In this document: piece after piece, positions 1 through 64,000 of the stretch
Layout of the letters: each line of letters starts with the position of its first letter
Position numbering within the stretch: the first letter of the stretch is position 1
Origin: Halomonas halodenitrificans DSM 735
Lineage (GTDB): Bacteria > Pseudomonadota > Gammaproteobacteria > Pseudomonadales > Halomonadaceae
DNA: 64,000 nt
Direction: 5' to 3'
Assembly (NCBI RefSeq): GCF_000620045.1
Contig: NZ_JHVH01000021.1
Span: 1-64,000 of the forward strand
The notes under the pieces: generated by a model
Databases searched by the model: none
What the model was told of the DNA's origin: nothing
Seen by the model: the letters and a program-made list of their open reading frames with translations, nothing else
Position numbers and translations under genes: made by a program

Positions 1-300
1 CGATCGCGGAAGTCAGTATTGTTCGATGCTGTACCAATCGTTACTGACCCGCTACGAACTCCAGTGCAGCATGAGCGCCAAGGGCAATTGCTTTGATAAT
101 GCGTGCGCCGAGAGCTTTTTCCACAGCCTCAAGGTCGAGGCCATCCATGGCGAGCGATTCGAGACGCGGGATGCCATGCGACGACAGGTATTCGAATATA
201 TTGAGTTGGACTACAACCGGCAGCGCCGGCACAGTGCAATTGGGATGATCAGCCCAGAGGCTTTCGAAGCTCAAATGATCGCTTAGATCGGTGTCCACCA
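1..300 (+). mobile_element. Right-hand end of an IS3-family insertion sequence, cut by the window edge
   Basis: The window opens inside an IS3-type transposase gene, whose stop codon is at 284-286. About 14 bases beyond it, near 300, the sequence changes to the truncated TIGR03757 gene on the other strand. The terminal inverted repeat probably lies at about 286-300, ending in CA as IS3 elements usually do. It cannot be proven because the left end is outside the window. The insertion splits a conjugation gene. Confidence 0.75.
2..286 (+). CDS. IS3-family transposase OrfB, C-terminal part (5' end outside window)
   Basis: This frame is open from base 2 and gives the C-terminal 94 residues of an rve/DDE integrase-core transposase. 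The second catalytic aspartate sits in an SDRGSQY motif at the start. The catalytic glutamate sits in the [12 protein letters not shown] motif at about residue 38. The [15 protein letters not shown] motif near the end is typical of IS3-group transposases. The protein cuts and joins the IS ends. IS3 enzymes are normally made as an OrfAB fusion by programmed frameshifting, which cannot be assessed here because the upstream part is missing. Confidence 0.9.
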
Positions 301-440
301 ATGCTGGGTAAGATCACATTGATGGCCGGCTGCCCTGCCGTGGTAAAAACTTCGATAACTGGCTCAGCGAGTGCAGAACCTGCCAGGCAGGCAGATAGCC
401 CGAAAGCCACTAGCCAGCGGCGTGGGTGGTGTCTCTCCAT
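301..440 (-). pseudogene. Truncated TIGR03757-family ICE transfer protein (N-terminal stub)
   Basis: An ATG at 440, preceded by GGAG with an 8-base spacer, starts a protein with a charged N-terminus, a hydrophobic signal peptide ending in SALA, then PVIEVFTTAGQPAIN. This matches the start of the small periplasmic TIGR03757 protein that follows the VirB4-like ATPase gene in this ICE family. After about 45 residues the reading frame enters the IS3 end and stops at 249, so the rest of the gene is cut off. The missing part, with the TIGR03756 and TIGR03755 genes, would be expected beyond the IS. Family assignment rests on a short segment and on position. Confidence 0.6.
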
Positions 441-613
441 GCTTGCCACTCCAGAAGATCAAGGAACTGACAGAGCATTACCGGACACATCGAAACAGGC
501 AGCAGGAAATGTTAATTCGCTTGCGAGATGTTTTCTGCAGCTGCCATCAAGGGCAAGCCCATCAATTCCCCCCACCACGACCCAATTCAATGAGCTTTAT
601 ATTTCGAGATACA

Positions 614-642
614 TTGAGACTTGCTGTAACTGCCCTCATAAT
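614..642 (+). promoter_or_regulatory. Likely sigma-70 promoter of the MvaT-like gene
   Basis: TTGAGA at 614-619 and CATAAT at 637-642 are separated by exactly 17 bases, each matching the sigma-70 consensus at 5 of 6 positions. A start site near 649 would leave a leader of about 27 bases before the ATG at 676. The surrounding DNA is AT-rich. Confidence 0.6.
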
Positions 643-675
643 AGGGACAAACATTCACTCACCGTGAGGAAACGC

Positions 676-1047
676 ATGTCCATTCTTAATACCTACATGC
701 AGAAGGAACAGCAGCTGAAGCAGCTCCAGGAAGAGCTGGATAGGCTGAAGAATGACGACCGCCTGAAGACCGAGCTGGATTTCAAGAACCACCTCGAAGA
801 ACTGATGCACGAATACAACAAGTCAGCCGCCGACGTCATCAAGCTACTAGATCCGAAACCCGCGTCTACCAAGGCTACCAGCACCACGCCCACTGGCCGT
901 GCCAGGCGTAAGCTGAAGATCTACGAGAACCCGCACACTGGCGAAGTCGTCAAGACCCGTGGCGGCAACCAGAAGACGTTGAAGGCGTGGAAGGATGAGC
1001 ACGGAGCCGAGACCGTGGAGGGCTGGTTGGTTAAGACGGAAGATTAG
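676..1047 (+). CDS. MvaT/MvaU-family H-NS-like xenogeneic silencer
   Basis: This 123-residue protein has the layout of Pseudomonas MvaT. An N-terminal coiled-coil oligomerisation region (about residues 1-60) holds the motifs ELDFKNHLEELM and SAADVIKLLDP. A basic linker with GRARRKLK follows. The C-terminal AT-hook-like DNA-binding region carries NPHTGEVVKTRGGNQKTLKAW. Known relatives bind AT-rich foreign DNA and silence it. The ATG at 676 is chosen for its GAGGA ribosome site; the frame is open further upstream to 301 but without family similarity. The gene runs against all neighbouring ICE genes and has its own promoter and terminator, so it looks like an independent cargo unit. It may help mask the AT-rich cargo or hijack host silencing. 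Confidence 0.92.
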   Translation: MSILNTYMQKEQQLKQLQEELDRLKNDDRLKTELDFKNHLEELMHEYNKSAADVIKLLDPKPASTKATSTTPTGRARRKLKIYENPHTGEVVKTRGGNQKTLKAWKDEHGAETVEGWLVKTED

Positions 1048-1055
1048 TCAGCTTC

Positions 1056-1092
1056 AGCCCTGCCTGCTGCCACCAGCAGGCAGGGCTGCTTT
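1056..1092 (+). terminator. Rho-independent terminator after the MvaT-like gene
   Basis: A perfect 13-bp stem (AGCCCTGCCTGCT at 1056-1068 pairing with 1075-1087) with a 6-base loop begins 8 bases after the mvaT-like stop codon. It is followed by a short T-containing tract (GCTTT). The weak U-tract lowers confidence slightly, but the stem is strong and well placed. Confidence 0.75.
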
Positions 1093-1274
1093 CGGCCAGA
1101 AGCGGACATTCAACGATTGTTACAACTGCAATTCAATAAAGTTACAAGGAAATAAAAAAGTGGGTACATTCTTTTCCCCAACTAAGAATTAGACACATGG
1201 AGCAAGAAGCTAATATACCTAAGGACGGCCAGAAGCAGTCGCTTCTCATCTCAGTGAAGTACCTAGTACCACAG

Positions 1275-2432
1275 TCAAGCTAGGGGATTCTCCCAAACTG
1301 GTAAGCGTAATCGCATTGCTTTCTTGTCCGGAACAATGAAACCCAAGCTGTACCTAGCTCGCGTGATAGCAACATACAACTTATTCTGCGCCATCTCGGC
1401 ATTTGCAGGAAAAGGAGTTGCGCCATCCAAGACGAAATGCATCTGACTGTCCACCGGCAAAATCAGCACGCGATCAAACCCCAATCCTTTGCTACCACCA
1501 AAGTTATAGCAGCGAGCCCAAGCAGGAAGAATCTTTTTTCCAGATGCCATATTCCAGCGCAGGACTACAGGATGATATGTCTTGATGTAATCGGTAACGT
1601 CAGATTGCTTGACGATGAAAACACCAATGTGATGGCTAAGCTCATTCGGCACATCGTCAACAGCTGATATAGTCGCCTCGTAAGCGCCTTTATGCACCTC
1701 GTCAGAAATAGCACAGATCGTTTGGATACTCCGAAAATTGCGCATGAGCGCCTCTTCTTTGAAGCCCATAGACTTAAACGCTGCAATCTTTTCTGCGGCC
1801 GTTTTAGGCGCCTTTTGGCCAAACGTTGTCTCGTAAACAGTCTGTCGGAAGTCTCCTACGCAAGTGATGGGTGATTTCATTTCTTTGCTCAGAGCCTTGA
1901 GTACTTCATAATCCCATCCAACCAGATCTTGCACTTCATCAAAATATATTCGGCTGTATATATCGCCGAGCCGAACTGCTGCAGCATTCTTCGTGGCCTT
2001 TGCGATCCGGGCCACCAGCTTAGCCAGAAAGCCTGTGTGAGCCTTAGTTTTGCACTGAGTAAGGAAGTGATTTGAGTTATAGCTCTTATCTTTTAGCTGT
2101 TCCTTGCGTCCGGGCAACATGTGTGTCGATCCCGGCTTCAGGTGAGGGTTTCGTTCGTTGAAAAATATTCCGTCGATCCGTTGCGAAAATAGAGCTTGCT
2201 GATACGGCCTCACCATATCTTCTAGGTAAAAAGAGAACAGGCCTTTCACTACGAACTGATCACTTTGTTTACCAAAAGAAGCTAGAAATCGACGCCGCAG
2301 TTCCTGCTGATTACTAATTGTGTAGGTTACTACTAAAACCTTGCCTCCGCGTTCAATCTCCGCTATCGACTCGGTGATGATCTTATGGGTTTTGCCTGAT
2401 CCTGCTCCGGCTATACATAATATGTTAGTCAA
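1275..2432 (-). CDS. gajB: Gabija-like GajB: UvrD/PcrA-type superfamily 1 helicase
   Basis: This 385-residue SF1 helicase-like protein has Walker A GAGSGKT (about residues 9-15), motif Ia VLVVTYT, Walker B YFDEVQD (about 162), motif III GDFRQT (about 192), motif IV LMRNFRS, and motif VI AITRAR near residue 360. The start is TTG at 2432, with GAGG 8 bases upstream, overlapping the stop of the OLD-family gene by 8 bp, so the two are translationally coupled. In Gabija systems GajB works with the GajA nuclease to block phage by nucleotide-sensitive DNA cleavage. Characterised GajB is nearer 490 residues, so this is a compact version, lacking mostly 1B/2B-type insertions (inference). The region is visibly AT-richer than the ICE backbone. 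Confidence 0.8.
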   Translation of the reverse strand: MTNILCIAGAGSGKTHKIITESIAEIERGGKVLVVTYTISNQQELRRRFLASFGKQSDQFVVKGLFSFYLEDMVRPYQQALFSQRIDGIFFNERNPHLKPGSTHMLPGRKEQLKDKSYNSNHFLTQCKTKAHTGFLAKLVARIAKATKNAAAVRLGDIYSRIYFDEVQDLVGWDYEVLKALSKEMKSPITCVGDFRQTVYETTFGQKAPKTAAEKIAAFKSMGFKEEALMRNFRSIQTICAISDEVHKGAYEATISAVDDVPNELSHHIGVFIVKQSDVTDYIKTYHPVVLRWNMASGKKILPAWARCYNFGGSKGLGFDRVLILPVDSQMHFVLDGATPFPANAEMAQNKLYVAITRARYSLGFIVPDKKAMRLRLPVWENPLA

Positions 2433-4083
2433 AGCTCAGCACCTCACAGAGGAAGTCGGGATACTTGAATCGCTCTGTGGTATCAAACAACCTAATGGCC
2501 GAGTCGACCTTTCTCTTCCCCTTGCCATCGCCATCCTTGCTCTTGAACCACTCAACGATGAAAGTACGCTTGTCATCGAATGTTGGCTCCTTTGCTAGAA
2601 GGTTATATGTCTTGGCCGAGAGTACGATTTTCGCAAACGCCATCAGCTCTTTTTCCGATGTGGCATTTGCTGAGATCATTGCAGGCTCCAGTGAAAAATC
2701 ATTGTTATCCGCAGATGAGATCAGCTTGACATTCGGATGCGCCGCGTACTCCTTTTGCGCTTCAACGACGTTGTTTAAATAATCACCATCGTTGTCCCGC
2801 AAGACATTTATTGCAGTACCTATTTCTTTTCCTATCTCGATGAACGTTTTGAATCCCACACCACGTACTACGATGATATCGATCCCATCCTGCTCAGGCA
2901 GACGCCCCTTATTATCTTTGTATATTTTCTTGATCACCAACTCATCAGATGGCCCTTCTACTAACACCACCTTTTTAGAAAGAGCGACACGCAGAGTATC
3001 GTAGCCTGGTAACCGCTTCAGCATCTTCACCACTTCTTTGTCTAAGAGGTTCAGCCGCTTATATGAGTCATGGAGTAAGCAGATCTTGTCAATGCTCAAC
3101 TTGTTTAAAACATATGAACTGTGGGTAGTGATGAACAACTGCTTCTCGTCTCGCTGATCTTCGATATCTTTTACAAGCCTGCTCAGCTCGACGTGGGATA
3201 GGTGATTTTCTGGCTCTTCCATCATCACAAGATCAATGTCTTTCGACTTATTATGGAGGGCCAGTTTGATCTGGACCTTGCTCTGCTCACCCTTTCCTAT
3301 CATGTGAAAAGGCACGGTTTCCACTTCCAGCTGTAAACCATTCTGGAGTGCACCTGCCGGCATCGTGTTAGCAGCAATGGTTAGCTTTTTATCGGTAATC
3401 CTATTATCTATATCTAATTCCCTGTTGACTTCTTTCACCTCCTCAGTGTCGTTAAATGATTGCAGGGTTTCACGATAATTGAGGCTCAAGCGGTACGCTT
3501 CATCCTTCTTGAGTGCGGTATTCAGGACATTCGAGATATACTGATTCTTGCCGAAGGTGGGATGAATGCGAGCCGGGTCGATGTATAATGCTCGGAACTT
3601 CTTGGTCATCGGCTTGATGACGTTCCATGCAAAGTCCATCCACTCTACTTTGTAAAATTCCACTGGTATGCTGGTTATTGGCGCTCCGGTGGCTAGATAG
3701 TCCTGATAGGCACCTAAGAAATCTGGATCGAAGCTCGCTTTGACTTGAACCCCCATTGCATCTTTCAACAGGCTGTTGTTCGCACCTCGGTAATCGGGCA
3801 CGTTCTTCATATATGCCTCAATCACAAGGACTGGCAAGTCTTCAGGTGTTTTCGAAGATGCTAGGAATGCAGCGACTGCGTCACTGTTAAATAAATCGGG
3901 AGAAAACTCATTGTTGAACGGACGGCCACGATACTGGAAGTTGAGCACGATTTCCAATGCTTCTAGAACCGTGCTTTTTCCAGCGTTATTATCACCAACA
4001 AAGATATTTACATCCGGGTTGAACTCAAACGCTTGATCTTTGAACTTTTTGAAATTAAGCAAACGTAGCGATTCTACAAGCAC
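2425..4083 (-). CDS. gajA: Gabija-like GajA: OLD-family ATPase with TOPRIM nuclease
   Basis: This 552-residue protein starts with an ABC/RecF-type ATPase half: Walker A GDNNAGKST at about residues 31-39, a signature-like GKGEQSK (about 265), Walker B IDLVMMEEPENH (about 285), and the switch histidine in ITTHSS. The C-terminal half is a TOPRIM nuclease with VLVEGPSDE (about 375) and a DNDGD metal-binding motif (about 431). Class 2 OLD proteins with this layout sit next to UvrD helicases and form the Gabija anti-phage complex. The start is GTG at 4083, preceded by GGAG with a 7-base spacer. Its stop overlaps the helicase start. Length is close to known GajA (about 580). Confidence 0.85.
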   Translation of the reverse strand: MLVESLRLLNFKKFKDQAFEFNPDVNIFVGDNNAGKSTVLEALEIVLNFQYRGRPFNNEFSPDLFNSDAVAAFLASSKTPEDLPVLVIEAYMKNVPDYRGANNSLLKDAMGVQVKASFDPDFLGAYQDYLATGAPITSIPVEFYKVEWMDFAWNVIKPMTKKFRALYIDPARIHPTFGKNQYISNVLNTALKKDEAYRLSLNYRETLQSFNDTEEVKEVNRELDIDNRITDKKLTIAANTMPAGALQNGLQLEVETVPFHMIGKGEQSKVQIKLALHNKSKDIDLVMMEEPENHLSHVELSRLVKDIEDQRDEKQLFITTHSSYVLNKLSIDKICLLHDSYKRLNLLDKEVVKMLKRLPGYDTLRVALSKKVVLVEGPSDELVIKKIYKDNKGRLPEQDGIDIIVVRGVGFKTFIEIGKEIGTAINVLRDNDGDYLNNVVEAQKEYAAHPNVKLISSADNNDFSLEPAMISANATSEKELMAFAKIVLSAKTYNLLAKEPTFDDKRTFIVEWFKSKDGDGKGKRKVDSAIRLFDTTERFKYPDFLCEVLSFD

Positions 4084-4215
4084 TTTTCAACTCCCTATGA
4101 TTTGAAACCGTCCTGTTGCGGAATGACAGCTTTGGGTCGCTAGCTGCCTTTTAAACTCCTAGAAAACCCTAGCCCAAGGCATGGATAATTGTCCAGCGAT
4201 CAAAATCAAAAATGC
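4084..4215 (-). promoter_or_regulatory. Intergenic leader of the Gabija-like pair
   Basis: These 132 AT-rich bases separate the end of the AbiEii gene from the GTG start of the GajA-like gene, both on the minus strand. They should hold the promoter of the Gabija-like pair. No unambiguous -35/-10 pair or terminator could be picked by eye. Confidence 0.35.
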
Positions 4216-5136
4216 TTACTCCTTGAGATAGCTCAGTGTCTGCTCCAGTAAGAACGCAGATTGGCCATGTTTTTCAGGATCCATCTTCCTGATATTGGCA
4301 AGCTTCCACATTACAGCGGGAAGTTGTCCTACGCCCGCGATAGGAAATAGCGACCAGTCAGGCTCTCCCTGTTTAAACGAAAGTAGAAAGTTAACATCAT
4401 CATCGGTGACCAATTGGCCCAGCTGTTTCAACAACCTATGGCGCACATCCTCCAGCTGCGATAGCGGAATGTCGGTTATGGCCATGCCGACAAACTCCTT
4501 GTGGTAGATGGCCTCCAGGGACTTCATCCTTGGATTGAGGACTTCATTCATCGGCCTGGGATGACCGAGCAGGTAGACCAGAAAGCCCTCGAAGACGCTT
4601 CGATCCATGCCGCCTTGATCCAGCAACAGCTTCACATCGAAGAGATCCCGGGGATGCTGACGATCCAGCGCGGCGCAGAGCTTGCCGCCATAGAGGTCCG
4701 GCAGCGACACAGCCTGCACTGAGGCAAAGCCGTACTCGTCTTCTACGGCCTCTACAACATCGAGTCGTTGTGGTGGATACACGGTGCCGCGCAGCACCGG
4801 CGAGACTTCGACCTTCACCTGGCTCCGGCCGCGGCGTACCAGGATTCTCAACTCATCACGGCGGTTATCCTGAAGCTCGGCCTTTACCCCGGACAGTTGG
4901 GTACCGATCGCCTGTGCCAAGCGCTGCAGCGCCTGACGACAACGTTGCAGAGCTTCGTTACGAGGCTCCAGCGGCAAGTAGGCGAGATCGATGTCGACGG
5001 AAAGCCGCGGGAATGGCTGAACGAAGAGGTTGATGGCCGTGCCGCCTTTGAGGGCAAAGCAGGGCTCGTCGTTGAGAAAGGGCAGCAGCGCGACCAGCAG
5101 GCCCACCTGTTCGTGGTAGCGGGACTCAATGCTCAT
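4216..5136 (-). CDS. abiEii: AbiEii nucleotidyltransferase toxin (type IV toxin-antitoxin)
   Basis: This 306-residue protein has the AbiEii/DUF1814 nucleotidyltransferase core: LKGGTAINLF at about residues 25-34, then the paired acidic SVDIDLAY motif at about 42-49. A following segment contains GGKLCAALDRQHPRDLFD, which matches the conserved lysine and Asp/Phe positions of the family. Known members transfer nucleotides to RNA acceptors and arrest growth on phage infection. The ATG at 5136 is preferred over the longer frame to 5265 because GGAGG stands 9 bases upstream. It overlaps the antitoxin gene by 11 bp, the usual AbiE arrangement. Confidence 0.9.
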   Translation of the reverse strand: MSIESRYHEQVGLLVALLPFLNDEPCFALKGGTAINLFVQPFPRLSVDIDLAYLPLEPRNEALQRCRQALQRLAQAIGTQLSGVKAELQDNRRDELRILVRRGRSQVKVEVSPVLRGTVYPPQRLDVVEAVEDEYGFASVQAVSLPDLYGGKLCAALDRQHPRDLFDVKLLLDQGGMDRSVFEGFLVYLLGHPRPMNEVLNPRMKSLEAIYHKEFVGMAITDIPLSQLEDVRHRLLKQLGQLVTDDDVNFLLSFKQGEPDWSLFPIAGVGQLPAVMWKLANIRKMDPEKHGQSAFLLEQTLSYLKE

Positions 5137-5911
5137 CCATGAATTCCTCCGGGACCGTGACCTGATACTCCTTGTCCAGCCGGCCCCCCTGGCAGAGCTG
5201 ACGCTTGCCCTTGCCCAGGTCCAGACCCTCTGGATCCAATCGATGGTACCAGGCGTGGCCGGCATGGCGAGCCAACACCAGGAAAGCGCGCTTGGCTTTC
5301 ACCGAGCGACACCCTGCCAGCAACGCCTGTAGGCGTCGCGGGCGCAGTGTATTGAGCCCGGTGAAAGTGTCCACGAGCTCACTGCTGAACAGCAGCTCGT
5401 TGGGCGTAATAGCGACCCACTCGAGGATAGCGCGCTCCGGCGTCGAGACCCGAAGGGAAAACCCCACTCTAGGCGGGTTGTAGTCAGTGAAGCTGCCGGG
5501 GAGGTGAGCCGGTAGCCCCTTATCCCGGTGCAGGTCGATAGCCCCGGCCCAGTCGGCTTGTTCCAGCCACAGCGGCAGCTGTGAGCGGCGCTCCGCCGCG
5601 TACAGGTGAGTGGCGGCATGCCCCATGGCTATGTAGTGGGCAAAGCCCTGAAGCGCCAGGGCGGTCTGACCGCCCGGCCAGAACGGAGGGGTAGCGGGGT
5701 CGCTCAGCGCCTGCAGTGCGAACACTCCACTTTCCCAGGTCAGCGAGTCGCCTGCTCGGCAGTAGGCGCCACGCCCGAGGCGACGCAACCAGCCGGCATC
5801 GGTGAGCTTGGCGGCATGGTTAGCGTTGATACCATGGGCATCTAGCCACACCGTGGTGATCACGGCGCCATGGGGGATCCGTTGCCACAGTTGGTTTATT
5901 TTCGTCACCAC
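5126..5911 (-). CDS. abiEi: AbiEi antitoxin/transcriptional autorepressor
   Basis: This 261-residue protein has an N-terminal winged helix-turn-helix (about residues 1-55, with the typical WLRRLGRGAY wing) followed by the AbiEi C-terminal antitoxin domain containing STPERAILEW. Family members neutralise AbiEii without binding it directly and repress their own promoter through inverted repeats. The start is a GTG at 5911 (a second GTG is at 5908). A large palindrome lies immediately upstream and covers the weak ribosome site, consistent with autoregulation. Confidence 0.9.
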   Translation of the reverse strand: MVTKINQLWQRIPHGAVITTVWLDAHGINANHAAKLTDAGWLRRLGRGAYCRAGDSLTWESGVFALQALSDPATPPFWPGGQTALALQGFAHYIAMGHAATHLYAAERRSQLPLWLEQADWAGAIDLHRDKGLPAHLPGSFTDYNPPRVGFSLRVSTPERAILEWVAITPNELLFSSELVDTFTGLNTLRPRRLQALLAGCRSVKAKRAFLVLARHAGHAWYHRLDPEGLDLGKGKRQLCQGGRLDKEYQVTVPEEFMDEH

Positions 5912-5916
5912 AGTTC

Positions 5917-5991
5917 GCCTAATCAGCCAATTCAGGTGTTATTTTTAAACCAATGCGGTTTAACTTCAACACCCAAAATGGAAGGTTAGGC
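5917..5991. promoter_or_regulatory. 75-bp nested inverted repeat, probable AbiEi operator
   Basis: Three pairs of arms share the same centre at position 5954: TTAAACC (5945-5951) with GGTTTAA (5957-5963), GGTGTT (5935-5940) with AACACC (5968-5973), and GCCTAA (5917-5922) with TTAGGC (5986-5991). Between the two outer pairs, several further bases also match. The element fills the gap between the VirB4-like gene and abiEi and begins 6 bases from the abiEi start codon. It is not GC-rich and has no U-tract, so an operator is more likely than a terminator. Characterised AbiEi proteins bind inverted repeats at this position. Confidence 0.7.
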
Positions 5992-6020
5992 CAATTGCAG
6001 CGACTTTTCTAAACCCACGC

Positions 6021-8921
6021 CTACTCCGTAGACCCGATGCCCCGGGCCTTGTCCAGCCGCTGAGCGATCTCCAACGTAGCCTCGAGCTCCGAACAGCCCC
6101 GCTCGCGCATCACCCGCATTCGCTCGGCCTTCTCCTCACCCTCGGTGCCGGCCAGGGCCAGGTAGAGGCTCGGCGGTACCACCCGGAACAGCGCCTCCAG
6201 ACGCCCTGACAGCACCACCCCTTCGGTGTATTTCTTGGAGACCTTGGTGGCGGAGGCCATCAGCTTGCACTGGGTGGCAGTGAGCTCCTTGAAGCGGCTG
6301 ACCTGCTCGATCTCGTCCGGGGGCATGTAGAGGCACAGCCAGAACTCGATCATGTTGAGCAGCTTGCGGGCCGCATCGGGAAAGTCCTCGAGGTTCTGGG
6401 TGGCCATCCAGATCCAGTGGGAGAGCTTGCGGCCCATCTTGCCCACCTTGACCAGGTAGGGGCTCAGCAGCGGGTTGACGGTGAGCAGGTGGCACTCGTC
6501 GATGACCTGGACGATCGGTCGCCCGCTGTACTGGTCGCGCTCGGCCAGGTTGGTGATCATGTTGGTCACGCTGATCACTGCCAGAGCGAGCTGGGCCTCA
6601 TAGCCCTCCCGAGCGAAGTGGGCCAGGTCGATGATGGTCACGTCGCATTCGGGCCAGGCGGCACCGGGCCGGTTGAATACTTCGCCGTCGAAGCCGTCGC
6701 AGAACAACCCCATGGCCTCGCCCATATCATAGGCGCGGCGCTGACGCTCCTCCGGGATACCCGTGTCACGTGAGATCGTATAGAGCGCCTCGCGCACGTC
6801 CTGGGTCATGCAGTCGCGACCTTCGTCTCGGCAGCGCTCCGCCGCCCGGTAGATCGCATCGCGGACCATGCGCCGGTCGGCACGACGAAACTCCCGCTCC
6901 TCCTTGGGATCGCCGCCGGTGATCATCAGCCGGGCGGTGATCTCCATCTCCCCAAGCAGATCGCGCTCCTCGTCAGGCTGCCCCTCTTCCTCCTCCAGGG
7001 GCGCCTCCTCGAAGGGGTTGGCATCCTCGGCGTCTCGGGCCAGGCGCCTCTCTTCCACCTCGTTCTGCAGCAGCCGCGAGGCTGCCGCGAAGGGCGGCAG
7101 CCTCGCCCCGCAGCCCGGCGACAGCTTGACCTGATTGACGCTCATGCCCTTTCGCTCGAAATACTGGCCCAGCAACCCGAAGCTGTTGCCTACCTCGATG
7201 ATAAAGAGCCGCGGACGGTGTATGGCCATGACCTGGCTCAGCACGCCGTTCAGAGTGGCCGACTTGCCCGCCCCGGTGGGACCGAACACCAGCATATGGG
7301 CGTTGGCCGAGCGGTCCTCGAGATTCAGTGGGTCGAAGCTGAAGGTTTCGCCGCCGCGATTGAAGAATGTCATGCCGGGGTGGCCGGTGCCGCGGCCGCG
7401 CCCGAACACCGGCGCCAGGTTGGCCAGGTGGTGGGCGTAATTGAACTGGGTGTACCAGCGATTCTTGCGATCCTGCTCCGGATCGAAGTTCATCGGCAGC
7501 CAGCGCAGGTAGGTGTTCAGGCCGGCGACCTCATCCTCCGGATCCACCGGTGAGAGGTTTACCTGCAGCAGCTGGGTAGCCAGCTCCATGCTGCGCTGCT
7601 GGAGATCCTGCTCATCCCCGCCCATCAGGTAAAACGCCAGTGTGCTCTGGTAGAGCTTGTGGTTTTGCCCCAGATAGAGGCGGGCAGTCTCGCAGTCTTC
7701 ACGCACCTGGCGAGCCAGCACGCTATCGCCCACCGCCTTGTTGTGCAGGCGATTGATGTGGTCCTCCAGAGGCTCCTGGGGCGTGGCGACGATGGTCAGT
7801 ACCGCCTCGGTGCCCTCGGGCAGTTTGTCCATCAGGGCGTTGCTCGCCTGGCCGTCGGAGCGACGCACTTCGCCTGTGAGATGCCCCACCACCGGCACCC
7901 GGCGCATCTCCTCCACCACCACGCAGCACTGCGGTAGTCCGTCGAACCACCAGAGCCCGGTCTCTACATCGCCCTGGGGCGAGTTGAAGAGCATTCCCTC
8001 GGCCAGATCGTAGTTCCAGGCCACCTCATCGGCTTCCTCGGGATAGTCGCACAGGGTATAGAAGCGCGACGGATCCTCCGGTGCCAGCCGCGGTCGCGGA
8101 TTGAAGCGCGGCAGCAACCAGCGGTGAAAGGCGCGCCCGTCATAGCGCTTCAGGCGCAGGCCCGCGCCGTGCAGCGCAGCAGCCAACCGATCATAGACCT
8201 GATTGGCGGCCTGTTCGGGCGAAAGCCCCCGCTGGCGTTCTCCCGTCTGGCGTTTCTTGCCGAGCCAGCGGTAGAGCACCAGGCGCGTGCGGCGGGTCTG
8301 GCCTCGCCACTGGGTCTGGGTCACGCCGTCATCCTGAAACAATCCGCCTGGCTTGGAAATGGCCCTGAGATGAGCGCCCATGCTCATCAGCCAGTCCTGG
8401 GTAAACTCGGTCTCTCGAGCCCGAGGCCGCACATAATCACGCATGCGCTCCAGGTCGGGACGGGCATCGACTTCATCCTTGACGAAGAGCTGTACCACCC
8501 AGGGGTGCTGATCATACTCCGGCAGGCTGTCCTGGAAGGCGGCTTCAATCTGGTCACGAATTGCCTCAAGCGACTCCGGGGCGCGGCCCTCGGTGGCGAT
8601 GGGGAAGACCTCGGCCACCACGCCTACCGACACCCCATCCTCCAGGAGGAAGCAGCCCGACTCCGGCAGGTACTCCACCCAGGGCAGATAGTTGCTGAAC
8701 GACGGCGCCCGGCGGAAATGCGAGCGAAGCTCGGCCACGGAAGGCGCCTTGCCTCGCGGTAGGCTCAGAGGTCTGCCATGCATATCGTTGCTCAGCGCCG
8801 CCACCTCTGTGGGCGACGACGGCTCCGCAGGAGATATCGGCAGTGCCTCATCCAGGGGCTTCCCCTGGCCAGCCTTGGCGCTACCAAACAGCCGATTCAC
8901 CAGATTATCGAACTGGGACAT
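6021..8921 (-). CDS. VirB4/TraC-like conjugative transfer ATPase (TIGR03744)
   Basis: This 966-residue ATPase energises assembly of the MPF-G type IV secretion channel at the inner membrane. Walker A FGPTGAGKSATLNG is at about residue 548 and Walker B VQVIDECHLL at about 805, followed by ATQNLEDF. An acidic insert (about residues 645-680, rich in E and D) lies between them. The ATG at 8921 is chosen over the longer frame because GGGAGG precedes it with an 8-base spacer. It overlaps the stop of the lipoprotein gene (ATGA). This is the last intact transfer gene in the window before the cargo. Confidence 0.93.
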   Translation of the reverse strand: MSQFDNLVNRLFGSAKAGQGKPLDEALPISPAEPSSPTEVAALSNDMHGRPLSLPRGKAPSVAELRSHFRRAPSFSNYLPWVEYLPESGCFLLEDGVSVGVVAEVFPIATEGRAPESLEAIRDQIEAAFQDSLPEYDQHPWVVQLFVKDEVDARPDLERMRDYVRPRARETEFTQDWLMSMGAHLRAISKPGGLFQDDGVTQTQWRGQTRRTRLVLYRWLGKKRQTGERQRGLSPEQAANQVYDRLAAALHGAGLRLKRYDGRAFHRWLLPRFNPRPRLAPEDPSRFYTLCDYPEEADEVAWNYDLAEGMLFNSPQGDVETGLWWFDGLPQCCVVVEEMRRVPVVGHLTGEVRRSDGQASNALMDKLPEGTEAVLTIVATPQEPLEDHINRLHNKAVGDSVLARQVREDCETARLYLGQNHKLYQSTLAFYLMGGDEQDLQQRSMELATQLLQVNLSPVDPEDEVAGLNTYLRWLPMNFDPEQDRKNRWYTQFNYAHHLANLAPVFGRGRGTGHPGMTFFNRGGETFSFDPLNLEDRSANAHMLVFGPTGAGKSATLNGVLSQVMAIHRPRLFIIEVGNSFGLLGQYFERKGMSVNQVKLSPGCGARLPPFAAASRLLQNEVEERRLARDAEDANPFEEAPLEEEEGQPDEERDLLGEMEITARLMITGGDPKEEREFRRADRRMVRDAIYRAAERCRDEGRDCMTQDVREALYTISRDTGIPEERQRRAYDMGEAMGLFCDGFDGEVFNRPGAAWPECDVTIIDLAHFAREGYEAQLALAVISVTNMITNLAERDQYSGRPIVQVIDECHLLTVNPLLSPYLVKVGKMGRKLSHWIWMATQNLEDFPDAARKLLNMIEFWLCLYMPPDEIEQVSRFKELTATQCKLMASATKVSKKYTEGVVLSGRLEALFRVVPPSLYLALAGTEGEEKAERMRVMRERGCSELEATLEIAQRLDKARGIGSTE

Positions 8922-9388
8922 CAGAGTGCCCTCCCGTCGACCCACTCTGCGGTGGTTCGAGCGCTCTCCCCGGGCATCGCGTACTGGGTGCGCTGGTAGA
9001 AGGGGAACACCGTCGAGTAGCCGGGCACCGGCACCTGCTCCGTCCCGGCCAGGTGCGGGAAGACGTACATCACCAGATCCGGGTTGGGCAGACGGCGGAA
9101 CTGGCTGTAGATCTCGTTGCCCACATCACGGCTGTAACGCAGCTGCTCAGTGATCATGTCGTCACCCTGCAGCGGACGGCGAAGTGCGCTGCGCGCGTCC
9201 AGCAGGCGACGCTCGTCGGTGCTGTAGCCGGCCTGGCTCTGCCAGATCTCCATCATGGTGGTACCTCCCACTGGCATCAGCTCCTCCTGGGAAGTGGCGC
9301 AGCCAACCACTGCCAGAGTGGTCATCAGGGCCATCAGTGGCCTGGCGGCGCTACGGCAGGCCGAGGTTGTCCGCACCAGAACGGTCAT
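8921..9388 (-). CDS. Conjugative transfer lipoprotein (TIGR03751)
   Basis: This 155-residue protein has a type II signal peptide with a lipobox ending VVGC at about residue 30. It then carries the family-like stretches EIWQSQAGYS and RLPNPDLVMYVFPHLAG. It is likely an outer-membrane lipoprotein of the mating-pair channel, in the position of VirB7/TraV-like proteins. The ATG at 9388 has GGAGG 8 bases upstream. It overlaps the preceding gene by 38 bp and the ATPase gene by 1 bp, so it is part of one tightly packed operon. Confidence 0.88.
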   Translation of the reverse strand: MTVLVRTTSACRSAARPLMALMTTLAVVGCATSQEELMPVGGTTMMEIWQSQAGYSTDERRLLDARSALRRPLQGDDMITEQLRYSRDVGNEIYSQFRRLPNPDLVMYVFPHLAGTEQVPVPGYSTVFPFYQRTQYAMPGESARTTAEWVDGRAL

Positions 9389-10793
9389 ATCGCACCCTCC
9401 TTCCTTGTGTCTCATAGTCGATGGGCAGCTCGCGTTCAATATGGATGGCCACCGGCTGGCCGGGTGGCACATAGACGGCGTCGAAGGTCTGGCCGAAACG
9501 CTCCTGCACCCACTGGCGCACGTCGGAGACGCCGCCGGCCAGGGCCTGGCTGGCGGCATAGCGTCCAGAGTCACCGGTCAGGCCGCTGACCACGCCGCCG
9601 CTGTCCACACTGGTGGTGACCTCATTCATCGCCATGGCATCGGCACCGGCCTCGGCGGCGCCCAGAATGAAGCTGGTCAGCAGGAACTGCTGGGCGTTGG
9701 TCTTGCGATCTCCGGGAATGCAGGGCAGTCCGCGCGGATCGGAGAGCCAGCCGAGGGTGGCGCGATTCGAGCCATCACCGGAATTGACATCATCGGGAGT
9801 TGGCAGGGTGCGCACGGTGCCGTCCTCGAAGACGAAGGTCATCGAGTTGACCTGGCCACGCACGCAGGAGAGCGTCCAGTCGCCTGTCGCCGTGCCGCTG
9901 ACAATGGCGCTCTCCACCTCGGGCAGGGTGACGCCGTTGGCGGTGAGGTTCTCGCGGCCGATCACTACCTTGAACGGATAGGGGTCATTGACGGTGCCGT
10001 CGATAGGTACCCGGCCCAGCAACGCCGTCATGGCCACCGAGCCCATCAGGGTGGAGTTCTCCGGCAGGGTATAGACAGGCTCCACGGAGGACTCATCGGG
10101 GCGACCGGTCACCCGACTCTCCACTGCGCTGGTGGCATGCTGGGCCGCTTCGCCAAACTGACCTGCCGCCTCGCCGAAGCGGGTGGGGAAGGCCGTTTCG
10201 CCACTCCCTCGCTCACCCTCCTGAGCGTCCAGCGGCTCGACCCAGGTCAGCGAATGCGTCGATCCAGGGCCTGAGTAGATCGTTCCGTTGTGACCGCCGC
10301 CACCTTCCAGACCGAGGCCAATGGGCAGATCCTCACTTCCCGTGTCATCCACCTGCTGACGCAGCTGATCCAATTGACGCTGAAGGGTGCTCAACAGTGG
10401 ATTGCTCTGCTGTGTCTGTTCAACCTCCTGACGCAACCGTTCACGCTCGCGGCGCAGCGCCTCTTCGATGGCCCCATCCACATCCTGATCGCGACTCATC
10501 AGCCGTTCGTTCTGGTCGCGTAGCGCCTGGGTTTCCGCCTGTGCCCGCTCCAGGTCACGACGCATGGCCTGCACATGCCCAACGAGAGTGGCCACGGTAT
10601 CCCGCGGGGTGTCCCCCTCGATGCCAAGTGCCTGCAACTCATCGTCATTCAGGGTCAGTGTCGGGTCTGTCTCCGCGGTTTCAGCATCTGTCCCAGCACC
10701 ACCGCCACTCAGGCTGCGCACCACGATCAGCAGAACGATCACCAGCAGCGCAGGAACCAGCACCTTCAGCAGGGTATTACTGCGTTGCGTCAT
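9351..10793 (-). CDS. ICE transfer channel protein, TraB/VirB10-like (TIGR03752)
   Basis: This 480-residue protein has one N-terminal membrane helix (about residues 8-26), a coiled coil (about 70-160, with leucine-rich heptads), and a large periplasmic domain. That domain resembles the VirB10-type beta-barrel (VAMTALLGRVPIDG, then ERELPIDYETQGRRVRYD at the end). VirB10-like proteins span the envelope and gate the channel. The ATG overlaps the upstream stop by 4 bases and has AGGAGGG in front. A Gly/Ser-rich linker lies at about residues 160-200. Confidence 0.9.
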   Translation of the reverse strand: MTQRSNTLLKVLVPALLVIVLLIVVRSLSGGGAGTDAETAETDPTLTLNDDELQALGIEGDTPRDTVATLVGHVQAMRRDLERAQAETQALRDQNERLMSRDQDVDGAIEEALRRERERLRQEVEQTQQSNPLLSTLQRQLDQLRQQVDDTGSEDLPIGLGLEGGGGHNGTIYSGPGSTHSLTWVEPLDAQEGERGSGETAFPTRFGEAAGQFGEAAQHATSAVESRVTGRPDESSVEPVYTLPENSTLMGSVAMTALLGRVPIDGTVNDPYPFKVVIGRENLTANGVTLPEVESAIVSGTATGDWTLSCVRGQVNSMTFVFEDGTVRTLPTPDDVNSGDGSNRATLGWLSDPRGLPCIPGDRKTNAQQFLLTSFILGAAEAGADAMAMNEVTTSVDSGGVVSGLTGDSGRYAASQALAGGVSDVRQWVQERFGQTFDAVYVPPGQPVAIHIERELPIDYETQGRRVRYDRSGADNLGLP

Positions 10794-11662
10794 AAGGTGC
10801 CCTCCTTGGCGTCAGGCGCTTTCTCCAGCAAGCTCAGCGCCCTGTCCAGGCCACCGCCCCGGGTGACCAGAAAGACCGTAGTGGTATCCTCCAGGGAGCC
10901 CCGCGGAGCCAGGTAGGGGTGCATGAATGTCGCGGAGTAGAAGTCCCCCTGCAGCCAGCGCGGATCGAGCTCGAAGGCGCGCTGCCGGTCGTCGTTCTCC
11001 AGCATCACCGCCGTCACCGTCCAGCCATCGAACCGCCAGGCTCCCAGAGGCGTGGCAGTCACCGGTAGCGATGGCAGCAGAGTGTTCAGAGACTCGGGTA
11101 ACCGCATGGGCACACGGGAGGCCCCTCGCAGAGGCTCGATGGTCCGCTGCGGCGCATAGAGGGACTGTGCCGCATGCCGGGTAAGCCGCACGGGTACTGG
11201 AGTGGCAGTCGGGTGCTGGACATCCCTGGGTGACGCGTCCTTCGTCGATGACGAGGCCTTCGTTACCTCCGCACCGCTACTGCCCGAGGAGGTGCTGTCT
11301 GAAGATGCCTCGCGGCTGTCCACCACCAGGACCTCCTCGCTGCTAGCTCCCTCACGGGCCAGGAGGTCCAGCAGCAGCACATCTCCACTCTCCACATCCT
11401 GAACTCGCACGCGGTGAGTCTCGAAGGCCTCAAAGGCTTTCAGGTAAAGCACACCCCCGGCACTCTGGACGCGCAGCACTTCAGAATTGGCCAGAGCCGA
11501 TGGCAACCCTACCCGCACATTGCGCTTCAGGGTGACGATGCGTTCGTCACCCACCGGTAGCGGTATCTCCAGAGGACGGCGCTCCCAGTGCATGACCTCC
11601 ACCGCCATGACATCGCCGATCAACACCGCACTCGTCAGGCAGGCCAATATCACGCGCTTCAT
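10790..11662 (-). CDS. ICE transfer protein, TraK/VirB9-like (TIGR03749)
   Basis: This 290-residue protein starts with a signal peptide (to about residue 20). It then has the characteristic ERRPLEIPLPVGDERIVTL segment and a beta-rich VRVG...LRVQSAGGVLYLKA region, as in TIGR03749 proteins. It probably forms part of the outer-membrane core complex with the TIGR03751 lipoprotein and the TIGR03752 protein. A serine-rich linker occupies about residues 115-145. The ATG has a strong GGAGA ribosome site, and both ends overlap neighbouring genes by 4 bp. Confidence 0.88.
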   Translation of the reverse strand: MKRVILACLTSAVLIGDVMAVEVMHWERRPLEIPLPVGDERIVTLKRNVRVGLPSALANSEVLRVQSAGGVLYLKAFEAFETHRVRVQDVESGDVLLLDLLAREGASSEEVLVVDSREASSDSTSSGSSGAEVTKASSSTKDASPRDVQHPTATPVPVRLTRHAAQSLYAPQRTIEPLRGASRVPMRLPESLNTLLPSLPVTATPLGAWRFDGWTVTAVMLENDDRQRAFELDPRWLQGDFYSATFMHPYLAPRGSLEDTTTVFLVTRGGGLDRALSLLEKAPDAKEGTL

Positions 11663-12306
11663 AGCAGATCTCCTTCCTCCTCGCGGCCGGGCACGGCCAG
11701 GCGCTGCGGGGTGCCCTCAAAGCAGTCCACCTGAAGCCCCCAGGGGTTACGCTCTGGGTCCACGTCGGCCCGTACTACACGCAGCGGATAGCGAACGAAC
11801 AGGTCGCGTACCGGCGTGCCGGCGTACCGCTCGTCGATAGCCATATCCAGGGTCACCACCCAGGCGTCGCGGCTTAGCACCTCGATGGCACTGGAGCGAT
11901 ACCCACGTCCGGGAATCTCGTAGATGCCACGCACGCGCCCGGAGAGCTCCTGACGGTGGTTGCGAGCCTCATAGTCGTTGCTCAGGTAGCGCTGACAGGA
12001 GGGGGTGAGAAAGGGCGAGTAAGACTGTAGATTGCGCTGGTAGTCGATCTGGCCATCGGCTGGCCAGCGGTTGATCTGCTGCCAGACATAAAACCCGAAG
12101 GCATAGACGCTCGACGGATCGACCTCCCACCAGGCGCGAGTGCTGCCGGAGCGCAGGTCCGGCGGGTTGTGGATGGTCAGGTTCTCCGGGGCCGACTTCC
12201 AGCCCCACCACAGACCGCCGCTCAGCAGTGCCAGTACCACAATGACCAGTCGCAGGGTGGTGATATGGGCATCCCGGGCGCTCAGGGCGTGACGAAAGCG
12301 ACTCAT
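11659..12306 (-). CDS. ICE transfer protein, TraE/VirB8-like (TIGR03746)
   Basis: This 215-residue protein has a short cytoplasmic head, one membrane helix at about residues 20-38 (LRLVIVVLALLSGGLWWGW), then a periplasmic domain with PSSVYAFGFYVWQQINRW and PVRDLFVRYPLRVVR. This matches TIGR03746. VirB8-like proteins are inner-membrane scaffolds of the channel. The start at 12306 overlaps the preceding stop by 4 bp; the frame is open further upstream but inside the neighbouring gene. Confidence 0.88.
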   Translation of the reverse strand: MSRFRHALSARDAHITTLRLVIVVLALLSGGLWWGWKSAPENLTIHNPPDLRSGSTRAWWEVDPSSVYAFGFYVWQQINRWPADGQIDYQRNLQSYSPFLTPSCQRYLSNDYEARNHRQELSGRVRGIYEIPGRGYRSSAIEVLSRDAWVVTLDMAIDERYAGTPVRDLFVRYPLRVVRADVDPERNPWGLQVDCFEGTPQRLAVPGREEEGDLL

Positions 12307-12686
12307 GGCCGTCCCCCCGGCTGGTAGTGCAACCGACGCCGCGAGTAGGGACCGGAGCGGGTAATCAGGGTCTCGCCGCCCCACAGCCGGATGCCCTGCC
12401 GAGCCAGATGGAACTGCAGCCTGCGATAGAGCCAGGAGGCGGGTCGGCCGCGACGCAGCCGCCGCATGACGGCCCCGCCGAAGTAGAGCGACATGCCGGC
12501 ACAGGCAAAGGCCACTGTGGGCACCATGGCGATGGCCCCCAGCAACCAGGCACCGATCACGCCCGGCAGCAGGCCCACGGCCAGGCCGCTCAGGGCCATC
12601 ATCCCAACCTCGTGTCCGGTCATCCCCCGAAACACCACCGGTGCGGCGTTCAGACGGGTCGGCAGAAAGTCGAGACGGTTGGCCAT
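12303..12686 (-). CDS. ICE membrane protein, TraL/VirB3-like (TIGR03750)
   Basis: This 127-residue protein begins MANRLDFLPTRLNAAPVVFRG, typical of TIGR03750. It has a double membrane hairpin at about residues 25-70 and a basic C-terminal tail (RRLRRGRPASWLYRRLQ). By position next to the pilin-like gene it is the likely VirB3/TraL equivalent in the inner membrane. The ATG at 12686 overlaps the stop of the upstream gene (ATGA). Confidence 0.87.
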   Translation of the reverse strand: MANRLDFLPTRLNAAPVVFRGMTGHEVGMMALSGLAVGLLPGVIGAWLLGAIAMVPTVAFACAGMSLYFGGAVMRRLRRGRPASWLYRRLQFHLARQGIRLWGGETLITRSGPYSRRRLHYQPGGRP

Positions 12687-13045
12687 CAGAGGATCTCCGC
12701 CGCCTTGGTCGCCAGCCAGATGATGGCGATGATCAGCACTACCCCAACGACTACTACCACGCCAAACTTCGACCACTCGCCGCGTACCCGGGCCTCGTTG
12801 AAGGTGGCGATAGAGGCGATGGCGACGATCAAGAAGGCCACCGTGGCCAGGATCAGGCCGCCCAGTGCGCCGAAGTCGAACAGATAGTTCTGGAGAGTGG
12901 TCAGCAGACCACCCCCCTCCCCTCGCGATGGCGCCTCCATGGTGGGTAGCCCCTGTGCCACGGCCTGCGGTACCAGCCCCACTGCGGCCAGGGCGGCAAA
13001 GCTTCGGGTACGGGCACGAGAAAAACGTGAACGCACGGTAGTCAT
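12686..13045 (-). CDS. Pilin-like ICE membrane protein (TIGR03745)
   Basis: This 119-residue protein has a signal peptide ending in AVAQ (about residue 30), a GGGLLTTLQNYLFDFG segment, and two strongly hydrophobic helices (about 57-80 and 92-112). This architecture is shared with VirB2/TrbC-type pilins and with TIGR03745. It is probably the mating-pilus subunit or a membrane partner of it. The ATG at 13045 is chosen over one at 13063 because AAGGAG lies 7 bases before it. Confidence 0.85.
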   Translation of the reverse strand: MTTVRSRFSRARTRSFAALAAVGLVPQAVAQGLPTMEAPSRGEGGGLLTTLQNYLFDFGALGGLILATVAFLIVAIASIATFNEARVRGEWSKFGVVVVVGVVLIIAIIWLATKAAEIL

Positions 13046-13087
13046 AACGAGCTCCTTTTGCATGACAGAGGTGCGAGGCCAGTGGCC

Positions 13088-13303
13088 TCAGAGGAAAATC
13101 CAGAACATCACCACGATCAGGAAGACGGCACGCAGGGCGGCAAAGCCGAAGTCGTCGCCGCTAACACGCCTCTTGGCGTAGCCTCGATAGGAGGAAATGG
13201 CGCTCCAGCACGCCCAGAGCAGCACCACGGTGCAGCCCACTCCGGCGATCAGGACACCCAAGGGAGACGCCTCGAAGCCGGCACCGGCGGCAAAGGCCTC
13301 CAT
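13088..13303 (-). CDS. Small ICE membrane protein (TIGR03758/DUF3262)
   Basis: This 71-residue protein has two membrane helices (about residues 16-35 and 55-70) joined by a short polar loop (SSYRGYAKRRVSGDD). Size, topology and position between the RAQPRD and pilin-like genes match TIGR03758. Its exact role in pilus or channel assembly is not known. Its ATG overlaps the preceding stop by 1 bp. Confidence 0.83.
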   Translation of the reverse strand: MEAFAAGAGFEASPLGVLIAGVGCTVVLLWACWSAISSYRGYAKRRVSGDDFGFAALRAVFLIVVMFWIFL

Positions 13304-13656
13304 CAGTGCAGCTCCCGCAGGTAATCACCGGCGAGCGGTGCCGGCTGGCGAGGCGGCAAGCGAGGGGGAGCCAGTACCTCATCGATCCCCTCGGCGACGG
13401 ACTCGATGTCACGACGCAGACGCGGCACATCCAAAAAGACGCGAGTGGTATCAGGATCAAATTCGCCGACACGGTTCTCGAGCCGATCCACAATGCGTTG
13501 GGTCTGAGTCAGCTGATCCTGGATCAAGGCCAGGTCCTGGCGGGCAATCTCATCGCGGATCCCATCACGCTCGGCGGCATGGACAGAGCCAGGTTGTGTG
13601 CCCAACAGTGTCAGAAGCAGGAGCGACAGGGCTTGTGGCAAGCGGCGAAGTGTCAT
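13303..13656 (-). CDS. RAQPRD-family periplasmic transfer protein (TIGR01690)
   Basis: This protein of about 117 residues has a signal peptide ending VHAA, then a helical pair (ALIQDQLTQTQRIVDRLENR). It ends in the family-typical PRLPPRQPAPLAGDYLRELH. The RAQPRD family is found only in ICE transfer operons. The start could also be an ATG at 13671; neither has a strong ribosome site. The gene ends on the start of the TIGR03758 gene. Confidence 0.85.
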   Translation of the reverse strand: MTLRRLPQALSLLLLTLLGTQPGSVHAAERDGIRDEIARQDLALIQDQLTQTQRIVDRLENRVGEFDPDTTRVFLDVPRLRRDIESVAEGIDEVLAPPRLPPRQPAPLAGDYLRELH

Positions 13657-13837
13657 GGCAAGACAGTCCATCCGTTGGCTGGGTTTTCCTCCATCCTGTC
13701 GCCCGCCTGGGTGCAGCGCAGCAGGAAACCATAAGCGCCGCACACGTTGTTTATCTGAGCCAGCTCAACCCCATAGATACGCAAGCGCCGGAGCCCGTCC
13801 AGGCTCCGGTGGGTGACGTCTGAAAAGCGGGTATACC
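13657..13837 (-). other. 181-bp gap in the transfer operon with a strong hairpin
   Basis: Between the TIGR03747 stop and the RAQPRD start lies a perfect 8-bp stem: CCGGAGCC at 13788-13795 pairs with GGCTCCGG at 13802-13809, with a 6-base loop. No U-tract follows on the minus strand, so it may be an RNA-processing or stability element, not a terminator. A frame without a normal start codon is also open here and ends in an ATGA overlap with the RAQPRD ATG; I do not call it a gene. Confidence 0.4.
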
Positions 13838-14530
13838 TCAGAGGTACTTCTTGAAGCTCCCCGTGGCGATGCTGACTAACAGACCGAAGAGTGCCGCGCA
13901 AGGGAGAAGAAAGGCATTGGGATGGATGGCAAAGGGCACGCTCAGATAGAGCAGCCAGCCCACCACAAAGACCGGCGTGATGGCTCGTTTGGCATGGTGA
14001 TAGACGAAGGCGGACTCGCGTCCCGCGCCGAAACGACGCAAGTCACGGCGTACCAGGCCGTCGACGAAACCCACCAGGGCCGCCAGGGCGAAGAGCGGCG
14101 AGGTCAGCAACAGGATGACCACCCGGGTCAGGGTCATCAACGTGACGTAGAGCGCCGCCTGCACGTAGATATGCAGGGTACCGAGCCAGCCGCCATGATG
14201 GGCGCTGTTCTCGAGCCATGCCGATATTCCACTCTTCACGAACAGCCACTCATGGGTATGGGTAACCGCCCGGGTCGCCAGGGCGACCGGGTCCGAGACC
14301 AGCAGCGAGCGGGTAAAGGTGGTATCCAGCCGGGCCACCTCCGCTTCCAGAGTCTCCAAGGCATGTTGTGCTCCGGGCTCTCCCCACCACTGCCAGTAAA
14401 TCCCCGCCCACTCGACCAGCACGGACATCAGCAGCGACACCACCAGCACCGCCATGATCTGGAACGGCAGGCCGAACAGCATGGACAGCCAGCCGCGGCG
14501 TGTTTCCTGAGCTCGCTCAGCCGTGGCCAC
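13838..14530 (-). CDS. ICE integral membrane protein (TIGR03747)
   Basis: This 230-residue protein has four to five membrane helices: about residues 20-42, 128-150, a hydrophobic stretch near 150-165, and two near 188-225. It has the family feature GFVDGLVRRDLRRFGAGRESAFVYHHAK in its cytoplasmic loop. TIGR03747 proteins sit directly after traD in these ICEs; their role is unproven. The start is GTG at 14530, immediately after the upstream stop, suggesting coupling. Confidence 0.87.
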   Translation of the reverse strand: MATAERAQETRRGWLSMLFGLPFQIMAVLVVSLLMSVLVEWAGIYWQWWGEPGAQHALETLEAEVARLDTTFTRSLLVSDPVALATRAVTHTHEWLFVKSGISAWLENSAHHGGWLGTLHIYVQAALYVTLMTLTRVVILLLTSPLFALAALVGFVDGLVRRDLRRFGAGRESAFVYHHAKRAITPVFVVGWLLYLSVPFAIHPNAFLLPCAALFGLLVSIATGSFKKYL

Positions 14531-14531
14531 C

Positions 14532-14822
14532 TCAGTGCACCCTCACCGGCGTCAGCGAACAGAGTAGTGACCAGCGACGATCCTGGTAGTGCAGAATCAA
14601 CCGCCCCTCATGAGGATGCTCGCCCTGCTCCCACACCGGCGAGAGCCCCTTGCGATAGGCGCGCTGAGTCAGCTCGATGCGGTCGATGCCGATGATCACG
14701 TAGTCGAGCAGCCCGAACAGGGTCTGAGGCAGCTCACTCAACGAGCCACTCTCCAGAGCGACGCTGGAGACAATGGCGGTTGCTGCGGTATCACTCGTCA
14801 TGGGCGTTGTCTCGATGCTCAT
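14532..14822 (-). CDS. Conserved-position ICE hypothetical protein after TraD
   Basis: I do not recognise a named family for this 96-residue soluble protein. It has an acidic N-terminus, a hydrophobic segment LPQTLFGLLDYVIIGIDRIELT and a C-terminal WSLLCSLTPVRVH. The ATG at 14822, with GGAG 7 bases upstream, overlaps the 3' end of traD by 32 bp; an alternative ATG is at 14801. Packing between traD and the TIGR03747 gene suggests a transfer function, perhaps helping the coupling protein (inference). Confidence 0.65.
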   Translation of the reverse strand: MSIETTPMTSDTAATAIVSSVALESGSLSELPQTLFGLLDYVIIGIDRIELTQRAYRKGLSPVWEQGEHPHEGRLILHYQDRRWSLLCSLTPVRVH

Positions 14823-17058
14823 CATGGTTCTCCATCTCTTGAGCCAGCGGCCACTCGTCGAGCAGCTTATATTCGGCCTCCTCCCTGGAGGGCGCCTCAG
14901 CTCGAGATACTGTCTGAGTACGCGGCGCCTCTTGGGCATCATTGCGCTGCACCGCAAGCTCAGCCCCCAGATCCCCCAGTTCCAGGTTTACCGGCGGCGG
15001 CATCACCGCGGTCCACCACTGCTCGCCGGTGGTGTAGTCACGCTTCATCCGCTCGGCGAGCTCGGCGATGCTGCCGGGAATATCCTCGTGCTTGTCGGGC
15101 AGCGGTAGCGGCATACGTACCTTCCAGAGCTGGCCGCCCTCCAGCAGGGCGAAGGCTTGCCCCTTGGGCAGCGAGACCACGTCTGCCGGCTCGATCATCG
15201 GCACCTGTACGGTGCTGATGCGATCTCCGCCGGAGCTGGTGAAGTCGATATCGTTGGCGATATCACTGGAATCGGAGGCCATGCTGACCAGCATGCGCGT
15301 GGCCACATTGACCTGACGCAGCTGCCGAGTCAGCAGCTCGGCGGTCTTCTCCTCGCGCACCCGCAGCATCACCAGGTTGTTGAAGTTGCCGACCACCTGG
15401 CCGGCCTTGGCGGCACTGCCGATGCGCGCCTCGATGTCGGAAAGGGTCTGGGTGTAGGCGGTCACCTGAATCCCCGCGCCGCCCCCCTTGTTGATGAGCG
15501 GGATGAACTCGTCGCCCATCAACTCGTTGAACTCGTCGCAGTGCAGATTGATCGGCATCTTGCCCATGCGTTTGCCGTTCACTGCCGGCAAACCATCGTC
15601 GATGCCGTGCTTGTAGATATGGCCGGCCACCGAGACCAGGTCGGCGAACATCGAGTTGCCCACCGCCTGGGCTACCTCGAAGTCGCTCATGGCATCCAGC
15701 CCCACGTAGACGATGCCGCGCTTGCGGATGATCTGCTGCCAATCGATGATCGGCCGGGGGTCCTCGATGTCGTCATAGTCCGGCGAAAGCAGCTCGGCGA
15801 TGCGCCCGGTGGTCAGCTTTTCCAGCAGCGGTAGCAGAGAGGCCACGATCTTGTCGAAGTAGGTCTTGTCGTAGCGCACGGCGCTGCGAAGCCCCTCGAG
15901 CACGGCGTCCACCACCTTGATCTGCTGCAGGTACTGCTCGATGGCCACCACTCGCTTGTCGCGCCCTTGAAACTGGCGTGGGATGTTCTTGTCGTTGAGC
16001 TTGCCCTCGATGGTGGTAATGCGCTCCCAGGCGTGCTGGTCATGGCGGGTCAGGGTCTGCTGGGCGTACTCGACCATCAGGCCATCGATGTTCACCACGT
16101 CCGAGAGGATCTGTTCATAGGTGGGACGCTGTCCCAGGGCATGACGGGCCCGGGCCACGATGTTGACGAAGCGCCAGGCGAACTCGCGGAAGGCGGCGCT
16201 GTTGCCCTCCCCGGAGAGCTGACCGGCGAGCCGGGTCGCCACTTCGGAGATGCGCCCGAAACGGCCTACGGCGTTGTAGCGCGCCGAAATATCTGGCCAG
16301 CCCAGGTGGAAGACATAGAACTCGTCGCCCCGGCCCGCCCGCTGGGCCTCGGCATACATGCGGATCATCAGATCGGCGTCGCCCTTAGGATCGAAGGCGA
16401 TCACCACGTCGCCGCGGTGAATATCCTGAGTGATCAGGATCTCGGCGAGCCGGGTCTTGCCGACCCGGGTGGTGCCCTCCACCAAGGTATGGCCGACCCG
16501 CTCCCCGAGGGGCAGATAGACATCGCGCTCCCTCCACTCAACGGCATGCAGCGCCGGCATACCGCCCACCGGCGGCAGCGGGCGTACTGGATTCCAAGTC
16601 ACATCCGCGGCGAGCAGCTTCACCAGCGGCCGACTGGTCCCATAGCGTTCCAGCCGATTCTCCAGCTCACGTGCCCAGCGGTAGGCTGGCCCCGGACGCA
16701 GATAGCGTTGCACGTGAGGCTGCTGGCTCTCATGGAGCCGCTGGGTGTGGCGCGCCTCCCACTTGAAGCCCTTGCCCATCCACAGCAGTCGCTGGCTGAC
16801 CGGAATCTGCCAACTGCGCAGCGCGAAGCGCGGCAGGCGCTTCATGTTGCGACGGTAGCGAAGTACCAACCAGGCCTGTCGAACACGCCAAAACCCGAAG
16901 GCGGCAAAGCCTGCCGCCATGCCATAGCCCACGCTGGGCGACAAGGCCAGCGACCAGGGCGCCATGACGCAGAGCACCGCACAGGCCAGGCAGACCAGGG
17001 CAGTATTGAGCTCTACCGCTGGGCGCAGTAGCGCCTCCAGGGGGTGTGTCTGGTTCAT
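14791..17058 (-). CDS. traD: Conjugative coupling protein TraD (TIGR03743, SXT/TOL type)
   Basis: This 755-residue type IV coupling protein has two N-terminal membrane helices (about residues 20-55). A Walker A in LVEGTTRVGKTRLAE is at about residue 193, FDPKGD follows, and a Walker B motif MPINLHCDEFNEL is near residue 505. The NFNNLVMLRVREEKTAELL stretch resembles other TraD/TraG ATPases. It recruits relaxase-bound DNA to the secretion channel. The C-terminal tail is acidic, as is common where coupling proteins contact the relaxosome. The gene is linked tightly to TIGR03765 upstream. Confidence 0.94.
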   Translation of the reverse strand: MNQTHPLEALLRPAVELNTALVCLACAVLCVMAPWSLALSPSVGYGMAAGFAAFGFWRVRQAWLVLRYRRNMKRLPRFALRSWQIPVSQRLLWMGKGFKWEARHTQRLHESQQPHVQRYLRPGPAYRWARELENRLERYGTSRPLVKLLAADVTWNPVRPLPPVGGMPALHAVEWRERDVYLPLGERVGHTLVEGTTRVGKTRLAEILITQDIHRGDVVIAFDPKGDADLMIRMYAEAQRAGRGDEFYVFHLGWPDISARYNAVGRFGRISEVATRLAGQLSGEGNSAAFREFAWRFVNIVARARHALGQRPTYEQILSDVVNIDGLMVEYAQQTLTRHDQHAWERITTIEGKLNDKNIPRQFQGRDKRVVAIEQYLQQIKVVDAVLEGLRSAVRYDKTYFDKIVASLLPLLEKLTTGRIAELLSPDYDDIEDPRPIIDWQQIIRKRGIVYVGLDAMSDFEVAQAVGNSMFADLVSVAGHIYKHGIDDGLPAVNGKRMGKMPINLHCDEFNELMGDEFIPLINKGGGAGIQVTAYTQTLSDIEARIGSAAKAGQVVGNFNNLVMLRVREEKTAELLTRQLRQVNVATRMLVSMASDSSDIANDIDFTSSGGDRISTVQVPMIEPADVVSLPKGQAFALLEGGQLWKVRMPLPLPDKHEDIPGSIAELAERMKRDYTTGEQWWTAVMPPPVNLELGDLGAELAVQRNDAQEAPRTQTVSRAEAPSREEAEYKLLDEWPLAQEMENHDEHRDNAHDE

Positions 17059-17068
17059 CGCGCGTCCT

Positions 17069-17644
17069 CTACTGCTCCAGCCCTTGAGACGTCACCAGCA
17101 CTGGGTAGTGAGCAAGTCCCAGCCGGCCGGCCAGGTCGTCCCCTGGCGTGGGCCGCAGCTCGAGCCCCGGCGCCGTCTCGCGCAAGCGCTGTAGTCCCTC
17201 GGGCGTGGCCACCTGAACGATCAGACCCACGGCGTTAAGCTCGCTCAGGATCTCCCCGCGAGCCTCCAGCCAGCGCAGCGACAGCGGATCGTCTCCGACC
17301 AGGAAGAAAGGCGTCATGCGGCCGGGCAGCTCAAGCGGGCGAAAGTCCACCTCCCCGGGGGATAGCCGCTCGCTGCTCACCGGCAGCATATCCGTCTCGC
17401 TGAACGCCACCGGCACACTGGGGGTCGGCACATAGCCCTCCGCCTCCGGCACATTAGCCATGCCGATGGCAACAAAGTAGGGACGGGCCGGTTCACCGCC
17501 ATGATCGGCGAGCACCTCCAGCACAGGGCGCCCAGACGATGACATTCGGGCCATGGTTTCTGCCTGGGCACTGGCGACAAGTAGCCCGAAGAGCCCAACC
17601 ATCAGCACAGATAAAGCCCGGCAGCGACAGTCACGCATCAGCAT
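17069..17644 (-). CDS. ICE transfer protein TIGR03765 (periplasmic)
   Basis: This 191-residue protein has an N-terminal signal peptide ending SAQA. It then has RPVLEVLADHGGEPARPYF and the C-terminal block GLELRPTPGDDLAGRLGLAHYPVLVT, both characteristic of the TIGR03765 family encoded just upstream of traD. The ATG at 17644 has GGAGG in front and overlaps the small zinc-ribbon gene. Function is unknown; a thioredoxin-like fold has been suggested by the general look of its C-terminus (inference). Confidence 0.85.
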   Translation of the reverse strand: MLMRDCRCRALSVLMVGLFGLLVASAQAETMARMSSSGRPVLEVLADHGGEPARPYFVAIGMANVPEAEGYVPTPSVPVAFSETDMLPVSSERLSPGEVDFRPLELPGRMTPFFLVGDDPLSLRWLEARGEILSELNAVGLIVQVATPEGLQRLRETAPGLELRPTPGDDLAGRLGLAHYPVLVTSQGLEQ

Positions 17645-17807
17645 CAAGATCTTCCTCCAGCGCAACCTCACTGCTCTCCTCCCGATACTCTTCAGGGGAG
17701 CCATGGGCATCTCCGTGGCAGTAGTCGACGGGCGGCTCGATTTCGCGGGGCTCCCGCCAGGCCAGTGCCCCGCAGTAGGGGCAGCGATAGGGGGCAGAAC
17801 AGGTCAT
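17631..17807 (-). CDS. Small protein with a CPYCG zinc-ribbon-like motif
   Basis: This 58-residue protein has CPYCG near the N-terminus and a very acidic C-terminal half (many E and D). An ATG at 17807 with AAGGAG placed 9 bases upstream is preferred to an ATG at 17816 that directly abuts the ribosome site. It overlaps the TIGR03765 start by 14 bp. I do not recognise a named family. Only one Cys pair is clearly visible, with a lone C and H further on (DYCHGD), which could complete a metal site. Confidence 0.6.
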   Translation of the reverse strand: MTCSAPYRCPYCGALAWREPREIEPPVDYCHGDAHGSPEEYREESSEVALEEDLDADA

Positions 17808-17821
17808 TGATGGCATCTCCT

Positions 17822-18406
17822 TCAGTTGGCTGCCAGCTGCCGCTGGCGAGACGTGCTCAAGCGCTCGAGCTCTGCGGCAACGATGCGGCGATAGCGGGCC
17901 GCTGGCTCCCCGCCGGCGGGTCGGTGGTAGCGCCCGGCCGCCTGAACCCAGTCACCGGTGGCCTCGAAGTGGCCGCGCAGCAGCCGTGCCGCCTCCTCCA
18001 GGTTGGCGTAAGGGTTGAGGGCATCGCAGGGATTCGAGAAGCGCTTGCCGGCGCCGAATAGCTGCGGCTGCCAGCGCACGTTAAGCTGGGCAATGCCCAC
18101 GTCCACCAGGCGGGTCTCCTGGAGGGCCTGCATCAGGGCGCTACAGGCCGCCCGGCGGGTTGCGAAGCGGAAGCCCTCCCCCGCCACGTTCAGCGTCCAT
18201 GGCCAGGGACGGCGACCCGCCTTCAGGCTGACCACCGACTCAGTTGTCGCCACCGCATAGAGCACTTCAGGCGGGACTTGATGCAGGCTTGCTGCATCGA
18301 AATAGGCCGGAGGCACCGCTGCCGCCTTGGCCAGCGATGCCAGCACTGCCAGGCAACAACCTAGTGCCAGGCCCATCACCAGATGTGGACATGCTTTCCG
18401 CCCCAT
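17822..18406 (-). CDS. Lytic transglycosylase (SLT domain) of the transfer system
   Basis: This 194-residue exported protein has a signal peptide (to about residue 28) followed by an SLT/lysozyme-like domain. The catalytic glutamate lies in VATTES near residue 55. The family motifs VGIAQLNVRW and NPYANLEEAARLLRGHF follow, then AAGRYHRP. It would open peptidoglycan locally so the channel can cross the wall, as VirB1-like proteins do. The ATG at 18406 has GGAGG with 8-base spacing. Confidence 0.9.
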   Translation of the reverse strand: MGRKACPHLVMGLALGCCLAVLASLAKAAAVPPAYFDAASLHQVPPEVLYAVATTESVVSLKAGRRPWPWTLNVAGEGFRFATRRAACSALMQALQETRLVDVGIAQLNVRWQPQLFGAGKRFSNPCDALNPYANLEEAARLLRGHFEATGDWVQAAGRYHRPAGGEPAARYRRIVAAELERLSTSRQRQLAAN

Positions 18407-18420
18407 ACTGACCGCCTCCC

Positions 18421-19164
18421 TCACCTGGGATAGACCTGGGGCAGCGACCCGACGGTGATACCCTGCTCTAGGTTCGGTTCGCCGTGGTTGAGGGTGATAT
18501 CTCTTGCCCGCACGCGGGCAGCCGGCACATCCACGCGACGCGCCCAGTCGCGTATCACCGCATCGTCACCCCCGGTGTCGAGAACAAAGATATCCATCTG
18601 GGCCCCCTGGGCGATCAGCTCGCTGACGGTGCTGTCGCATCGCTCGCAGGCTTCGACCGCCACGTACACTGTCAATCGAGCCTGCAGTGAGCCCTCATCG
18701 GCGAAGTGAAAGGCTGATCGTGGCCGCAGGGTGAACTCGTTCACGGGCATCTCATCGGAGTAGAGGCGCTGCCAGGCTTTATCGTAGGCACGCTGGAATG
18801 CCAGCTCTCGCTCGGTGCGGGCGCGCTCCACCTCAACCAGCAGTTCTGCATAGCGGCGGCGCTCCTCGGGGCTGCGCGCCTCGACACCAAGGGTGGTAAT
18901 GGGATCAAGGTTGGGCGACCAGATCCCTCGCGGCCCCTCCATCAGCGTCTCGTAGCGCTCCCAGTCTCGCTCGTTCAGCTTCCAGGCCTCGGCCTGCTCC
19001 GTCCGGGTACGGATGCGCTCACTCTCGAGCATCTGCTGCGCCTCTTGAATCACGGCGGAGGCATCGGACCGTCTCTCCAGGGTGGGCTCGGCACCACTCT
19101 GGCTTCCCAGCAGTGCCATGGCGACGGTCACCACGGACACAACAGAACGCTTCAGGTTTCTCAT
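18421..19164 (-). CDS. ICE transfer protein TIGR03759
   Basis: This 247-residue protein has a signal peptide (to about residue 24). Family-typical segments follow: AEAWKLNERDWERYETLMEG, GIWSPNLDPITTLGVEARS, and a C-terminal thioredoxin-like region with a CERC pair (VAVEACERCDSTV) and DIFVLDTGGDD. TIGR03759 genes lie between pilL and traD in this ICE class. The CxxC motif suggests a redox or disulfide role in the periplasm, which is not established. Confidence 0.88.
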   Translation of the reverse strand: MRNLKRSVVSVVTVAMALLGSQSGAEPTLERRSDASAVIQEAQQMLESERIRTRTEQAEAWKLNERDWERYETLMEGPRGIWSPNLDPITTLGVEARSPEERRRYAELLVEVERARTERELAFQRAYDKAWQRLYSDEMPVNEFTLRPRSAFHFADEGSLQARLTVYVAVEACERCDSTVSELIAQGAQMDIFVLDTGGDDAVIRDWARRVDVPAARVRARDITLNHGEPNLEQGITVGSLPQVYPR

Positions 19165-19182
19165 CTCAAGCTCTCCGGGGCC

Positions 19183-19941
19183 TCAGGGAATCTGGACGTC
19201 GACCGCGCGGCCGTTACGGTTGAAGACGGCGTGACTGCCGCGAATCCTGGTCAGCTCCCAGCCACCCTGGCGATCCCCGATGCCTAGCAGCCGGATATCG
19301 AGCAGGCTCGACAGGCCATTGGGTGACACGCCGACGTAGAGGCGGCCACCGCGGGACTCGACGCCGGTAACCTGGAACGGAGGAGACGGCGGAGCCGCTG
19401 ACCGCGGCATCTTGCGGGCAGGTGTTGGGCGTGGCTCGGCCTGCTGACGCTGGCTCTGCTCAAGGCGCTCGCTCAGCGTCTGGATCTGCTCGTTCTGGGC
19501 GGTGACGCGCAGGTTGAGCTCGCTATCCAGGCGGCTCAGTTCCTCGGCCAGCCCAGCGAAGCGGGGCTCAATCTGCTTCAGCTGAGCTTGATTGGCAGCG
19601 CTTTCCTTAACTCGCTGCTCGGCCTGTTCGAGGCGCTGTCCCAGGTCCGTAAGGCGCTGCTCCAGAGTGGCCTGCTGGGACTCTACTCGAGCCAGTACCT
19701 CCTCCAGGGGCACCACCGCCCGCTGCACCTGGGACTGCACCAGGGATTCCACCGGCACCTCGTCGGGAGCCGCTCTCAACAGCAGGGCCCCTGACACCAC
19801 AGCGCCGGCCAGGCTTACCGCCAGCAGGCCATATAGAGCCTTCCTGCTGCCCTTCCTGCTGCCTTTCCCTGCTCCTCGCTTGTCGCGATGCGGCGGCTCC
19901 ATAGACTTGTGGTTGGGCGGCAGCTCGGTGGGCTCACTCAT
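19183..19941 (-). CDS. Membrane-anchored coiled-coil protein of the transfer operon
   Basis: This 252-residue protein has a basic cytoplasmic head, one membrane helix (about residues 35-56), a long coiled coil (about 70-165, rich in Q, E and L) and a small C-terminal beta domain (RLYVGVSPNGLSSLLDIRLLGIGD). The architecture resembles PilO/PilN-like or tip-linked envelope proteins, and its place next to PilL supports an envelope role. I do not assign a named family. It overlaps pilL by 8 bp and has a GGAGGT ribosome site. Confidence 0.75.
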   Translation of the reverse strand: MSEPTELPPNHKSMEPPHRDKRGAGKGSRKGSRKALYGLLAVSLAGAVVSGALLLRAAPDEVPVESLVQSQVQRAVVPLEEVLARVESQQATLEQRLTDLGQRLEQAEQRVKESAANQAQLKQIEPRFAGLAEELSRLDSELNLRVTAQNEQIQTLSERLEQSQRQQAEPRPTPARKMPRSAAPPSPPFQVTGVESRGGRLYVGVSPNGLSSLLDIRLLGIGDRQGGWELTRIRGSHAVFNRNGRAVDVQIP

Positions 19942-20578
19942 TGCTCACCTCCGCCACCGCTGCAGGGCTCTTATCGCGACTGTCGTCACCATGCTCCGGC
20001 ATGTAGCGGATATCTCGCACCTGATAGCAGACCTCTCTGGCTACGGGATCGACCTCCAGCTCCCAGGCATCGCCTCCCAGTACCTGCAGGGCCTCACGTA
20101 ACGGCATGGGGCCCAGCCGATAGTGAGCCGCCGGTAGCGGCTTGCGATAGAGAGTTCGCTGAGGTGGACCCAGGGTGGGACAGAGGGAGTAACCGGTATG
20201 GCGAAGGGTGTACTGCAGCGCATCCCCCACGCTGGCAGTCATCGACGCTGGAATGCGCACGTCGATGATCTGCTCCAGGAGATAGCGCTGACCCAGCGAG
20301 GCCCGAGTGGCAACAAGCTGGTAGCGCCCGGTACGAATCACCTCAACGGCAGGCAGATGGTCGCTGTAGATATCCGGTGCTACACCCCCGATCGTCGGGG
20401 GATTGGGGCCGGTGATCACGGCTTGATGCTTCTCTCCCTCGACGTCGGAGTCTGGCAACGAGAGCACCAGTGAATCGGTACTCGAGGATTCAGAAATCTG
20501 TGGTGGCTGATGGGCACAGCCCGCCAGCAGCGTGGCAGCGATCAGCGCAGCGGTCGAAAGGGTGGGAAGGTAGAGCAT
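19934..20578 (-). CDS. pilL: PilL-like lipoprotein (TIGR03748)
   Basis: This 214-residue protein has a lipobox ending LAGC at about residue 21. It then carries the PilL N-terminal region: DIYSDHLPAVEVIRTGRYQLVATR, followed by a repeated-domain part with LQYTLRHTGYSLCP and PLREALQVLGGDAWEL. This is a periplasmic peptidoglycan-associated secretin-type fold seen in PilL and TIGR03748. It is the first gene of the main transfer operon, preceded by a terminator for the upstream gene. The ATG at 20578 has GAGG 6 bases upstream. Confidence 0.87.
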   Translation of the reverse strand: MLYLPTLSTAALIAATLLAGCAHQPPQISESSSTDSLVLSLPDSDVEGEKHQAVITGPNPPTIGGVAPDIYSDHLPAVEVIRTGRYQLVATRASLGQRYLLEQIIDVRIPASMTASVGDALQYTLRHTGYSLCPTLGPPQRTLYRKPLPAAHYRLGPMPLREALQVLGGDAWELEVDPVAREVCYQVRDIRYMPEHGDDSRDKSPAAVAEVSNE

Positions 20579-20675
20579 GCGTTGCCTCAAGGGAGTCCAT
20601 TCAATGGCGTTGAGGCAGGAGGTTCTCGGGTTTGCGGTGGCGGGTCGATTGAAAAGCGTAATCAGGCGGGGAGAG

Positions 20676-20700
20676 GAAAAACGCCCCAGGTCGGGGCGTT
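20676..20700 (-). terminator. Rho-independent terminator between an unknown gene and pilL
   Basis: On the minus strand an 8-bp stem, AACGCCCC pairing with GGGGCGTT around a 5-base loop, runs straight into TTTTT. It lies 20 bp after the stop of the 178-residue gene and about 100 bp before pilL, so it separates the DNA-processing block from the transfer operon. A promoter for pilL should lie between it and 20578. Confidence 0.8.
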
Positions 20701-20719
20701 CTCCGCATTCAGAAGATCG

Positions 20720-21256
20720 TCAATGTAGGGACATGACGTTGAGTGCCTCGAATTCTCGGCGCACATAGGGTCGATAGTAATGGTCCAGAGCCAGCTGCAG
20801 CCTTAGGCGTTCTGCTTGCTTGCGAAGCCAGCGCGCTGAACTGAAATTATCGGCCAGGGCAATCTCTTCCCTGGCCTGCTGCTCCAGTGCTTGCTCACGC
20901 TCATGTAGCACACTCTCTTCCTGAGCGGTCGGAGGCATAAGCCAAGCGAAGGCGCCCAGCGCAAAGCGCGCTGCTGCCGCAAGGCGCCCATGACGGTCCC
21001 GTACCTCAGCGTGAGAAGGTGTCACCTCGGGACCGATATGGGCAAGGAGCTCGGGCTCCCTGTGGACGATCTCGGTTACGGTCGAAAAACAACCGGCATT
21101 GATGATTGTCGTCACCTCGAACCAGGGGTTTGAGGGGTCGGTATCATCGTACTCCCAGCGTGTCCCGTGGATCGTTAGACGAAACTGCTCTCGCAGTGCC
21201 GCTTCCCGAATCAGAGCACCAGTGACCGCATAGGGATGAGGGACAAAGCGTTCCAT
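20720..21256 (-). CDS. ICE hypothetical protein, 178 residues
   Basis: I do not recognise this family. The protein is soluble. It has MERFVPHPYAVTGALIREAALREQFRLTIHGTRWEYDDTD at the start, where the Trp/Tyr/Asp cluster is distinctive, and two long amphipathic helices in the C-terminal half (rich in E, Q and R). The ATG at 21256 has GGAG 7 bases upstream. A hairpin leader shared with two neighbouring genes stands in front of it and a clear terminator follows, so it ends the topB-side transcription unit. Confidence 0.7.
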   Translation of the reverse strand: MERFVPHPYAVTGALIREAALREQFRLTIHGTRWEYDDTDPSNPWFEVTTIINAGCFSTVTEIVHREPELLAHIGPEVTPSHAEVRDRHGRLAAAARFALGAFAWLMPPTAQEESVLHEREQALEQQAREEIALADNFSSARWLRKQAERLRLQLALDHYYRPYVRREFEALNVMSLH

Positions 21257-21302
21257 TGAGGCTCTCCAAGTCATTGGCAATCCAGGGAGAACCTCTCCCG
21301 GC

Positions 21303-21329
21303 GGGGAGGTGGCTCCCCGGCTGGGTGGT
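21303..21329 (-). repeat. Leader hairpin element, copy A (5' of the 178-residue gene)
   Basis: GGGGAG (21303-21308) and CTCCCC (21313-21318) form a stem with a 4-base loop, followed on the plus strand by GGCTGGGTGGT. The same hairpin plus GGNTGGGTGGT occurs at 22301-22327, and a variant lies at 21936-21960. Each copy lies in the 5' leader of a minus-strand gene, 40-75 bases from its start codon. Confidence 0.6.
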
Positions 21330-21348
21330 TTGATGAAAACGTTACTGA

Positions 21349-21882
21349 TCAGTGCATGGCCGGCGAATCGAACGAACCAGCCGCTTCTCCTGAGTGGGCA
21401 GTGGCATAACCACTACCGGTCTCGGACTGCCCTGCTGAGCCAGCGGAGCTGAGGTTGCCGACACCCTGCCCATCGCGACGAGGGGCCTGATAAACCATCT
21501 CGCCGTTCACCTTGATCCAGCTGATGAACAGCAGACGTGCCTTGAGACTGACGCCGGTCTGGCCGGCCTTGTCACCCTTCGAGTAGATGAAAGTATCCGT
21601 CCAGAGGTCGCCTAGCTTGAAGCCGATCAGCACCTTGCGACCCTCGTACACCGCCTGGCGGCAGCGTTTGACGAGCACTTCGGCATCACGGCCGCTGATC
21701 CGACAGTCGAAGCGGGTATAACCCACATCGTCTGCGGGACCATTCAGGGCCGCAATATCGCATGCCCAGAACGCTTCTCCGCGCTTCGGCTTCACCTCCC
21801 GAATCCGGTTGAGATAGCCAAGGCCGGTGATATGGAGGTCGAAAAAGCCAGTGGTGGCACTCTGGTGAGTAGTGATTGTCAT
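21349..21882 (-). CDS. DUF3577/STY4534-family ICE protein
   Basis: This 177-residue protein has the DUF3577 layout: TTGFFDLHITGLGYLNRIRE, RGEAFWACDIAALNG, a VLVKRCRQAVYEGRKVLIGFKLGDLW core, and KARLLFISWIKVNGEMVY. The fold appears related to OB-type single-strand-binding domains, and the family is confined to ICEs and islands near ssb and topB, suggesting a DNA-processing role (inference). The C-terminus is a Gly/Ser-rich tail. The ATG at 21882 has GGAG with 7-base spacing. Confidence 0.85.
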   Translation of the reverse strand: MTITTHQSATTGFFDLHITGLGYLNRIREVKPKRGEAFWACDIAALNGPADDVGYTRFDCRISGRDAEVLVKRCRQAVYEGRKVLIGFKLGDLWTDTFIYSKGDKAGQTGVSLKARLLFISWIKVNGEMVYQAPRRDGQGVGNLSSAGSAGQSETGSGYATAHSGEAAGSFDSPAMH

Positions 21883-21935
21883 GGTGTATCTCCTCGGTGA
21901 TTTCAGGCTGCGCCCGGGAGACACTCGCCCCCTAT

Positions 21936-21960
21936 GGGAAGTCGAGCAGCTTCCCGGGTG
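21936..21960 (-). repeat. Leader hairpin element, copy C (variant, 5' of the DUF3577 gene)
   Basis: GGGAAG (21936-21941) pairs with CTTCCC (21950-21955) and is followed by GGGTG. It resembles the hairpin of copies A and B and is also in the leader of a minus-strand gene, 54 bases before the DUF3577 start codon. The similarity is structural more than at base level, so it is less certain than the other two. Confidence 0.4.
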
Positions 21961-21987
21961 AGCAAGGGGGTGAGTTCAGACGCTGAC

Positions 21988-22263
21988 TCAGCTCATCAAC
22001 ACGCAGTGGTGCCGAGAGCCTGCCAGGGTGCTGTTGCAGCAATCGCAGGGCGATGTCGAGAACACTTCATCCTGCTCGCTATCGCCGGCGACGAGGTAGT
22101 CCCCATCGCGCTGCACTGCGGCGATGGAGTCACGCACATTTCGCTCGCGAACGGCGGCGTTCTCTTCATCCAGGAAGTAATCCAGCCCGGTGGCATCGTC
22201 ATTGGCGATGATCATCAGGCAGTCAGCACAGACCATGACATGGTCGTCGACAATCGTGGCCAT
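21988..22263 (-). CDS. Small Cys-rich ICE protein, 91 residues
   Basis: The protein begins MATIVDDHVMVCADCLMIIAND and later has DCCNST, giving CxxC near residue 12 and a second cysteine cluster near residue 75, a possible zinc site. The central part is acidic and polar. I do not recognise a named family. The ATG at 22263 has GGAGG 8 bases upstream; the frame is open further upstream but runs through hairpin DNA without coding character. A leader hairpin (copy B) sits directly in front. Confidence 0.65.
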   Translation of the reverse strand: MATIVDDHVMVCADCLMIIANDDATGLDYFLDEENAAVRERNVRDSIAAVQRDGDYLVAGDSEQDEVFSTSPCDCCNSTLAGSRHHCVLMS

Positions 22264-22282
22264 GGGGCATTCCTCCAGATTT

Positions 22283-22327
22283 CCAGGGGGTCCGCCCCCT
22301 GGGGAGGCATCTCCCCGGATGGGTGGT
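22283..22327 (-). repeat. Leader hairpin element, copy B (5' of the Cys-rich gene)
   Basis: Two adjoining hairpins occur: CCAGGGGG with CCCCCTGG around TCCG (22283-22302), and GGGGAG with CTCCCC around GCAT (22301-22316). They are followed by GGATGGGTGGT. The second hairpin and its flank match copy A at 21303-21329 closely. Confidence 0.6.
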
Positions 22328-22801
22328 AGCAGTGGCATCCTGCCCTGATGGGCGGCCTCGTCTCGGGATGCGCGAGGCCTTTGGAGGTGGCGTACCGCCA
22401 AGCGGTGCACCCTTGAAACGCCAGGATGCCAGGGTGTCTCGGTTGGAGCCGGTCGAGACCACCGGGCCGCCAGCGGCGGCACTTGCTCACTGGGAAGCTG
22501 CCTGTCATCCCGGCAGCATCTCCTCGCTATCTCCACTCGCAAGACGCGGCACGCCACGCCTTGGGATTGAAGACCATAGAGGGCATTAACAGGGTCGTCG
22601 CCGTACCGACAAATACCAGGGTGTCCGCCATGCAACTAGAGCCAAGACATGCCCCTCGTTGTCATGCTTCGCTCACGGTAGCACCCGAATCTCTTCGCGG
22701 ACGCATTCGGTCGATCAAGCACAGATCCCTGTACAAAGGGCTCCCGTTGGTGATGCGGCGGGCTCCGCAGAAGGGCAGGTGTTTCCAGCGTGGAGACGTC
22801 A

Positions 22802-22846
22802 ACCGGCCTGCCGGCTACCCTGGTTCAAGGTAGCTGGCAGGCCGGT
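22802..22846. repeat. 18-bp near-perfect hairpin
   Basis: The arms 22802-22819 and 22829-22846 pair at 17 of 18 positions, the eighteenth being a G-T wobble at 22813/22835, around a 9-base loop. No U-tract follows on either strand. It lies about 230 bp downstream of topB. It may be a processing signal, a transcript 3' end that does not need U residues, or a single-strand origin. Confidence 0.75.
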
Positions 22847-23075
22847 CGTCGTATGAGACAGGTGGCCAACTAACCAAGCTGGCCTGGGACTAATGAACCT
22901 CGAACCCCGACTGTTGATGATGCAGTGTGAGCCGTATAGGCGGGATGGGGCGTATTCGTCTCGCGAGGTGCGAATACTTTGGGGGATTGAGCGTTGATGC
23001 TCAAAGGGCGTTGCGTGATGACCGTCAGCAACCAACGGGGTACATGTTCCATTATTGAGCCTACCCCTTTCACGG

Positions 23076-25073
23076 TCAAGGCGATGGAGCCTTACGCCGG
23101 CTGCCAGCGCCTTTCCTGGGCGCCCTGTCGCGCAACAGGCCACGGCACTCCGGATAGCGCGAGCATCCCCAGAAAGCACCGTACTGGCCCTGACGCTTGC
23201 GCATGGGCGCCTGGCACTCCGGGCACGCCTTGCTCTCTTGCTGAGGCATCGTCACCGTGGACTCCCTCGCATGATGCACCAGCTTCTCCACCATGCTGGT
23301 CTGACGTGTCATAAAGTCCTCTAGTGCCAGGCGTCCTGCCGCAACATCATCCAGCGCCTGCTCCCAGAGCGCCGTCATCCCGGGGTTGGTGATGACGGAA
23401 GGCAACGCATCGATCAGCTGCTGGCCGGTCGGTGTCGAGACCAGGGCACGCTTCTGCCGTTTCATGAAGCCACGCTTCAACAGCGTTTCGATGATGCCGG
23501 CCCGCGTTGCCTCGGTACCGATTCCGGCAGTCTCCTTGAGGCGAGCCTTCAGGCGCTCATCTGTCACGAAGCGAGCTGCATGCTTCATGGCGGCGATCAG
23601 CGTGCCCTCGGTGAAGGCCTTGGGCGGTGTGGTCCGCTTGGACAGCACCTCGAGGTGCCGGGCCTGACAGGGTTCGCCCTCGCTGACCGGCGGCAGCGGT
23701 GGCACTCCCTGCTCCTTCTCACTGCTCTCTTCTGCCGCCATCCGGGTAAAGAGTACGCGCCATCCCTCCACAAGCACCTGGCGCCCCGAGGCTACAAACA
23801 CTTCCCCCTCCAAGCCTACCCGCACCTCGGTCTGATCATACGCGTGAGCCGGCAGAAACTGGGCCAGGTAGTGGCGACGGATCAAGTCATAGACATTGTG
23901 TTCGGCATCGCTCAGCTTGATCATATCGCATGTTGCCGTCGGGATGATGCCGTGGTGGGCGGTGATCTTGCTATCGTTCCAGACACGGCTCTTGCGATTC
24001 GTGTCCAGAAGCTGGCGAAGCGGCGACAGCGCCTCGTCCGAGTGCAGCAGCATCGTCACGATGCGGTCGGCATCCTCAAGCTGCGACTCCGGCAGATACC
24101 GACAGTCGGTGCGCGGGTAGCTTGTGGCCTTGTGAACTTCATAGAGTGACTGGGCAATATCCAGTACCTGCTGGGCGCCGTAACCAAAGCGTCGTGAGGC
24201 TTCCTGTTGCAGTGATGACAGATCCATCACCAGCGGCGCGGTCTCCTTCTTGCGGCTCGTTTCAAGATGGTTGACACTCCCCTGCTGCCCGGTAACTCGC
24301 TGAGCCAGCGACCGGGCGGCTGCCTCGCTGATACAGCGCCCTGCGACATCCTGGATCGAGGCGTCATGCGGCTGCCACTTAGCCTGAAAGGTCCCACCAG
24401 CCACCTGCAAGTGAGCCACGACTTCCCAGAAGGGTTGGGGCACGAAGTTCGCAATCTCACGGTCGCGATCCACGACCAGTCGTAGTGCAGGCGTCTGCAC
24501 ACGCCCCACCGAGAGTACACCCTGATACCCCTGCCGCTGGGCCAGCAGCGTATAGGCCCGGGTCAGATTCATCCCGACCAGCCAGTCGGCCCGGCTACGC
24601 CCAAGCCCAGCCAGATATAGCGGGTAGGTCACCTCTCCCGGTCTGATACTGGTCAACGCCTTGCGAATCGAGGCGTCGTCCAGGGCCGAGAGCCACAGGC
24701 GGGCAACCCTTCCCCTATAACCACAGTAATCCAGCAGCTCACGGGCAATGGTTTCCCCTTCCCGGTCGGCGTCGGTGGCCACCACCACCTCGGTCGCCTG
24801 GCCCAGCAGCTTCTTCACCACGCTGAACTGCTTGCGGCTGCTCTTCTTGATTTCCATCTTCCAGGTTGAAGGCAGAATCGGCAGTGTTTCCAGGGACCAA
24901 CGCTTTAGCGCCGGCTCGTACTGCTCCGGTGGGGCCTGCTCGAGCAAATGTCCGAATCCCCAGGTCACGACACTGCCTTCCCCCTTCAGGAAGCCCTCAC
25001 TGCGCTTCCCGGCGCCTATCACACGAGCGATATCTCGAGCCTGTGAGGGCTTCTCGCACAGAAACAAACGCAT
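23076..25073 (-). CDS. topB: DNA topoisomerase III
   Basis: This 665-residue type IA topoisomerase has the TOPRIM motif VEKPSQ-like LCEKPSQ at the start, DADREGE at about residue 101, and LSVGRVQTP near 190. The catalytic tyrosine is in SYPRTDCRYLPES at about residue 317. A C-terminal zinc ribbon (CPEC at about 625, then GCSRYPECRG) is present. It separates single-strand-linked DNA, useful during ICE replication and transfer. ICEs of this type usually carry their own topB near ssb. The ATG follows GAGGTGAGCC. Confidence 0.94.
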   Translation of the reverse strand: MRLFLCEKPSQARDIARVIGAGKRSEGFLKGEGSVVTWGFGHLLEQAPPEQYEPALKRWSLETLPILPSTWKMEIKKSSRKQFSVVKKLLGQATEVVVATDADREGETIARELLDYCGYRGRVARLWLSALDDASIRKALTSIRPGEVTYPLYLAGLGRSRADWLVGMNLTRAYTLLAQRQGYQGVLSVGRVQTPALRLVVDRDREIANFVPQPFWEVVAHLQVAGGTFQAKWQPHDASIQDVAGRCISEAAARSLAQRVTGQQGSVNHLETSRKKETAPLVMDLSSLQQEASRRFGYGAQQVLDIAQSLYEVHKATSYPRTDCRYLPESQLEDADRIVTMLLHSDEALSPLRQLLDTNRKSRVWNDSKITAHHGIIPTATCDMIKLSDAEHNVYDLIRRHYLAQFLPAHAYDQTEVRVGLEGEVFVASGRQVLVEGWRVLFTRMAAEESSEKEQGVPPLPPVSEGEPCQARHLEVLSKRTTPPKAFTEGTLIAAMKHAARFVTDERLKARLKETAGIGTEATRAGIIETLLKRGFMKRQKRALVSTPTGQQLIDALPSVITNPGMTALWEQALDDVAAGRLALEDFMTRQTSMVEKLVHHARESTVTMPQQESKACPECQAPMRKRQGQYGAFWGCSRYPECRGLLRDRAPRKGAGSRRKAPSP

Positions 25074-25147
25074 TGGCTCACCTCTCTCATGAACATAGCG
25101 AGCAGCTTGGCAAGCTCATCAAAGAGACCGAACAAAGAAGGAAGACG

Positions 25148-25564
25148 TCAATCCTGGTTGTTTACAACACTCTCGTTCTCTTCAGGATGCTGGATGCCCT
25201 GGGGAGAATTCATGCTTACCTGAGCCACTCGGTGAGGCAAGATAGCCACCCGTTCTGCCTGCACCTTGAACGCCGTGCGCGTCTCGCCATTCTGCTCCCA
25301 GCTGTCCTGAACCATCTTGCCTACCACCACGATCCGCATACCTCGCTGATACAGTCGAGACCAGCGCTCGGCGTCGCGGTGCCACCACTCCACATCTGCC
25401 CAGAAACCGCCACGATCCACGACCTCTCCGTCCTTGGGGACGAGGTTATCGAATCGCACATTGAGCCTGAGCAACGTGCGGGGTGGCTGATTATCACGCA
25501 CTGGAAAAGTCCGAACCTCCGGATCGCTGCCGATATTCCCCTCGCCGTAGAAGCGCGTGCCCAT
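25148..25564 (-). CDS. ssb: ICE-encoded single-stranded DNA-binding protein
   Basis: This 138-residue protein has an OB-fold with GTRFYGEGNIGSDPEVR, FWADVEWWHRDAERW and GMRIVVVGKMVQDSW, matching the ICE-type SSB family, which differs from chromosomal SSB in its core. The C-terminus lacks the usual DDIPF-like tip and ends in NNQD. It would coat the ICE single strand during rolling-circle replication and transfer. AAGGAG precedes the ATG. In ICEclc the equivalent ssb is co-transcribed with the regulator inrR just upstream. Confidence 0.9.
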   Translation of the reverse strand: MGTRFYGEGNIGSDPEVRTFPVRDNQPPRTLLRLNVRFDNLVPKDGEVVDRGGFWADVEWWHRDAERWSRLYQRGMRIVVVGKMVQDSWEQNGETRTAFKVQAERVAILPHRVAQVSMNSPQGIQHPEENESVVNNQD

Positions 25565-25582
25565 GAGAATTCTCCTTGATCG

Positions 25583-26041
25583 TTATCGCTGAAAAGAGAC
25601 CGCATACTCGATATCCGACAGTGCCTTGCCAATTCGCTTGATCGCCCCGTTGATGGTGGCCGCCTTGGCATTGAACACGCAGCGCCTGACCTCCAGGTCA
25701 ATGATCGACTGCCGTATCGACTCGGGGATATCGTCTCGCGAAAGAAAGGCCTCCAGCAGCCAAAGCCCCATGCTCTTCTGCTTGTTATCACGCCACTGCA
25801 GGGTTCTGGCAGGAATGCCTGACTTACCCCATGGGGTCAGCCAAAGACCACTCGACCGCAGCAAGCCGCCATTCGCTTGCGATGCCATATCGATCGCCTC
25901 TTGCCGTGCTGCTCTTGCCGATACTTCCAGCTCATCACGGAGTCGAATCAGCTCCCCCTTACCCTTAAAGGGTTTTAAAAAACCCTTTGCGTAACTATTG
26001 AATGTGTCATTGCCGTAGCTATTCGATGCGCTGCTCACCAT
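25583..26041 (-). CDS. DUF3158-family ICE protein (InrR position)
   Basis: This 152-residue protein begins with a serine/asparagine-rich stretch, then KGFLKPFKGKGELIRLRDELE, a hallmark of DUF3158. Helical C-terminal segments (SIRQSIIDLEVRRCVFNAKAATINGAIKRI) follow. By place, immediately upstream of ssb, it corresponds to inrR of ICEclc, an activator of integrase expression and transfer competence. That equivalence is inferred from position and family. The ribosome site is weak. The first copy of the palindrome array stands only 15 bases before the ATG at 26041. Confidence 0.8.
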   Translation of the reverse strand: MVSSASNSYGNDTFNSYAKGFLKPFKGKGELIRLRDELEVSARAARQEAIDMASQANGGLLRSSGLWLTPWGKSGIPARTLQWRDNKQKSMGLWLLEAFLSRDDIPESIRQSIIDLEVRRCVFNAKAATINGAIKRIGKALSDIEYAVSFQR

Positions 26042-26050
26042 GCCCCCATG

Positions 26051-26273
26051 CTCTCTGTGATTACAGTGGAATCACCCCGAGAGGCTCCCTCGGCACGCCA
26101 CCCAGGTGATTACAGTGGAATCACCTCCAGGAGACTCCCCCGGCATGGCCCCCAGGTGATTACAGTGGAATCACTTCCGGGAGACTCCCTCGGCATCGCA
26201 CCCAGGTGATTACAGTGGAATCACTCCTGGGAGACTCCTCGGCACCTCGCCCATGTGATTCCAGTGGAATCAC
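26051..26273. repeat. Tandem array of five 19-bp palindromes at 50-bp period, likely operator or iteron array
   Basis: Copies lie at 26057-26075, 26106-26124, 26156-26174, 26206-26224 and 26255-26273. Copies 1-4 read GTGATTACAGTGGAATCAC. Copy 5 reads GTGATTCCAGTGGAATCAC and is a perfect palindrome with 9-bp arms around one central base. The units are about 50 bp (49 at each end), and each of the first four contains a second small inverted repeat (GGGAGACTCCC type). The array fills the gap between the TIGR03761 gene and DUF3158-ssb. Confidence 0.9.
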
Positions 26274-26290
26274 CATGAAAGAATTTTTCG

Positions 26291-27019
26291 CTACTCTTCA
26301 GCGGAAGCCGGCGGGGTACCTTTCGGCCCGTCTTCGCTAGTGGGCGCCCTGGCCTCCGCCGTCCTGGCAATCGGCGGTGCAAATTCGCTGCGTCTCTTGC
26401 CGGAGAGCACATCATCAGGCAGTACACCGAATTTCTCGATGGCATCTCGGGCCTTGGCATTGTTGGCAGCGAAATCGTCCCGGGTGGCACCGCTGAAGCC
26501 TGGGTACTTCTGGGTGCTCGCGCACAGGCTGCGCAGAAGATGACCGCCCAGCCGGACGTACTCTTCCATCTGTCGCCGGCCAATCAGGGCAATATGGTGA
26601 GCAAGCATGACGCGCCTGACGAAGCGATCGAAGTCGATCAGCAGGCGCAGAGCGAGCCAGCCATGCTGCCCGCCGGTATAGACGGGGAGCTTCAAGGGCT
26701 GCTGGTTGAGGTTCTCTTCTACATTCAGCTCCGGTGGCAGCTGTGCCATCAGGCTATCCAGCTCCTGGAGACGTTGATCCAGTTGAGTACGCGTGTCGGC
26801 AAGCTTGTCATCCAGCTGCAACAGCCAATGATCTGCATAGGGGTCGTCCTTGGCTGCGTTCTGCTTGATCGCGCCGCAGATCAGCAGGAACTGCCGCATG
26901 CCGATGATCTGTGGGCGACCCGTCTCGACTCCTCGGCCCTTCCAGATTCGTGCTGCATGGTGGGTATGAAGCGTCAGCTCGACCTTGCTGCGTAGTGCTC
27001 CCAGACGATCAACGGCCAT
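26291..27019 (-). CDS. ICE protein TIGR03761 (DUF1845)
   Basis: This 242-residue protein has the family start motif LHTHHAARIWKGRG near residue 17. It continues with LLICGAIKQNAAKDDPYADHWLLQLDDKL, coiled helical stretches, and LIDFDRFVRRVMLAHHIALIGRR. TIGR03761 proteins occur only in this ICE class, between STY4528 and ssb genes. Function is unknown; presence of the conserved Arg/Asp motifs suggests interaction with nucleic acid or a DNA-processing partner (inference). The C-terminal 25 residues are low complexity. Confidence 0.88.
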   Translation of the reverse strand: MAVDRLGALRSKVELTLHTHHAARIWKGRGVETGRPQIIGMRQFLLICGAIKQNAAKDDPYADHWLLQLDDKLADTRTQLDQRLQELDSLMAQLPPELNVEENLNQQPLKLPVYTGGQHGWLALRLLIDFDRFVRRVMLAHHIALIGRRQMEEYVRLGGHLLRSLCASTQKYPGFSGATRDDFAANNAKARDAIEKFGVLPDDVLSGKRRSEFAPPIARTAEARAPTSEDGPKGTPPASAEE

Positions 27020-27101
27020 GTCGCGTTGTCCTCATGCTGATGTGTGCCCGCGGTATGGCAGACACTGTCAATCAGTTGATGCCGGGAGAATAGGAGAATC
27101 G

Positions 27102-28469
27102 TTAATGGCTGCTGAGTGGTTTTTCCCCGCCTGAAGGCCATAAGCCCAGCGAGCGTAGGCACTGTTCTCGCGCTGCTTGGGCTTCCTCAGGTGAGGTGGT
27201 ACCCACCTCGGTGCTCGATGGCGCCGAGGCCTGTGGGGATGGCGATACAATCCTTTGAACCGCCGGCTGCTTTACGGCGGCAGCAGGGCTCTGCTGCGCC
27301 ATCCCCGTCCGGCGCTCCGCCTGCGCCTGGGCATAACCGGTCACCACGAACTCGCCGCTGATGGCCCGCTTGATCAGCCCTCGCAGGAAGCCTTTGGGGT
27401 TTCGCACCGAGCCACCGCTCACACGTCCTGCCGCCTCATCGAGAATCGCCTGTTGGGTGTCGCCGGCCAGATCCGCCATCAGAAGCTGGATCGCCTGACG
27501 TTCGCTCCCATCCATCGAGAGACATGCCGGCCAGTGCAGGCTCACGGCTGAGGTACTTGTAGGTTTTACACAGTGTGAAGTACGTACTGTACGGGAAGAA
27601 CTATCCGAGTTTTCGTCGAGAACTGTCCCGATAGCCAGGTAAGCTTTTGATTCTAGACTTGGTTCTCTCTGAAAACCCGGGGGACTCTCTCTGCTGACCC
27701 GGCCGGGTTCTTGCTGAGAACTTGGCACCGGGACTTGGTTTCCTCCCTGGTTCTTCTGCTCACTCGCGCTGGAGAACTGTGTGTCCTGACGCTTAACCGA
27801 TGAAGTGTCCCTGGTATTTTGGGAACGAGATACCAGGGTCTCGAGACGCGTTGGCAGCTCATGCAGGGCCCCGGCCTCCTGGAGCTCCTCGAACACCATG
27901 GCAGCGACGGTCTTGACCACCTTGTTCTGGTGATCCAGGCAGCGGCAGACATACTCCACGTAGTCGGCATCCAGCACCGAAGCTTCCGCGGGCGATAGCG
28001 GTTCGTCGTGCAGGATATAGACGTTGCCGATGATGCGACCGTTCTGGGTGTTGCGCGCCCGATGGCCGAGACTGACCCAGCGAGTCAGGCGCAGAACAGC
28101 GATAACGCGGGCGACCGTGGCCCTCGAAGCCTTCTGGCCCGGAGCTCCCCGCAGCAAGGGCTGCAGCTCATCATAGGTCGGCACCGCGGTGGTTCGGTCC
28201 GGATTGACCAGCATCCGCATCATCTGCCAGCCCAGCTTGTCGACGTGCCCGAGGCGAGGGTCCAGCAGCAGCGCCCGTGGTACGGTCTCATGAGGGTTTC
28301 CGAAGAACAGCAGGCCATCAAGATCTGATGCTGACGCTCCAGACCTCCCCGTCTCACTGTTCACAATGTCAGACGCCGGGGGCTCGCCCCGGCGCAGGGT
28401 CATCTCGGAGGCCGCATGGCCAATCAGGCGGTCCAGCCCCTTCCGAGTGGCATCACGCAGCTGCACCAT
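27102..28469 (-). CDS. STY4528-family ICE replication protein
   Basis: This 455-residue protein has an N-terminal half with LLLDPRLGHVDKLGWQMMRML, and a winged helix-turn-helix-like region TVPTYDELQPLL...SRATVARVIAVLRLTRWVSL (about residues 95-135), as in the STY4528 replication proteins of pathogenicity islands. A long Ser/Gln-rich linker (about 205-300) separates it from a C-terminal helical block with NPKGFLRGLIKRAISGEF. The ATG at 28469 overlaps the upstream stop (ATGA). It may act as an ICE replication initiator together with the DnaB-like helicase; unproven here. Confidence 0.83.
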   Translation of the reverse strand: MVQLRDATRKGLDRLIGHAASEMTLRRGEPPASDIVNSETGRSGASASDLDGLLFFGNPHETVPRALLLDPRLGHVDKLGWQMMRMLVNPDRTTAVPTYDELQPLLRGAPGQKASRATVARVIAVLRLTRWVSLGHRARNTQNGRIIGNVYILHDEPLSPAEASVLDADYVEYVCRCLDHQNKVVKTVAAMVFEELQEAGALHELPTRLETLVSRSQNTRDTSSVKRQDTQFSSASEQKNQGGNQVPVPSSQQEPGRVSRESPPGFQREPSLESKAYLAIGTVLDENSDSSSRTVRTSHCVKPTSTSAVSLHWPACLSMDGSERQAIQLLMADLAGDTQQAILDEAAGRVSGGSVRNPKGFLRGLIKRAISGEFVVTGYAQAQAERRTGMAQQSPAAAVKQPAVQRIVSPSPQASAPSSTEVGTTSPEEAQAAREQCLRSLGLWPSGGEKPLSSH

Positions 28470-29071
28470 CACCGCCCTCCCTCAGGAGACGTCCACTCTT
28501 CGGTCGGAGGCGCCGTGCGCGGCTGGCCGGGGTCGCCCCACTGCTTGATCAGATGCCACACCACCGCCAGCGGGATCTCGGTTTCCTCGGCCAGGGTGAC
28601 CATGCCCTGCAGATCGTCTTCCGCCTTGGGGTCCAGAGCAATGTGCTGCCAGCGCTCCCAGGCATCATGCTCTACCTGCTCCGATGGCATCGCCAGACGA
28701 CCTTGGCGCGGTGCTATGCCCAGCAGCTGGCGACGAGTCGAGCAGTCGTTGCCGGTCAGACCGAAGAAGGCTCCCATCATGCTGACACTGGCCCCCAGCC
28801 TCAGGCAGCGATCAATCAAGGTCTCACGATCCTGGTCACGATCGATGCGTGCCAGAACACCACGCAGGGCGGCATGGTCCACAGAAAAACGTGCCACCAC
28901 CGGCCCTGCGCAGGCCAGCGAGTCGATATCGCTCGCTCTCAGCCGTCGCAAGGTGCGTAGCTCATCCTCGCTGAAACCGAGGGCCAGCGCTCGGCGCATA
29001 TTGCCCTCCCGAAGAAACCCCATGACCTGGCTGAGCAGCGCCTGATTCAAGTTTGCGGATGAAGAGCTCAT
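28469..29071 (-). CDS. DUF2857 protein, BisC-like (FlhC-related) regulator
   Basis: This 200-residue protein has the DUF2857 motifs NMRRALALGFSEDELRTLRRLRASDIDSLA, then DRETLIDRCLRLGASVSMMGAFFGLT, which resembles the FlhC-like helix-turn-helix part. In ICEclc the DUF2857 protein BisC joins the ParB-domain protein BisD to form a FlhDC-like activator of the transfer-competence genes. Gene order (ParB-like gene, then this gene, 3 bp apart) matches that pair. The orthology is inference from order and family. GGAG precedes the ATG by 8 bases. Confidence 0.82.
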   Translation of the reverse strand: MSSSSANLNQALLSQVMGFLREGNMRRALALGFSEDELRTLRRLRASDIDSLACAGPVVARFSVDHAALRGVLARIDRDQDRETLIDRCLRLGASVSMMGAFFGLTGNDCSTRRQLLGIAPRQGRLAMPSEQVEHDAWERWQHIALDPKAEDDLQGMVTLAEETEIPLAVVWHLIKQWGDPGQPRTAPPTEEWTSPEGGR

Positions 29072-29073
29072 GA

Positions 29074-30954
29074 CTAGGTCTCCTGCTGTCCCTGAAGATG
29101 TTCACGAAGGCGGCGGATCAACCGCACCAGACGAAAGAAACGAAGCAGTACCGAGTCGTCCCAGGCACTCTCATCGCCCTCTTCCCGATGGGTGCCAAGC
29201 AGCGCTCCCCATAGGGTGGCATCCGCGGGGTACTCGGGATTGAGCTCACCGCGAAGGCTCGCCAGCGCCTGCCAGGCGATGCGTGAACGACGGTCGGCGG
29301 AATCCGGCAACGGGTTGAGGTCGAAGCCGATACTCTCGTCATCGGCGACCACCACATCGCTGCCGCCGAAGCCACCCCAACGCGCAATCACCTGCACCAG
29401 TTCACGGATACGAATACGCAAAGAGCGGGGCTCATCCTCTACCCCCTCGATAAACCAGACGTCGGCAATGGGTGGGGTAATCTCGCCGGAGAGTACCGGT
29501 GCCGCCAGAGGGGCCAGCTGCTCGAAGTCGAAGCTCGGCACCCCGAGCTCGCTGGCCAGATGGTGGCGATAGCCGCGCTTTCCCGGGCTCTCTTCCCAGC
29601 TGGACTGAGTCAGCCCCTCCAGACGGGCGCCCCGTTCAACTTCTGTCCGAGCGGCCCCCTCTGGCCAGTCGACCGCCTCCTCTGCGGCCGCGGCCATGAG
29701 TACAGGCCCAGGTTCCGAGACTGGCTCACCAAACTCAGGCATTACAGCGGACTGCGATTCGCTCAGCCGCTTCTTTTCACGCTCCAGCGCGGCAACCTGC
29801 TCACGAAGTCGGAGCAACTCGGCACTCTCCACCCTCTCGCCATCGGCAGGCGCCTCTCTACCAAGAGTTCGCGGCGATGGCAGCTGCTCTACTTGTGGTT
29901 CAGAGCCAGGCACGGGGTTCTGTGCCTTCGACGCACTATCTGCAGAGGAATCGGCAGCGCTATCAGGTAGCGGTGGATAGAGTGAGGGCGGCTGGGCATC
30001 AGGATCGCGCATCTGCTGTAATTCAACGTCCAGTGCCTCGAAGGCTTGGTGCTCTTCCAGGTCCCAGCGGCGCTTGCGATAGGTGACGATATTGTCGAGC
30101 GTCAGTTCACAGATGTTGAAATGGACCCCGGTATCATCCGACAACATTCCGCACAGCCGATCCACCACGATGCTCCAGTTCATCTCGGTCTGGCCCTCGT
30201 CATCGAACCAGGCCATGGTCTGGTGCCAGGCTTCGGCAAAGCCTTCGGGTGCGACTTCTTCGGTACAGCGCTCCCAGATCAGCCGGCAGGCTTCCCGGTA
30301 GCTGATCAGTTTCTCGACCTGTGGCCGCCCCAGGCCGCTGTAAAGGGTATTGGGCAGTGTGGGCAGCAGGTGCTCGACGGTGTAGAGCATCTTGCTGATG
30401 TGACTCTGGGCAACCTGATAGCCATCCTCGGCAAGGCGCTTGACCAGCTCACGCTGCGAGAGTGTGTCACTGCTCTCTTCCTCATACATCACCTTGGCAT
30501 CCACCACGCCCTTGGCACGCTCGATCCAGAGTAGCTGGCCACGATTGTCGTTCTCGCTGAGATGCCCCGTCAGCATCTTTACTTCCGACTGCCAGGGTCT
30601 GTAGAGGGCATAGAAGGCATGGAAGTGCGAGTCACCGGTCTCCTCATAGAGCTCGCGCAGGATCTGCAGGCGGGTATTGCCTCCATCACAGATCGTGTAT
30701 TGCTTCTCGCCCGGTCGCTGGGTAACAGGTGGCTTATGCTTGAGACCCGCAGCGCGGATCGACGCCTTGATCTCCTCGTACTTGGGGTTCTGTACCTGCC
30801 GGGGGTTGTGCTCGTAGGGCTTGAGCATATCCAGCGTGACCCAGACGGCCATCTCCTGATCGGGTGGTGTCACGGCTTCCACGGGCTGCCCCTGACGCCT
30901 GGGGCCCGGCTGCATCAAGCGTTCGCGAAGCTGCTGGTCGGTAGGACGTTTCAT
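29074..30954 (-). CDS. ParB-domain protein TIGR03764, BisD-like
   Basis: This 626-residue protein has an N-terminal ParB/Srx-like nuclease fold (about residues 35-140: VTLDMLKPYEHNPRQVQNPKYEEI, then VTQRPGEKQYTICDGGNTRL). A helix-turn-helix with GYQVAQSHISKMLYTVEH is at about 175-195. A long disordered Pro/Glu-rich middle and a C-terminal domain with ELVQVIARWGGFGGSDVVVADD follow. It belongs to the ICE-specific ParB family, whose ICEclc member BisD is part of an autoregulated activator. The solitary palindrome at 31015-31033 lies about 60 bp upstream of its ATG. Confidence 0.88.
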   Translation of the reverse strand: MKRPTDQQLRERLMQPGPRRQGQPVEAVTPPDQEMAVWVTLDMLKPYEHNPRQVQNPKYEEIKASIRAAGLKHKPPVTQRPGEKQYTICDGGNTRLQILRELYEETGDSHFHAFYALYRPWQSEVKMLTGHLSENDNRGQLLWIERAKGVVDAKVMYEEESSDTLSQRELVKRLAEDGYQVAQSHISKMLYTVEHLLPTLPNTLYSGLGRPQVEKLISYREACRLIWERCTEEVAPEGFAEAWHQTMAWFDDEGQTEMNWSIVVDRLCGMLSDDTGVHFNICELTLDNIVTYRKRRWDLEEHQAFEALDVELQQMRDPDAQPPSLYPPLPDSAADSSADSASKAQNPVPGSEPQVEQLPSPRTLGREAPADGERVESAELLRLREQVAALEREKKRLSESQSAVMPEFGEPVSEPGPVLMAAAAEEAVDWPEGAARTEVERGARLEGLTQSSWEESPGKRGYRHHLASELGVPSFDFEQLAPLAAPVLSGEITPPIADVWFIEGVEDEPRSLRIRIRELVQVIARWGGFGGSDVVVADDESIGFDLNPLPDSADRRSRIAWQALASLRGELNPEYPADATLWGALLGTHREEGDESAWDDSVLLRFFRLVRLIRRLREHLQGQQET

Positions 30955-31014
30955 TGACTGATTTCCTTGGTGACGGTGCTGACAGAAGCGATGCCGGCGG
31001 CCGGCATCTGACTG

Positions 31015-31033
31015 CTGATGACAGTGGAATCAC
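31015..31033. promoter_or_regulatory. Sixth, solitary copy of the ICE 19-bp palindrome upstream of the ParB-like gene
   Basis: This copy (CTGATGACAGTGGAATCAC) matches copies 1-4 of the 26-kb array at 17 of 19 bases. It lies about 60 bp before the start codon of the ParB-like (BisD-like) gene and overlaps the stop codon of the HicA-like gene. Such placement fits an operator for the ParB-like gene. Confidence 0.7.
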
Positions 31034-31266
31034 TCGTCATGACGGCACCTCTGCTGCCACTCCGCCCGGCGCAGCTGGGAACGTGCATTCAGCTCGGCCC
31101 GGCGATCCTTGGTGGTGAAGGAAGTGAAGACCGGGGCACAGCCCGGCTTGCTGAATCTCAGGTGCCCACCGCTGGTACGCTGCACTTCCCAGCCACGAGT
31201 TGCGGCATAGCGCACCAGACGCTGCATCCCCTTGCATCCACGTGCTGCTGAGAGCGACTTATTCAT
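31030..31266 (-). CDS. HicA-like small protein, no HicB partner adjacent
   Basis: This 78-residue basic protein has the HicA/YcfA-type core: GMQRLVRYAATRGWEVQRTSGGHLRFSKPG. The histidine in SGGHLRF is at the place of the HicA catalytic histidine, followed by a C-terminal helix RAELNARSQLRRAEWQQ. HicA toxins are mRNA-interfering dsRNA-binding-fold nucleases. No HicB antitoxin gene is next to it, so it may be a non-toxic ICE protein. It overlaps the DUF7673-like gene by 8 bp, and its stop overlaps a palindrome. Confidence 0.7.
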   Translation of the reverse strand: MNKSLSAARGCKGMQRLVRYAATRGWEVQRTSGGHLRFSKPGCAPVFTSFTTKDRRAELNARSQLRRAEWQQRCRHDE

Positions 31267-31639
31267 CGTTGGCCTCCTCGATCTCCCAGAAGCGTTTCAA
31301 CAAGGCATCACCGTCCTCGACGAAGGTGTGGATCTCATGGCCGCTATAGGTAGCCATCTGAATCACCGCGAGGGCTGCCTCCTGCAGGTCCACATCGAGC
31401 CCACGCAGGCGTTGCATCTCGAAGGGCCAGCGGTAGCCGTTGTAGAGTCCGAGGAGGAGGCGTCGCAGGTGATGAGACTGGCCACTATGGCCCTGGGCCG
31501 CATGGATCAAGTGCTCAAGAGCGGCAAGGCCTTGCTGCTCGGCCTCAAGCTGACGCAGACGGGTCTCATTCATGACCTGAGCCAGTGCCTGTGAAAGACG
31601 GGAGCGATGCTCGGGTGTACGCACGCGATACTGGCTCAT
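31259..31639 (-). CDS. DUF7673-like ICE protein
   Basis: This 126-residue helical protein includes LEHLIHAAQGHSGQSHHLRRLLLGLYNGYRWPFEMQRLRGLDVDLQEAALAVIQMATYSGHEIHTF, which resembles DUF7673, a small family found in ICEs near dnaB-like genes. Function is unknown. The ATG at 31639 has GGAGG 7 bases before it and overlaps the helicase stop (ATGA), so it is coupled to the helicase gene. Confidence 0.7.
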   Translation of the reverse strand: MSQYRVRTPEHRSRLSQALAQVMNETRLRQLEAEQQGLAALEHLIHAAQGHSGQSHHLRRLLLGLYNGYRWPFEMQRLRGLDVDLQEAALAVIQMATYSGHEIHTFVEDGDALLKRFWEIEEANDE

Positions 31640-33039
31640 GAGGCTACCTCCTGATGCTGCCAGGCTAACGGCTTGAAGCACGCCGACTCCCCTTGGAACG
31701 TCAGGTGAACGGTTCCAGTAGGCCCGTTGCGCTGCTTACCCAGAATCAGCTCGGCCAGGCCGTGACTCTCCTCGTTGTCGGGGTGATAGACCTCGTCGCG
31801 GTATATGAAAGCGATGACATCGGCGTCCTGCTCCAGCGCACCGCTGTCACGCAGGTCGGCCATGCAGGGACGCTTGTTGGGGCGGGTTTCCAGGGAGCGG
31901 TTGAGCTGCGACAAGGCAATCACCGGGGCGCGCAGCTCCTTGGCGGTCTCCTTGAGAATGCGACTTATCTTGCCCACCTCGAGAGTGCGGTTTTCGCTGC
32001 CCGGCTCCTGAAGCAGTTGCAGGTAGTCCACCAGGATCATGGAGGGCCGCCCGAAGCGCCTCGTCATGCGGCGAGCACGAGCCTTCAGGCTGGAGGCGGT
32101 GATCCCGGAGGCATCATCGATCAGCAGCTTCCCGTCCAGCTGAATGAGCCGACTGACCGCAGCGGTTACCTTGGGCCAGTCCTCGTCTACCATCTTTCCG
32201 GTACGCAGCTTCTGCAAGGAGACATCCCCGAGGCTGGCGATCAGCCGCAGCATCAGCTGCGATTCGGGCATCTCCAGAGAGAAGATAAAGACCGGACCTG
32301 CTACCTGCTCTGCCGTCAGCGCATACTCCGCGAAGCCGAGCCCCATGGCGGTCTTGCCCATGGAGGGGCGGCCGGCCAGGATGATGAGGTCTCCGGGCTG
32401 CCAGCCCGCTGTCATGGCATCCAGCTCACCAAGTCCGCTCGGAAGGCCCGTCACTCCACCCTGGGCATTGAAGGCCTGGTCGATGACGTTGATGGCCTCC
32501 CCCAGCATCTCCTTCATGGAGCTCAGCCGCTCATGACGCGCCTCCGTCAATGCGAAGAGCTTCTGCTCCGCTTCCTCGATCAGCTCGGCGGCCGAGCGGC
32601 CTTGGGCACTAAGAGCCTTCTGGTTAAGCGTGAAGCAGGTGTGAACCAGCTGACGCAGTGCATGGCGGTCACGCACGATCTCGGCATAGGTCGTTACATT
32701 GGCCGCGCTGGGCGTATTGCGGGCCAGCTCTGCCAGAAAGGCGAGCCCTCCCACCTGCTCCAGCTGCTGTGTCTCCTCCAGTGCTTCGGAGACGGTCACC
32801 ACATCCATGGGCTGGTCCCGCTCGGCCAACGTCTTGATTGCCTGAAACACCAGACGATGGGCCTGCTGATAGAACATCGCCGGCGCCAGGCGGTCGGCGA
32901 TTTCATCCCACATGACGTTATCCAGCAGCAGGCCGCCCAGCACTGACTGTTCGGCTTCCAGGCTGTGGGGAGGCAGATAGCGGGCTTCGGGTCGCTCTTC
33001 GGCTATCCGAAGGTCGACCAGGTTCTCAATGGCACTCAT
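31636..33039 (-). CDS. DnaB-type replicative helicase of the ICE
   Basis: This 467-residue protein matches DnaB. The N-terminal domain begins RYLPPHSLEAEQSVLGGLLLDN. The C-terminal RecA-like domain has Walker A GRPSMGKT at about residue 225, FSLEMPESQLMLRLIASL, and Walker B ILVDYLQLL near 338. The chromosomal dnaB gene is not in the window, so this is a second, ICE-borne copy probably serving ICE replication. It overlaps parA by 14 bp. Confidence 0.93.
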   Translation of the reverse strand: MSAIENLVDLRIAEERPEARYLPPHSLEAEQSVLGGLLLDNVMWDEIADRLAPAMFYQQAHRLVFQAIKTLAERDQPMDVVTVSEALEETQQLEQVGGLAFLAELARNTPSAANVTTYAEIVRDRHALRQLVHTCFTLNQKALSAQGRSAAELIEEAEQKLFALTEARHERLSSMKEMLGEAINVIDQAFNAQGGVTGLPSGLGELDAMTAGWQPGDLIILAGRPSMGKTAMGLGFAEYALTAEQVAGPVFIFSLEMPESQLMLRLIASLGDVSLQKLRTGKMVDEDWPKVTAAVSRLIQLDGKLLIDDASGITASSLKARARRMTRRFGRPSMILVDYLQLLQEPGSENRTLEVGKISRILKETAKELRAPVIALSQLNRSLETRPNKRPCMADLRDSGALEQDADVIAFIYRDEVYHPDNEESHGLAELILGKQRNGPTGTVHLTFQGESACFKPLAWQHQEVAS

Positions 33040-33892
33040 CGTGGCACCCCCCCAGCATGGTGGTGGTACTGACCATGGCGTCGATCAGCCGCTGCCAGTC
33101 GGCGTTGAGCTCACAGGCCATCAGCTTGACCTGATCGGCAGCGGCGGGCGACTTGCGGCCGGCAGGCTTGCGCGGTTCGAACTGGTGAGCCGGCAGACCA
33201 GCACTGGCCGCCTGTCGGAAGGCGACTCCTGCGCGGATAGTGCTCTGCATGACGGTGACGCCCTGATCGCCGGCGGCGAACATCTCCGCCAGCGTCTGGT
33301 GGATGCCCCGCGCATCGGCGGTTTCATCCAGGCGGTTCACAAGCACGGAAACGGGGGGAACAGAAAGGTGGGTGAACTGGCTGAGCGCCTCGAGATCGCG
33401 TAGCAGACCAACGGTGCCGCGCACGAACTCACGGGCGGAAAGCAGCTCGGGGGTGATGGGAGAGAGGGCATGATCGGAGGCCAGGACCGCCATCTCAAGG
33501 GTGATCGAACGTGCCCCCTGGGTGTCGATCAATATGAGGTCATAGTCCGACATGCTGGAGAGCAGCTGGGCGAGTCGGAAGCGCCCATCCGGGGCGTTGA
33601 GCAGCAATTGGGGGAGCTGACCGGCATGATCGTTGGAGATCACCACATCCAGGTTGGGATGGGCCGTCTGCGATATGACGCGGTCAGGAGCCGTATCGCT
33701 GAGTGCGATCAGCTCGTAGGTGCCGCCAGGGGCTTCGGTACGAAGGGGATAGTAGCTGGAGAGCGTGGGTTGGCTGTCCAGGTCGATGAACAGGACCTTG
33801 AGGCCCGCATCAGCCAACAGGCCACCCAGGTTGGCGGTGACAGTGGTTTTACCCACGCCACCCTTGGTCGAAACAACGGATACAACGCGCAT
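33026..33892 (-). CDS. parA: ParA-family ATPase
   Basis: This 288-residue protein has the deviant Walker A KGGVGKTTV (residues 10-18), FIDLDSQPTL (about 38), and LILIDTQGA (about 120), as in ParA/Soj. It probably partitions or stabilises the excised or replicating ICE; in PAPI-1 the equivalent soj is needed for maintenance. The protein is the outermost ICE gene at this end. A GAGGT ribosome site precedes the ATG. Confidence 0.92.
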   Translation of the reverse strand: MRVVSVVSTKGGVGKTTVTANLGGLLADAGLKVLFIDLDSQPTLSSYYPLRTEAPGGTYELIALSDTAPDRVISQTAHPNLDVVISNDHAGQLPQLLLNAPDGRFRLAQLLSSMSDYDLILIDTQGARSITLEMAVLASDHALSPITPELLSAREFVRGTVGLLRDLEALSQFTHLSVPPVSVLVNRLDETADARGIHQTLAEMFAAGDQGVTVMQSTIRAGVAFRQAASAGLPAHQFEPRKPAGRKSPAAADQVKLMACELNADWQRLIDAMVSTTTMLGGCHDECH

Positions 33893-34029
33893 AACCTCAC
33901 CTCGGTTCCAGATGGAAACAAGTGTGAGGCTGATGATCTGTCTCTATTTCACGAAGCTGCCGGCGCTAAGCCACCCTGACAGAGCTTCCTTATCGTGCTG
34001 CCAAGCCGATGATTTTCAAGGCTTTCAAA
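33893..34029. promoter_or_regulatory. Upstream region of parA and right-end ICE junction zone
   Basis: These 137 bases contain TTCCA(GA)TGGAA at 33906-33917, an inverted repeat sharing the TTCCA/TGGAA half-sites of the ICE palindrome but with one extra central base. No gene is seen. The promoter of parA and of the long maintenance operon, and the ICE-chromosome junction, should both lie here or in the tRNA 3' end. Confidence 0.4.
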
Positions 34030-34105
<76 letters not shown>

Positions 34106-34200
34106 AATAGCCGCACTGAAGGCGACATGGAGGACCACTCCTCCCTGGCGAGAAAAACCGTGAACTCGTGTTCACGGTCTTCCTGAAACAGGGTTGGCGA

Positions 34201-34275
34201 TGGCTGGGGTACCAGGACTCGAACCTGGGAATGCCGATACCAAAAACCGGTGCCTTACCACTTGGCTATACCCCA
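34201..34275 (-). tRNA. tRNA-Gln (UUG)
   Basis: The minus strand gives a 75-nt tRNA with acceptor TGGGGTA/TACCCCA, a D-loop AAGTGGTAAGG, anticodon loop TTTTGGT (anticodon TTG), the GGTTCGAGTCC T-arm, and an encoded CCA end. It lies between the tRNA-Phe and tRNA-Thr genes. Confidence 0.97.
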
Positions 34276-34281
34276 GCAGCT

Positions 34282-34357
34282 TGGTGGCCAGAGAGGGAAT
34301 CGAACCCCCGACACGGGGATTTTCAATCCCCTGCTCTACCGACTGAGCTATCTGGCC
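34282..34357 (-). tRNA. tRNA-Phe (GAA)
   Basis: The minus strand gives a 76-nt tRNA with acceptor GGCCAGA/TCTGGCC, D-loop AGTCGGTAGA, anticodon loop TTGAAAA (anticodon GAA), GGTTCGATTCC T-arm and encoded CCA. It is first in the cluster and is only 6 bp from tRNA-Gln, so the genes are co-transcribed. Confidence 0.97.
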
Positions 34358-34417
34358 CCTTGCCAACGGTGCGTATTAAACCCCAATCGGCTGTTTCCGT
34401 CAACCCCTTTCTTTTCA

Positions 34418-34690
34418 TCAAGATGAGGGCGGGACGTAGCCCTCGGCCTGGTCGGTCTCCCGGTTGTCGAGGAAGCGCTCCATCTGCTCCATCAGATACT
34501 CTCGAGTGGCGGGCTCGAGCATATTGAGGTGCTTCTCATTGATCAGGCGAGTCTGCAGGGCCTGCCACTCCTCCCAAGCCCGGCGCGAGACGCTGGCCTG
34601 AATCTCCTGGCCCTTCTTTCCGGGCAGGGGCGGGAACGGCAGGGCCTCGAGCTCCTGCTGATACTTGCGGCAGAATACGGTCTGACTCAT
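34418..34690 (-). CDS. yggX: YggX-family Fe-S repair/iron trafficking protein
   Basis: This 90-residue protein starts MSQTVFCRKYQQELEALPFPP, with the conserved Cys7 of YggX, then ISRRAWEEW-type VSRRAWEEWQALQTRLINEKHLNML. Family members protect iron-sulfur enzymes from oxidants. It follows mutY closely and has a strong AAGGAG ribosome site; MutY itself is a 4Fe-4S enzyme, and the mutY-yggX pairing is widespread in gammaproteobacteria. Confidence 0.95.
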   Translation of the reverse strand: MSQTVFCRKYQQELEALPFPPLPGKKGQEIQASVSRRAWEEWQALQTRLINEKHLNMLEPATREYLMEQMERFLDNRETDQAEGYVPPSS

Positions 34691-34716
34691 GAATGAACTC
34701 CTTGGCAGTTGAAGAC

Positions 34717-35829
34717 TCAGGGCCCCGGCGGGGTTGTCAGGGTGAAGGTCGCCAGCCCGGCCAGCAGCGCCTTCACCGGCGCCGCCAGGCCCACGGCATC
34801 GGGGTGATCGGGATCGTACCAGCGGCGCGTCTCACCTATCGAATCGAGGCGCTCGACCCTCGCCGGCTGGGGCGTGATCTCCAGGCGAAAGTGACTGAAG
34901 ACATGCGTGAAGGCGGCGCCGGGCGCATCGAGCCGGCTGCCCGGGGCATGGGTATCGAGCCAGGCCTCGAGTGACGGCGCATCATCGAACTGGGGCAGGC
35001 CCCAGAGCCCACCCCACAGGCCACTGGGCGGGCGTTTCTCCAGCAATACGCGGCCACGCGCATCCCGCAGCAGCAGCATGCGAGTCGTGCGTGTGGGCAG
35101 CACCTTCCTGGGCTTGGATTCCGGGAAGCGCCGCTCCTCGCCTCGCGCATGGGCCACGCAGACATCGTTGAAGGGGCAGCGGTCACACTCCGGAGTACCC
35201 CGCCGACACAGGGTCGCCCCGAGATCCATCATCGCCTGGGTGTAGTCGGCCAGGCGCTGGTCGGGAGTGTAGTGATCGGCCAGCGCCCATAGCCGGCGCT
35301 CCACCGCCGGGCGCCCCGGCCACCCCGCCACGGCATGCAGCCGGGTAAGGCTACGCTTGACGTTGCCATCGAGGATCACCGCTCGGCGCCCCCGGCTCTG
35401 GGCGATGATAGCCCCGGCGGTGGAGCGGCCGATTCCCGGCAAGGCCGACATTTCGTCGAGGCTATGGAGCGGAAACTCGCCGCCGTGGTCCTCGACCACC
35501 ACCCGTGCGGCCTTGTGGAGGTTGCGCCCCCGGGCGTAATAGCCGAGCCCGGTCCACAGGTGCAGCACCTCGTCCTGGTCCGCCGCCGCCAGGCACCCTA
35601 CATCGGGGAAGCGCGCCATGAAGCGCTCGAAGTAGGGAATGACGGTGGCGACCTGGGTCTGCTGCAGCATGATCTCCGAGACCCACACCCGATAGGGCGT
35701 GCGTCCATGCTGCCAGGGCAGGTCATGGCGTCCATACCGGTCGAACCAGTCGAGCAGGCGCCGCTGAAAGGTCGCGGGGTCGAGCACGGGTGCCGGCATC
35801 TGGCCCTCCCAAGCGTCGGTCCCGCTCAT
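34717..35829 (-). CDS. mutY: A/G-specific adenine DNA glycosylase
   Basis: This protein of about 370 residues removes adenine opposite 8-oxoguanine. It has the catalytic glutamate in MLQQTQV and HhH motif LPGIGRSTAGAI, then the aspartate in AVILDGNVKR. The iron-sulfur cluster ligands follow in CRRGTPECDRCPFNDVC, and a C-terminal NUDIX-like domain (SGLWGGLWGLPQF) recognises oxoguanine. The start may be 35829 (overlapping asmA) or an ATG at 35799 with a good ribosome site. Confidence 0.95.
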   Translation of the reverse strand: MSGTDAWEGQMPAPVLDPATFQRRLLDWFDRYGRHDLPWQHGRTPYRVWVSEIMLQQTQVATVIPYFERFMARFPDVGCLAAADQDEVLHLWTGLGYYARGRNLHKAARVVVEDHGGEFPLHSLDEMSALPGIGRSTAGAIIAQSRGRRAVILDGNVKRSLTRLHAVAGWPGRPAVERRLWALADHYTPDQRLADYTQAMMDLGATLCRRGTPECDRCPFNDVCVAHARGEERRFPESKPRKVLPTRTTRMLLLRDARGRVLLEKRPPSGLWGGLWGLPQFDDAPSLEAWLDTHAPGSRLDAPGAAFTHVFSHFRLEITPQPARVERLDSIGETRRWYDPDHPDAVGLAAPVKALLAGLATFTLTTPPGP

Positions 35830-38174
35830 TCAAAGAGGCCCTTCAGGGCATCACGAATCTGCCCACCGGTCTCTTCTCCGACGCTTTCCTCGAGCTTGTC
35901 GAGGGCGCCCTCCAGGCGCTGCTCCACTTCGTCACCGGCCCGGCTGCCTATTTCTTCGCGCAGAGCGTCACCGATGGCGGCCTGGAAGCCTTCGCGGTCG
36001 AAGCGGCACCACTCGGCGCTGTCACCGGCGAGACGTCCCTCGCAACGAACCGGCAGGGGCAGGCGCTCGAGATGCGGATTGACCTCACAGGCCGCATCGG
36101 CGGTATCCACCACCCGTGCCGCGGCACGCAGGTCGAAGCGCTCGCTGGTCAGGTCGAGGCTGCCCTCGCCACCGATGTCGATACCCGGCAGGGTAACGGC
36201 GATATCATCGCTTTCCACCACGCCGTCGCGCACCTTGAACGTTGCCTCGGCATGCTCGAAGCGGGTCTCCGGCGCCCATTCGCGCTGGATCTTCTCGCCC
36301 TGCAGGGTTGCCACAGCACTACAGAGCTCCCGGGAGACATTGACATCAAGGATGGCACCATCACTCAGGCGCGTGTCGAGGCGCCCGTTGAGGCCACGCT
36401 TCATTGCCGGCCAGGTGTTGCCCCGGGTCGTCAGCTCCCCCTCGACAAAGGCGCGGCCGCGCAGCGGTGCTGGCTCATTATCCTCGCCCAGCGCCTCGAG
36501 CAGGGTGTCGACATGCACGCGCTCCAGGCGTGGCGACAGCCGCCAGGCAACGGGGTCTCCCGTCAGGTCCAGCTCACCCGTAGCGGCCAGGCTGCCTCCG
36601 TAGAAGGAGGACTCCAGCGATGTCAGCCGCTGCCGGCCGTCGCTACCCTCGAGCCGCAAGGAGACATCCCGAAAATCCAGGCCGGCCAGCTGCAGGCGGC
36701 TCAGGGCCAGGTTGCCGTCCAGCGCCAGCTCACGCAGCCACTCAACGGGCAGCAGCCCCTCGTCCTGCTGGGCATAGGCCCCCCGGATGCCGGGCAACCC
36801 GAGGCCAGCGGCGCCCGAGGCCTCCGGCGAGGAGGCTGGCAGGTAGGCGTCCAGATTCAGGCTGTCGCCCTGCAGATCGACCTCCAGGCCATGACCATCG
36901 AGATCCGCCGCCATCTGTCCAGTGAAGGTGCTGTCGTCCAGCACCAGGGTCATGCCGGTAAGGTTCACCCGTTCGAGATCACCCTCCAGAGGAGTCGTCA
37001 GCGCCACGTCGGACAGCGCCTCGGCGTCGGCCATCGTCGGCAGGCTATCGAAGCGTTCGAGCCACGGTCGCAGCGAGAGCGGGGCCAGGCGTAACTGACC
37101 ATCATAGCGGGGGGCATCATAGAGGCCGGCCAGGTTGAGATTGCCCCTGAGACGGAGGCCGTCATCACCGCTCAGCGTCAGGTCGCGCAATTGGGCGCTG
37201 CCGGCGGCAAGGTCAGACTCCAGGGCAAATTCCATGACCAGGGAAAGCGGCTCCTCACCCAGCGCGGCATGCTCCAGTGTCGCCTTCAGCGTGCCGGGCT
37301 CCAGGCGCAGATGCTGATCCGTCATATCGACCACCAGGCGCTGGCCGTTCAGTTCCAGCTGCTGTGGGCTCTTCAGGCCCGCCAGCCGATTGCTGGTCAC
37401 CAGGGAAAGGTCCTCCAGGGCATAGCGGCGCTCGGCCAGGTCCATGGCGAGGCGTCCTTCCAGGGTGACGTCACTGGCCACTTGCGGCACGGTGTCACCG
37501 GCGCCCGCAGGCGTATCATGGCCAAGCAGCTGGAAGCTCGCCGAGAAGGGAAAGGGCTGTCGAGGATTGACGTTGCGCCCGGAAACGGAGAGCCCCTTGA
37601 GATGCAGCGAATGGCCGACGGCATGATCGGCGTAGCTGACCTCACCGTCCTTGACCTCCACGCTGGCGATATTGAACGCCACCGAGGGTCCGCTGTCACC
37701 GCCGGGCACCGGCGCCGCCGAGGCACCGACCGGCGCCGGCAACTTCTCGTCACCGGCGGCCAGCCGCTCTATCAGCGCCTCCCAGTTACCGCGACCACTC
37801 TCATCCCGGGACAGATTGAGACGCAGACCGTCCAGGGTCATGCCATCGATGGCCACCTCGCCACGCAGCAGCGACGTGAAGGCCAGGCTGACTTCGGCAC
37901 GCCGAAAGGCCATGAAGGGCACGTCATCGTCGACCGACTGCTCAGGTAGCCAGGCATCCGCCTTCTCCACGCCGACGCCCAGCCGCGGATAGAGCGACCA
38001 GGAGATCGGCCCTTCGAGGGCGAGGGTCAGCCCGGTCTGCTCCTGAACGACATTCTCCAGCTGGGGCTTGAGGTCTTCGGGGTCGAGGAAGGTGGTAACG
38101 TAAATCACGGCGCCCACGGCCAACACGGCGAGGATGCCGATGGCGGCCAGTAAAGTGCTCAGCAGACGCTTCAT
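35826..38174 (-). CDS. AsmA-family envelope protein
   Basis: This 782-residue protein has one N-terminal membrane helix (about residues 5-27), then the AsmA N-terminal domain (LKPQLENVVQEQTGLTLALEGPISWSLYPRLGVGV). A long beta-rich body ends in an AsmA-2 domain with LNGRLDTRLSDGAILDVNVSREL. AsmA-type proteins are bridge-like lipid-transfer proteins that influence outer-membrane lipids. The gene sits between panZ-like and mutY genes with overlaps at both ends, and has GGAGG before its ATG. Confidence 0.9.
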   Translation of the reverse strand: MKRLLSTLLAAIGILAVLAVGAVIYVTTFLDPEDLKPQLENVVQEQTGLTLALEGPISWSLYPRLGVGVEKADAWLPEQSVDDDVPFMAFRRAEVSLAFTSLLRGEVAIDGMTLDGLRLNLSRDESGRGNWEALIERLAAGDEKLPAPVGASAAPVPGGDSGPSVAFNIASVEVKDGEVSYADHAVGHSLHLKGLSVSGRNVNPRQPFPFSASFQLLGHDTPAGAGDTVPQVASDVTLEGRLAMDLAERRYALEDLSLVTSNRLAGLKSPQQLELNGQRLVVDMTDQHLRLEPGTLKATLEHAALGEEPLSLVMEFALESDLAAGSAQLRDLTLSGDDGLRLRGNLNLAGLYDAPRYDGQLRLAPLSLRPWLERFDSLPTMADAEALSDVALTTPLEGDLERVNLTGMTLVLDDSTFTGQMAADLDGHGLEVDLQGDSLNLDAYLPASSPEASGAAGLGLPGIRGAYAQQDEGLLPVEWLRELALDGNLALSRLQLAGLDFRDVSLRLEGSDGRQRLTSLESSFYGGSLAATGELDLTGDPVAWRLSPRLERVHVDTLLEALGEDNEPAPLRGRAFVEGELTTRGNTWPAMKRGLNGRLDTRLSDGAILDVNVSRELCSAVATLQGEKIQREWAPETRFEHAEATFKVRDGVVESDDIAVTLPGIDIGGEGSLDLTSERFDLRAAARVVDTADAACEVNPHLERLPLPVRCEGRLAGDSAEWCRFDREGFQAAIGDALREEIGSRAGDEVEQRLEGALDKLEESVGEETGGQIRDALKGLFE

Positions 38175-38632
38175 TGCGGCGCCTCCGGGGAATGGCCAGC
38201 CGGCAGGACGAGCTCATAGTGGTCACCGCTGCGGTCGAGGCGATAGCCGAGCCGCGCGAGCATCATCTGATCGGCCATCTGCAGCTGGGACGCCTCCGCG
38301 CGCAGCGGCCTGCCATCGGCACCCGCGGCCTCGGCGACCAGCGTCAACAGGCGTGAACCGACGCCCCGGCGGCGTGTCGGCTCGCGTACGCAGAAGTGCG
38401 ATAGCCACCAGGCGTCTCCATCGTCGCGCAAGGCCACGGCACCGATCAGGCGATCATTGAAGCGCGCGCAGAGAAATGTCCCTCCCGAGGCCAAATGCTC
38501 CTCGATGAAGACATCCGGGGGGAAGGGAAGACGCTCGGCGGGAGCATCGGCATAGATTCGGGCGAGGTCGGTTCGGGCCTGGGCGTCAGCGTCACAGGCG
38601 CTCCGGTCGACGGGGTACAGTGTCACCGGCAT
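38171..38632 (-). CDS. PanZ/PanM-like GNAT acetyltransferase-fold protein
   Basis: This 153-residue GNAT protein has the acetyl-CoA site VREPTRRRGVGSRLL (about residues 85-99) and FLCARFNDRLIGAVAL, similar to E. coli PanZ (PanM). PanZ is an acetyl-CoA sensor that activates and inhibits the aspartate decarboxylase PanD for pantothenate synthesis. Here the N-terminal extension is longer than in E. coli PanZ, so the role is likely but not certain. It diverges from hisB. Confidence 0.75.
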   Translation of the reverse strand: MPVTLYPVDRSACDADAQARTDLARIYADAPAERLPFPPDVFIEEHLASGGTFLCARFNDRLIGAVALRDDGDAWWLSHFCVREPTRRRGVGSRLLTLVAEAAGADGRPLRAEASQLQMADQMMLARLGYRLDRSGDHYELVLPAGHSPEAPQ

Positions 38633-38820
38633 AGATGGATCTCCTGGGCCGGGGCGGCGTGAGTCGCCGCCGCGCGATGGGGCATTGTAGCGGATGGGGT
38701 CGGCGATTCTCTATAATGGCAGTTTTCCGGTCGCAGGCGCGCCCTGCTACCGCCCCGTTTCTGCGGGCCGCCACTACCGGCCGCCCGCCTCGAATGCGCC
38801 CAGGCGCTGGAGTTGCCTCA
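38633..38820 (+). promoter_or_regulatory. Divergent promoter region between panZ-like and hisB
   Basis: These 188 bases lie between two gene starts. They include GGCGATTCTCTATAATGGCAG at about 38702-38721, where TATAAT at 38711-38716 is a strong -10 candidate for hisB. A TTG-containing -35 about 17 bases upstream (GCATTGTAGCG, 38685-38695) is only a partial match. Confidence 0.5.
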
Positions 38821-39414
38821 ATGTCCGAGCGTATCGCCACGGTCAGCCGTGACACCCAGGAAACCCGCATCAGTGTCAGCGTCAATCTCGACGGAAGCGG
38901 CAAGTTGACCTGCGAGACCGGCGTCCCCTTCCTCGACCATATGCTCGACCAGGTGGCCCGCCATGGCCTGATCGACCTCGACATCAAGGCCGAGGGCGAT
39001 CTGCATATCGATGACCATCACACCGTCGAGGACCTCGGCATCACCCTCGGCCAGGCCTTCGCCCGGGCCATTGGCGACAAGCGTGGCATCCGTCGCTACG
39101 GCCACGCCTATGTGCCGCTCGACGAGGCCCTCTCCCGGGTGGTGGTCGACTTCTCCGGCCGCGCCGGCCTGTTCATGGACGTGGCGTTCACCCGCGCCGC
39201 CGTGGGCAGCCTGGATACCCAGCTGTTCTGGGAGTTCTTCCAGGGCTTCGTCAACCATGCCATGGTCACCCTGCACATCGACAACCTGAAGGGCTTCAAC
39301 GCCCACCACCAGGCGGAGACCATCTTCAAGGCCTTCGGCCGGGCCCTGCGCATGGCCCTGGAGACCGACCCCCGCATGGCCGGCCAGATGCCCTCCACCA
39401 AGGGCAGCCTGTGA
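38821..39414 (+). CDS. hisB: Imidazoleglycerol-phosphate dehydratase
   Basis: This 197-residue single-domain enzyme performs the sixth step of histidine synthesis. It shows the family's paired histidine motifs: FLDHML with DDHHTVED (about residues 63-70) and a second set FVNHAM and FNAHHQAET (about 160-168) that bind manganese. The ATG at 38821 has GGAG 8 bases upstream. It is the first of hisB-hisH-hisA-hisF. It is not fused to a phosphatase, unlike enterobacterial HisB. Confidence 0.97.
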
Positions 39415-39445
39415 ACCTGCTAGACGACCCCACGAGGAGCGCCCC

Positions 39446-40087
39446 ATGACCATTGCCGTCATCGATTACGGAATGGGCAACCTGCATTCCGTCGCCAAGG
39501 CACTGGAGCACGTCACCCACGAGAACGTGGTGATCACCCGCGATCCGCGTCGCATCCTCGGCGCCACCCGCCTGGTACTACCGGGCCAGGGGGCCATTCG
39601 CGACTGCATCGGTGAGCTGGAAAAGACCGAGCTGCGTGGCCTGGTGGAGGAGCTCCTCACCAGCCAGGAAAAGCCGCTGCTGGGCATCTGCGTGGGCCAG
39701 CAGATGCTCCTCGATCACAGCGAAGAGAACGGCGGCATCGACTGTCTGGGCTTCCTCGGCGGCGAGGTAAGGCGCTTCCCCACCGATATGCGTGATGACC
39801 TGGGGCAGCGCCTCAAGGTCCCCCACATGGGCTGGAATCTGGTGCACCAGCAGCGCGAGCATCCGCTCTGGGAGGGCATCGACCAGGACGAGCACTTCTA
39901 CTTCGTGCACGGCTACTATGTCACGGCCAGCGATGAGGCCACGGTGTTCGGCACCATCGACTACGGCCGAACCCAGGCCCATGTGGCCATCGGCCGCGAT
40001 GCCACCTTCGCCGTGCAGTTCCACCCCGAGAAGAGCTCCCGGGCCGGCCTCAGGCTGCTCGAGAACTTTATTAACTGGGCGCCCTGA
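39446..40087 (+). CDS. hisH: Imidazole glycerol phosphate synthase, glutamine amidotransferase subunit
   Basis: This 213-residue class I glutaminase has the nucleophile cysteine in GICVGQQML (about residue 84) and the catalytic histidine/glutamate in FHPEKS near residue 195. It supplies ammonia to HisF. The start has GGAG 6 bases upstream. It lies 31 bp after hisB. Confidence 0.97.
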
Positions 40088-40115
40088 ACCGCGCCGGGAT
40101 CAACAGGACACTGAC

Positions 40116-40862
40116 ATGCTGGTAATTCCCGCTATCGACCTCAAGGACGGCCAGTGCGTACGCCTCAAGCAGGGCCGCATGGACGACTCCACCACCTATG
40201 GTGACGACCCGGTGGCCATGGCCGAGCGCTGGGTCGCCGCCGGCGCCCGGCGCCTGCACCTGGTGGATCTCAACGGCGCCTTCGAGGGCAAGCCGGTCAA
40301 TGGCGATGCCGTCACCGCCATCGCCCGACGCTACCCAGAGCTGCCGATCCAGATCGGCGGCGGCATCCGCTCCGCCGAGACCATCGAGCACTATCTCGCC
40401 GCCGGGGTCAGCCATGTGATCATCGGCACCAAGGCGGTCAAGGAACCCGACTTCGTCGGCGAGATGTGCCGCGCCTTCCCCGGCCATGTGATCGTCGGCC
40501 TGGACGCCCATGACGGCTACGTGGCCACCGACGGCTGGGCCGAGGTCTCCGAGGTGAAGGCCGTCGACCTGGCGAAGCGCTTCGCCGACGACGGGGTCTC
40601 GAGCATCGTCTACACCGATATCGCTCGAGACGGCATGCTGAATGGCGTCAACGTCGAGGCCACCGCGGCACTCGCCCGGGATGGCGGCCTGCCGGTGATC
40701 GCCTCGGGCGGGGTCACCAACCTCGACGACCTGCGCGCCCTGGTGGCCGCCCAGGAGCCGGGCATTCTCGGCGCCATCACCGGGCGCGCCATCTACGAGA
40801 ACACCCTGGACCTGGCCGAAGGCCAGCGACTGTGCGATGAACTCGCCGCCAACGGGAGCTGA
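40116..40862 (+). CDS. hisA: ProFAR isomerase
   Basis: This 248-residue TIM-barrel enzyme has the N-terminal [17 protein letters not shown] motif with the catalytic aspartate (residue 8) and the second aspartate in [11 protein letters not shown] (about 170). It converts ProFAR to PRFAR in histidine synthesis. GGxxS-type ASGGVTNL and phosphate-binding loops are in place. It lies between hisH and hisF. Confidence 0.97.
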
Positions 40863-40864
40863 AC

Positions 40865-41638
40865 ATGGGACTCGCCAAACGCATCATCCCCTGCCTCGAC
40901 GTCGATGCCGGTCGCGTGGTCAAGGGCGTCAACTTCATCGGCATCCGCGACGCCGGCGACCCGGTGGAGATCGCCCAGCGCTACAATCAGCAGGGCGCCG
41001 ACGAGATCACCTTCCTCGATATCACGGCCAGCCACGAGAATCGTGACACCACCGTGGAGATGGTCGAGCGCATCGCCGGCGAGGTCTTCATCCCGCTGAC
41101 CGTGGGCGGCGGCATCCGCACCTGCGACGATATCCGCACCATGCTCAACGCCGGTGCCGACAAGGTCTCCATCAACACCGCGGCGGTCACCAATCCCGAG
41201 TTCGTGCGCGAGGCCAGCGAGCGTTTCGGGAGCCAGTGCATCGTGGTGGCCATCGATGCCAAGAGGGTCTCCGCCGAGGGCGAGACGCCACGCTGGGAGA
41301 TCTTTACCCATGGCGGACGCCGTCCCACCGGCCTGGACGCCGTGGAGTGGGCCAGGAAGATGGTGGAATACGGTGCCGGCGAGCTGCTGCTGACCAGCAT
41401 GGACCGCGATGGCACCAAGGTCGGCTTCGATCTGGGCGTCACCCGCGCCATCGCCGATGCCGTCAGCGTGCCGGTGATCGCCTCCGGGGGCGTCGGCAAC
41501 CTCGACCACCTGGTAGAGGGAGTGCTCGACGGCGGCGCCGACGCGGTGCTCGCCGCCAGCATCTTTCACTTCGGCGAACACACCATCCCCGAGGCCAAGC
41601 GCTACATGGCCGAACGCGGCGTGGCTATGCGTCTGTGA
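40865..41638 (+). CDS. hisF: Imidazole glycerol phosphate synthase, cyclase subunit
   Basis: This 257-residue TIM barrel has [20 protein letters not shown] with the catalytic aspartate at residue 11, TVGGGIRT, and [15 protein letters not shown] with the second catalytic aspartate near 130. With HisH it makes imidazole glycerol phosphate and AICAR. Its start is 2 bp after hisA. The run ends here, facing the DUF416 gene. Confidence 0.97.
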
Positions 41639-41647
41639 CCGCCGGCG

Positions 41648-42229
41648 TCAGTCGGCCGACAGGCCGAGGTTGCTGACGCCGTCGTTGTACCCCAGCCGAC
41701 GCAGTGCCTTGAGGGCGTCGCGATCCAGCGCGCCCTCCTCCACCGCCTCCAGCACGGCATCCTGGAAGTCATTCTCGTCTGCCATCAGCGGGTGCTCACG
41801 CACCAGGACCGCCAGGCGCTCGCCGTCGTCCTCGCCCTCGGTCAGTTCGATAAAGGCACGCACGCCACTCCGCGAGGCGCGGCTCACCTCCAGCACCGCC
41901 TCCGGCGCCTCCCCCTGCAGGGTATCGAGCAGCGCCGACGGCGCCGCCACCGCCTCGGTGGCACGCCGGGCCCCGAAGCTGTCGTCGTCTTCCCGCGGTG
42001 CCAGCTCGGCCAGCTTCTCGGCCTGGCGCTCGAAGTCGATCTTCGCCCCGGCAATGGCCAGCCGCTCCCAGACCAGATCGAGAATCGCGCGCAGCCCGGC
42101 CGGGTTGCCCTGCCCGCCCGTCTGGGCATGGAGCGCATAGTTGGGCAGCAACCGCTCGCACAGCGCCGCCATGAAGGCCTGCTGACGGCGCGGCTCGAGG
42201 GCCTGCAGGCGCTGAAAGAAACCGCTCAT
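41648..42229 (-). CDS. DUF416 (YjaG-like) protein
   Basis: This 193-residue protein has the family pattern RLQALEPRRQQAFMAALCERLLPNYALHAQ, ILDLVWERL, FERQAEKLAELAP, and VEVSRxS-like LEVSRASRSGVRAFIEL, as in E. coli YjaG. Function is unknown. It is convergent with hisF, 9 bp apart, with no obvious separate terminator. The ATG at 42229 has GGAG-like sequence upstream. Confidence 0.88.
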   Translation of the reverse strand: MSGFFQRLQALEPRRQQAFMAALCERLLPNYALHAQTGGQGNPAGLRAILDLVWERLAIAGAKIDFERQAEKLAELAPREDDDSFGARRATEAVAAPSALLDTLQGEAPEAVLEVSRASRSGVRAFIELTEGEDDGERLAVLVREHPLMADENDFQDAVLEAVEEGALDRDALKALRRLGYNDGVSNLGLSAD

Positions 42230-42302
42230 GGGCTCTCCTTGGAATGTACTGTCAAAACCTCGCTGAATCACGAGGGGCGTCGGGGGCGGATCGCCATATG
42301 AT

Positions 42303-42596
42303 TCACGGCCACATGCGCTCCACGGGAGCACGGCCGCGGGCATCCAGCAGTACCCCCTCGGCGGCCAGGCGCTCGCGCTGCTCGGCAGCGCCGGGATGGT
42401 CGGCCAGCCGGCGCGAGGCGGTGATGATGCGATACCACGGCAACTCGTGCCCTTCGGGCAGGTCGCGCAGGGCCCGGGCCACCAGCCGCGGCGAGGCACC
42501 CTCGGCCATGGCGGCAATGCGCCCGTAGGTGGTCACCCGTCCCGGCGGGATCTCGGCAATCACGGTCAGGACCCGCTCTCGCCAGCTAGCCTGCAT
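42303..42596 (-). CDS. Alkyltransferase-like (ATL) protein of the MGMT family
   Basis: This protein of about 97 residues has the MGMT-type core: VYAxxAxIPxGxVxxYG-like VIAEIPPGRVTTYGRIAAMA, then LVARALRDLP. Where true methyltransferases have PCHR, this has PWYRI, with tryptophan replacing the reactive cysteine. ATL proteins bind O6-alkylguanine lesions and pass them to nucleotide excision repair instead of repairing them. The ATG at 42596 has GGAGG close upstream; one at 42611 is an alternative. Confidence 0.9.
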   Translation of the reverse strand: MQASWRERVLTVIAEIPPGRVTTYGRIAAMAEGASPRLVARALRDLPEGHELPWYRIITASRRLADHPGAAEQRERLAAEGVLLDARGRAPVERMWP

Positions 42597-42631
42597 GCTG
42601 CCTCCGCTCATTCACCGGTTTCTCCATCGCG

Positions 42632-43726
42632 CTACCGCTGCTCCCTCGACCATTCCCGAACAAACACCAGGCAGCTATCCCAGTCGCCCACATGCAGGAA
42701 GTGGCCCGGTTCATGCTTTTCCAGCTGGTAGCGATACATGGGGTCATAGTATTCGGTCAGCAATGGCGCCAGCCACGCCTCGTGGGCTTGGGAATTGCCA
42801 CGCTCATGCTCGCGAAAGGCCAGCGCCTGAAGCCGCTGCAATCGAGCCAGGCGGGCGCTGCCCAGGCGCTTGCGCAGCCTGGACAGGGCGCCCTCCAGCT
42901 GCTTGCGCATCAGGGCCCAGCCCAGCCATTCGCCGAACTGCCCACGATAGACCGCCCACAGCTCCTCGATATAGTCGCGGTGAATCTGGGCCAGGCGCCA
43001 ATCCAGCGGCATCTCCACGCGCACCCGCGGAGCACGCCGCATGCCCTCCCAGAAGGCCTGGGGCAAGTTGGAGCCGCCGATATGGCGAGACTCATCCTCG
43101 ATCACCACCGAGCCCGGCAGCGCCAGCAGACGCAACCCCATGGCGTGCTCGAAGTCGATCTGGCTCGGTGCCTGCAGCGGGTGGCGGCCGAAGGCGGAGC
43201 CCTTGTGGCGAGCACAGCCCTCCAGGTCCAGGCCGTTGTCGAGTGCCAGCACCAGGTCGGTCTTGGCGCAGCCGGTGAGCCCGCCCACCACCAGCAAGGG
43301 TTGCTCGGCGGCGGCATCGATGCGGGCACAGAGCGCTTGGCGCATCGCCTTCCAGCCGCCGCGGATGCGCGGCCGATCGATTCCCGCCTCGCCAAGCCAA
43401 CGCTGGGCGATCTGGGAACGCAGCCCACCGCGAAAACAGTAGACGATGGCATCGGGATGACGCTCGAGCTCGGCCGTCCAGGCGGCCACTCGCGCCGCCT
43501 TCAGCTCGCCGCCGACCAGCCGCTCCCCCAGGGCGATGGCCGCCTCCTGGCCACGCTGCTTGTATTCGATGCCGACACGACGCCGCTCCTCGTCATCCAT
43601 CAGCGGCAGGTTGACTGCCCCGGGCAGGGCCCCCTGGGCGAACTCCACGGGCGCGCGCACATCGATGAGGCGCCGCCCCTCGCTCAACAACGTCGGGTCA
43701 GGCTCGGCCAGTGGCAGTTCGCTCAT
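42632..43726 (-). CDS. mnmH: tRNA 2-selenouridine/geranyl-2-thiouridine synthase
   Basis: This 364-residue protein has an N-terminal rhodanese domain with a catalytic cysteine in IVYCFRGGLRSQ (about residue 97), and a C-terminal P-loop domain. It replaces sulfur by selenium at wobble uridine 34 of some tRNAs. The P-loop reads GGLTGCAKT, so the usual GK pair is AK, which is worth noting. The ATG at 43726 has AGGAG upstream. It stands between the ATL and radA genes. Confidence 0.92.
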   Translation of the reverse strand: MSELPLAEPDPTLLSEGRRLIDVRAPVEFAQGALPGAVNLPLMDDEERRRVGIEYKQRGQEAAIALGERLVGGELKAARVAAWTAELERHPDAIVYCFRGGLRSQIAQRWLGEAGIDRPRIRGGWKAMRQALCARIDAAAEQPLLVVGGLTGCAKTDLVLALDNGLDLEGCARHKGSAFGRHPLQAPSQIDFEHAMGLRLLALPGSVVIEDESRHIGGSNLPQAFWEGMRRAPRVRVEMPLDWRLAQIHRDYIEELWAVYRGQFGEWLGWALMRKQLEGALSRLRKRLGSARLARLQRLQALAFREHERGNSQAHEAWLAPLLTEYYDPMYRYQLEKHEPGHFLHVGDWDSCLVFVREWSREQR

Positions 43727-43775
43727 CGCAGTCTCCTCGCAATCGATAGCGCGTATTCTACATCAGGGCCCCGAC

Positions 43776-45155
43776 TCACAGGGCCTCGAGGGCATCGGCG
43801 AGCTTGTCCACCGCGACGACCTCCATGCCATCCGGTGCGCGCTTGGGGACATTGGCCCGCGGCACGATGGCACGGGTGAAGCCGTGCTTGGCGGCCTCGA
43901 CGATACGTTCCTGGCCGCTGGGCACCGGGCGGATCTCGCCGGACAGCCCCACCTCGCCGAACACCACCAGCTCGCGGGGCAACGGGCGGCTCTGCAGGCT
44001 GGAGACCACCGCCAGCAGTACCGCCAGGTCGGCGCTGGTCTCCAGCACCTTGACCCCGCCCACCACGTTGAGGAAGACATCCTGGTCGCCGGTAAACAGG
44101 CCGCCGTGGCGGTGCAACACGGCGAGCAGCATCGCCAGGCGGTTTGCATCGAGGCCCACGGCGACACGCCGCGGGTTGCCCAGCGGCGAATCATCGAGCA
44201 GCGCTTGCACCTCCACCAGGATCGGCCGGGTCCCTTCCCACACCACCATCACCAGGCTGCCGGGGGCCTGCTCCTCGGGGCGTGACAGGAAAATGGCGCT
44301 GGGGTTCTTCACCTCCTTGAGGCCGTGTTCGAGCATGGCGAACACGCCCAGCTCATTGACCGCGCCGAAGCGATTCTTCTGGCCCCGCAGGGTGCGGAAG
44401 CGCGAGTCGGCACCGCCCTCCAGCAGCAGCGAGGCATCGATCATGTGTTCCAGCACCTTGGGCCCGGCGAGGCTGCCATCCTTGGTCACGTGGCCCACCA
44501 GCAGCAACACGGTATTGCTCTGCTTGGCGAAGCGGGTCAGGACCGCGGCGGACTCGCGTACCTGGGCCACCCCTCCCGGGGCGGAGGCGATATCCTCCAG
44601 GTGCATGGTCTGGATGGAGTCGATGATCAGGATCTCGGGGCGTTCACGCTCGGCTACCGCCAGCACCGTCTCGACGCTGGTCTCGGCCAGCATCTTCAGC
44701 CCCTGAGTCGGCAACTGCAGTCGATGGGCACGCATGGCCACCTGGGTGAGCGACTCCTCGCCGGTGACATAGAGCACGCCGCGGCCCTGAGCCAGCTTGC
44801 AGGCGGTCTGCAGCAGCAGGGTCGACTTGCCCGCCCCGGGATGGCCGCCCAACAGCACCGCCGAACCGGGCACCAGGCCGCCGCCCAGCACCCGGTCGAA
44901 CTCGGCGAAGGTGGAAGAGAGCCTGGGTACCTCGCTGAGATCGACCTGGCCCAGGTCCACCACGTCGCGGGTCAGGGCACCCGCATAGCCGCCCCGCCCC
45001 GGGCTCCCGGCGGCCGCCGAGGCCCCCGGGCGCGTCGGGGCCAGGCGCACCTCGCTGAGAGTGTTCCATTCACGGCAGCTCGTGCACTGCCCCTGCCACT
45101 TGCGGTACTCGGCGCCGCACTCGGTACAGACGAAGGCGCTCTTTGCCTTGGCCAT
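43776..45155 (-). CDS. radA: DNA repair protein RadA
   Basis: This 459-residue RecA-family protein has an N-terminal four-cysteine zinc finger (CTEC...CTSC), Walker A GGHPGAGKST (about residue 97), the RadA-specific KNRFGAVNELGVF motif near 260, and a Lon-like C-terminal domain. It is a branch-migration helicase in recombination and repair. Confidence 0.96.
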   Translation of the reverse strand: MAKAKSAFVCTECGAEYRKWQGQCTSCREWNTLSEVRLAPTRPGASAAAGSPGRGGYAGALTRDVVDLGQVDLSEVPRLSSTFAEFDRVLGGGLVPGSAVLLGGHPGAGKSTLLLQTACKLAQGRGVLYVTGEESLTQVAMRAHRLQLPTQGLKMLAETSVETVLAVAERERPEILIIDSIQTMHLEDIASAPGGVAQVRESAAVLTRFAKQSNTVLLLVGHVTKDGSLAGPKVLEHMIDASLLLEGGADSRFRTLRGQKNRFGAVNELGVFAMLEHGLKEVKNPSAIFLSRPEEQAPGSLVMVVWEGTRPILVEVQALLDDSPLGNPRRVAVGLDANRLAMLLAVLHRHGGLFTGDQDVFLNVVGGVKVLETSADLAVLLAVVSSLQSRPLPRELVVFGEVGLSGEIRPVPSGQERIVEAAKHGFTRAIVPRANVPKRAPDGMEVVAVDKLADALEAL

Positions 45156-45182
45156 GGTGTCTCTCGTCGATGGATGGGTCGT

Positions 45183-45214
45183 AAAAACGGCAGGGGCGGC
45201 CAGAAGGCCGCCCC
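45183..45214 (-). terminator. Rho-independent terminator between the NlpE-like gene and radA
   Basis: On the minus strand a 9-bp stem GGGGCGGCC/GGCCGCCCC (45193-45214 on the plus strand) with a 4-base loop is followed after five bases by TTTTT (the complement of 45183-45187). It separates the NlpE-like gene from radA. Confidence 0.7.
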
Positions 45215-45245
45215 CATCGGATCACCCGACACGCTTGACGCGGGA

Positions 45246-45695
45246 TTACCGACGCTTGAGCTGCAGCATCTCGCTGTTCTGGAAGCGACGACGCTCGGGG
45301 TCGATCAGCTCCAGGGTCTGGGGGTCGAGGCGCAGGAAGTAGTAAATCTGCCCTTCGCCATCGGGAGTGAGCTCATAGACGGTAGCCTCGGGCTGGTTGG
45401 CGGTGCCTGCCAACACCTCCCAGTTGCCGGCGTAAGTCTCGTCCGGGGGAGTCTGCGGATGGTTGCGATAGGAGGCACTCAGCTCGAAGGTGCGATCCGC
45501 GGCGGCGGCCTGCTCATCGCCCCGCATCAGCACATCGAGGTCGATACCATCACAGTTGCGGCACGGCAGCGTGCCCTGATAGCGCTCTTCGTCGGGTTCC
45601 ACGGCGGTGCCATCCGGGCCACCCGCGGGTCCGGTGGCACAGCCGGCCAACAGCGCAAGCAAGGCCGATCCGGCAAGCAGGGTCCTGATTTGCAT
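45246..45695 (-). CDS. NlpE-like lipoprotein (copper resistance/stress sensing)
   Basis: This 149-residue protein has a lipobox ending LLAGC (about residue 19) and then the NlpE N-terminal motif YQGTLPCRNCDGIDLDV with a CxxC pair, plus LSASYRN and ELTPDGEGQIYYFLRL. NlpE is an outer-membrane lipoprotein that activates the Cpx response and is linked to copper. Only the N-terminal NlpE domain is present, which is common outside enterics. Confidence 0.83.
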   Translation of the reverse strand: MQIRTLLAGSALLALLAGCATGPAGGPDGTAVEPDEERYQGTLPCRNCDGIDLDVLMRGDEQAAAADRTFELSASYRNHPQTPPDETYAGNWEVLAGTANQPEATVYELTPDGEGQIYYFLRLDPQTLELIDPERRRFQNSEMLQLKRR

Positions 45696-45792
45696 ACATC
45701 TCCTCCTGGGCAGTGGTCATTGCACCGTGTGTACGGCCATCCGGGTCACAGCATAACCGCTGATACGGCCGACGCACAGCTCTGCGGCGCCA

Positions 45793-46692
45793 TCAACCGC
45801 CGACACCAGCATGCACGTAGGCGAAGACCAGCGCCAGCACCCCCGGCATCACCACCAATGAGCCGAGGTTGCCGATCAGCACCAACGAGGCGACCTTGTG
45901 GGACTCCTGGCGGTACTGCTCGGCCACGAGATAGTTGAGGACCGCCGGCGGCAGGGCGGCGAAAACCCAGAGCCCCGCGGCCTGGAGGCCGTTGAGCTCG
46001 AGCAGCCAGACCAGCGGTGCGGCAAGCACCAGGCCCGACAGCGGACACAGCACGGCACCCAACAGGCCGACCTTCCAGTCCGAGAAGTCGACATCGAGCA
46101 TGCGCACACCCAGCGCGAAGAGCAGCAGCGGAATGCAGACTTCGCCCAGCATATGCAGCGCTTCCAGTAGCCAACCGGGCAGCGCCACGCCAAGCAGGTT
46201 GACCGCCAGGCCGGCGAAGGTGGCAAGCACGATGGGCAGGCGCAGAATCCGCCACCACGAGGAGCCGGGGCTCAGCATCCACAGCCCCACCGTGAAATGC
46301 AGCAGCATCTCGACGATAAACAGCACCACCGCGGCGGGAAGTGCCGCCTCGCCGAAGGCCAGCAGCAGCAGTGGGATGCCCATATTGCCGGAATTGTTAA
46401 ACATCATCGGCGGCAGGAAGGTCTTCACTTCCAGCCCCAGATACTTCACCAGCGGCCACAGCAGCAGCCCGGAACCCAGCACCACGACGGTCCCGCCCAG
46501 TGCCAACCCCATATACTCTTCCAGCGGCGCCTGACCATCGGCTAGTACGGCAAACACCAGCATGGGCACGAAGAGCTCCATGTTGAGGGTGTTGAGCGTG
46601 GTGATATCGGGATTGCGCAGGCGACCATAGAGAGTGCCGCATCCGGCAATCAAGAATACCGGCAGCAGTGTGGCAAGGATCTGAGTAGTCAT
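45793..46692 (-). CDS. AEC-family transporter
   Basis: This 299-residue protein has about ten membrane helices in two halves, each ending in a break typical of the auxin efflux carrier family. Motifs include MMFNNSGNMGIPLLLL (about residue 105-120) and PPAVLNYLVAEQY near 260. Substrates vary (carboxylates, amino acids) and cannot be told here. The frame is open upstream to 46737 but the ATG at 46692 fits the family start. Confidence 0.85.
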   Translation of the reverse strand: MTTQILATLLPVFLIAGCGTLYGRLRNPDITTLNTLNMELFVPMLVFAVLADGQAPLEEYMGLALGGTVVVLGSGLLLWPLVKYLGLEVKTFLPPMMFNNSGNMGIPLLLLAFGEAALPAAVVLFIVEMLLHFTVGLWMLSPGSSWWRILRLPIVLATFAGLAVNLLGVALPGWLLEALHMLGEVCIPLLLFALGVRMLDVDFSDWKVGLLGAVLCPLSGLVLAAPLVWLLELNGLQAAGLWVFAALPPAVLNYLVAEQYRQESHKVASLVLIGNLGSLVVMPGVLALVFAYVHAGVGG

Positions 46693-46802
46693 CGCGACGT
46701 CACTGTCATCAGGAAACAAGGGGGCCCAGCCTAGCATGGCTTGCGCGGCCCGGCTGGGCGGGTCACCATGCCTGCATTCCCTCCATGATCCGAGCGAGAG
46801 CC

Positions 46803-47867
46803 ATGAGCAAGTTCTGGAGCCCCGAGGTACGCGAACTGACGCCCTACATCCCCGGCGAGCAGCCCCGCGAGCAGTTGATCAAGCTGAATACCAACGAGAA
46901 CCCCTACCCGCCGGCCCCGGGCGTCGGCAGCGTGCTGCGCGATTTCCCCAGCGACCATCTACGCCGCTACCCGGACCCCGAATCCTGGGCCCTGCGCGAG
47001 GCGCTGGCCGAAGAGCTCGGCGTCGAGCCCCGGCAGGTATTCGTGGGCAACGGGTCCGACGAGGTGCTGGCACTGGCCTTCCAGGCCTTCTTCCGGCAGG
47101 GCCTGCCGCTGGAGATGCCCGAGATCAGCTACAGCTTCTACCCGGTCTACTGCCGTCTCTACGGCATCGAGCGCCAGGCCCTGCCACTGGCCGCCGATTG
47201 GTCGGTGGACCTCGACGCCTTCTCTGCCACGGCCGGAGGCACCATCTTCGCCAACCCCAATGCCCCCACCGGCCACGGGCACACTCGTCAGGCCCTCGCC
47301 ACCCTGCTCGAGCGAGTCACCGAATCGGTGGTACTGGTCGACGAGGCCTACGTGGACTTCGGTGGCGAGAGTGCGGTGCCGCTGGTGGAGCGCTTCCCCA
47401 ACCTGCTGGTCACCGGCACCTTCTCCAAGTCGCGTAGCCTCGCTGGCCTGCGTCTCGGCTATGCGGTGGGTTCCAGGGAGCTGGTCGAAGGGCTGGAGCG
47501 GGTCAAGGACTCCTTCAACTCCTACCCCGTGGATAGCCTGGCCAGCGCCGTGGCCATCGCCTCCCTGGCCGATCGCGAACACTTCACCGCGTGCCGCGAG
47601 CAGGTGATCACCACCCGCGAGCGCACCCGCGACCGCCTCGAGCGGCTGGGCTTCGAGGCACTGCCCTCCCAGACCAACTTCCTGCTGGTGCGCCATCCCG
47701 AGCAGGATGCCGCTCAACTCTTCGTGGGGCTGCGCGAGCGCGGCATTTTGGTACGCCATTTCAATACCGAGGCGCTGCGCGACCATCTGCGCATCAGCAT
47801 TGGCACCGAAGATGAAATGCAGAGCCTCGCCGAGACCCTGGAAATCCTCTGCCAGACGCCTGCCTGA
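46803..47867 (+). CDS. hisC: Histidinol-phosphate aminotransferase
   Basis: This 354-residue PLP enzyme has IKLNTNENPYPP near the start (residue 24 on), VDEAYVDFGGE with the PLP-binding aspartate (about residue 182), and the PLP lysine in GTFSKSRSLAGLRLGY (about 213). It makes histidinol phosphate. Its distance from hisB-hisF is about 5 kb. A strong terminator follows. Confidence 0.95.
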   Translation: MSKFWSPEVRELTPYIPGEQPREQLIKLNTNENPYPPAPGVGSVLRDFPSDHLRRYPDPESWALREALAEELGVEPRQVFVGNGSDEVLALAFQAFFRQGLPLEMPEISYSFYPVYCRLYGIERQALPLAADWSVDLDAFSATAGGTIFANPNAPTGHGHTRQALATLLERVTESVVLVDEAYVDFGGESAVPLVERFPNLLVTGTFSKSRSLAGLRLGYAVGSRELVEGLERVKDSFNSYPVDSLASAVAIASLADREHFTACREQVITTRERTRDRLERLGFEALPSQTNFLLVRHPEQDAAQLFVGLRERGILVRHFNTEALRDHLRISIGTEDEMQSLAETLEILCQTPA

Positions 47868-47880
47868 GCCTTCGTCCATG

Positions 47881-47918
47881 AAAAAAGCCCCGCGACGCTC
47901 AGGCGTCGCGGGGCTTTT
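47881..47918. terminator. Bidirectional terminator between hisC and the SuhB-like gene
   Basis: A 13-bp stem (47886-47898 pairing with 47903-47915) with a 4-base loop TCAG is flanked by AAAAAA on the left and TTTT on the right. It therefore works for hisC on the plus strand and for the SuhB-like gene, which ends at 47936, on the minus strand. Confidence 0.93.
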
Positions 47919-47935
47919 CATGGGATCATGCCGAC

Positions 47936-48730
47936 TCAGAAATGCGGCTTGAGCTGCTTGACCAGGGCCTTGTAGAGGCGGGGGCCGGCGGCCATCAGTT
48001 GATCACCCGCTTCTACTCGGGGCTGACCATCCGGGGTACCCATCAACGCACCGGCCTCCTTGAGCAGCAGGCTGCCGACATGCAGATCCTGCTCCTCGAG
48101 GCCCAGCACGAAGGCGGCATCGGCGCGCCCGGAGGCCAGCTCGGCAAGATCGAGCAGACCACTGCCCGAGGCACGCTGCACCTCGACAAGCGGGCCCAGC
48201 TGCTGCGCCAGTGTCAGGTAGGCGGGCAGATAACGGTTGCGTAGTGCGGCATCGGGCAGCCCCATGGCGATGCGCGTACCGGTCACGGCATGCTTGCCGG
48301 GCACGCGGATACGCTTGCCGTTGTGCTGGGCACCGCGGCCACGGCTGGCCAGATACTCATCATCGCTGAAGGGACAGATCACCACCGCATGCTCCGCACG
48401 CCCCTTGACCAGGCAGACCAGCGACAGCGCGAAGCCGGGAGCGGCCACCTCGAGGTTCGAGTAGCCATGGAAGGGTTCGATGCGCCACAACACATCCTCC
48501 CCTTCGCCTTCACCCTCGCGGTGAGGCGTGAAACGACCGACGACACCATGCTGGGGGTAGCCGCGGGAGAGCTGACGCACGATCAGCGTCTCGGCATTGC
48601 GCGCGGCATCTTCCAGCAGGCGCTCGAGATTGTGTTCTTGATGAGAGTTCTCGATGCGCTCACGAATGCGCAGGAACTGTTCTCCAGCGCTGCGGGCGGC
48701 GCGCAGCGCGAATTGGACCATCGGATGCAT
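47936..48730 (-). CDS. suhB: SuhB/inositol-monophosphatase family protein with degenerate active site
   Basis: This 264-residue protein begins MHPMVQFALRAARSAGEQFL, closely resembling E. coli SuhB, and has SGSGLLDLAELASGRADAAF. However, the metal-binding DPLDGTT motif is EPFHGYS, and the first EExG motif is not recognisable; only the aspartate of the later WDxxAG motif is kept (QDLHVG). It therefore probably lacks phosphatase activity. SuhB also acts in NusA-dependent rRNA antitermination, which does not need catalysis, so that role may be kept (inference). The neighbours trmJ-cysE-isc match the usual suhB place. Confidence 0.85.
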   Translation of the reverse strand: MHPMVQFALRAARSAGEQFLRIRERIENSHQEHNLERLLEDAARNAETLIVRQLSRGYPQHGVVGRFTPHREGEGEGEDVLWRIEPFHGYSNLEVAAPGFALSLVCLVKGRAEHAVVICPFSDDEYLASRGRGAQHNGKRIRVPGKHAVTGTRIAMGLPDAALRNRYLPAYLTLAQQLGPLVEVQRASGSGLLDLAELASGRADAAFVLGLEEQDLHVGSLLLKEAGALMGTPDGQPRVEAGDQLMAAGPRLYKALVKQLKPHF

Positions 48731-48887
48731 GATCGGGCCTTGGGGAGTCGGTGGTGTTAAAGAACGGGACGTTCACTCGAAACGATGCCGCGAATCCTAG
48801 CAGAAGCGCCAGGGGCACGCCATCCACCACGACGCTCACATGCTAGACTGCGCCCCCTAAACTTTCTGCAGCCCCGGATCCTGACCC

Positions 48888-49652
48888 ATGCTCGAGCGCA
48901 TCCGAATCGTTTTGATCGGCACCAGCCATCCCGGCAATATCGGCGCCACCGCCCGCGCCATGCATAACATGGGCCTGAGCGACCTGAGCCTGGTCGCACC
49001 ACGCTGCGAGCCGATTACCGCGGACAGCGTGTCTCGGGCCTCCGGTGCCGACCATGTGGTGCACGACGCCCGGGTGGTCGACACCCTCGAGGAGGCGGTC
49101 GCCGACTGCACCCTGACCGTGGGCGCCAGTGCCCGCTCGCGCACCCTGCCCTGGCCGATGCTCTCGCCTCGAGAGCTCGGCGACCGACTGCCTCAGGAGC
49201 TGGCCGGACCAGAGGCCCGAGTGGCACTGATATTCGGCCGGGAAGACAGCGGGCTGACCAATGCCGAGCTGCAGCGCTGCCATGCCCATGTGCATATTCC
49301 CACCAACCCGGACTTCAGTTCGCTCAATCTGGCCGCCGCGGTGCAGGTACTGGCCTACGAGTGCCGACAGGCCTGGCTGACGGCCGAGCCCGCCGCTGCC
49401 GACGAGGCTCTGGCCTGCGAACCGGCTCCCGACCTGGCCCTCGCCAGCCATGCCGAACTCGAACACTACTTCGCGCATCTGGAACGCACCCTGGTCGCCA
49501 TCGGCTTCCATGACCCCGCCAAGCCTCGCCAGCTGATGGCGCGACTCCGCCGCTTTACCCTGCGTGCCCGCCCGGAACGCATGGAGCTCAACATCCTGCG
49601 CGGCATCCTCTCGGACACCGAAAAGCTCGCCCCGCCCCGCGAAAGGCGGTGA
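48888..49652 (+). CDS. trmJ: tRNA (cytidine/uridine-2'-O)-methyltransferase TrmJ
   Basis: This 254-residue SPOUT methyltransferase methylates position 32 of tRNA. It has the N-terminal IVLIGTSHPGNIGATARAMHNMGL motif, and the knot motifs LIFGREDSGLTNAEL and VHIPTNPDFSSLNLAAAVQV. It is divergent from the SuhB-like gene and upstream of cysE, as in Pseudomonas. The start lies close to a divergent promoter region of about 157 bp (48731-48887). Confidence 0.95.
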   Translation: MLERIRIVLIGTSHPGNIGATARAMHNMGLSDLSLVAPRCEPITADSVSRASGADHVVHDARVVDTLEEAVADCTLTVGASARSRTLPWPMLSPRELGDRLPQELAGPEARVALIFGREDSGLTNAELQRCHAHVHIPTNPDFSSLNLAAAVQVLAYECRQAWLTAEPAAADEALACEPAPDLALASHAELEHYFAHLERTLVAIGFHDPAKPRQLMARLRRFTLRARPERMELNILRGILSDTEKLAPPRERR

Positions 49653-49725
49653 CAGACACCCGATGCGCGCTAAAGGGATCAGGCAATTGTCGAAGGCAGG
49701 TGGCGCCGGGGCCAGCCCCAGGCAA

Positions 49726-49781
49726 GAGGGCCTTCCGGCAAGAACCCGGCGGAAAGTGCCCGGCTCGCCTTGAAGGCCCTC
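49726..49781 (+). other. Long inverted repeat in the cysE leader
   Basis: GAGGGCCTTC (49726-49735) pairs with GAAGGCCCTC (49772-49781) in the 201-bp gap between trmJ and cysE, with a GC-rich 36-base interior that could pair further. It lies 72 bases before the cysE ATG. It may be a transcript-level control element or a terminator without U-tract. Confidence 0.45.
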
Positions 49782-49853
49782 AACGACGCCCCCACACTGA
49801 AAAGACCATCCGCGGCGGCTGCCGCCCTGCCCTCCAAGCCCAAGGACCGCTGC

Positions 49854-50711
49854 ATGTTTCAACGCCTGCGTGAGGACATCAACAGCGTTTTCGACCGCGA
49901 CCCGGCGGCACGCAACTTCCTCGAAGTACTGACCAACTACCCGGGCCTGCACGCCCTGCTGATCCACCGCCTGAGCCATCGGCTGTGGCGCGCCAATCTG
50001 CGCTGGCTGGCGCGCAGCCTTTCCACCTTCTCGCGCTGGCTGACCGGCGTCGAGATCCATCCCGGTGCCACCATCGGTCGACGCTTCTTCATCGACCACG
50101 GCATGGGAGTGGTGATCGGCGAGACCGCCGAAGTGGGCAACGACGTCACCCTCTACCAGGGCGTGACCCTGGGAGGCACCAGCTGGAACAAGGGCAAGCG
50201 TCATCCCACCCTGGAAGATGGCGTGATCGTCGGCGCCGGCGCCAAGATACTGGGCCCCTTCAGCGTCGGCACCGGGGCCAAGATCGGCTCCAACGCCGTG
50301 ATCACCAAGGAAGTCCCCGCCGAAGCCACCGTGGTGGGTATCCCCGGCAAGATCGTCAAGCGCGCGGAGCCAGATACCGCCGATGCCCCGGAAGTCGACC
50401 CCGAGCGCCGCGAGGCGATGCGGCGCAAGTTCGGCTTCGACGCCTACGGGGTCAGCGAGGACATGCCCGACCCGGTGGCACACTCCATCCAGGCGATGCT
50501 CGATCATATGCACGCCGTGGACGAGCGCCTCGAACGCATGTGCCAGACCCTGCGCAAGGTCGACGCCAGCTACCGTGTCGGCGAGCTGCCCGAGCTGCGT
50601 GACGAGGACTTCGCCGAGGTCCTCGACGACGCCTGCCGGATGCCGGAGAAGGCGCCGGAATCCGCCGAGTCGCGTGACAGGGGCGACGGAGACCGCGACG
50701 CAAATGGTTGA
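49854..50711 (+). CDS. cysE: Serine O-acetyltransferase (short form)
   Basis: This 285-residue enzyme starts cysteine synthesis from serine. The C-terminal left-handed beta-helix shows hexapeptide repeats ([28 protein letters not shown]), with the catalytic histidine in [10 protein letters not shown] and [22 protein letters not shown]. The long C-terminal tail (about residues 180-285) is polar. The ATG at 49854 is preferred; the frame is open to 49770. It lies upstream of iscR, the order seen in Azotobacter and Pseudomonas. Confidence 0.95.
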
Positions 50712-50807
50712 CCGCGATGCTGGGTCTTTCCCATAATGATTGTTCGACCCGCGCTCCCCGAGGAGCCGAAGATGACTTAACGCCGCTCCGGCGACGCCGA
50801 GGACACC

Positions 50808-51278
50808 ATGCGCCTGACCACCAAGGGACGCTACGCCGTCACCGCCATGCTCGACCTGGCGATGAACGCCCCCGGCGGGCCCATCTGTCTGGCCGATATC
50901 TCGCGCCGCCAGGAGATATCGCTCTCCTACCTGGAACAATTGTTCGCGCGCCTGCGCCGCGCCGGGCTGGTGGAGAGCGTTCGCGGTCCGGGCGGAGGAT
51001 ATCTGCTCGCCCAGACTCCGGATGCGATCTCGGTGGCCCGGGTGATCGATGCCGTGGACGAGTCCGTGGATGCTACCCGCTGCGGCGGCCTCTCCGACTG
51101 CCAGCAGGGCGATACCTGCCTCACCCACCACCTCTGGTATGAGCTGTCGGAACACATCCACGGCTTCCTCGACGGCGTCACCCTCGGCAAGCTGGCCGAA
51201 CGTCAGGAAATTCAGCGGATCGCCAACCGTCAACGTCGTCGCCTCGATGGCGATAGCATCCTCGCCTCGGCGCCCTGA
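50808..51278 (+). CDS. iscR: Fe-S-sensing Rrf2 regulator IscR
   Basis: This 156-residue protein has the Rrf2 winged helix ([13 protein letters not shown]...[29 protein letters not shown]). It has the three Fe-S ligand cysteines in [13 protein letters not shown] plus the histidine that follows (THHLW). It represses isc genes when Fe-S is plentiful. The 96-bp region in front (50712-50807) should hold its promoter and binding site. The isc unit that follows is short of iscU, hscB, hscA and fdx. Confidence 0.95.
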
Positions 51279-51310
51279 TCGCCAGGCCGAACTCGAGACT
51301 TCCCGAGGCC

Positions 51311-52468
51311 ATGACTACACCCGTTTATCTCGACTACGCCGCCACGACCCCCGTCGACCCCCGGGTTGCCGAACTGATGGCGAGCCACCTGACCCTCGAT
51401 GGCATCTTCGCCAACCCTGCCTCGCGTAGCCACATGCTGGGCTGGCAGGCCGAACAGGCGGTGGAGAACGCCCGCCGCCAGGTGGCGGATCTGATCGGCG
51501 CCGACCCCCGCGAGATCGTCTGGACCAGCGGCGCCACCGAGGCCAACAACCTGGCCCTGACCGGCTTCTTGCGTGCCAACCGCCACCGTGGCCGTCACCT
51601 GATCACCTCCATCGTGGAACACAAGGCGGTGGTCGATACCGCCCATGCACTGGAGGACGAGGGCTTCGAGGTGACCTGGCTGACGCCGGGGCAAGACGGA
51701 CGGATCAACCCGGCACAGCTGCGTGACGCGATGCGCGAGGACACCGCCCTGGTGTCGTTGATGGCGGTGAACAACGAACTGGGGGTCATCCACGACCTGG
51801 CGGCGCTGGCCGAGGTGGCCCACGCCGGCGGTGCCGCCTTCCACGTCGATGCCGCCCAGGCGGTCGGCCGGCTGGACCTGGACGCGCCGCAGCTCGGTAT
51901 CGACCTGATGTCGCTATCCGGGCACAAGGCCTACGGTCCCAAGGGCGTCGGCGCCCTCTATGTCAGGCGTCATCCCGACATCCGCGTGGAAGCGTTGATT
52001 CACGGCGGCGGCCACGAGCGCGGCATGCGCTCCGGCACTCTGCCCACTCATCAGATCGTTGGCATGGGAAAGGCCTTCGCCATCGCCGACGCCGAGGGCG
52101 CGACCGATCAGGCACGCATCGAATCGCTGCGCAATCGACTGCTCGATGGCCTGGCCGACATCGGCGGCATCCATTGCAATACCGCCATGGAAACCGCCGT
52201 GCCCAATATCCTCAACCTGGCCTTCGAAGGCGTAGGGGGAGAATCACTATTGATGGCACTTCGCGACATCGCCCTTTCCACCGGCTCGGCCTGCAACTCG
52301 GCGAGCGTGGAACCGTCCTATGTACTGAAGGGCATCGGCCTGCCGCGAGCGCTGGCGCTCGCCTCGCTGCGCTTCAGCTTCGGACGCTTTACCACCGAGG
52401 CCGATATCGATCGGGCCCTGGAGGCACTGCGCCACGCCCTGATCGGCCTGCGCCGCCAGGTCAGCTGA
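51311..52468 (+). CDS. iscS: Cysteine desulfurase IscS
   Basis: This 385-residue PLP enzyme provides sulfur for Fe-S and other cofactors. It has [13 protein letters not shown] near the start, [11 protein letters not shown], the PLP lysine in [12 protein letters not shown] (about residue 204), and the active cysteine in [14 protein letters not shown] (about 326). It is a little shorter than E. coli IscS (404 residues), lacking part of the C-terminal tail that contacts IscU. iscU is absent. Confidence 0.95.
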
Positions 52469-52522
52469 CACACTCAGCGACACCGGCGTCATCACCCTTG
52501 CCCACTCACAGGAGAGAGACCC

Positions 52523-52849
52523 ATGGCGCACCTCACTATCACCGACGCTGCCGCCAAACAGATCCATCAGGTGCTTGACGAACGCGGCCAGGGCCTCGGC
52601 CTGCGCGTGTCGGTCAAGCCCAGCGGCTGCTCCGGCTACAGCTACGTGCTCGATTTCGCCGACGAAGCGGCCAATGACGACACCTGTTTCGAGGAACACG
52701 GCGTCAAGGTCTTCGTGGCACCCGATGCCCTGGAGATGCTCGACGGCAGCGAAGTGGATTACGTCAACGAGGGGCTCAATCGCTACTTCCGCTTCAACAA
52801 CCCCAACGTCAAGGATGAGTGCGGCTGCGGCGAGAGCTTTTCTGTCTAA
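52523..52849 (+). CDS. iscA: A-type Fe-S carrier IscA
   Basis: This 108-residue A-type carrier has the three conserved cysteines: one in [16 protein letters not shown] (about 36) and two in DECGCGESF (near the C-terminus). It carries Fe-S clusters or iron to apoproteins. Its start is 54 bp after iscS, with GGAGAGAG ribosome site; no iscU lies between. Confidence 0.95.
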
Positions 52850-53048
52850 CCTCACACCGGGACGACGATTGTTCAACGCCGCCCCGGGACGCTATAATCC
52901 CCGCCCAGTCGGCGCAGCGCCGCAGCGCCGCAGCGTCGTACGCCGAACCGCACCATCCGATTCGTCGCACTGCCCTGGCTTTTCACGAGCCTCTGGGCAG
53001 CGCGACGCTATCTCTCGATACCCTTTATCACCTACTGGAGACAAGCCC
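52850..53048 (+). promoter_or_regulatory. Leader/promoter region of ndk
   Basis: These 199 bases separate iscA and ndk. CGCTATAATCC at about 52890-52900 contains a TATAAT -10 hexamer (52893-52898). GTTCAA about 17-18 bases upstream could be the -35. No hscBA-fdx genes are present here. Confidence 0.5.
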
Positions 53049-53474
53049 ATGGCTACCCAGCGCACCCTGTCCATCATCAAGCCCGACGCCGTTGCCAAGA
53101 ACGCCATCGGCGACATCATCTCACGCTTCGAGAAGGCCGGCCTCCAGGTCGTGGCCGCCAAGATGCTCAAGCTGGATGACGACAAGGCCGGCGGTTTCTA
53201 TGCCGAGCACAAGGAGCGCCCCTTCTTCAAGGATCTGGTCGGCTTCATGACCTCAGGACCGGTGGTCGTGCAGGTGCTCGAAGGTGATGATGCCATCGCC
53301 AAGAACCGCGACCTGATGGGTGCCACCAACCCCAAGGAAGCCGCACCGGGCACCATCCGCGCCGATTTCGCGGAGACCATCGATGCCAACGCCGTGCACG
53401 GTTCCGACTCCCCCGAGTCCGCCGAGCGCGAGATCGCCTATTTCTTCGAGAGCAGCGAAATTTGCCCGCGTTGA
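53049..53474 (+). CDS. ndk: Nucleoside diphosphate kinase
   Basis: This 141-residue enzyme balances nucleoside triphosphates. It has the catalytic histidine in the [20 protein letters not shown] motif (about residue 117), and starts [16 protein letters not shown]. The ATG at 53049 has GGAG 8 bases in front. Its place between the isc genes and rlmN is widely conserved. Confidence 0.97.
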
Positions 53475-53543
53475 TCGAGGCCCCGGGCGGGGATTTGTCC
53501 CCGCCTCCCCTGCTCTCATTCCTTCCCCGACCCGCTGACCGCC
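53475..53543 (+). other. ndk-rlmN gap with a GC-rich hairpin
   Basis: GGCGGGGA (53486-53493) pairs with TCCCCGCC (53498-53505) around TTTG. No U-tract follows, so it may be an intercistronic stability element; it could also be a weak terminator. Confidence 0.45.
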
Positions 53544-54671
53544 ATGACCGCTGAAACCGCACTCCAGAAGACCAACCTGCTCGGCATGTCCCGCCAGGAA
53601 ATGGAAGCCTTCTTCCTCTCCATCGGCGAGAAGAAGTTCCGTGCCGCCCAGGTAATGAAGTGGATCCACCACGAGGGCAGCGATGACTTCGCGGGCATGA
53701 CCAACCTCTCCAAGGCACTGCGCGAGAGGCTCGCCGACGTCGCCGAGATTCGCGGCCCCGGGGTAGTCTACGAGGGCACCTCCAGCGATGGCACCCGCAA
53801 GTGGGTCCTCGAGGTCGAGGATGGCAGCTATGTCGAAACGGTGCTGATCCCCGCCGACAACGGCAAGCGCCGGACCCTGTGCGTCTCTTCCCAGGTGGGC
53901 TGCTCGCTGGATTGCAGCTTCTGCTCCACCGGCAAGCAGGGCTTTCAGCGTAACCTCACCGCCGCCGAGATCATCGGCCAGGTGTGGGTGGCTCAACGTA
54001 GCGTGGGCCCACGCCGGGACACCGCCAACCGCCCCGTCACCAACGTGGTGATGATGGGCATGGGCGAGCCCTTGATGAATTACGCCAACGTCGTGCCGGC
54101 CATGAAGCTGATGCTCGAAGACGACGGCTATGGCCTCTCCAAGCGCCGCGTGACGCTCTCCACTTCCGGAGTGGTGCCGATGCTCGACAAGCTCGGCGAC
54201 GAGCTCGACGTGAGCCTCGCCGTCTCGCTGCATGCCGCCAACGACGAGCTGCGCAACGAACTGGTACCGCTTAACCGCAAGTACAACATCCGCAGCCTGC
54301 TGGATGCCTGCCAGCGCTATCTGGCCAAGTGCCACGACACCCGCCAGGTAACCATCGAGTACACGGTGATCAAGGACGTCAACGACCAGCAGGAGCACGC
54401 CGAACAACTCGCCGCCCTGCTCGAGGAACTGCCGTGCAAGATCAACCTGATCCCGTTCAATCCCTTCCCGCACTCGGGCTACGAGAAGCCGTCGCGCAAC
54501 CAGGTGATGCGCTTCCAGCAGTGGCTCTATGAACTGGGCTACACGGCGATGATCCGCTCCACCCGCGGTGACGACATCGATGCCGCCTGCGGCCAGCTGG
54601 TGGGCCGGGTGAAGGACCGCACCCGTCGGCACGAACGCTATATCAAGTCGATCCAGATCGACGCCGACTGA
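53544..54671 (+). CDS. rlmN: 23S rRNA/tRNA m2A methyltransferase (radical SAM)
   Basis: This 375-residue enzyme methylates A2503 of 23S rRNA and A37 of some tRNAs. It has the radical SAM motif [14 protein letters not shown] (about residue 118), [11 protein letters not shown], and the C-terminal catalytic cysteine in [11 protein letters not shown] near residue 352. Confidence 0.97.
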
Positions 54672-54792
54672 AGGGGCCCGCCTTGACTTCAACCGGGCAC
54701 AACGCTTTGATGGGCAGGCCTTGCTTCCCCGCGGCTCCTGTCAGACCGCGGCACGCCGCCGGAGGGAGCCCGTTGACCCTCGGGAGGAGTTC

Positions 54793-55542
54793 ATGACGCG
54801 CCGCCTGTGTCTGCCCGGAAGCGTATCGCTACCCCTGACCGCCTTGCTGGGCGGCCTGTGGCTGACCGGTTGTGCCACCCAGTCCCAGGGAGTTGCCGGC
54901 GGGGACAACGAAACCAGCCCCACCGCTGCCTACACCCAGCTCGGGGTAGCCTACCTGGAGCGCGACAACCTGAGGCGTGCCATGGGCGCACTGGATCGGG
55001 CCCTGGAGATATCTCCCGATGACCCCGAGGCGCTGCAGGCGATGGCCATGGTCTACCAGCGTCAGGGAGAGGCGTCACTGGCCGACGAGACCTTCCGTCG
55101 GGCACTGACGGAGGATTCCGACTTCACACGAGCCCGCAACAACTATGCGGCCTTCCTGTACGCGCGAGGCCACGTCGGCGAGGCCTGCGCACAGCTCGAG
55201 CGAGCCTCGACGGACACCCAATATCTCAATCGTGCCCAGCTGTTCACCAATCTCGGTCAGTGCCGTCGCGAGCTCGGGGAGCTGCAAGAGGCGCGCCAGA
55301 GCCTGCGCCGCGCCCAGGCGATCGACCCGCGTGCGCCACGCAGCTACTTCACCCTGGCCGACCTGGAGTACGCCGAGAACAACCTGACCCAGGCACGAAC
55401 CCAGATCGAGGCCTTCATGCGCCTGGCTGGCCCCCGCCCCGAGGCGCTGCGCCTGGCCAGCGATATCGCCAGGGCCCAGGGCGACGGCGCCACCGCCGCC
55501 TTCTACACCCAGCAGCTGGAAGGGCGTGGCACCGCGCCCTGA
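54793..55542 (+). CDS. pilF: PilF/PilW-family TPR lipoprotein
   Basis: This 249-residue protein has a lipobox ending LTGC (about residue 22) and five or six tetratricopeptide repeats (YTQLGVAYLERDNLRRAMGALDRALEI and following). In Pseudomonas the protein in this position (PilF) is the pilotin for type IV pilus secretin. Pilus genes cannot be judged here, so it may have a different role. The ATG at 54793 has AGGAG upstream. Confidence 0.9.
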   Translation: MTRRLCLPGSVSLPLTALLGGLWLTGCATQSQGVAGGDNETSPTAAYTQLGVAYLERDNLRRAMGALDRALEISPDDPEALQAMAMVYQRQGEASLADETFRRALTEDSDFTRARNNYAAFLYARGHVGEACAQLERASTDTQYLNRAQLFTNLGQCRRELGELQEARQSLRRAQAIDPRAPRSYFTLADLEYAENNLTQARTQIEAFMRLAGPRPEALRLASDIARAQGDGATAAFYTQQLEGRGTAP

Positions 55543-55573
55543 CCCGAGAACGCCACCGATAGGATGCGCCGCC

Positions 55574-56593
55574 ATGAGCGAAACTCACGAACCGGATCCG
55601 TACGCTGACGCCACGGCCTCGCCCGGCGAACAGTTAAGGCGTGAACGCGAGAACCAGGCCCTGACCATTTCCGAAGTGGCCGGCGCGCTCAACCTGAGGC
55701 CGGCAGTGGTCCGCGGACTGGAGGAAGATGACTACGAGGAGGTGCCGATTGCCACCTACCGCCGGGGTTATCTGCGCGCCTATGCGCACCTGCTGGGCAT
55801 CGAGGACACCCCGGTGCTGGAGGCCTATCGTGCTCGTTACGCCAGCCAGGATGCCGCCCAGCACAAGCTCGAGCCGGTACAGATCAGCAAGCCACCCTCA
55901 CGCCTGGGAGCCTGGCTGTTTCGTCTCGTGTCCCTGCTGGTACTGGCCGGCCTGATCGGTCTGACCCTGATGTGGTGGCAGAGCCGTGGCGGGGCCGAGC
56001 CGCCGAGCATCGGCGATAGCGACCCGGTCGCCGTCGACCGTCTCGATGGCTCCGCGAGCGTGACCGAGCCCGAGACAGCGCCGGCCGCCACGGAGCCCGA
56101 CGCTGCCGGGCCGGCTAACCTGCCACCACTGCCCGACGAGACGGCAGAGACGGCGTCCACCACTCGCCCCCCCGCCGAGGAAGTCGAGGAGGCCACCGAC
56201 GGTAGCGATGCCGCCATGACGGCAGGCGGCGGCGACATCGCCGCGGCCGAGCCACGGGAAGAGACCGGTTCCCTCGCTGCCGGCGAGCGGAACGCAGACA
56301 CCGAATCCGCCGCCGCCGACAACGGCGAGCCGGGTGCAACCCAGGCCGCTGCCGGCCGCCTGGCCTTCACCTTCAACGAACAGTCATGGACCGAAGTCTT
56401 CGACGCCACCAACCAGCGCGTTTTCGTCGGCCTGCAGGAACCCGGCACCACGGCCAGCGTCGAAGGCGAACCGCCCTTCCGCCTCACCGTGGGTAACGCC
56501 ACCGGCGTCGAGCTGACCTGGCAAGGCGAAAGCGTAGACCTCGTCGAGCGCGCCGGTACCAATAACGTCGCCCGCTTCACTCTGGGAGAATAA
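55574..56593 (+). CDS. rodZ: RodZ-like cytoskeletal membrane protein
   Basis: This 339-residue protein has an N-terminal helix-turn-helix (LRREREN...[26 protein letters not shown], about residues 15-60), one membrane helix at about 118-137, and a C-terminal DUF4115 beta domain ([20 protein letters not shown]). A long Ala/Glu-rich linker occupies about 145-250. RodZ links MreB to cell-wall synthesis. The ATG at 55574 is preferred to an upstream one at 55526. Its place before ispG is conserved. Confidence 0.9.
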
Positions 56594-56603
56594 TTCCACC
56601 ACC

Positions 56604-57719
56604 ATGCACGCACAATCCCCTATCGTCCGTCGCCAGTCGCGCCAGATCCACGTCGGCAGGGTAGCCGTCGGGGGCGATGCCCCCATCTCGGTGCAGAGCA
56701 TGACCAATACCGACACCCTCGACGTGGCCGCCACCGTGGCACAGATCCGTCAGCTGGAGGCCGCGGGCGCCGATATCGTCCGCGTCTCGGTCCCCGACAT
56801 GGAGGCCGCCGAGGCCTTCGGCCGCATCAAGCGCGAGGTCGGTGTCCCCCTGGTTGCCGACATTCACTTCGACTACAAGATCGCCCTGCGCGTCGCCGAG
56901 CTGGGCGTTGACTGCCTGCGCATCAACCCCGGCAACATCGGCCGCGAGGATCGCGTGCGCGCCGTGGTCTCGGCGGCCCGCGACAACGGCATTCCGATCC
57001 GCATCGGCGTCAATGCCGGTTCGCTGGAGAAGGACCTGCAGAAGAAGTACGGCGAGCCCACGCCGGCGGCCCTGGTCGAGTCGGCCATGCGCCATATCGA
57101 TCACCTGGACCGCCTCGACTTCCCCGACTTCAAGGTGAGCGTCAAGGCCTCCGATGTCTTCATGGCGGTCGCCGCCTATCGCGACCTGGCCACGCGCATC
57201 GAGCAGCCCCTGCACCTGGGCATTACCGAAGCCGGCGGACTGCGCTCGGGTACCGTCAAGTCCTCGATTGGCCTGGGCATGCTGCTGATGGACGGCATCG
57301 GCGATACCATCCGCGTATCGCTCGCCGCCGACCCGGTAGAGGAGATCAAGGTCGGCTTCGATATGCTCAAGAGCCTGCGCCTGCGTTCCAAGGGCATCAA
57401 CTTCATTGCCTGCCCCAGCTGCTCACGCCAGAACTTCGACGTCATCGGCACCATGAATGCCCTGGAGGAACGCCTCGAGGACGTCATGACGCCCCTCGAT
57501 GTCTCGGTGATCGGCTGTGTGGTCAACGGTCCGGGCGAGGCCAAGGAGACCGACATCGGTCTCACCGGCGGCTCGCCGGCCAACCTCGTCTATCTCGATG
57601 GCAAGCCGGCCTCCAAGCTGCGCAACGACCATCTGGTCGACGACCTCGAGCGACTGATCCGCGACAAGGTGCGCGAGAAGGAGCAGACCGAACAGGACGT
57701 GATTGCCCGCGACGCTTGA
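56604..57719 (+). CDS. ispG: 4-hydroxy-3-methylbut-2-enyl-diphosphate synthase (flavodoxin)
   Basis: This 371-residue MEP-pathway enzyme has the [17 protein letters not shown] start, an Fe-S domain with [10 protein letters not shown] (about residue 271) and [19 protein letters not shown] (about 305). It makes HMBPP. Its neighbours rodZ and hisS are the usual ones. Confidence 0.97.
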
Positions 57720-57747
57720 GTCGCCGGCACCCATCAAGGAGTCACCG

Positions 57748-59058
57748 TTGAGCAAGTCCCAAGCAAGCCCCAAGGCACCCGGCAAGAAGATCCAGGCCAT
57801 CCGCGGCATGAACGACCTGCTGCCCGAGCAGTCGACCCTGTGGCAATACTTCGAAGGCAAGGTCCGTGAGCTGATGATCCGCTACGGCTACGCCGAGATC
57901 CGTACGCCCATCGTCGAGCAGACCGCGCTGTTTGCCCGCTCCATCGGCGAGGTCACCGATATCGTCGAAAAGGAGATGTATACCTTCGCGGATCGCAACG
58001 GTGACAGCCTGACCCTGCGCCCCGAGGGCACGGCGAGCTGCGTGCGGGCCGCCATGGAGCACGGCCTGCTGCACAACCAGACACAACGCCTGTGGTATCA
58101 GGGCCCGATGTTCCGCCATGAGCGCCCCCAGAAGGGTCGCTACCGCCAGTTTCATCAGGTCGGCGTGGAAAGCTTCGGCCTCGAGGGTCCGGATATCGAC
58201 GCCGAGATGATCCTGCTTTCGGCGCGCCTGTGGCGTGAGCTGGGGCTGATGGAACACGTCACCCTGGAACTCAACTCCCTGGGCTCCTCGGCGGCACGCG
58301 CCGCCTACCGCGAGACCCTGGTCGCCTACTTCGAACAGCACCTCGATGTGCTCGACGACGACTCTCGCCGCCGCCTCGCCAGCAACCCGCTGCGCATCCT
58401 CGACTCCAAGAACCCCGAGATGGCCGAGATGCTGGCCGGCGCACCGCAGCTGCTCGACCATCTGGACGACGACTCCCGCGTACACTTCGAATCGCTCCGC
58501 GCGCTGCTCGATGCCGCCGGCATCGACTACGTGATCAACCCGCGGCTGGTGCGTGGGCTCGACTACTATGGTCGCACCGTCTTCGAATGGACCACCACCG
58601 CGCTCGGCAGCCAGGGCACGGTGTGTGCCGGCGGCCGCTACGATGGCCTGGTCGAACAGCTGGGGGGCAAGCCGACCCCGGCGGTGGGCTTCGCCATGGG
58701 CATCGAGCGCCTGGTGCTGCTGCTCGAGACCCTGGAGCTGGTTCCCGACGCCGCCCGCGACACGCTGGACCTCTATGTGCTGCCCATGGACGACACCGCC
58801 GCCGGCACCGCCCTGCAGCTGGTCGAACGGTTGCGCGGCGAGCTGCCGACATTGCGTGCCCAGCTACACTGTGGCGCCGGCAGTTTCAAGAGCCGCATCA
58901 AGAAGGCCGACCGCAGCGGCGCCCGCCTGGCCCTGCTGCTTGGCGAGGAAGAGCTCGCGCACGGCACCGTGACCCTGAAGTTTCTGCGCGAGGAGCGTGA
59001 ACAGCGCAACCTGGCCCAGGACACCCTGGCCGGCGAGCTGCGCGACCTGCTGGCCTGA
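57748..59058 (+). CDS. hisS: Histidyl-tRNA synthetase
   Basis: This 436-residue class II synthetase has the motif block [49 protein letters not shown] and [14 protein letters not shown]. It starts most likely at TTG 57748, with AAGGAG 6 bases upstream; the frame is open to an ATG at 57703 inside ispG, and an internal ATG is at 57808 in the conserved GMNDL motif. Confidence 0.95.
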
Positions 59059-59090
59059 AGGCCCACACAAGACACACAAGGAGGCCGCCC

Positions 59091-59786
59091 GTGGCGGAGC
59101 TTAGAACCGAGGAAGAACAGGTCGAGGCGCTCAAGCGCTGGTGGAAGGAAAACGGCCTGTCGCTGGTGGCCGGGGTGGCGCTCGCCGCCGCCGGCGTACT
59201 GGGCTGGAATACCTGGCAGAGCTACCAGGAGAACCAGGCGACCGCCGCATCGATGCGCTACCAGCAGTTGATCAACCTGACCGCCGGCAACGACCTCGAC
59301 GCGTCACAGCTGCCCGAGGCCCGTACCCTGGTGAAGGAGATCGTCGACGAACACGGCGAGACGCTCTATGCCGACCTGGCACGCCTGGTGGACGCCCGCC
59401 TGGCGGTGGCGCAGGACGACCTGGCGGGCGCCCGCGACCGGCTGCAGGCCCTGGCGGATACCGACTCGAGCGACTATGTCAGCGGCCTGGCACGACTGCG
59501 CCTGGCGCGACTGCTGGTCGCCGATGGTGACGCCGACGGGGCACTGAGTGCCTTGCAGAACGGCGTGCCCCAGGCGCTGGCCGCCCAGCGCGCCGAGGTA
59601 CGCGGCGATGCCTATCATGCCCTCGAACGTCGCGACGACGCCGCCACGGCCTGGCGAGAGGCCTTGCAGCTGGCCGATACCCAGGACCAACCGCTCTACG
59701 GCGTGCAACTCAAGCTCGACAACCTGGGCCTCGAGGCCCCGGGTCGCGAAACTTCACGCCTTGACAACCAGGGGCTGGACTCATGA
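59091..59786 (+). CDS. yfgM: YfgM-family tetratricopeptide membrane protein
   Basis: This 231-residue protein has a short cytoplasmic head, one membrane helix (about residues 22-42), and TPR-like helices in the periplasmic part. YfgM is an ancillary partner of the SecYEG translocon with PpiD. The start is GTG at 59091, with AAGGAGG ribosome site. Its stop overlaps bamB (ATGA). Confidence 0.92.
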   Translation: MAELRTEEEQVEALKRWWKENGLSLVAGVALAAAGVLGWNTWQSYQENQATAASMRYQQLINLTAGNDLDASQLPEARTLVKEIVDEHGETLYADLARLVDARLAVAQDDLAGARDRLQALADTDSSDYVSGLARLRLARLLVADGDADGALSALQNGVPQALAAQRAEVRGDAYHALERRDDAATAWREALQLADTQDQPLYGVQLKLDNLGLEAPGRETSRLDNQGLDS

Positions 59787-60931
59787 AACCGACCTTCCTG
59801 ATCGCCGCCCTCACGGGCCTGACCCTGCTCGCCGGCTGTGCCGGCAATCAGGTGGAATCGCAGTACCCACCCACCGAGCTGAAAGACATCGCGACGAGCG
59901 CCGAACTGGCCAGCGTCTGGCGCGAGGGCGCCGGTGACGGCCTGGGACACGCCGCCTATCCCATCGCCCCGGCTCGTGACGGGGACGCCCTGTTTGCCGC
60001 CGACTACCGCGGTGAACTGTTCGCCTTCGATGCCGACGACGGCGACACCCGTTGGGAAGAAGACCTCGGCGTGCCGGTTTCCAGTGCCCTGACCGCGGTG
60101 GCCGGAGACCTCTATCTGGGTACCCGCAACGGCGAAGTGCTGGCGGTAAGCCAGCGCGATGGCAGCATACGCTGGCGCGCCGACGTGCCCAGCGAGGTGC
60201 TGGCCGCGCCACAACCCAATCAGCAGCTGCTGATCGTGCAGAGCGTCGATGGCACCATCACCGCCCTGGACCGTTCCAGCGGCAATGAACGCTGGAGCTA
60301 TCAGGCCAGCCAGCCCTCTCTGACCCTGCGCGGTGCCGGCACCCCCACCACCATCGACCCGGTGACCTTCGCCGGCTTCGCCAACGGTCGCCTGACCGCC
60401 CTTGATAACCGCAACGGCCAGCCGCTGTGGGAGCGGCGCATCGCCGTGGCCCAGGGCCGCAGCGATATCGAACGCCTGGTGGACCTCGCCGGCCAGCCGG
60501 TGTTGACCCCCGACGGCCGCCTCTTCGTGACCAGCTATAACGGTCGCCTCGTGGCCCTGGAAGCAACCCGCGGCGAGCCGCTTTGGGCCCGCGAGCTCTC
60601 CAGCTACCATACCCCCCTGGTGATGGGTGACTTCCTGTTTGTGGTCGAAGAGTCGGGGCGCATCCTGGCCCTGGCCGCCGACAGCGGCGATGAGGTCTGG
60701 CGCAATACCGACCTGGAGGGGCGTGAGCCTACCTCTCCCGCCTTTGCCGATGGCAAGCTGGTATTCGGTGATTTCGACGGCTACCTGCATCTGATCGACG
60801 CCCGCAGCGGCGAGATGGTCGGCCGCGATCGCATCGACAGTTCCGGCATCGGCGTACGCCCGGTCACCGACGATAACCGCATTCATGTGCTGGCCAATGA
60901 CGGCACCCTCGAGACTCTGGATATCCGATGA
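59783..60931 (+). CDS. bamB: Outer-membrane protein assembly factor BamB
   Basis: This 382-residue lipoprotein has a lipobox ending LLAGC (about residue 19) and a PQQ-like beta propeller with repeats such as [17 protein letters not shown] and [17 protein letters not shown]. It acts in the BAM complex that inserts outer-membrane proteins. Its stop overlaps der by 4 bases. Confidence 0.95.
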
Positions 60932-62331
60932 CACCCGTGATCGCCCTGGTCGGCAGGCCCAATGTAGGCAAGTCGACCCTGTTTAACCGCCTGACACGCA
61001 CCCGCGATGCTCTGGTGGCCGATTTTCCGGGCCTGACCCGGGACCGCAAGTACGGCAACGGCATGCTGGGTGGAAAGGCCTACACGGTAATCGACACCGG
61101 CGGCATCAGCGGCGACGAGTCGGGCATCGACGCCGCCATGGCCGAACAGTCCCTGGCCGCCATCGACGAGGCGGATATCGTGCTGTTCATGGTCGATGCC
61201 CGCGCCGGCCTCAATGTCGCCGACGAGGCCATCGCCAACCATCTGCGGGTCAACCAGAAGAAGACCTGGCTGGTAGTCAACAAGACCGACGGCCTGGACG
61301 AAGACAGCGTCACCGCCGAGTTCTGGGAGCTGGGACTGGGCGAGCCGCGCCCCATCGCCGCCGCCCATGGCCGCAACGTCACCCTGCTGATCGACGAGGT
61401 GCTCTCGCCCTTCCCGGAGCGCGACGAGAGTATCCCGGCGGATACCGGCACCAAGGGCATCCGCATCGGTGTCATCGGCCGTCCCAACGTCGGCAAGTCG
61501 ACCCTGGTCAACCGCCTGCTTGGTGAAGAGCGGGTCGTGGTCTACGACGAGGCCGGTACCACTCGCGATGCCATCGAGATCCCCTTCGAACGCCGCGGCA
61601 AGCCCTATGTGCTGGTGGATACCGCCGGCGTGCGACGCCGCAAGAATGTTCACGAGATCGCCGAGAAGTTCTCGATCATCAAGACCCTGGAGGCGATCAA
61701 GGAGTGCCATGTCGCCATCATGGTGCTCGACGCGCGCTCGGGACTCGTCGAGCAGGACCTGCACCTGCTCGACTACGTGCTGACCACCGGTCGCGCCCTG
61801 GTGCTGGCGGTAAACAAGTGGGATGGCCTGGAGAGCAAGGCCAAGGAGAAGATGCGCGCCGAGATCAAGCGTCGTCTGGGCTTCACCGACTACGCCGACC
61901 TGCACTTCATCTCGGCGCTGCACGGCACCGCGGTGGGCGACCTCTATCCGTCGCTGGAGCGCGCCTTCGCCTCGGCCAACGCCCACTGGTCCACCAATCG
62001 CCTGACCAGCATCCTGCAGGACGCGGTGGAATCGCATCAGCCCCCCATGGTGCACGGACGCCGCATCAAGCTGCGCATGGCCCACCAGGGCGGCAGCAAC
62101 CCGCCGATCATCGTGGTCCACGGCAATCAGACCGAATCGCTGCCCGAGGCCTATCGCCGCTACCTGACCAACACCTTCCGCAAGGTGCTCAAGGTGCGCG
62201 GCACGCCGATGCGCTTCGAGTTCCGCTCCGGCAAGAATCCCTACGACCCGATGGCGGGTGCCAGCGACCGCGAGAAGGCCAAGAAGCGCGAGCTATCGCG
62301 CACCAAGGAAGCCCGCAACAGCCGCCGGTAA
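60928..62331 (+). CDS. der: GTPase Der (EngA)
   Basis: This 467-residue essential ribosome-assembly GTPase has two tandem G domains: first GRPNVGKST at about residue 8, with [12 protein letters not shown]; second GRPNVGKST near 188, with [14 protein letters not shown]-like C-terminal domain follows ([25 protein letters not shown]). It closes the conserved run. No strong terminator is seen in the 81 bp after it. Confidence 0.97.
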
Positions 62332-62412
62332 GACCGCCCGGCCCCTCCGGTTCAAGCTCCCGAGAGTGATCGGCTCGGGGCCGTTACGGGGACAGGCCGG
62401 TTCCCGGGGGTG

Positions 62413-63285
62413 CTAGCCGCCACTTCCCCGCAGGCGTTGGCGGCCCACCCAGTGATTGGCAAACTGCCAGGCGCCGCGGCCGCTGCGGCCGCCGCGCAGG
62501 GTGGCGAAGCGAATCGCCTCGGCCCGTGCCTCGGCGCCCCAGTCCTCGGGGCGGCCCAGCCGGGTGACCCAGTGGCAGCACGCCTCCAGATAGACATCCT
62601 GATTGAAGGGGTAAAAGCCCAGCCAGAGTCCGAACCGGTCGGAGAGCGAGATCTTCTCCTCCACGGCGTCGCCGTGATGCAGCTCATCGCCCACCAGCCG
62701 GGACCCCTCGTTGTCGCTCATCGACTCCGGCAACAGGTGGCGACGGTTGGATGTGGCGTAGAGAAGCACGTTGGGCGGAGGCCCGGTCAGGGCACCGTCC
62801 AGCACGCTTTTCAACGCCTTGTAGGCATCGTCGTGCCCCTCGAAGGAAAGGTCGTCGCAATAGACCACGAAGCGCTGATCATGACGACGCAACTGCTCCA
62901 CCAGCACCGGCAGGCCGGAGAGGTCGTGGCGGTCCACCTGCACCAGGCGCAACCCCTCGTCGGCCAGGCTATTGAGCAGTGCCCGGATCAGCGAGGACTT
63001 GCCGCTGCCCCGGGAGCCCCACAGCAAGGCATGGTTGGCGGGCAGTCCCTGCAGGAAGGCGCGGGTATTGTCGACCAGGGCCAGCTTCTGACGCTCGATG
63101 CCCAGCAGGTCATCCAGGCTCAGCGCGTCCCGGGGCGGCACCGGCAGCAGGCGTCCGCCCAGGGCATGACGCTGCCAGAGGGCGGCCACATCCCGCGACC
63201 AGTCCACGTCCACCGGGGCCGGTGGCAGCCAGTGCTCTACGCGATCCAGCAGGTGCAGCAGGCGGCGCGTCAACTCGGCATCCAT
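62413..63285 (-). CDS. DUF815-family AAA+ ATPase
   Basis: This 290-residue ATPase has Walker A LLWGSRGSGKSSLIRAL (about residue 82) and Walker B RFVVYCDDLSFEGHD (about 130), followed by a TSNRRHLLPE sensor-1 segment. This matches the DUF815 (YehL-like) family of unknown role. The ATG at 63285 is chosen because AAGGAG lies 6 bases upstream; an ATG at 63303 is upstream in frame. It is convergent with der. Confidence 0.88.
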   Translation of the reverse strand: MDAELTRRLLHLLDRVEHWLPPAPVDVDWSRDVAALWQRHALGGRLLPVPPRDALSLDDLLGIERQKLALVDNTRAFLQGLPANHALLWGSRGSGKSSLIRALLNSLADEGLRLVQVDRHDLSGLPVLVEQLRRHDQRFVVYCDDLSFEGHDDAYKALKSVLDGALTGPPPNVLLYATSNRRHLLPESMSDNEGSRLVGDELHHGDAVEEKISLSDRFGLWLGFYPFNQDVYLEACCHWVTRLGRPEDWGAEARAEAIRFATLRGGRSGRGAWQFANHWVGRQRLRGSGG

Positions 63286-63444
63286 GATGTTCTCCTTCTC
63301 CATGTCGATTGCGGGGCAGTCAGTACATAAGGCGCACCGTATCTGTATTTGATATTGCAGGCGTTACGGGTATCTTGTGGCGAACTCGGACCTCCGTCCA
63401 GCGTCTTATCGGCTGGATATCATCGCCCACCAAGGAGACCCGCC
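63286..63444. promoter_or_regulatory. Divergent promoter region between the DUF815 gene and the M48 protease
   Basis: These 159 bases separate two divergent starts. No clear promoter pair was picked by eye for the plus strand. Confidence 0.3.
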
Positions 63445-64000
63445 ATGCGCTGGCTCAAACCCCTCGCCGTCGGCGCGCTGTGCCTGACCGTCGCGGCCTG
63501 TACCACCTCGCCCACCGGGCGCCATCGCCTGACCCTGGCGTCCGACGACCAGCTCGATCAAATGGGCACCCAGGCCTTCGAACAATACAAGCAGGAGCGC
63601 CCCATGGTGGGCGGCAGCACCCAGCGCTATGTGCAGTGCGTGGCCAATGCCCTGGTGAGCGCCCTGCCACCCCAGCAGCAACAGGCCCAGAACTGGCAGA
63701 TCCGCGTCTTTCAGGATGAGTCGGCCAACGCCTTTGCCCTGCCCGGGGGCTACATGGGGGTCAACACCGGCCTGCTGACGGTCGCCAGCAACCAGGACCA
63801 GCTGGCCGCGGTGATCGGTCACGAGATCACTCACGTGCTGGCCCGCCACGCCAACGAGCGGGTCTCCACCCAGACCGCCACCCAGTTGGGACTATCGGTA
63901 CTCTCCTCGGCGGCAGGCCTCGAAGGGGCGGGTGGCGAGCAGCTCATGGGCGCCATCGGCCTGGGCGCTCAGTACGGCATTCTGATGCCCTTCTCTCGGC
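63445..64000 (+). CDS. M48-family periplasmic metalloprotease (3' end outside window)
   Basis: The visible 185 residues have a lipobox-like signal ending VAAC (about residue 19), then the M48 domain: SANAFALPGGYMGVNTGLL and the zinc motif HEITH (about residue 132). This resembles LoiP/YcaL/BepA-type lipoprotein proteases that control envelope proteins. The gene continues past the right edge. GGAG precedes the ATG by 7 bases. Confidence 0.92.
   Translation, partial: MRWLKPLAVGALCLTVAACTTSPTGRHRLTLASDDQLDQMGTQAFEQYKQERPMVGGSTQRYVQCVANALVSALPPQQQQAQNWQIRVFQDESANAFALPGGYMGVNTGLLTVASNQDQLAAVIGHEITHVLARHANERVSTQTATQLGLSVLSSAAGLEGAGGEQLMGAIGLGAQYGILMPFSR

Follow-up and report, generated by a model that had tools for sequence, protein, structure and literature searches.

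Known Hotspots and Defence Pairs

Hotspots of this kind are already known, as are AbiE and Gabija as defence pairs. In the Gabija systems that have been studied, GajA is a nuclease that acts on DNA once replicating phages have depleted the nucleotides, and GajB is its partner. The published equivalent of the site described here is GI-Hotspot 3 (TraU-TraC) of the PAPI-1 and PAGI-5 islands of P. aeruginosa, as presented in the main text of PMC12629846. The two sites share their place between TraC (TIGR03744) and TraU (TIGR03756), matched by family names, and both hold defence systems among contents that vary from one element to the next. For PAPI-1, that text lists only a type II RM system and PD-lambda-5 at the hotspot, with about 50 across its wider set, and it names neither MvaT, AbiE, VirB4 nor TIGR03757; unlike the hotspot as portrayed there, our locus has MvaT as an edge gene and AbiE plus Gabija as its content. 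On the VirB4 side of P. aeruginosa pY89, genes for a cytosine methyltransferase and for an ATP-binding protein lie downstream of VirB4. The present locus thus shows that the cargo hotspot known from P. aeruginosa islands also occurs in ICEs of a different family.

MvaT-family silencers have been described on genomic islands (PMC7074111), where, as in our case, a mobile element containing AT-rich DNA bears a gene of the MvaT family; unlike the silencers covered by that source, the gene studied here keeps a constant place beside a cargo site with exchangeable contents. The type IV toxin–antitoxin systems AbiE of S. agalactiae and ICESsuHN105 share with our pair the overlapping genes, the AbiEi and AbiEii domains, and the GG-x15-DhD nucleotidyltransferase motif, and the inverted repeat upstream of our pair is a candidate counterpart of theirs. 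Likewise, the Gabija system of Bacillus cereus VD045 shares adjacent gajA and gajB genes, the ATPase and TOPRIM motifs of GajA, and the SF1 motifs I, II, V, and VI of GajB.

Organization of the Junction

The window, i.e., the whole stretch of 64,000 nucleotides analysed, carries abiEi-abiEii, gajA-gajB, and an MvaT/MvaU-family gene between the VirB4 and TIGR03757 genes. The following features were located:

1..300 (+): end of an IS3-family copy, with the transposase C-terminus at 26-286 (NF033516, E 1.9e-29, a partial match under the model's cut-off)
309..440 (-): N-terminal part alone (44 residues) of the TIGR03757 transfer gene, interrupted by the IS3 copy
676..1047 (+): MvaT/MvaU-family xenogeneic silencer gene, edge on the TIGR03757 side (NF041859, E 1.1e-44)
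1275..2432 (-): gajB, short UvrD-like protein of 385 aa (PADLOC PDLC00140, E 1.5e-133)
2425..4083 (-): gajA, OLD-like ATPase and TOPRIM nuclease of 552 aa (PADLOC PDLC00098, E 5.8e-223; Pfam OLD-like_TOPRIM)
4216..5136 (-): abiEii, nucleotidyltransferase toxin of 306 aa (PADLOC, E 5.9e-118; Pfam AbiEii, E 5.2e-40)
5126..5911 (-): abiEi, winged-helix antitoxin, presumably an autorepressor (PADLOC, E 7.5e-80; Pfam AbiEi_3_N, AbiEi_3)
5945..5963 (-): perfect 7-5-7 palindrome in the gap between VirB4 and abiEi, candidate AbiEi operator
6021..8945 (-): VirB4/TraC-like transfer ATPase, the other edge of the cargo site (TIGR03744, 1302 bits; also Pfam TraC_F_IV)

All genes named by the preliminary description for the block at 1275-5911 were present, with matches far above chance (PADLOC, Pfam, TIGR03744, NF041859). 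We consider it likely that the block between VirB4 and TIGR03757 occupies a site of a PFL_4706-type ICE at which cargo is replaceable, a grading that covers the whole explanation, namely the replaceable site, recombination at its edges, AbiE and Gabija as cargo, and silencing by MvaT. The contig start (G000:C18:1) falls inside the IS3 copy that interrupts TIGR03757, and the rest of this gene is found on a separate contig of the same genome (L069:290-646, plus strand), directly followed by TraU/TIGR03756; we infer the link between contigs C18 and C20 from the split gene.

The block had been placed inside a transfer operon, a view that the gene orientations do not support: MvaT is encoded on the opposite strand and diverges from TIGR03757, and the transfer genes are thus split by the block, which is not contained in one transcript. 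Scans for promoters (6 sites against 4.9 in shuffles, sd 2.1) and terminators (8 against 6.1, sd 2.3) gave no stand-out signal. Between 443 and 675, one promoter-like site alone turned up, at 614-642 on the plus strand, and none was found in that interval for TIGR03757.

Variation of the Junction among Related Elements

The junction could be measured in 31 of the 37 family loci, where its length ranged from 237 to 8647 bp. The expectation that VirB4 is closely followed by TIGR03757 (within 400 bp) was correct for 12 of the 28 measurable junctions at the order level and failed in the host family, where it applied to 1 of 31.

A clean example of natural exchange came from the comparison with the locus L041, whose flanks are nearly identical to those of the window. 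A 3123-bp stretch that ends at window position 6101 is 96.99% identical in DNA sequence between the two elements, a 732-bp stretch from position 1046 onward is 97.40% identical, and the sequence between these matching flanks gave no alignment at E 1e-3. At this place L041 bears CapP, a NUDIX-bearing protein of 458 aa, and PycTM, and in other relatives the place is taken by an ABC-3C pair, PDC-S06, or catabolic genes. Gabija was found in none of the nine closest relatives within their visible stretches, three of which (L036, L040, and L042) end early; as far as visible, it is therefore unique to the window among the 10 closest elements. The proposal of a variable site with defence genes among its cargo is thus supported. 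The fixed edges would be the 3′ end of virB4 on one side and the mvaT-TIGR03757 pair on the other, and the cargo would be exchanged between them most simply by homologous recombination in these conserved edges, a route proposed because the cargo blocks of the window and L041 contain no recombinase gene. Each such swap is deduced from a pair of states.

The cargo at this site extends beyond anti-phage functions. In three of the 10 closest elements, it is mostly catabolic: a NAD-binding dehydrogenase, Aldedh, and the transporter component DctM in L068, an MR_MLE enzyme and a catechol dioxygenase in L040, and SSF and CN_hydrolase in L042. Efflux-type ORFs were also recognised by eye in L129 and L132. 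These contents would fit an ordinary accessory region that accepts any cargo and holds defence genes by chance. We regard this reading as unlikely, since at least one defence-type gene set occurs in 7 of the 10 closest elements, counted at this site alone (as PADLOC matches, the Ppl-like ones being partial, or as an AbiE pair by homology to that of the window), and since defence content is reported for the equivalent Pseudomonas hotspot in the main text of PMC12629846. A pooled scan of 49 junction proteins of the family, some of them scanned earlier and three being backbone examples, yielded few PADLOC matches, which places defence mainly in this ICE clade and not at the site in general.

The MvaT/MvaU-Family Gene and Base Composition

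The MvaT protein scored 151.4 bits against NF041859 (cut-off 75) and contains the C-terminal DNA-binding domain MvaT_DBD (E 1.9e-20). A 248-aa ORF starting at 301 was discarded as the MvaT gene because homology begins at 676. The gene had been counted among the cargo; instead, it turned out to be a fixed edge of this ICE clade, present on the TIGR03757 side in all eight of the closest elements in which this side can be seen; seven have it intact, and in L042 it is reduced to a 41-residue stub. The remaining 28 family loci yielded no copy, apart from fragments in two frames in L047.

The block had also been called AT-richer than the backbone (64.8% GC at positions 9000-64000), which is true of gajAB (45.9% GC), whereas AbiE is not AT-rich (60.3%; AbiEi 64.1%). 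When 3195 overlapping 100-bp segments were ranked by AT content, 58 of the top 60 began within 1-6020. At junctions with MvaT (n = 6), the GC content of the cargo dropped by a median of 19.5 points relative to VirB4, compared with 6.2 points at junctions without MvaT (n = 26), a contrast that is not phylogenetically independent, as the six belong to one clade. It covers junctions with a measured TIGR03757 and at least 1000 bp left after removal of c1, c2, c3, and MvaT, which places L068 and L042 (cargo GC 51.6 and 41.6, respectively) outside it. Comparably large drops occur at two junctions without MvaT, those of L061 (18.5) and L048 (16.5), and the drop in L050 is 15.6.

The AT-richer cargo at MvaT-bearing junctions suggests, from base composition, a silencer-guarded dock. 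The ICE-borne MvaT would probably silence AT-rich cargo and thereby cut its cost on arrival. A further-reaching version is rather doubtful, in which such a dock admits foreign, strongly AT-rich defence cassettes, keeps them silent, and releases them on induction or phage attack, in combination with a Gabija subfamily lacking the GajB 2B subdomain. This link between an ICE-borne silencer and AT-rich cargo is directly testable.

The AbiE Pair

The abiEi and abiEii genes overlap at 5126-5136; an alternative AbiEii start at 5265 was set aside, as homology backs the start at 5136. The translation contains the GG-x15-DhD motif when compared with the motif given in PMC3985639, the residue before GG being K and not hydrophobic. 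No solved structure was matched by AbiEii at E 0.01. The palindrome is perfect in the window, L068, and L035 and imperfect in L038 and L039 (three and two of the five, respectively), and it is shorter than the AbiE repeats reported for S. agalactiae.

AbiE behaves as a semi-resident component, with an intact pair in 4 of the 10 elements and AbiEi alone in one (L068). In L035, L038, L039, and L068, it is collinear with virB4 at 85–88% DNA identity. Farther away, the distant locus L128 bears an AbiEii-like gene beside VirB4, whose best match is another PADLOC model, and in L129 an ORF beside VirB4 has the same start as that gene. In the accounts available in the cited sources, AbiE of a S. suis ICE promotes stability and its AbiEi binds oriT (PMC11062541), and AbiE is able both to stabilise plasmids and to confer phage resistance (PMC3985639). 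Together, these observations give a chance only a little short of even to the possibility that AbiE serves the ICE as a module for addiction and excision control and that Gabija alone is defence. However, L041 and L037 are devoid of AbiE, yet both retain MvaT and TIGR03757 and appear just as complete at the junction, and the maintenance and defence readings are not exclusive, as AbiE can do both according to the portion of PMC3985639 cited.

The claim of two anti-phage systems therefore stands in that both pairs are present and needs qualification for AbiE, which recurs beside VirB4, belongs to a toxin–antitoxin type reported to stabilise ICEs, and so is not simply phage-defence cargo. AbiE may stabilise the element as much as it stops phages. 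In our preferred explanation of a replaceable cargo site, the pair beside virB4 would be a type IV system, presumably autorepressed through the palindrome, that probably both stabilises the element and stops infected cells.

The Gabija Pair and Its Short GajB

The gajA and gajB genes overlap by 8 bp. The pair showed 80.9% DNA identity to a P. aeruginosa plasmid over window positions 1265-4100 only, that is, the pair itself, and none of the 173 matching records of the plasmid DNA search covered 80% of the query. In the flanking sequence available for 32 named GajA relatives, no VirB4, AbiE, MvaT, or TIGR03757 of this ICE was detected (tblastn, E 1e-6). The pair, of a short-GajB subtype, would have been acquired as a stand-alone two-gene module, and by analogy with studied systems, GajA would cut DNA upon nucleotide drain by phages, with GajB as partner.

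All six motif patterns of the GajA ATPase and TOPRIM domains were matched in 23 of 25 aligned proteins, the window included; L092 fails one pattern and L101 two. The AlphaFold model of GajA was poor (pLDDT 62.6, pTM 0.45). That of GajB (mean pLDDT 68.2) was good in its first half and weak after it, and residues 1-234 aligned to 8sm3_B (VIA Z 16.1, rmsd 3.4, 202 aligned); solved GajB chains align to about residue 236 (8u7i_E to 312), which barely covers the second half.

In contrast to the B. cereus VD045 protein, GajB of the window (385 aa, compared with 493–499 aa in solved chains) appears to lack the 2B subdomain, as do its relatives, an assignment made from the sequence profile and not from the predicted model. 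The profile aligned residues 3-252 to 11-244 and 307-370 to 420-483 of 8sm3_B, leaving out about 120 residues; BcGajB 245-419 (175 residues) corresponds to 54 residues here, and the 2B subdomain of BcGajB spans 306-416 (PMC10822852). This subdomain is a feature of the solved B. cereus VD045 protein and not of the Gabija family definition, and the papers found on GajB and a 2B domain or subdomain describe, in the passages available, no GajB devoid of it. PMC10681800 reports, in the part available, that the 2B-containing B. cereus GajB shows no helicase activity, alone or with GajA. The short subfamily amounts to a natural experiment on what GajB does, a question still unsettled; if true, a Gabija without 2B would make GajB an ATP-driven partner of GajA rather than an unwinding helicase.

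The reduced length and the missing 2B region might also mean that the short GajB is degenerate and the pair inactive. This is highly improbable, because the length is 382–400 aa in 30 of 31 relatives, which also dismisses a shortening confined to the window, and because the SF1 motifs I, II, and VI are present in 26 of 26 aligned proteins. The motif V core KGL-x-F is likewise invariant in these 26, a stricter pattern being matched in 12. Finally, dN/dS values of 0.05–0.20 in 17 of 20 pairs, the other three being not computable, suggest that the genes evolve under constraint.

Gene organization of the VirB4-TIGR03757 junction

Contig C18 begins with the window, whose first base is its base 1. 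The junction comprises the following features, the minus-strand genes being read from right to left:

Right of VirB4, minus strand: TIGR03751, first in the right-to-left order
6021-8945, minus strand: VirB4/TraC (TIGR03744), family model match
5126-5911, minus strand: abiEi, PADLOC/Pfam models
4216-5136, minus strand: abiEii, PADLOC/Pfam models
2425-4083, minus strand: gajA, PADLOC/Pfam models
1275-2432, minus strand: gajB, PADLOC model
676-1047, plus strand: MvaT/MvaU-family gene, family model match
About 309-440, minus strand: TIGR03757, first 44 codons only, cut by an IS3-family copy running off the contig

The AbiE and Gabija genes matched curated models with E values of 7.5e-80 to 5.8e-223 and are thus not chance matches. 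The rest of the ICE backbone in the window includes TIGR03746, TIGR03750, TraD, TIGR03759, topoisomerase III, ParB, and an SPI-7-type DnaB. Contig C20 of the same genome carries the remaining TIGR03757, followed by TIGR03756 (Pfam TraU, E 6.1e-58) and TIGR03755. Both flanks of the IS3-family copy, on C18 and C20, share a 9-bp word, as a single insertion would give, and we infer that the two contigs adjoin. The interrupted TIGR03757 region (window 1-442; C20 piece 1-646) is also where this copy breaks the assembly. Since TIGR03757 is interrupted, transfer of this ICE copy may be impaired; uninterrupted TIGR03757 copies are present in relatives.

Variable cargo among the closest elements

Ten elements, including the window, carry a VirB4 about 91-100% identical to that of the window, the L068 gene being split over two frames. 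AbiE was identified in the relatives through homology to the window's pair.

Junction contents of the ten closest elements
Window: AbiE and Gabija
L041: CapP-like peptidase, 458-aa NUDIX-bearing protein, PycTM
L037: CTD10 and DUF2326 (ABC-3C; PDC-M68B, E 7e-75)
L035: AbiE, PDC-S31, and PDC-S06
L039: AbiE and a partial Ppl-like match
L038: AbiE and an SH3 protein without a convincing defence match
L036: partial Ppl-like match; far side lost at the contig end
L068: AbiEi, then dehydrogenase, aldehyde dehydrogenase, and TRAP-transporter genes
L040, L042: catabolic or transport genes

At least one defence-type set was present in seven of the ten elements (L036 by its partial match alone), and three held mainly catabolic cargo. 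The preliminary description had regarded the junction as a variable cargo site, and the comparison across ICEs of the same type bore this out, with other defence sets in L041, L037, and L035 among the ten closest. Nor are AbiE and Gabija fixed backbone: Gabija occurred in one element of ten, within the visible stretch, and the intact AbiE pair in four, with AbiEi alone in one more. Catabolic or transport genes stand in place of, or next to remnants of, defence genes in L068, L040, and L042.

The clearest single result is the cassette swap between the window and L041, whose flanks are nearly identical. On the virB4 side, DNA identity was 96.99% over 3123 bp, ending at window position 6101, some 27 codons short of the end of virB4; on the other side it was 97.40% over 732 bp, beginning at position 1046, at the mvaT stop codon. 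Between these limits the two did not align. No recombinase was found among the genes called in either block, so homologous recombination in the flanks would be the simplest route of exchange. The L041 cargo (3299-5720) places the CapP-like peptidase, the 458-aa protein with its C-terminal NUDIX domain, and the PycTM effector next to one another. By eye, the 458-aa protein resembles a class III nucleotide cyclase in its N-terminal part; if this likeness holds, it would be a NUDIX-fused Pycsar-like variant.

In the window, abiEi and abiEii overlap, and both the domains typical of AbiE and the GG-x15-DID motif are present. Upstream of abiEi lies a 7-5-7 palindrome; the window, L068, and L035 have it in perfect form, whereas the L038 and L039 versions are imperfect. 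AbiE is reported to be able to protect against phage and to stabilise mobile DNA (PMC3985639), including an S. suis ICE (PMC11062541). Two distant ICEs show a similar arrangement: at locus L128 (11381-14964), an AbiEii-like gene (E 1.2e-97) lies directly beside VirB4, with a CBASS-type cyclase further on; at L129 (3198-4932), a candidate AbiEii-like gene adjoins VirB4, and genes of efflux type by eye are also present, the PADLOC scan covering L128 only.

Base composition and the MvaT gene at the junction edge

The cargo had been described as AT-richer than the backbone, which applies to gajAB (45.9% GC and 5.2% TpA steps versus 64.8% and 1.7% in 9000-64000) but not to AbiE (60.3% GC, near the backbone value). 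Among 3195 overlapping 100-bp windows, 58 of the 60 most AT-rich start in 1-6020.

An MvaT gene stands at the TIGR03757 side in all eight elements with that side visible (L036 and L040 end before it). It is intact in the window, L041, L037, L039, L035, L038, and L068 (through L139), while L042 retains a 41-residue N-terminal stub (7986-8108), the cargo edge falling within the gene. In a more distant ICE, L047, MvaT fragments in two frames (3350-3702) lie in a 633 bp junction and are possibly a decayed copy. The window's genome has four MvaT-family places; identity of the ICE copy to the remaining three, of which two are partial, is 68-77%.

The GC drop of the cargo relative to VirB4 was 14.4-25.0 points (median 19.5, n=6) with MvaT and had a median of 6.2 (n=26) without it; all six MvaT junctions belong to one clade, so the nominal test is not independent evidence, and three of the 26 others fall within the MvaT range (L061, 18.5; L048, 16.5; L050, 15.6). 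As an alternative to silencing of the cargo, the ICE MvaT may control transfer, as host MvaT is reported to silence a PAPI-1 transfer promoter directly (PMC8565334). The ICE mvaT points away from TIGR03757 and is convergent with gajB. A separate promoter for TIGR03757 is therefore presumed in 443-675; a consensus promoter scan of this interval gave a plus-strand candidate at 614-642 and none on the minus strand.

The Gabija pair and its short GajB

By its gene context, Gabija is a stand-alone module dropped into the junction. In 31 of 32 named GajA relatives gajB adjoins gajA (the gajA of L100 is interrupted), and the window's VirB4, AbiE, MvaT, and TIGR03757 occurred in none of the 32 within the flank covered. 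The best plasmid match of gajAB lies on the large P. aeruginosa plasmid NZ_OR283034.1 (L145, 6018-10286), with 80.9% DNA identity confined to window 1265-4100. This nearest Gabija relative among plasmids stands beside a Shedu gene, with efflux resistance genes also aboard.

Among 31 relatives, 30 have a GajB of 382-400 aa, the other (L089) continuing into a long frame, and this short subfamily is conserved across L070-L100. A profile of 26 short GajB proteins aligned to the solved chain 8sm3_B at 3-252 to 11-244 and 307-370 to 420-483, skipping about 120 residues; as 2B of BcGajB is given as 306-416 (PMC10822852), this subdomain is very probably absent. Motifs I, II, and VI were found in 26/26 aligned proteins, and the motif V core was invariant (stricter motif V pattern, 12/26; motif IV pattern, 21/26). 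PMC10681800 reports no helicase activity for the GajB of B. cereus, either by itself or together with GajA, and a natural GajB lacking 2B would be compatible with GajB not being an unwinding enzyme. The short class is not new to PADLOC, whose GajB models include two with lengths of 365 and 369 positions.

Junctions across the host family and order

TIGR03744 had 40 matches above the cut-off in 36 of 275 host-family genomes; 37 regions held 38 of these; of the remaining two, one is the window's own and the other is truncated at the end of its contig. With TIGR03757 located by a profile built from family members, its distance to VirB4 was 237 to 8647 bp in the 31 measurable regions of 37. The order set (390 genomes) gave 44 matches above the cut-off and 37 fetched regions, omitting seven matches (two already in hand, five partial or broken), with distances of -48 to 14348 bp (28/37 measurable; starts extrapolated). 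Junctions below 400 bp numbered 12/28 in the order versus 1/31 in the host family; hence, the usual closeness of the two genes claimed beforehand is common in the order, whereas loaded junctions are the rule in the family.

Other family clades have up to three recurrent genes at the site (c1, DsbC-like but below the model's cut-off; c2 and c3, without an NCBIfam name), followed by smaller cargo. In L061 this comprises a GmrSD_N protein, for which NsnA is the best PADLOC match, together with a HEPN protein and a cytosine methylase; L032 has a type IIG-like enzyme, and L033 an SMC-type ATPase with an HNH protein. PADLOC scans of proteins from L058 (571 aa), L048 (457 aa), and order-set L108 (538 aa) gave no match. 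When 49 proteins were scanned together, including some from earlier scans and three c1-c3 examples, 59 PADLOC families were matched; the 25 listed, each matched by one member, comprised 24 methylase models, presumably all from the L061 enzyme, and PsyrA. Pfam domains among these proteins included the toxin domains RES (2) and PemK (1). Defence matches being sparse in these clades, defence richness belongs to the window's ICE clade more than to every such junction.

Comparison with described junctions

A cargo junction of this kind is already published as GI-Hotspot 3, the PAPI-1 interval between TraU and TraC, where 13% of cases contain defence systems (PMC12629846). It corresponds to our junction by family names, and the window's site is therefore not the first of its kind. 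No description of the fixed MvaT edge or of a GajB without 2B was found in the literature searched on these topics. For two P. syringae ICEs, tables in PMC8895235 show TIGR03757 flanked by hypothetical, transglycosylase, and IS genes. In P. aeruginosa pY89, VirB4 is followed in turn by a small protein, a DsbA protein, a cytosine methyltransferase, and an ATP-binding protein.
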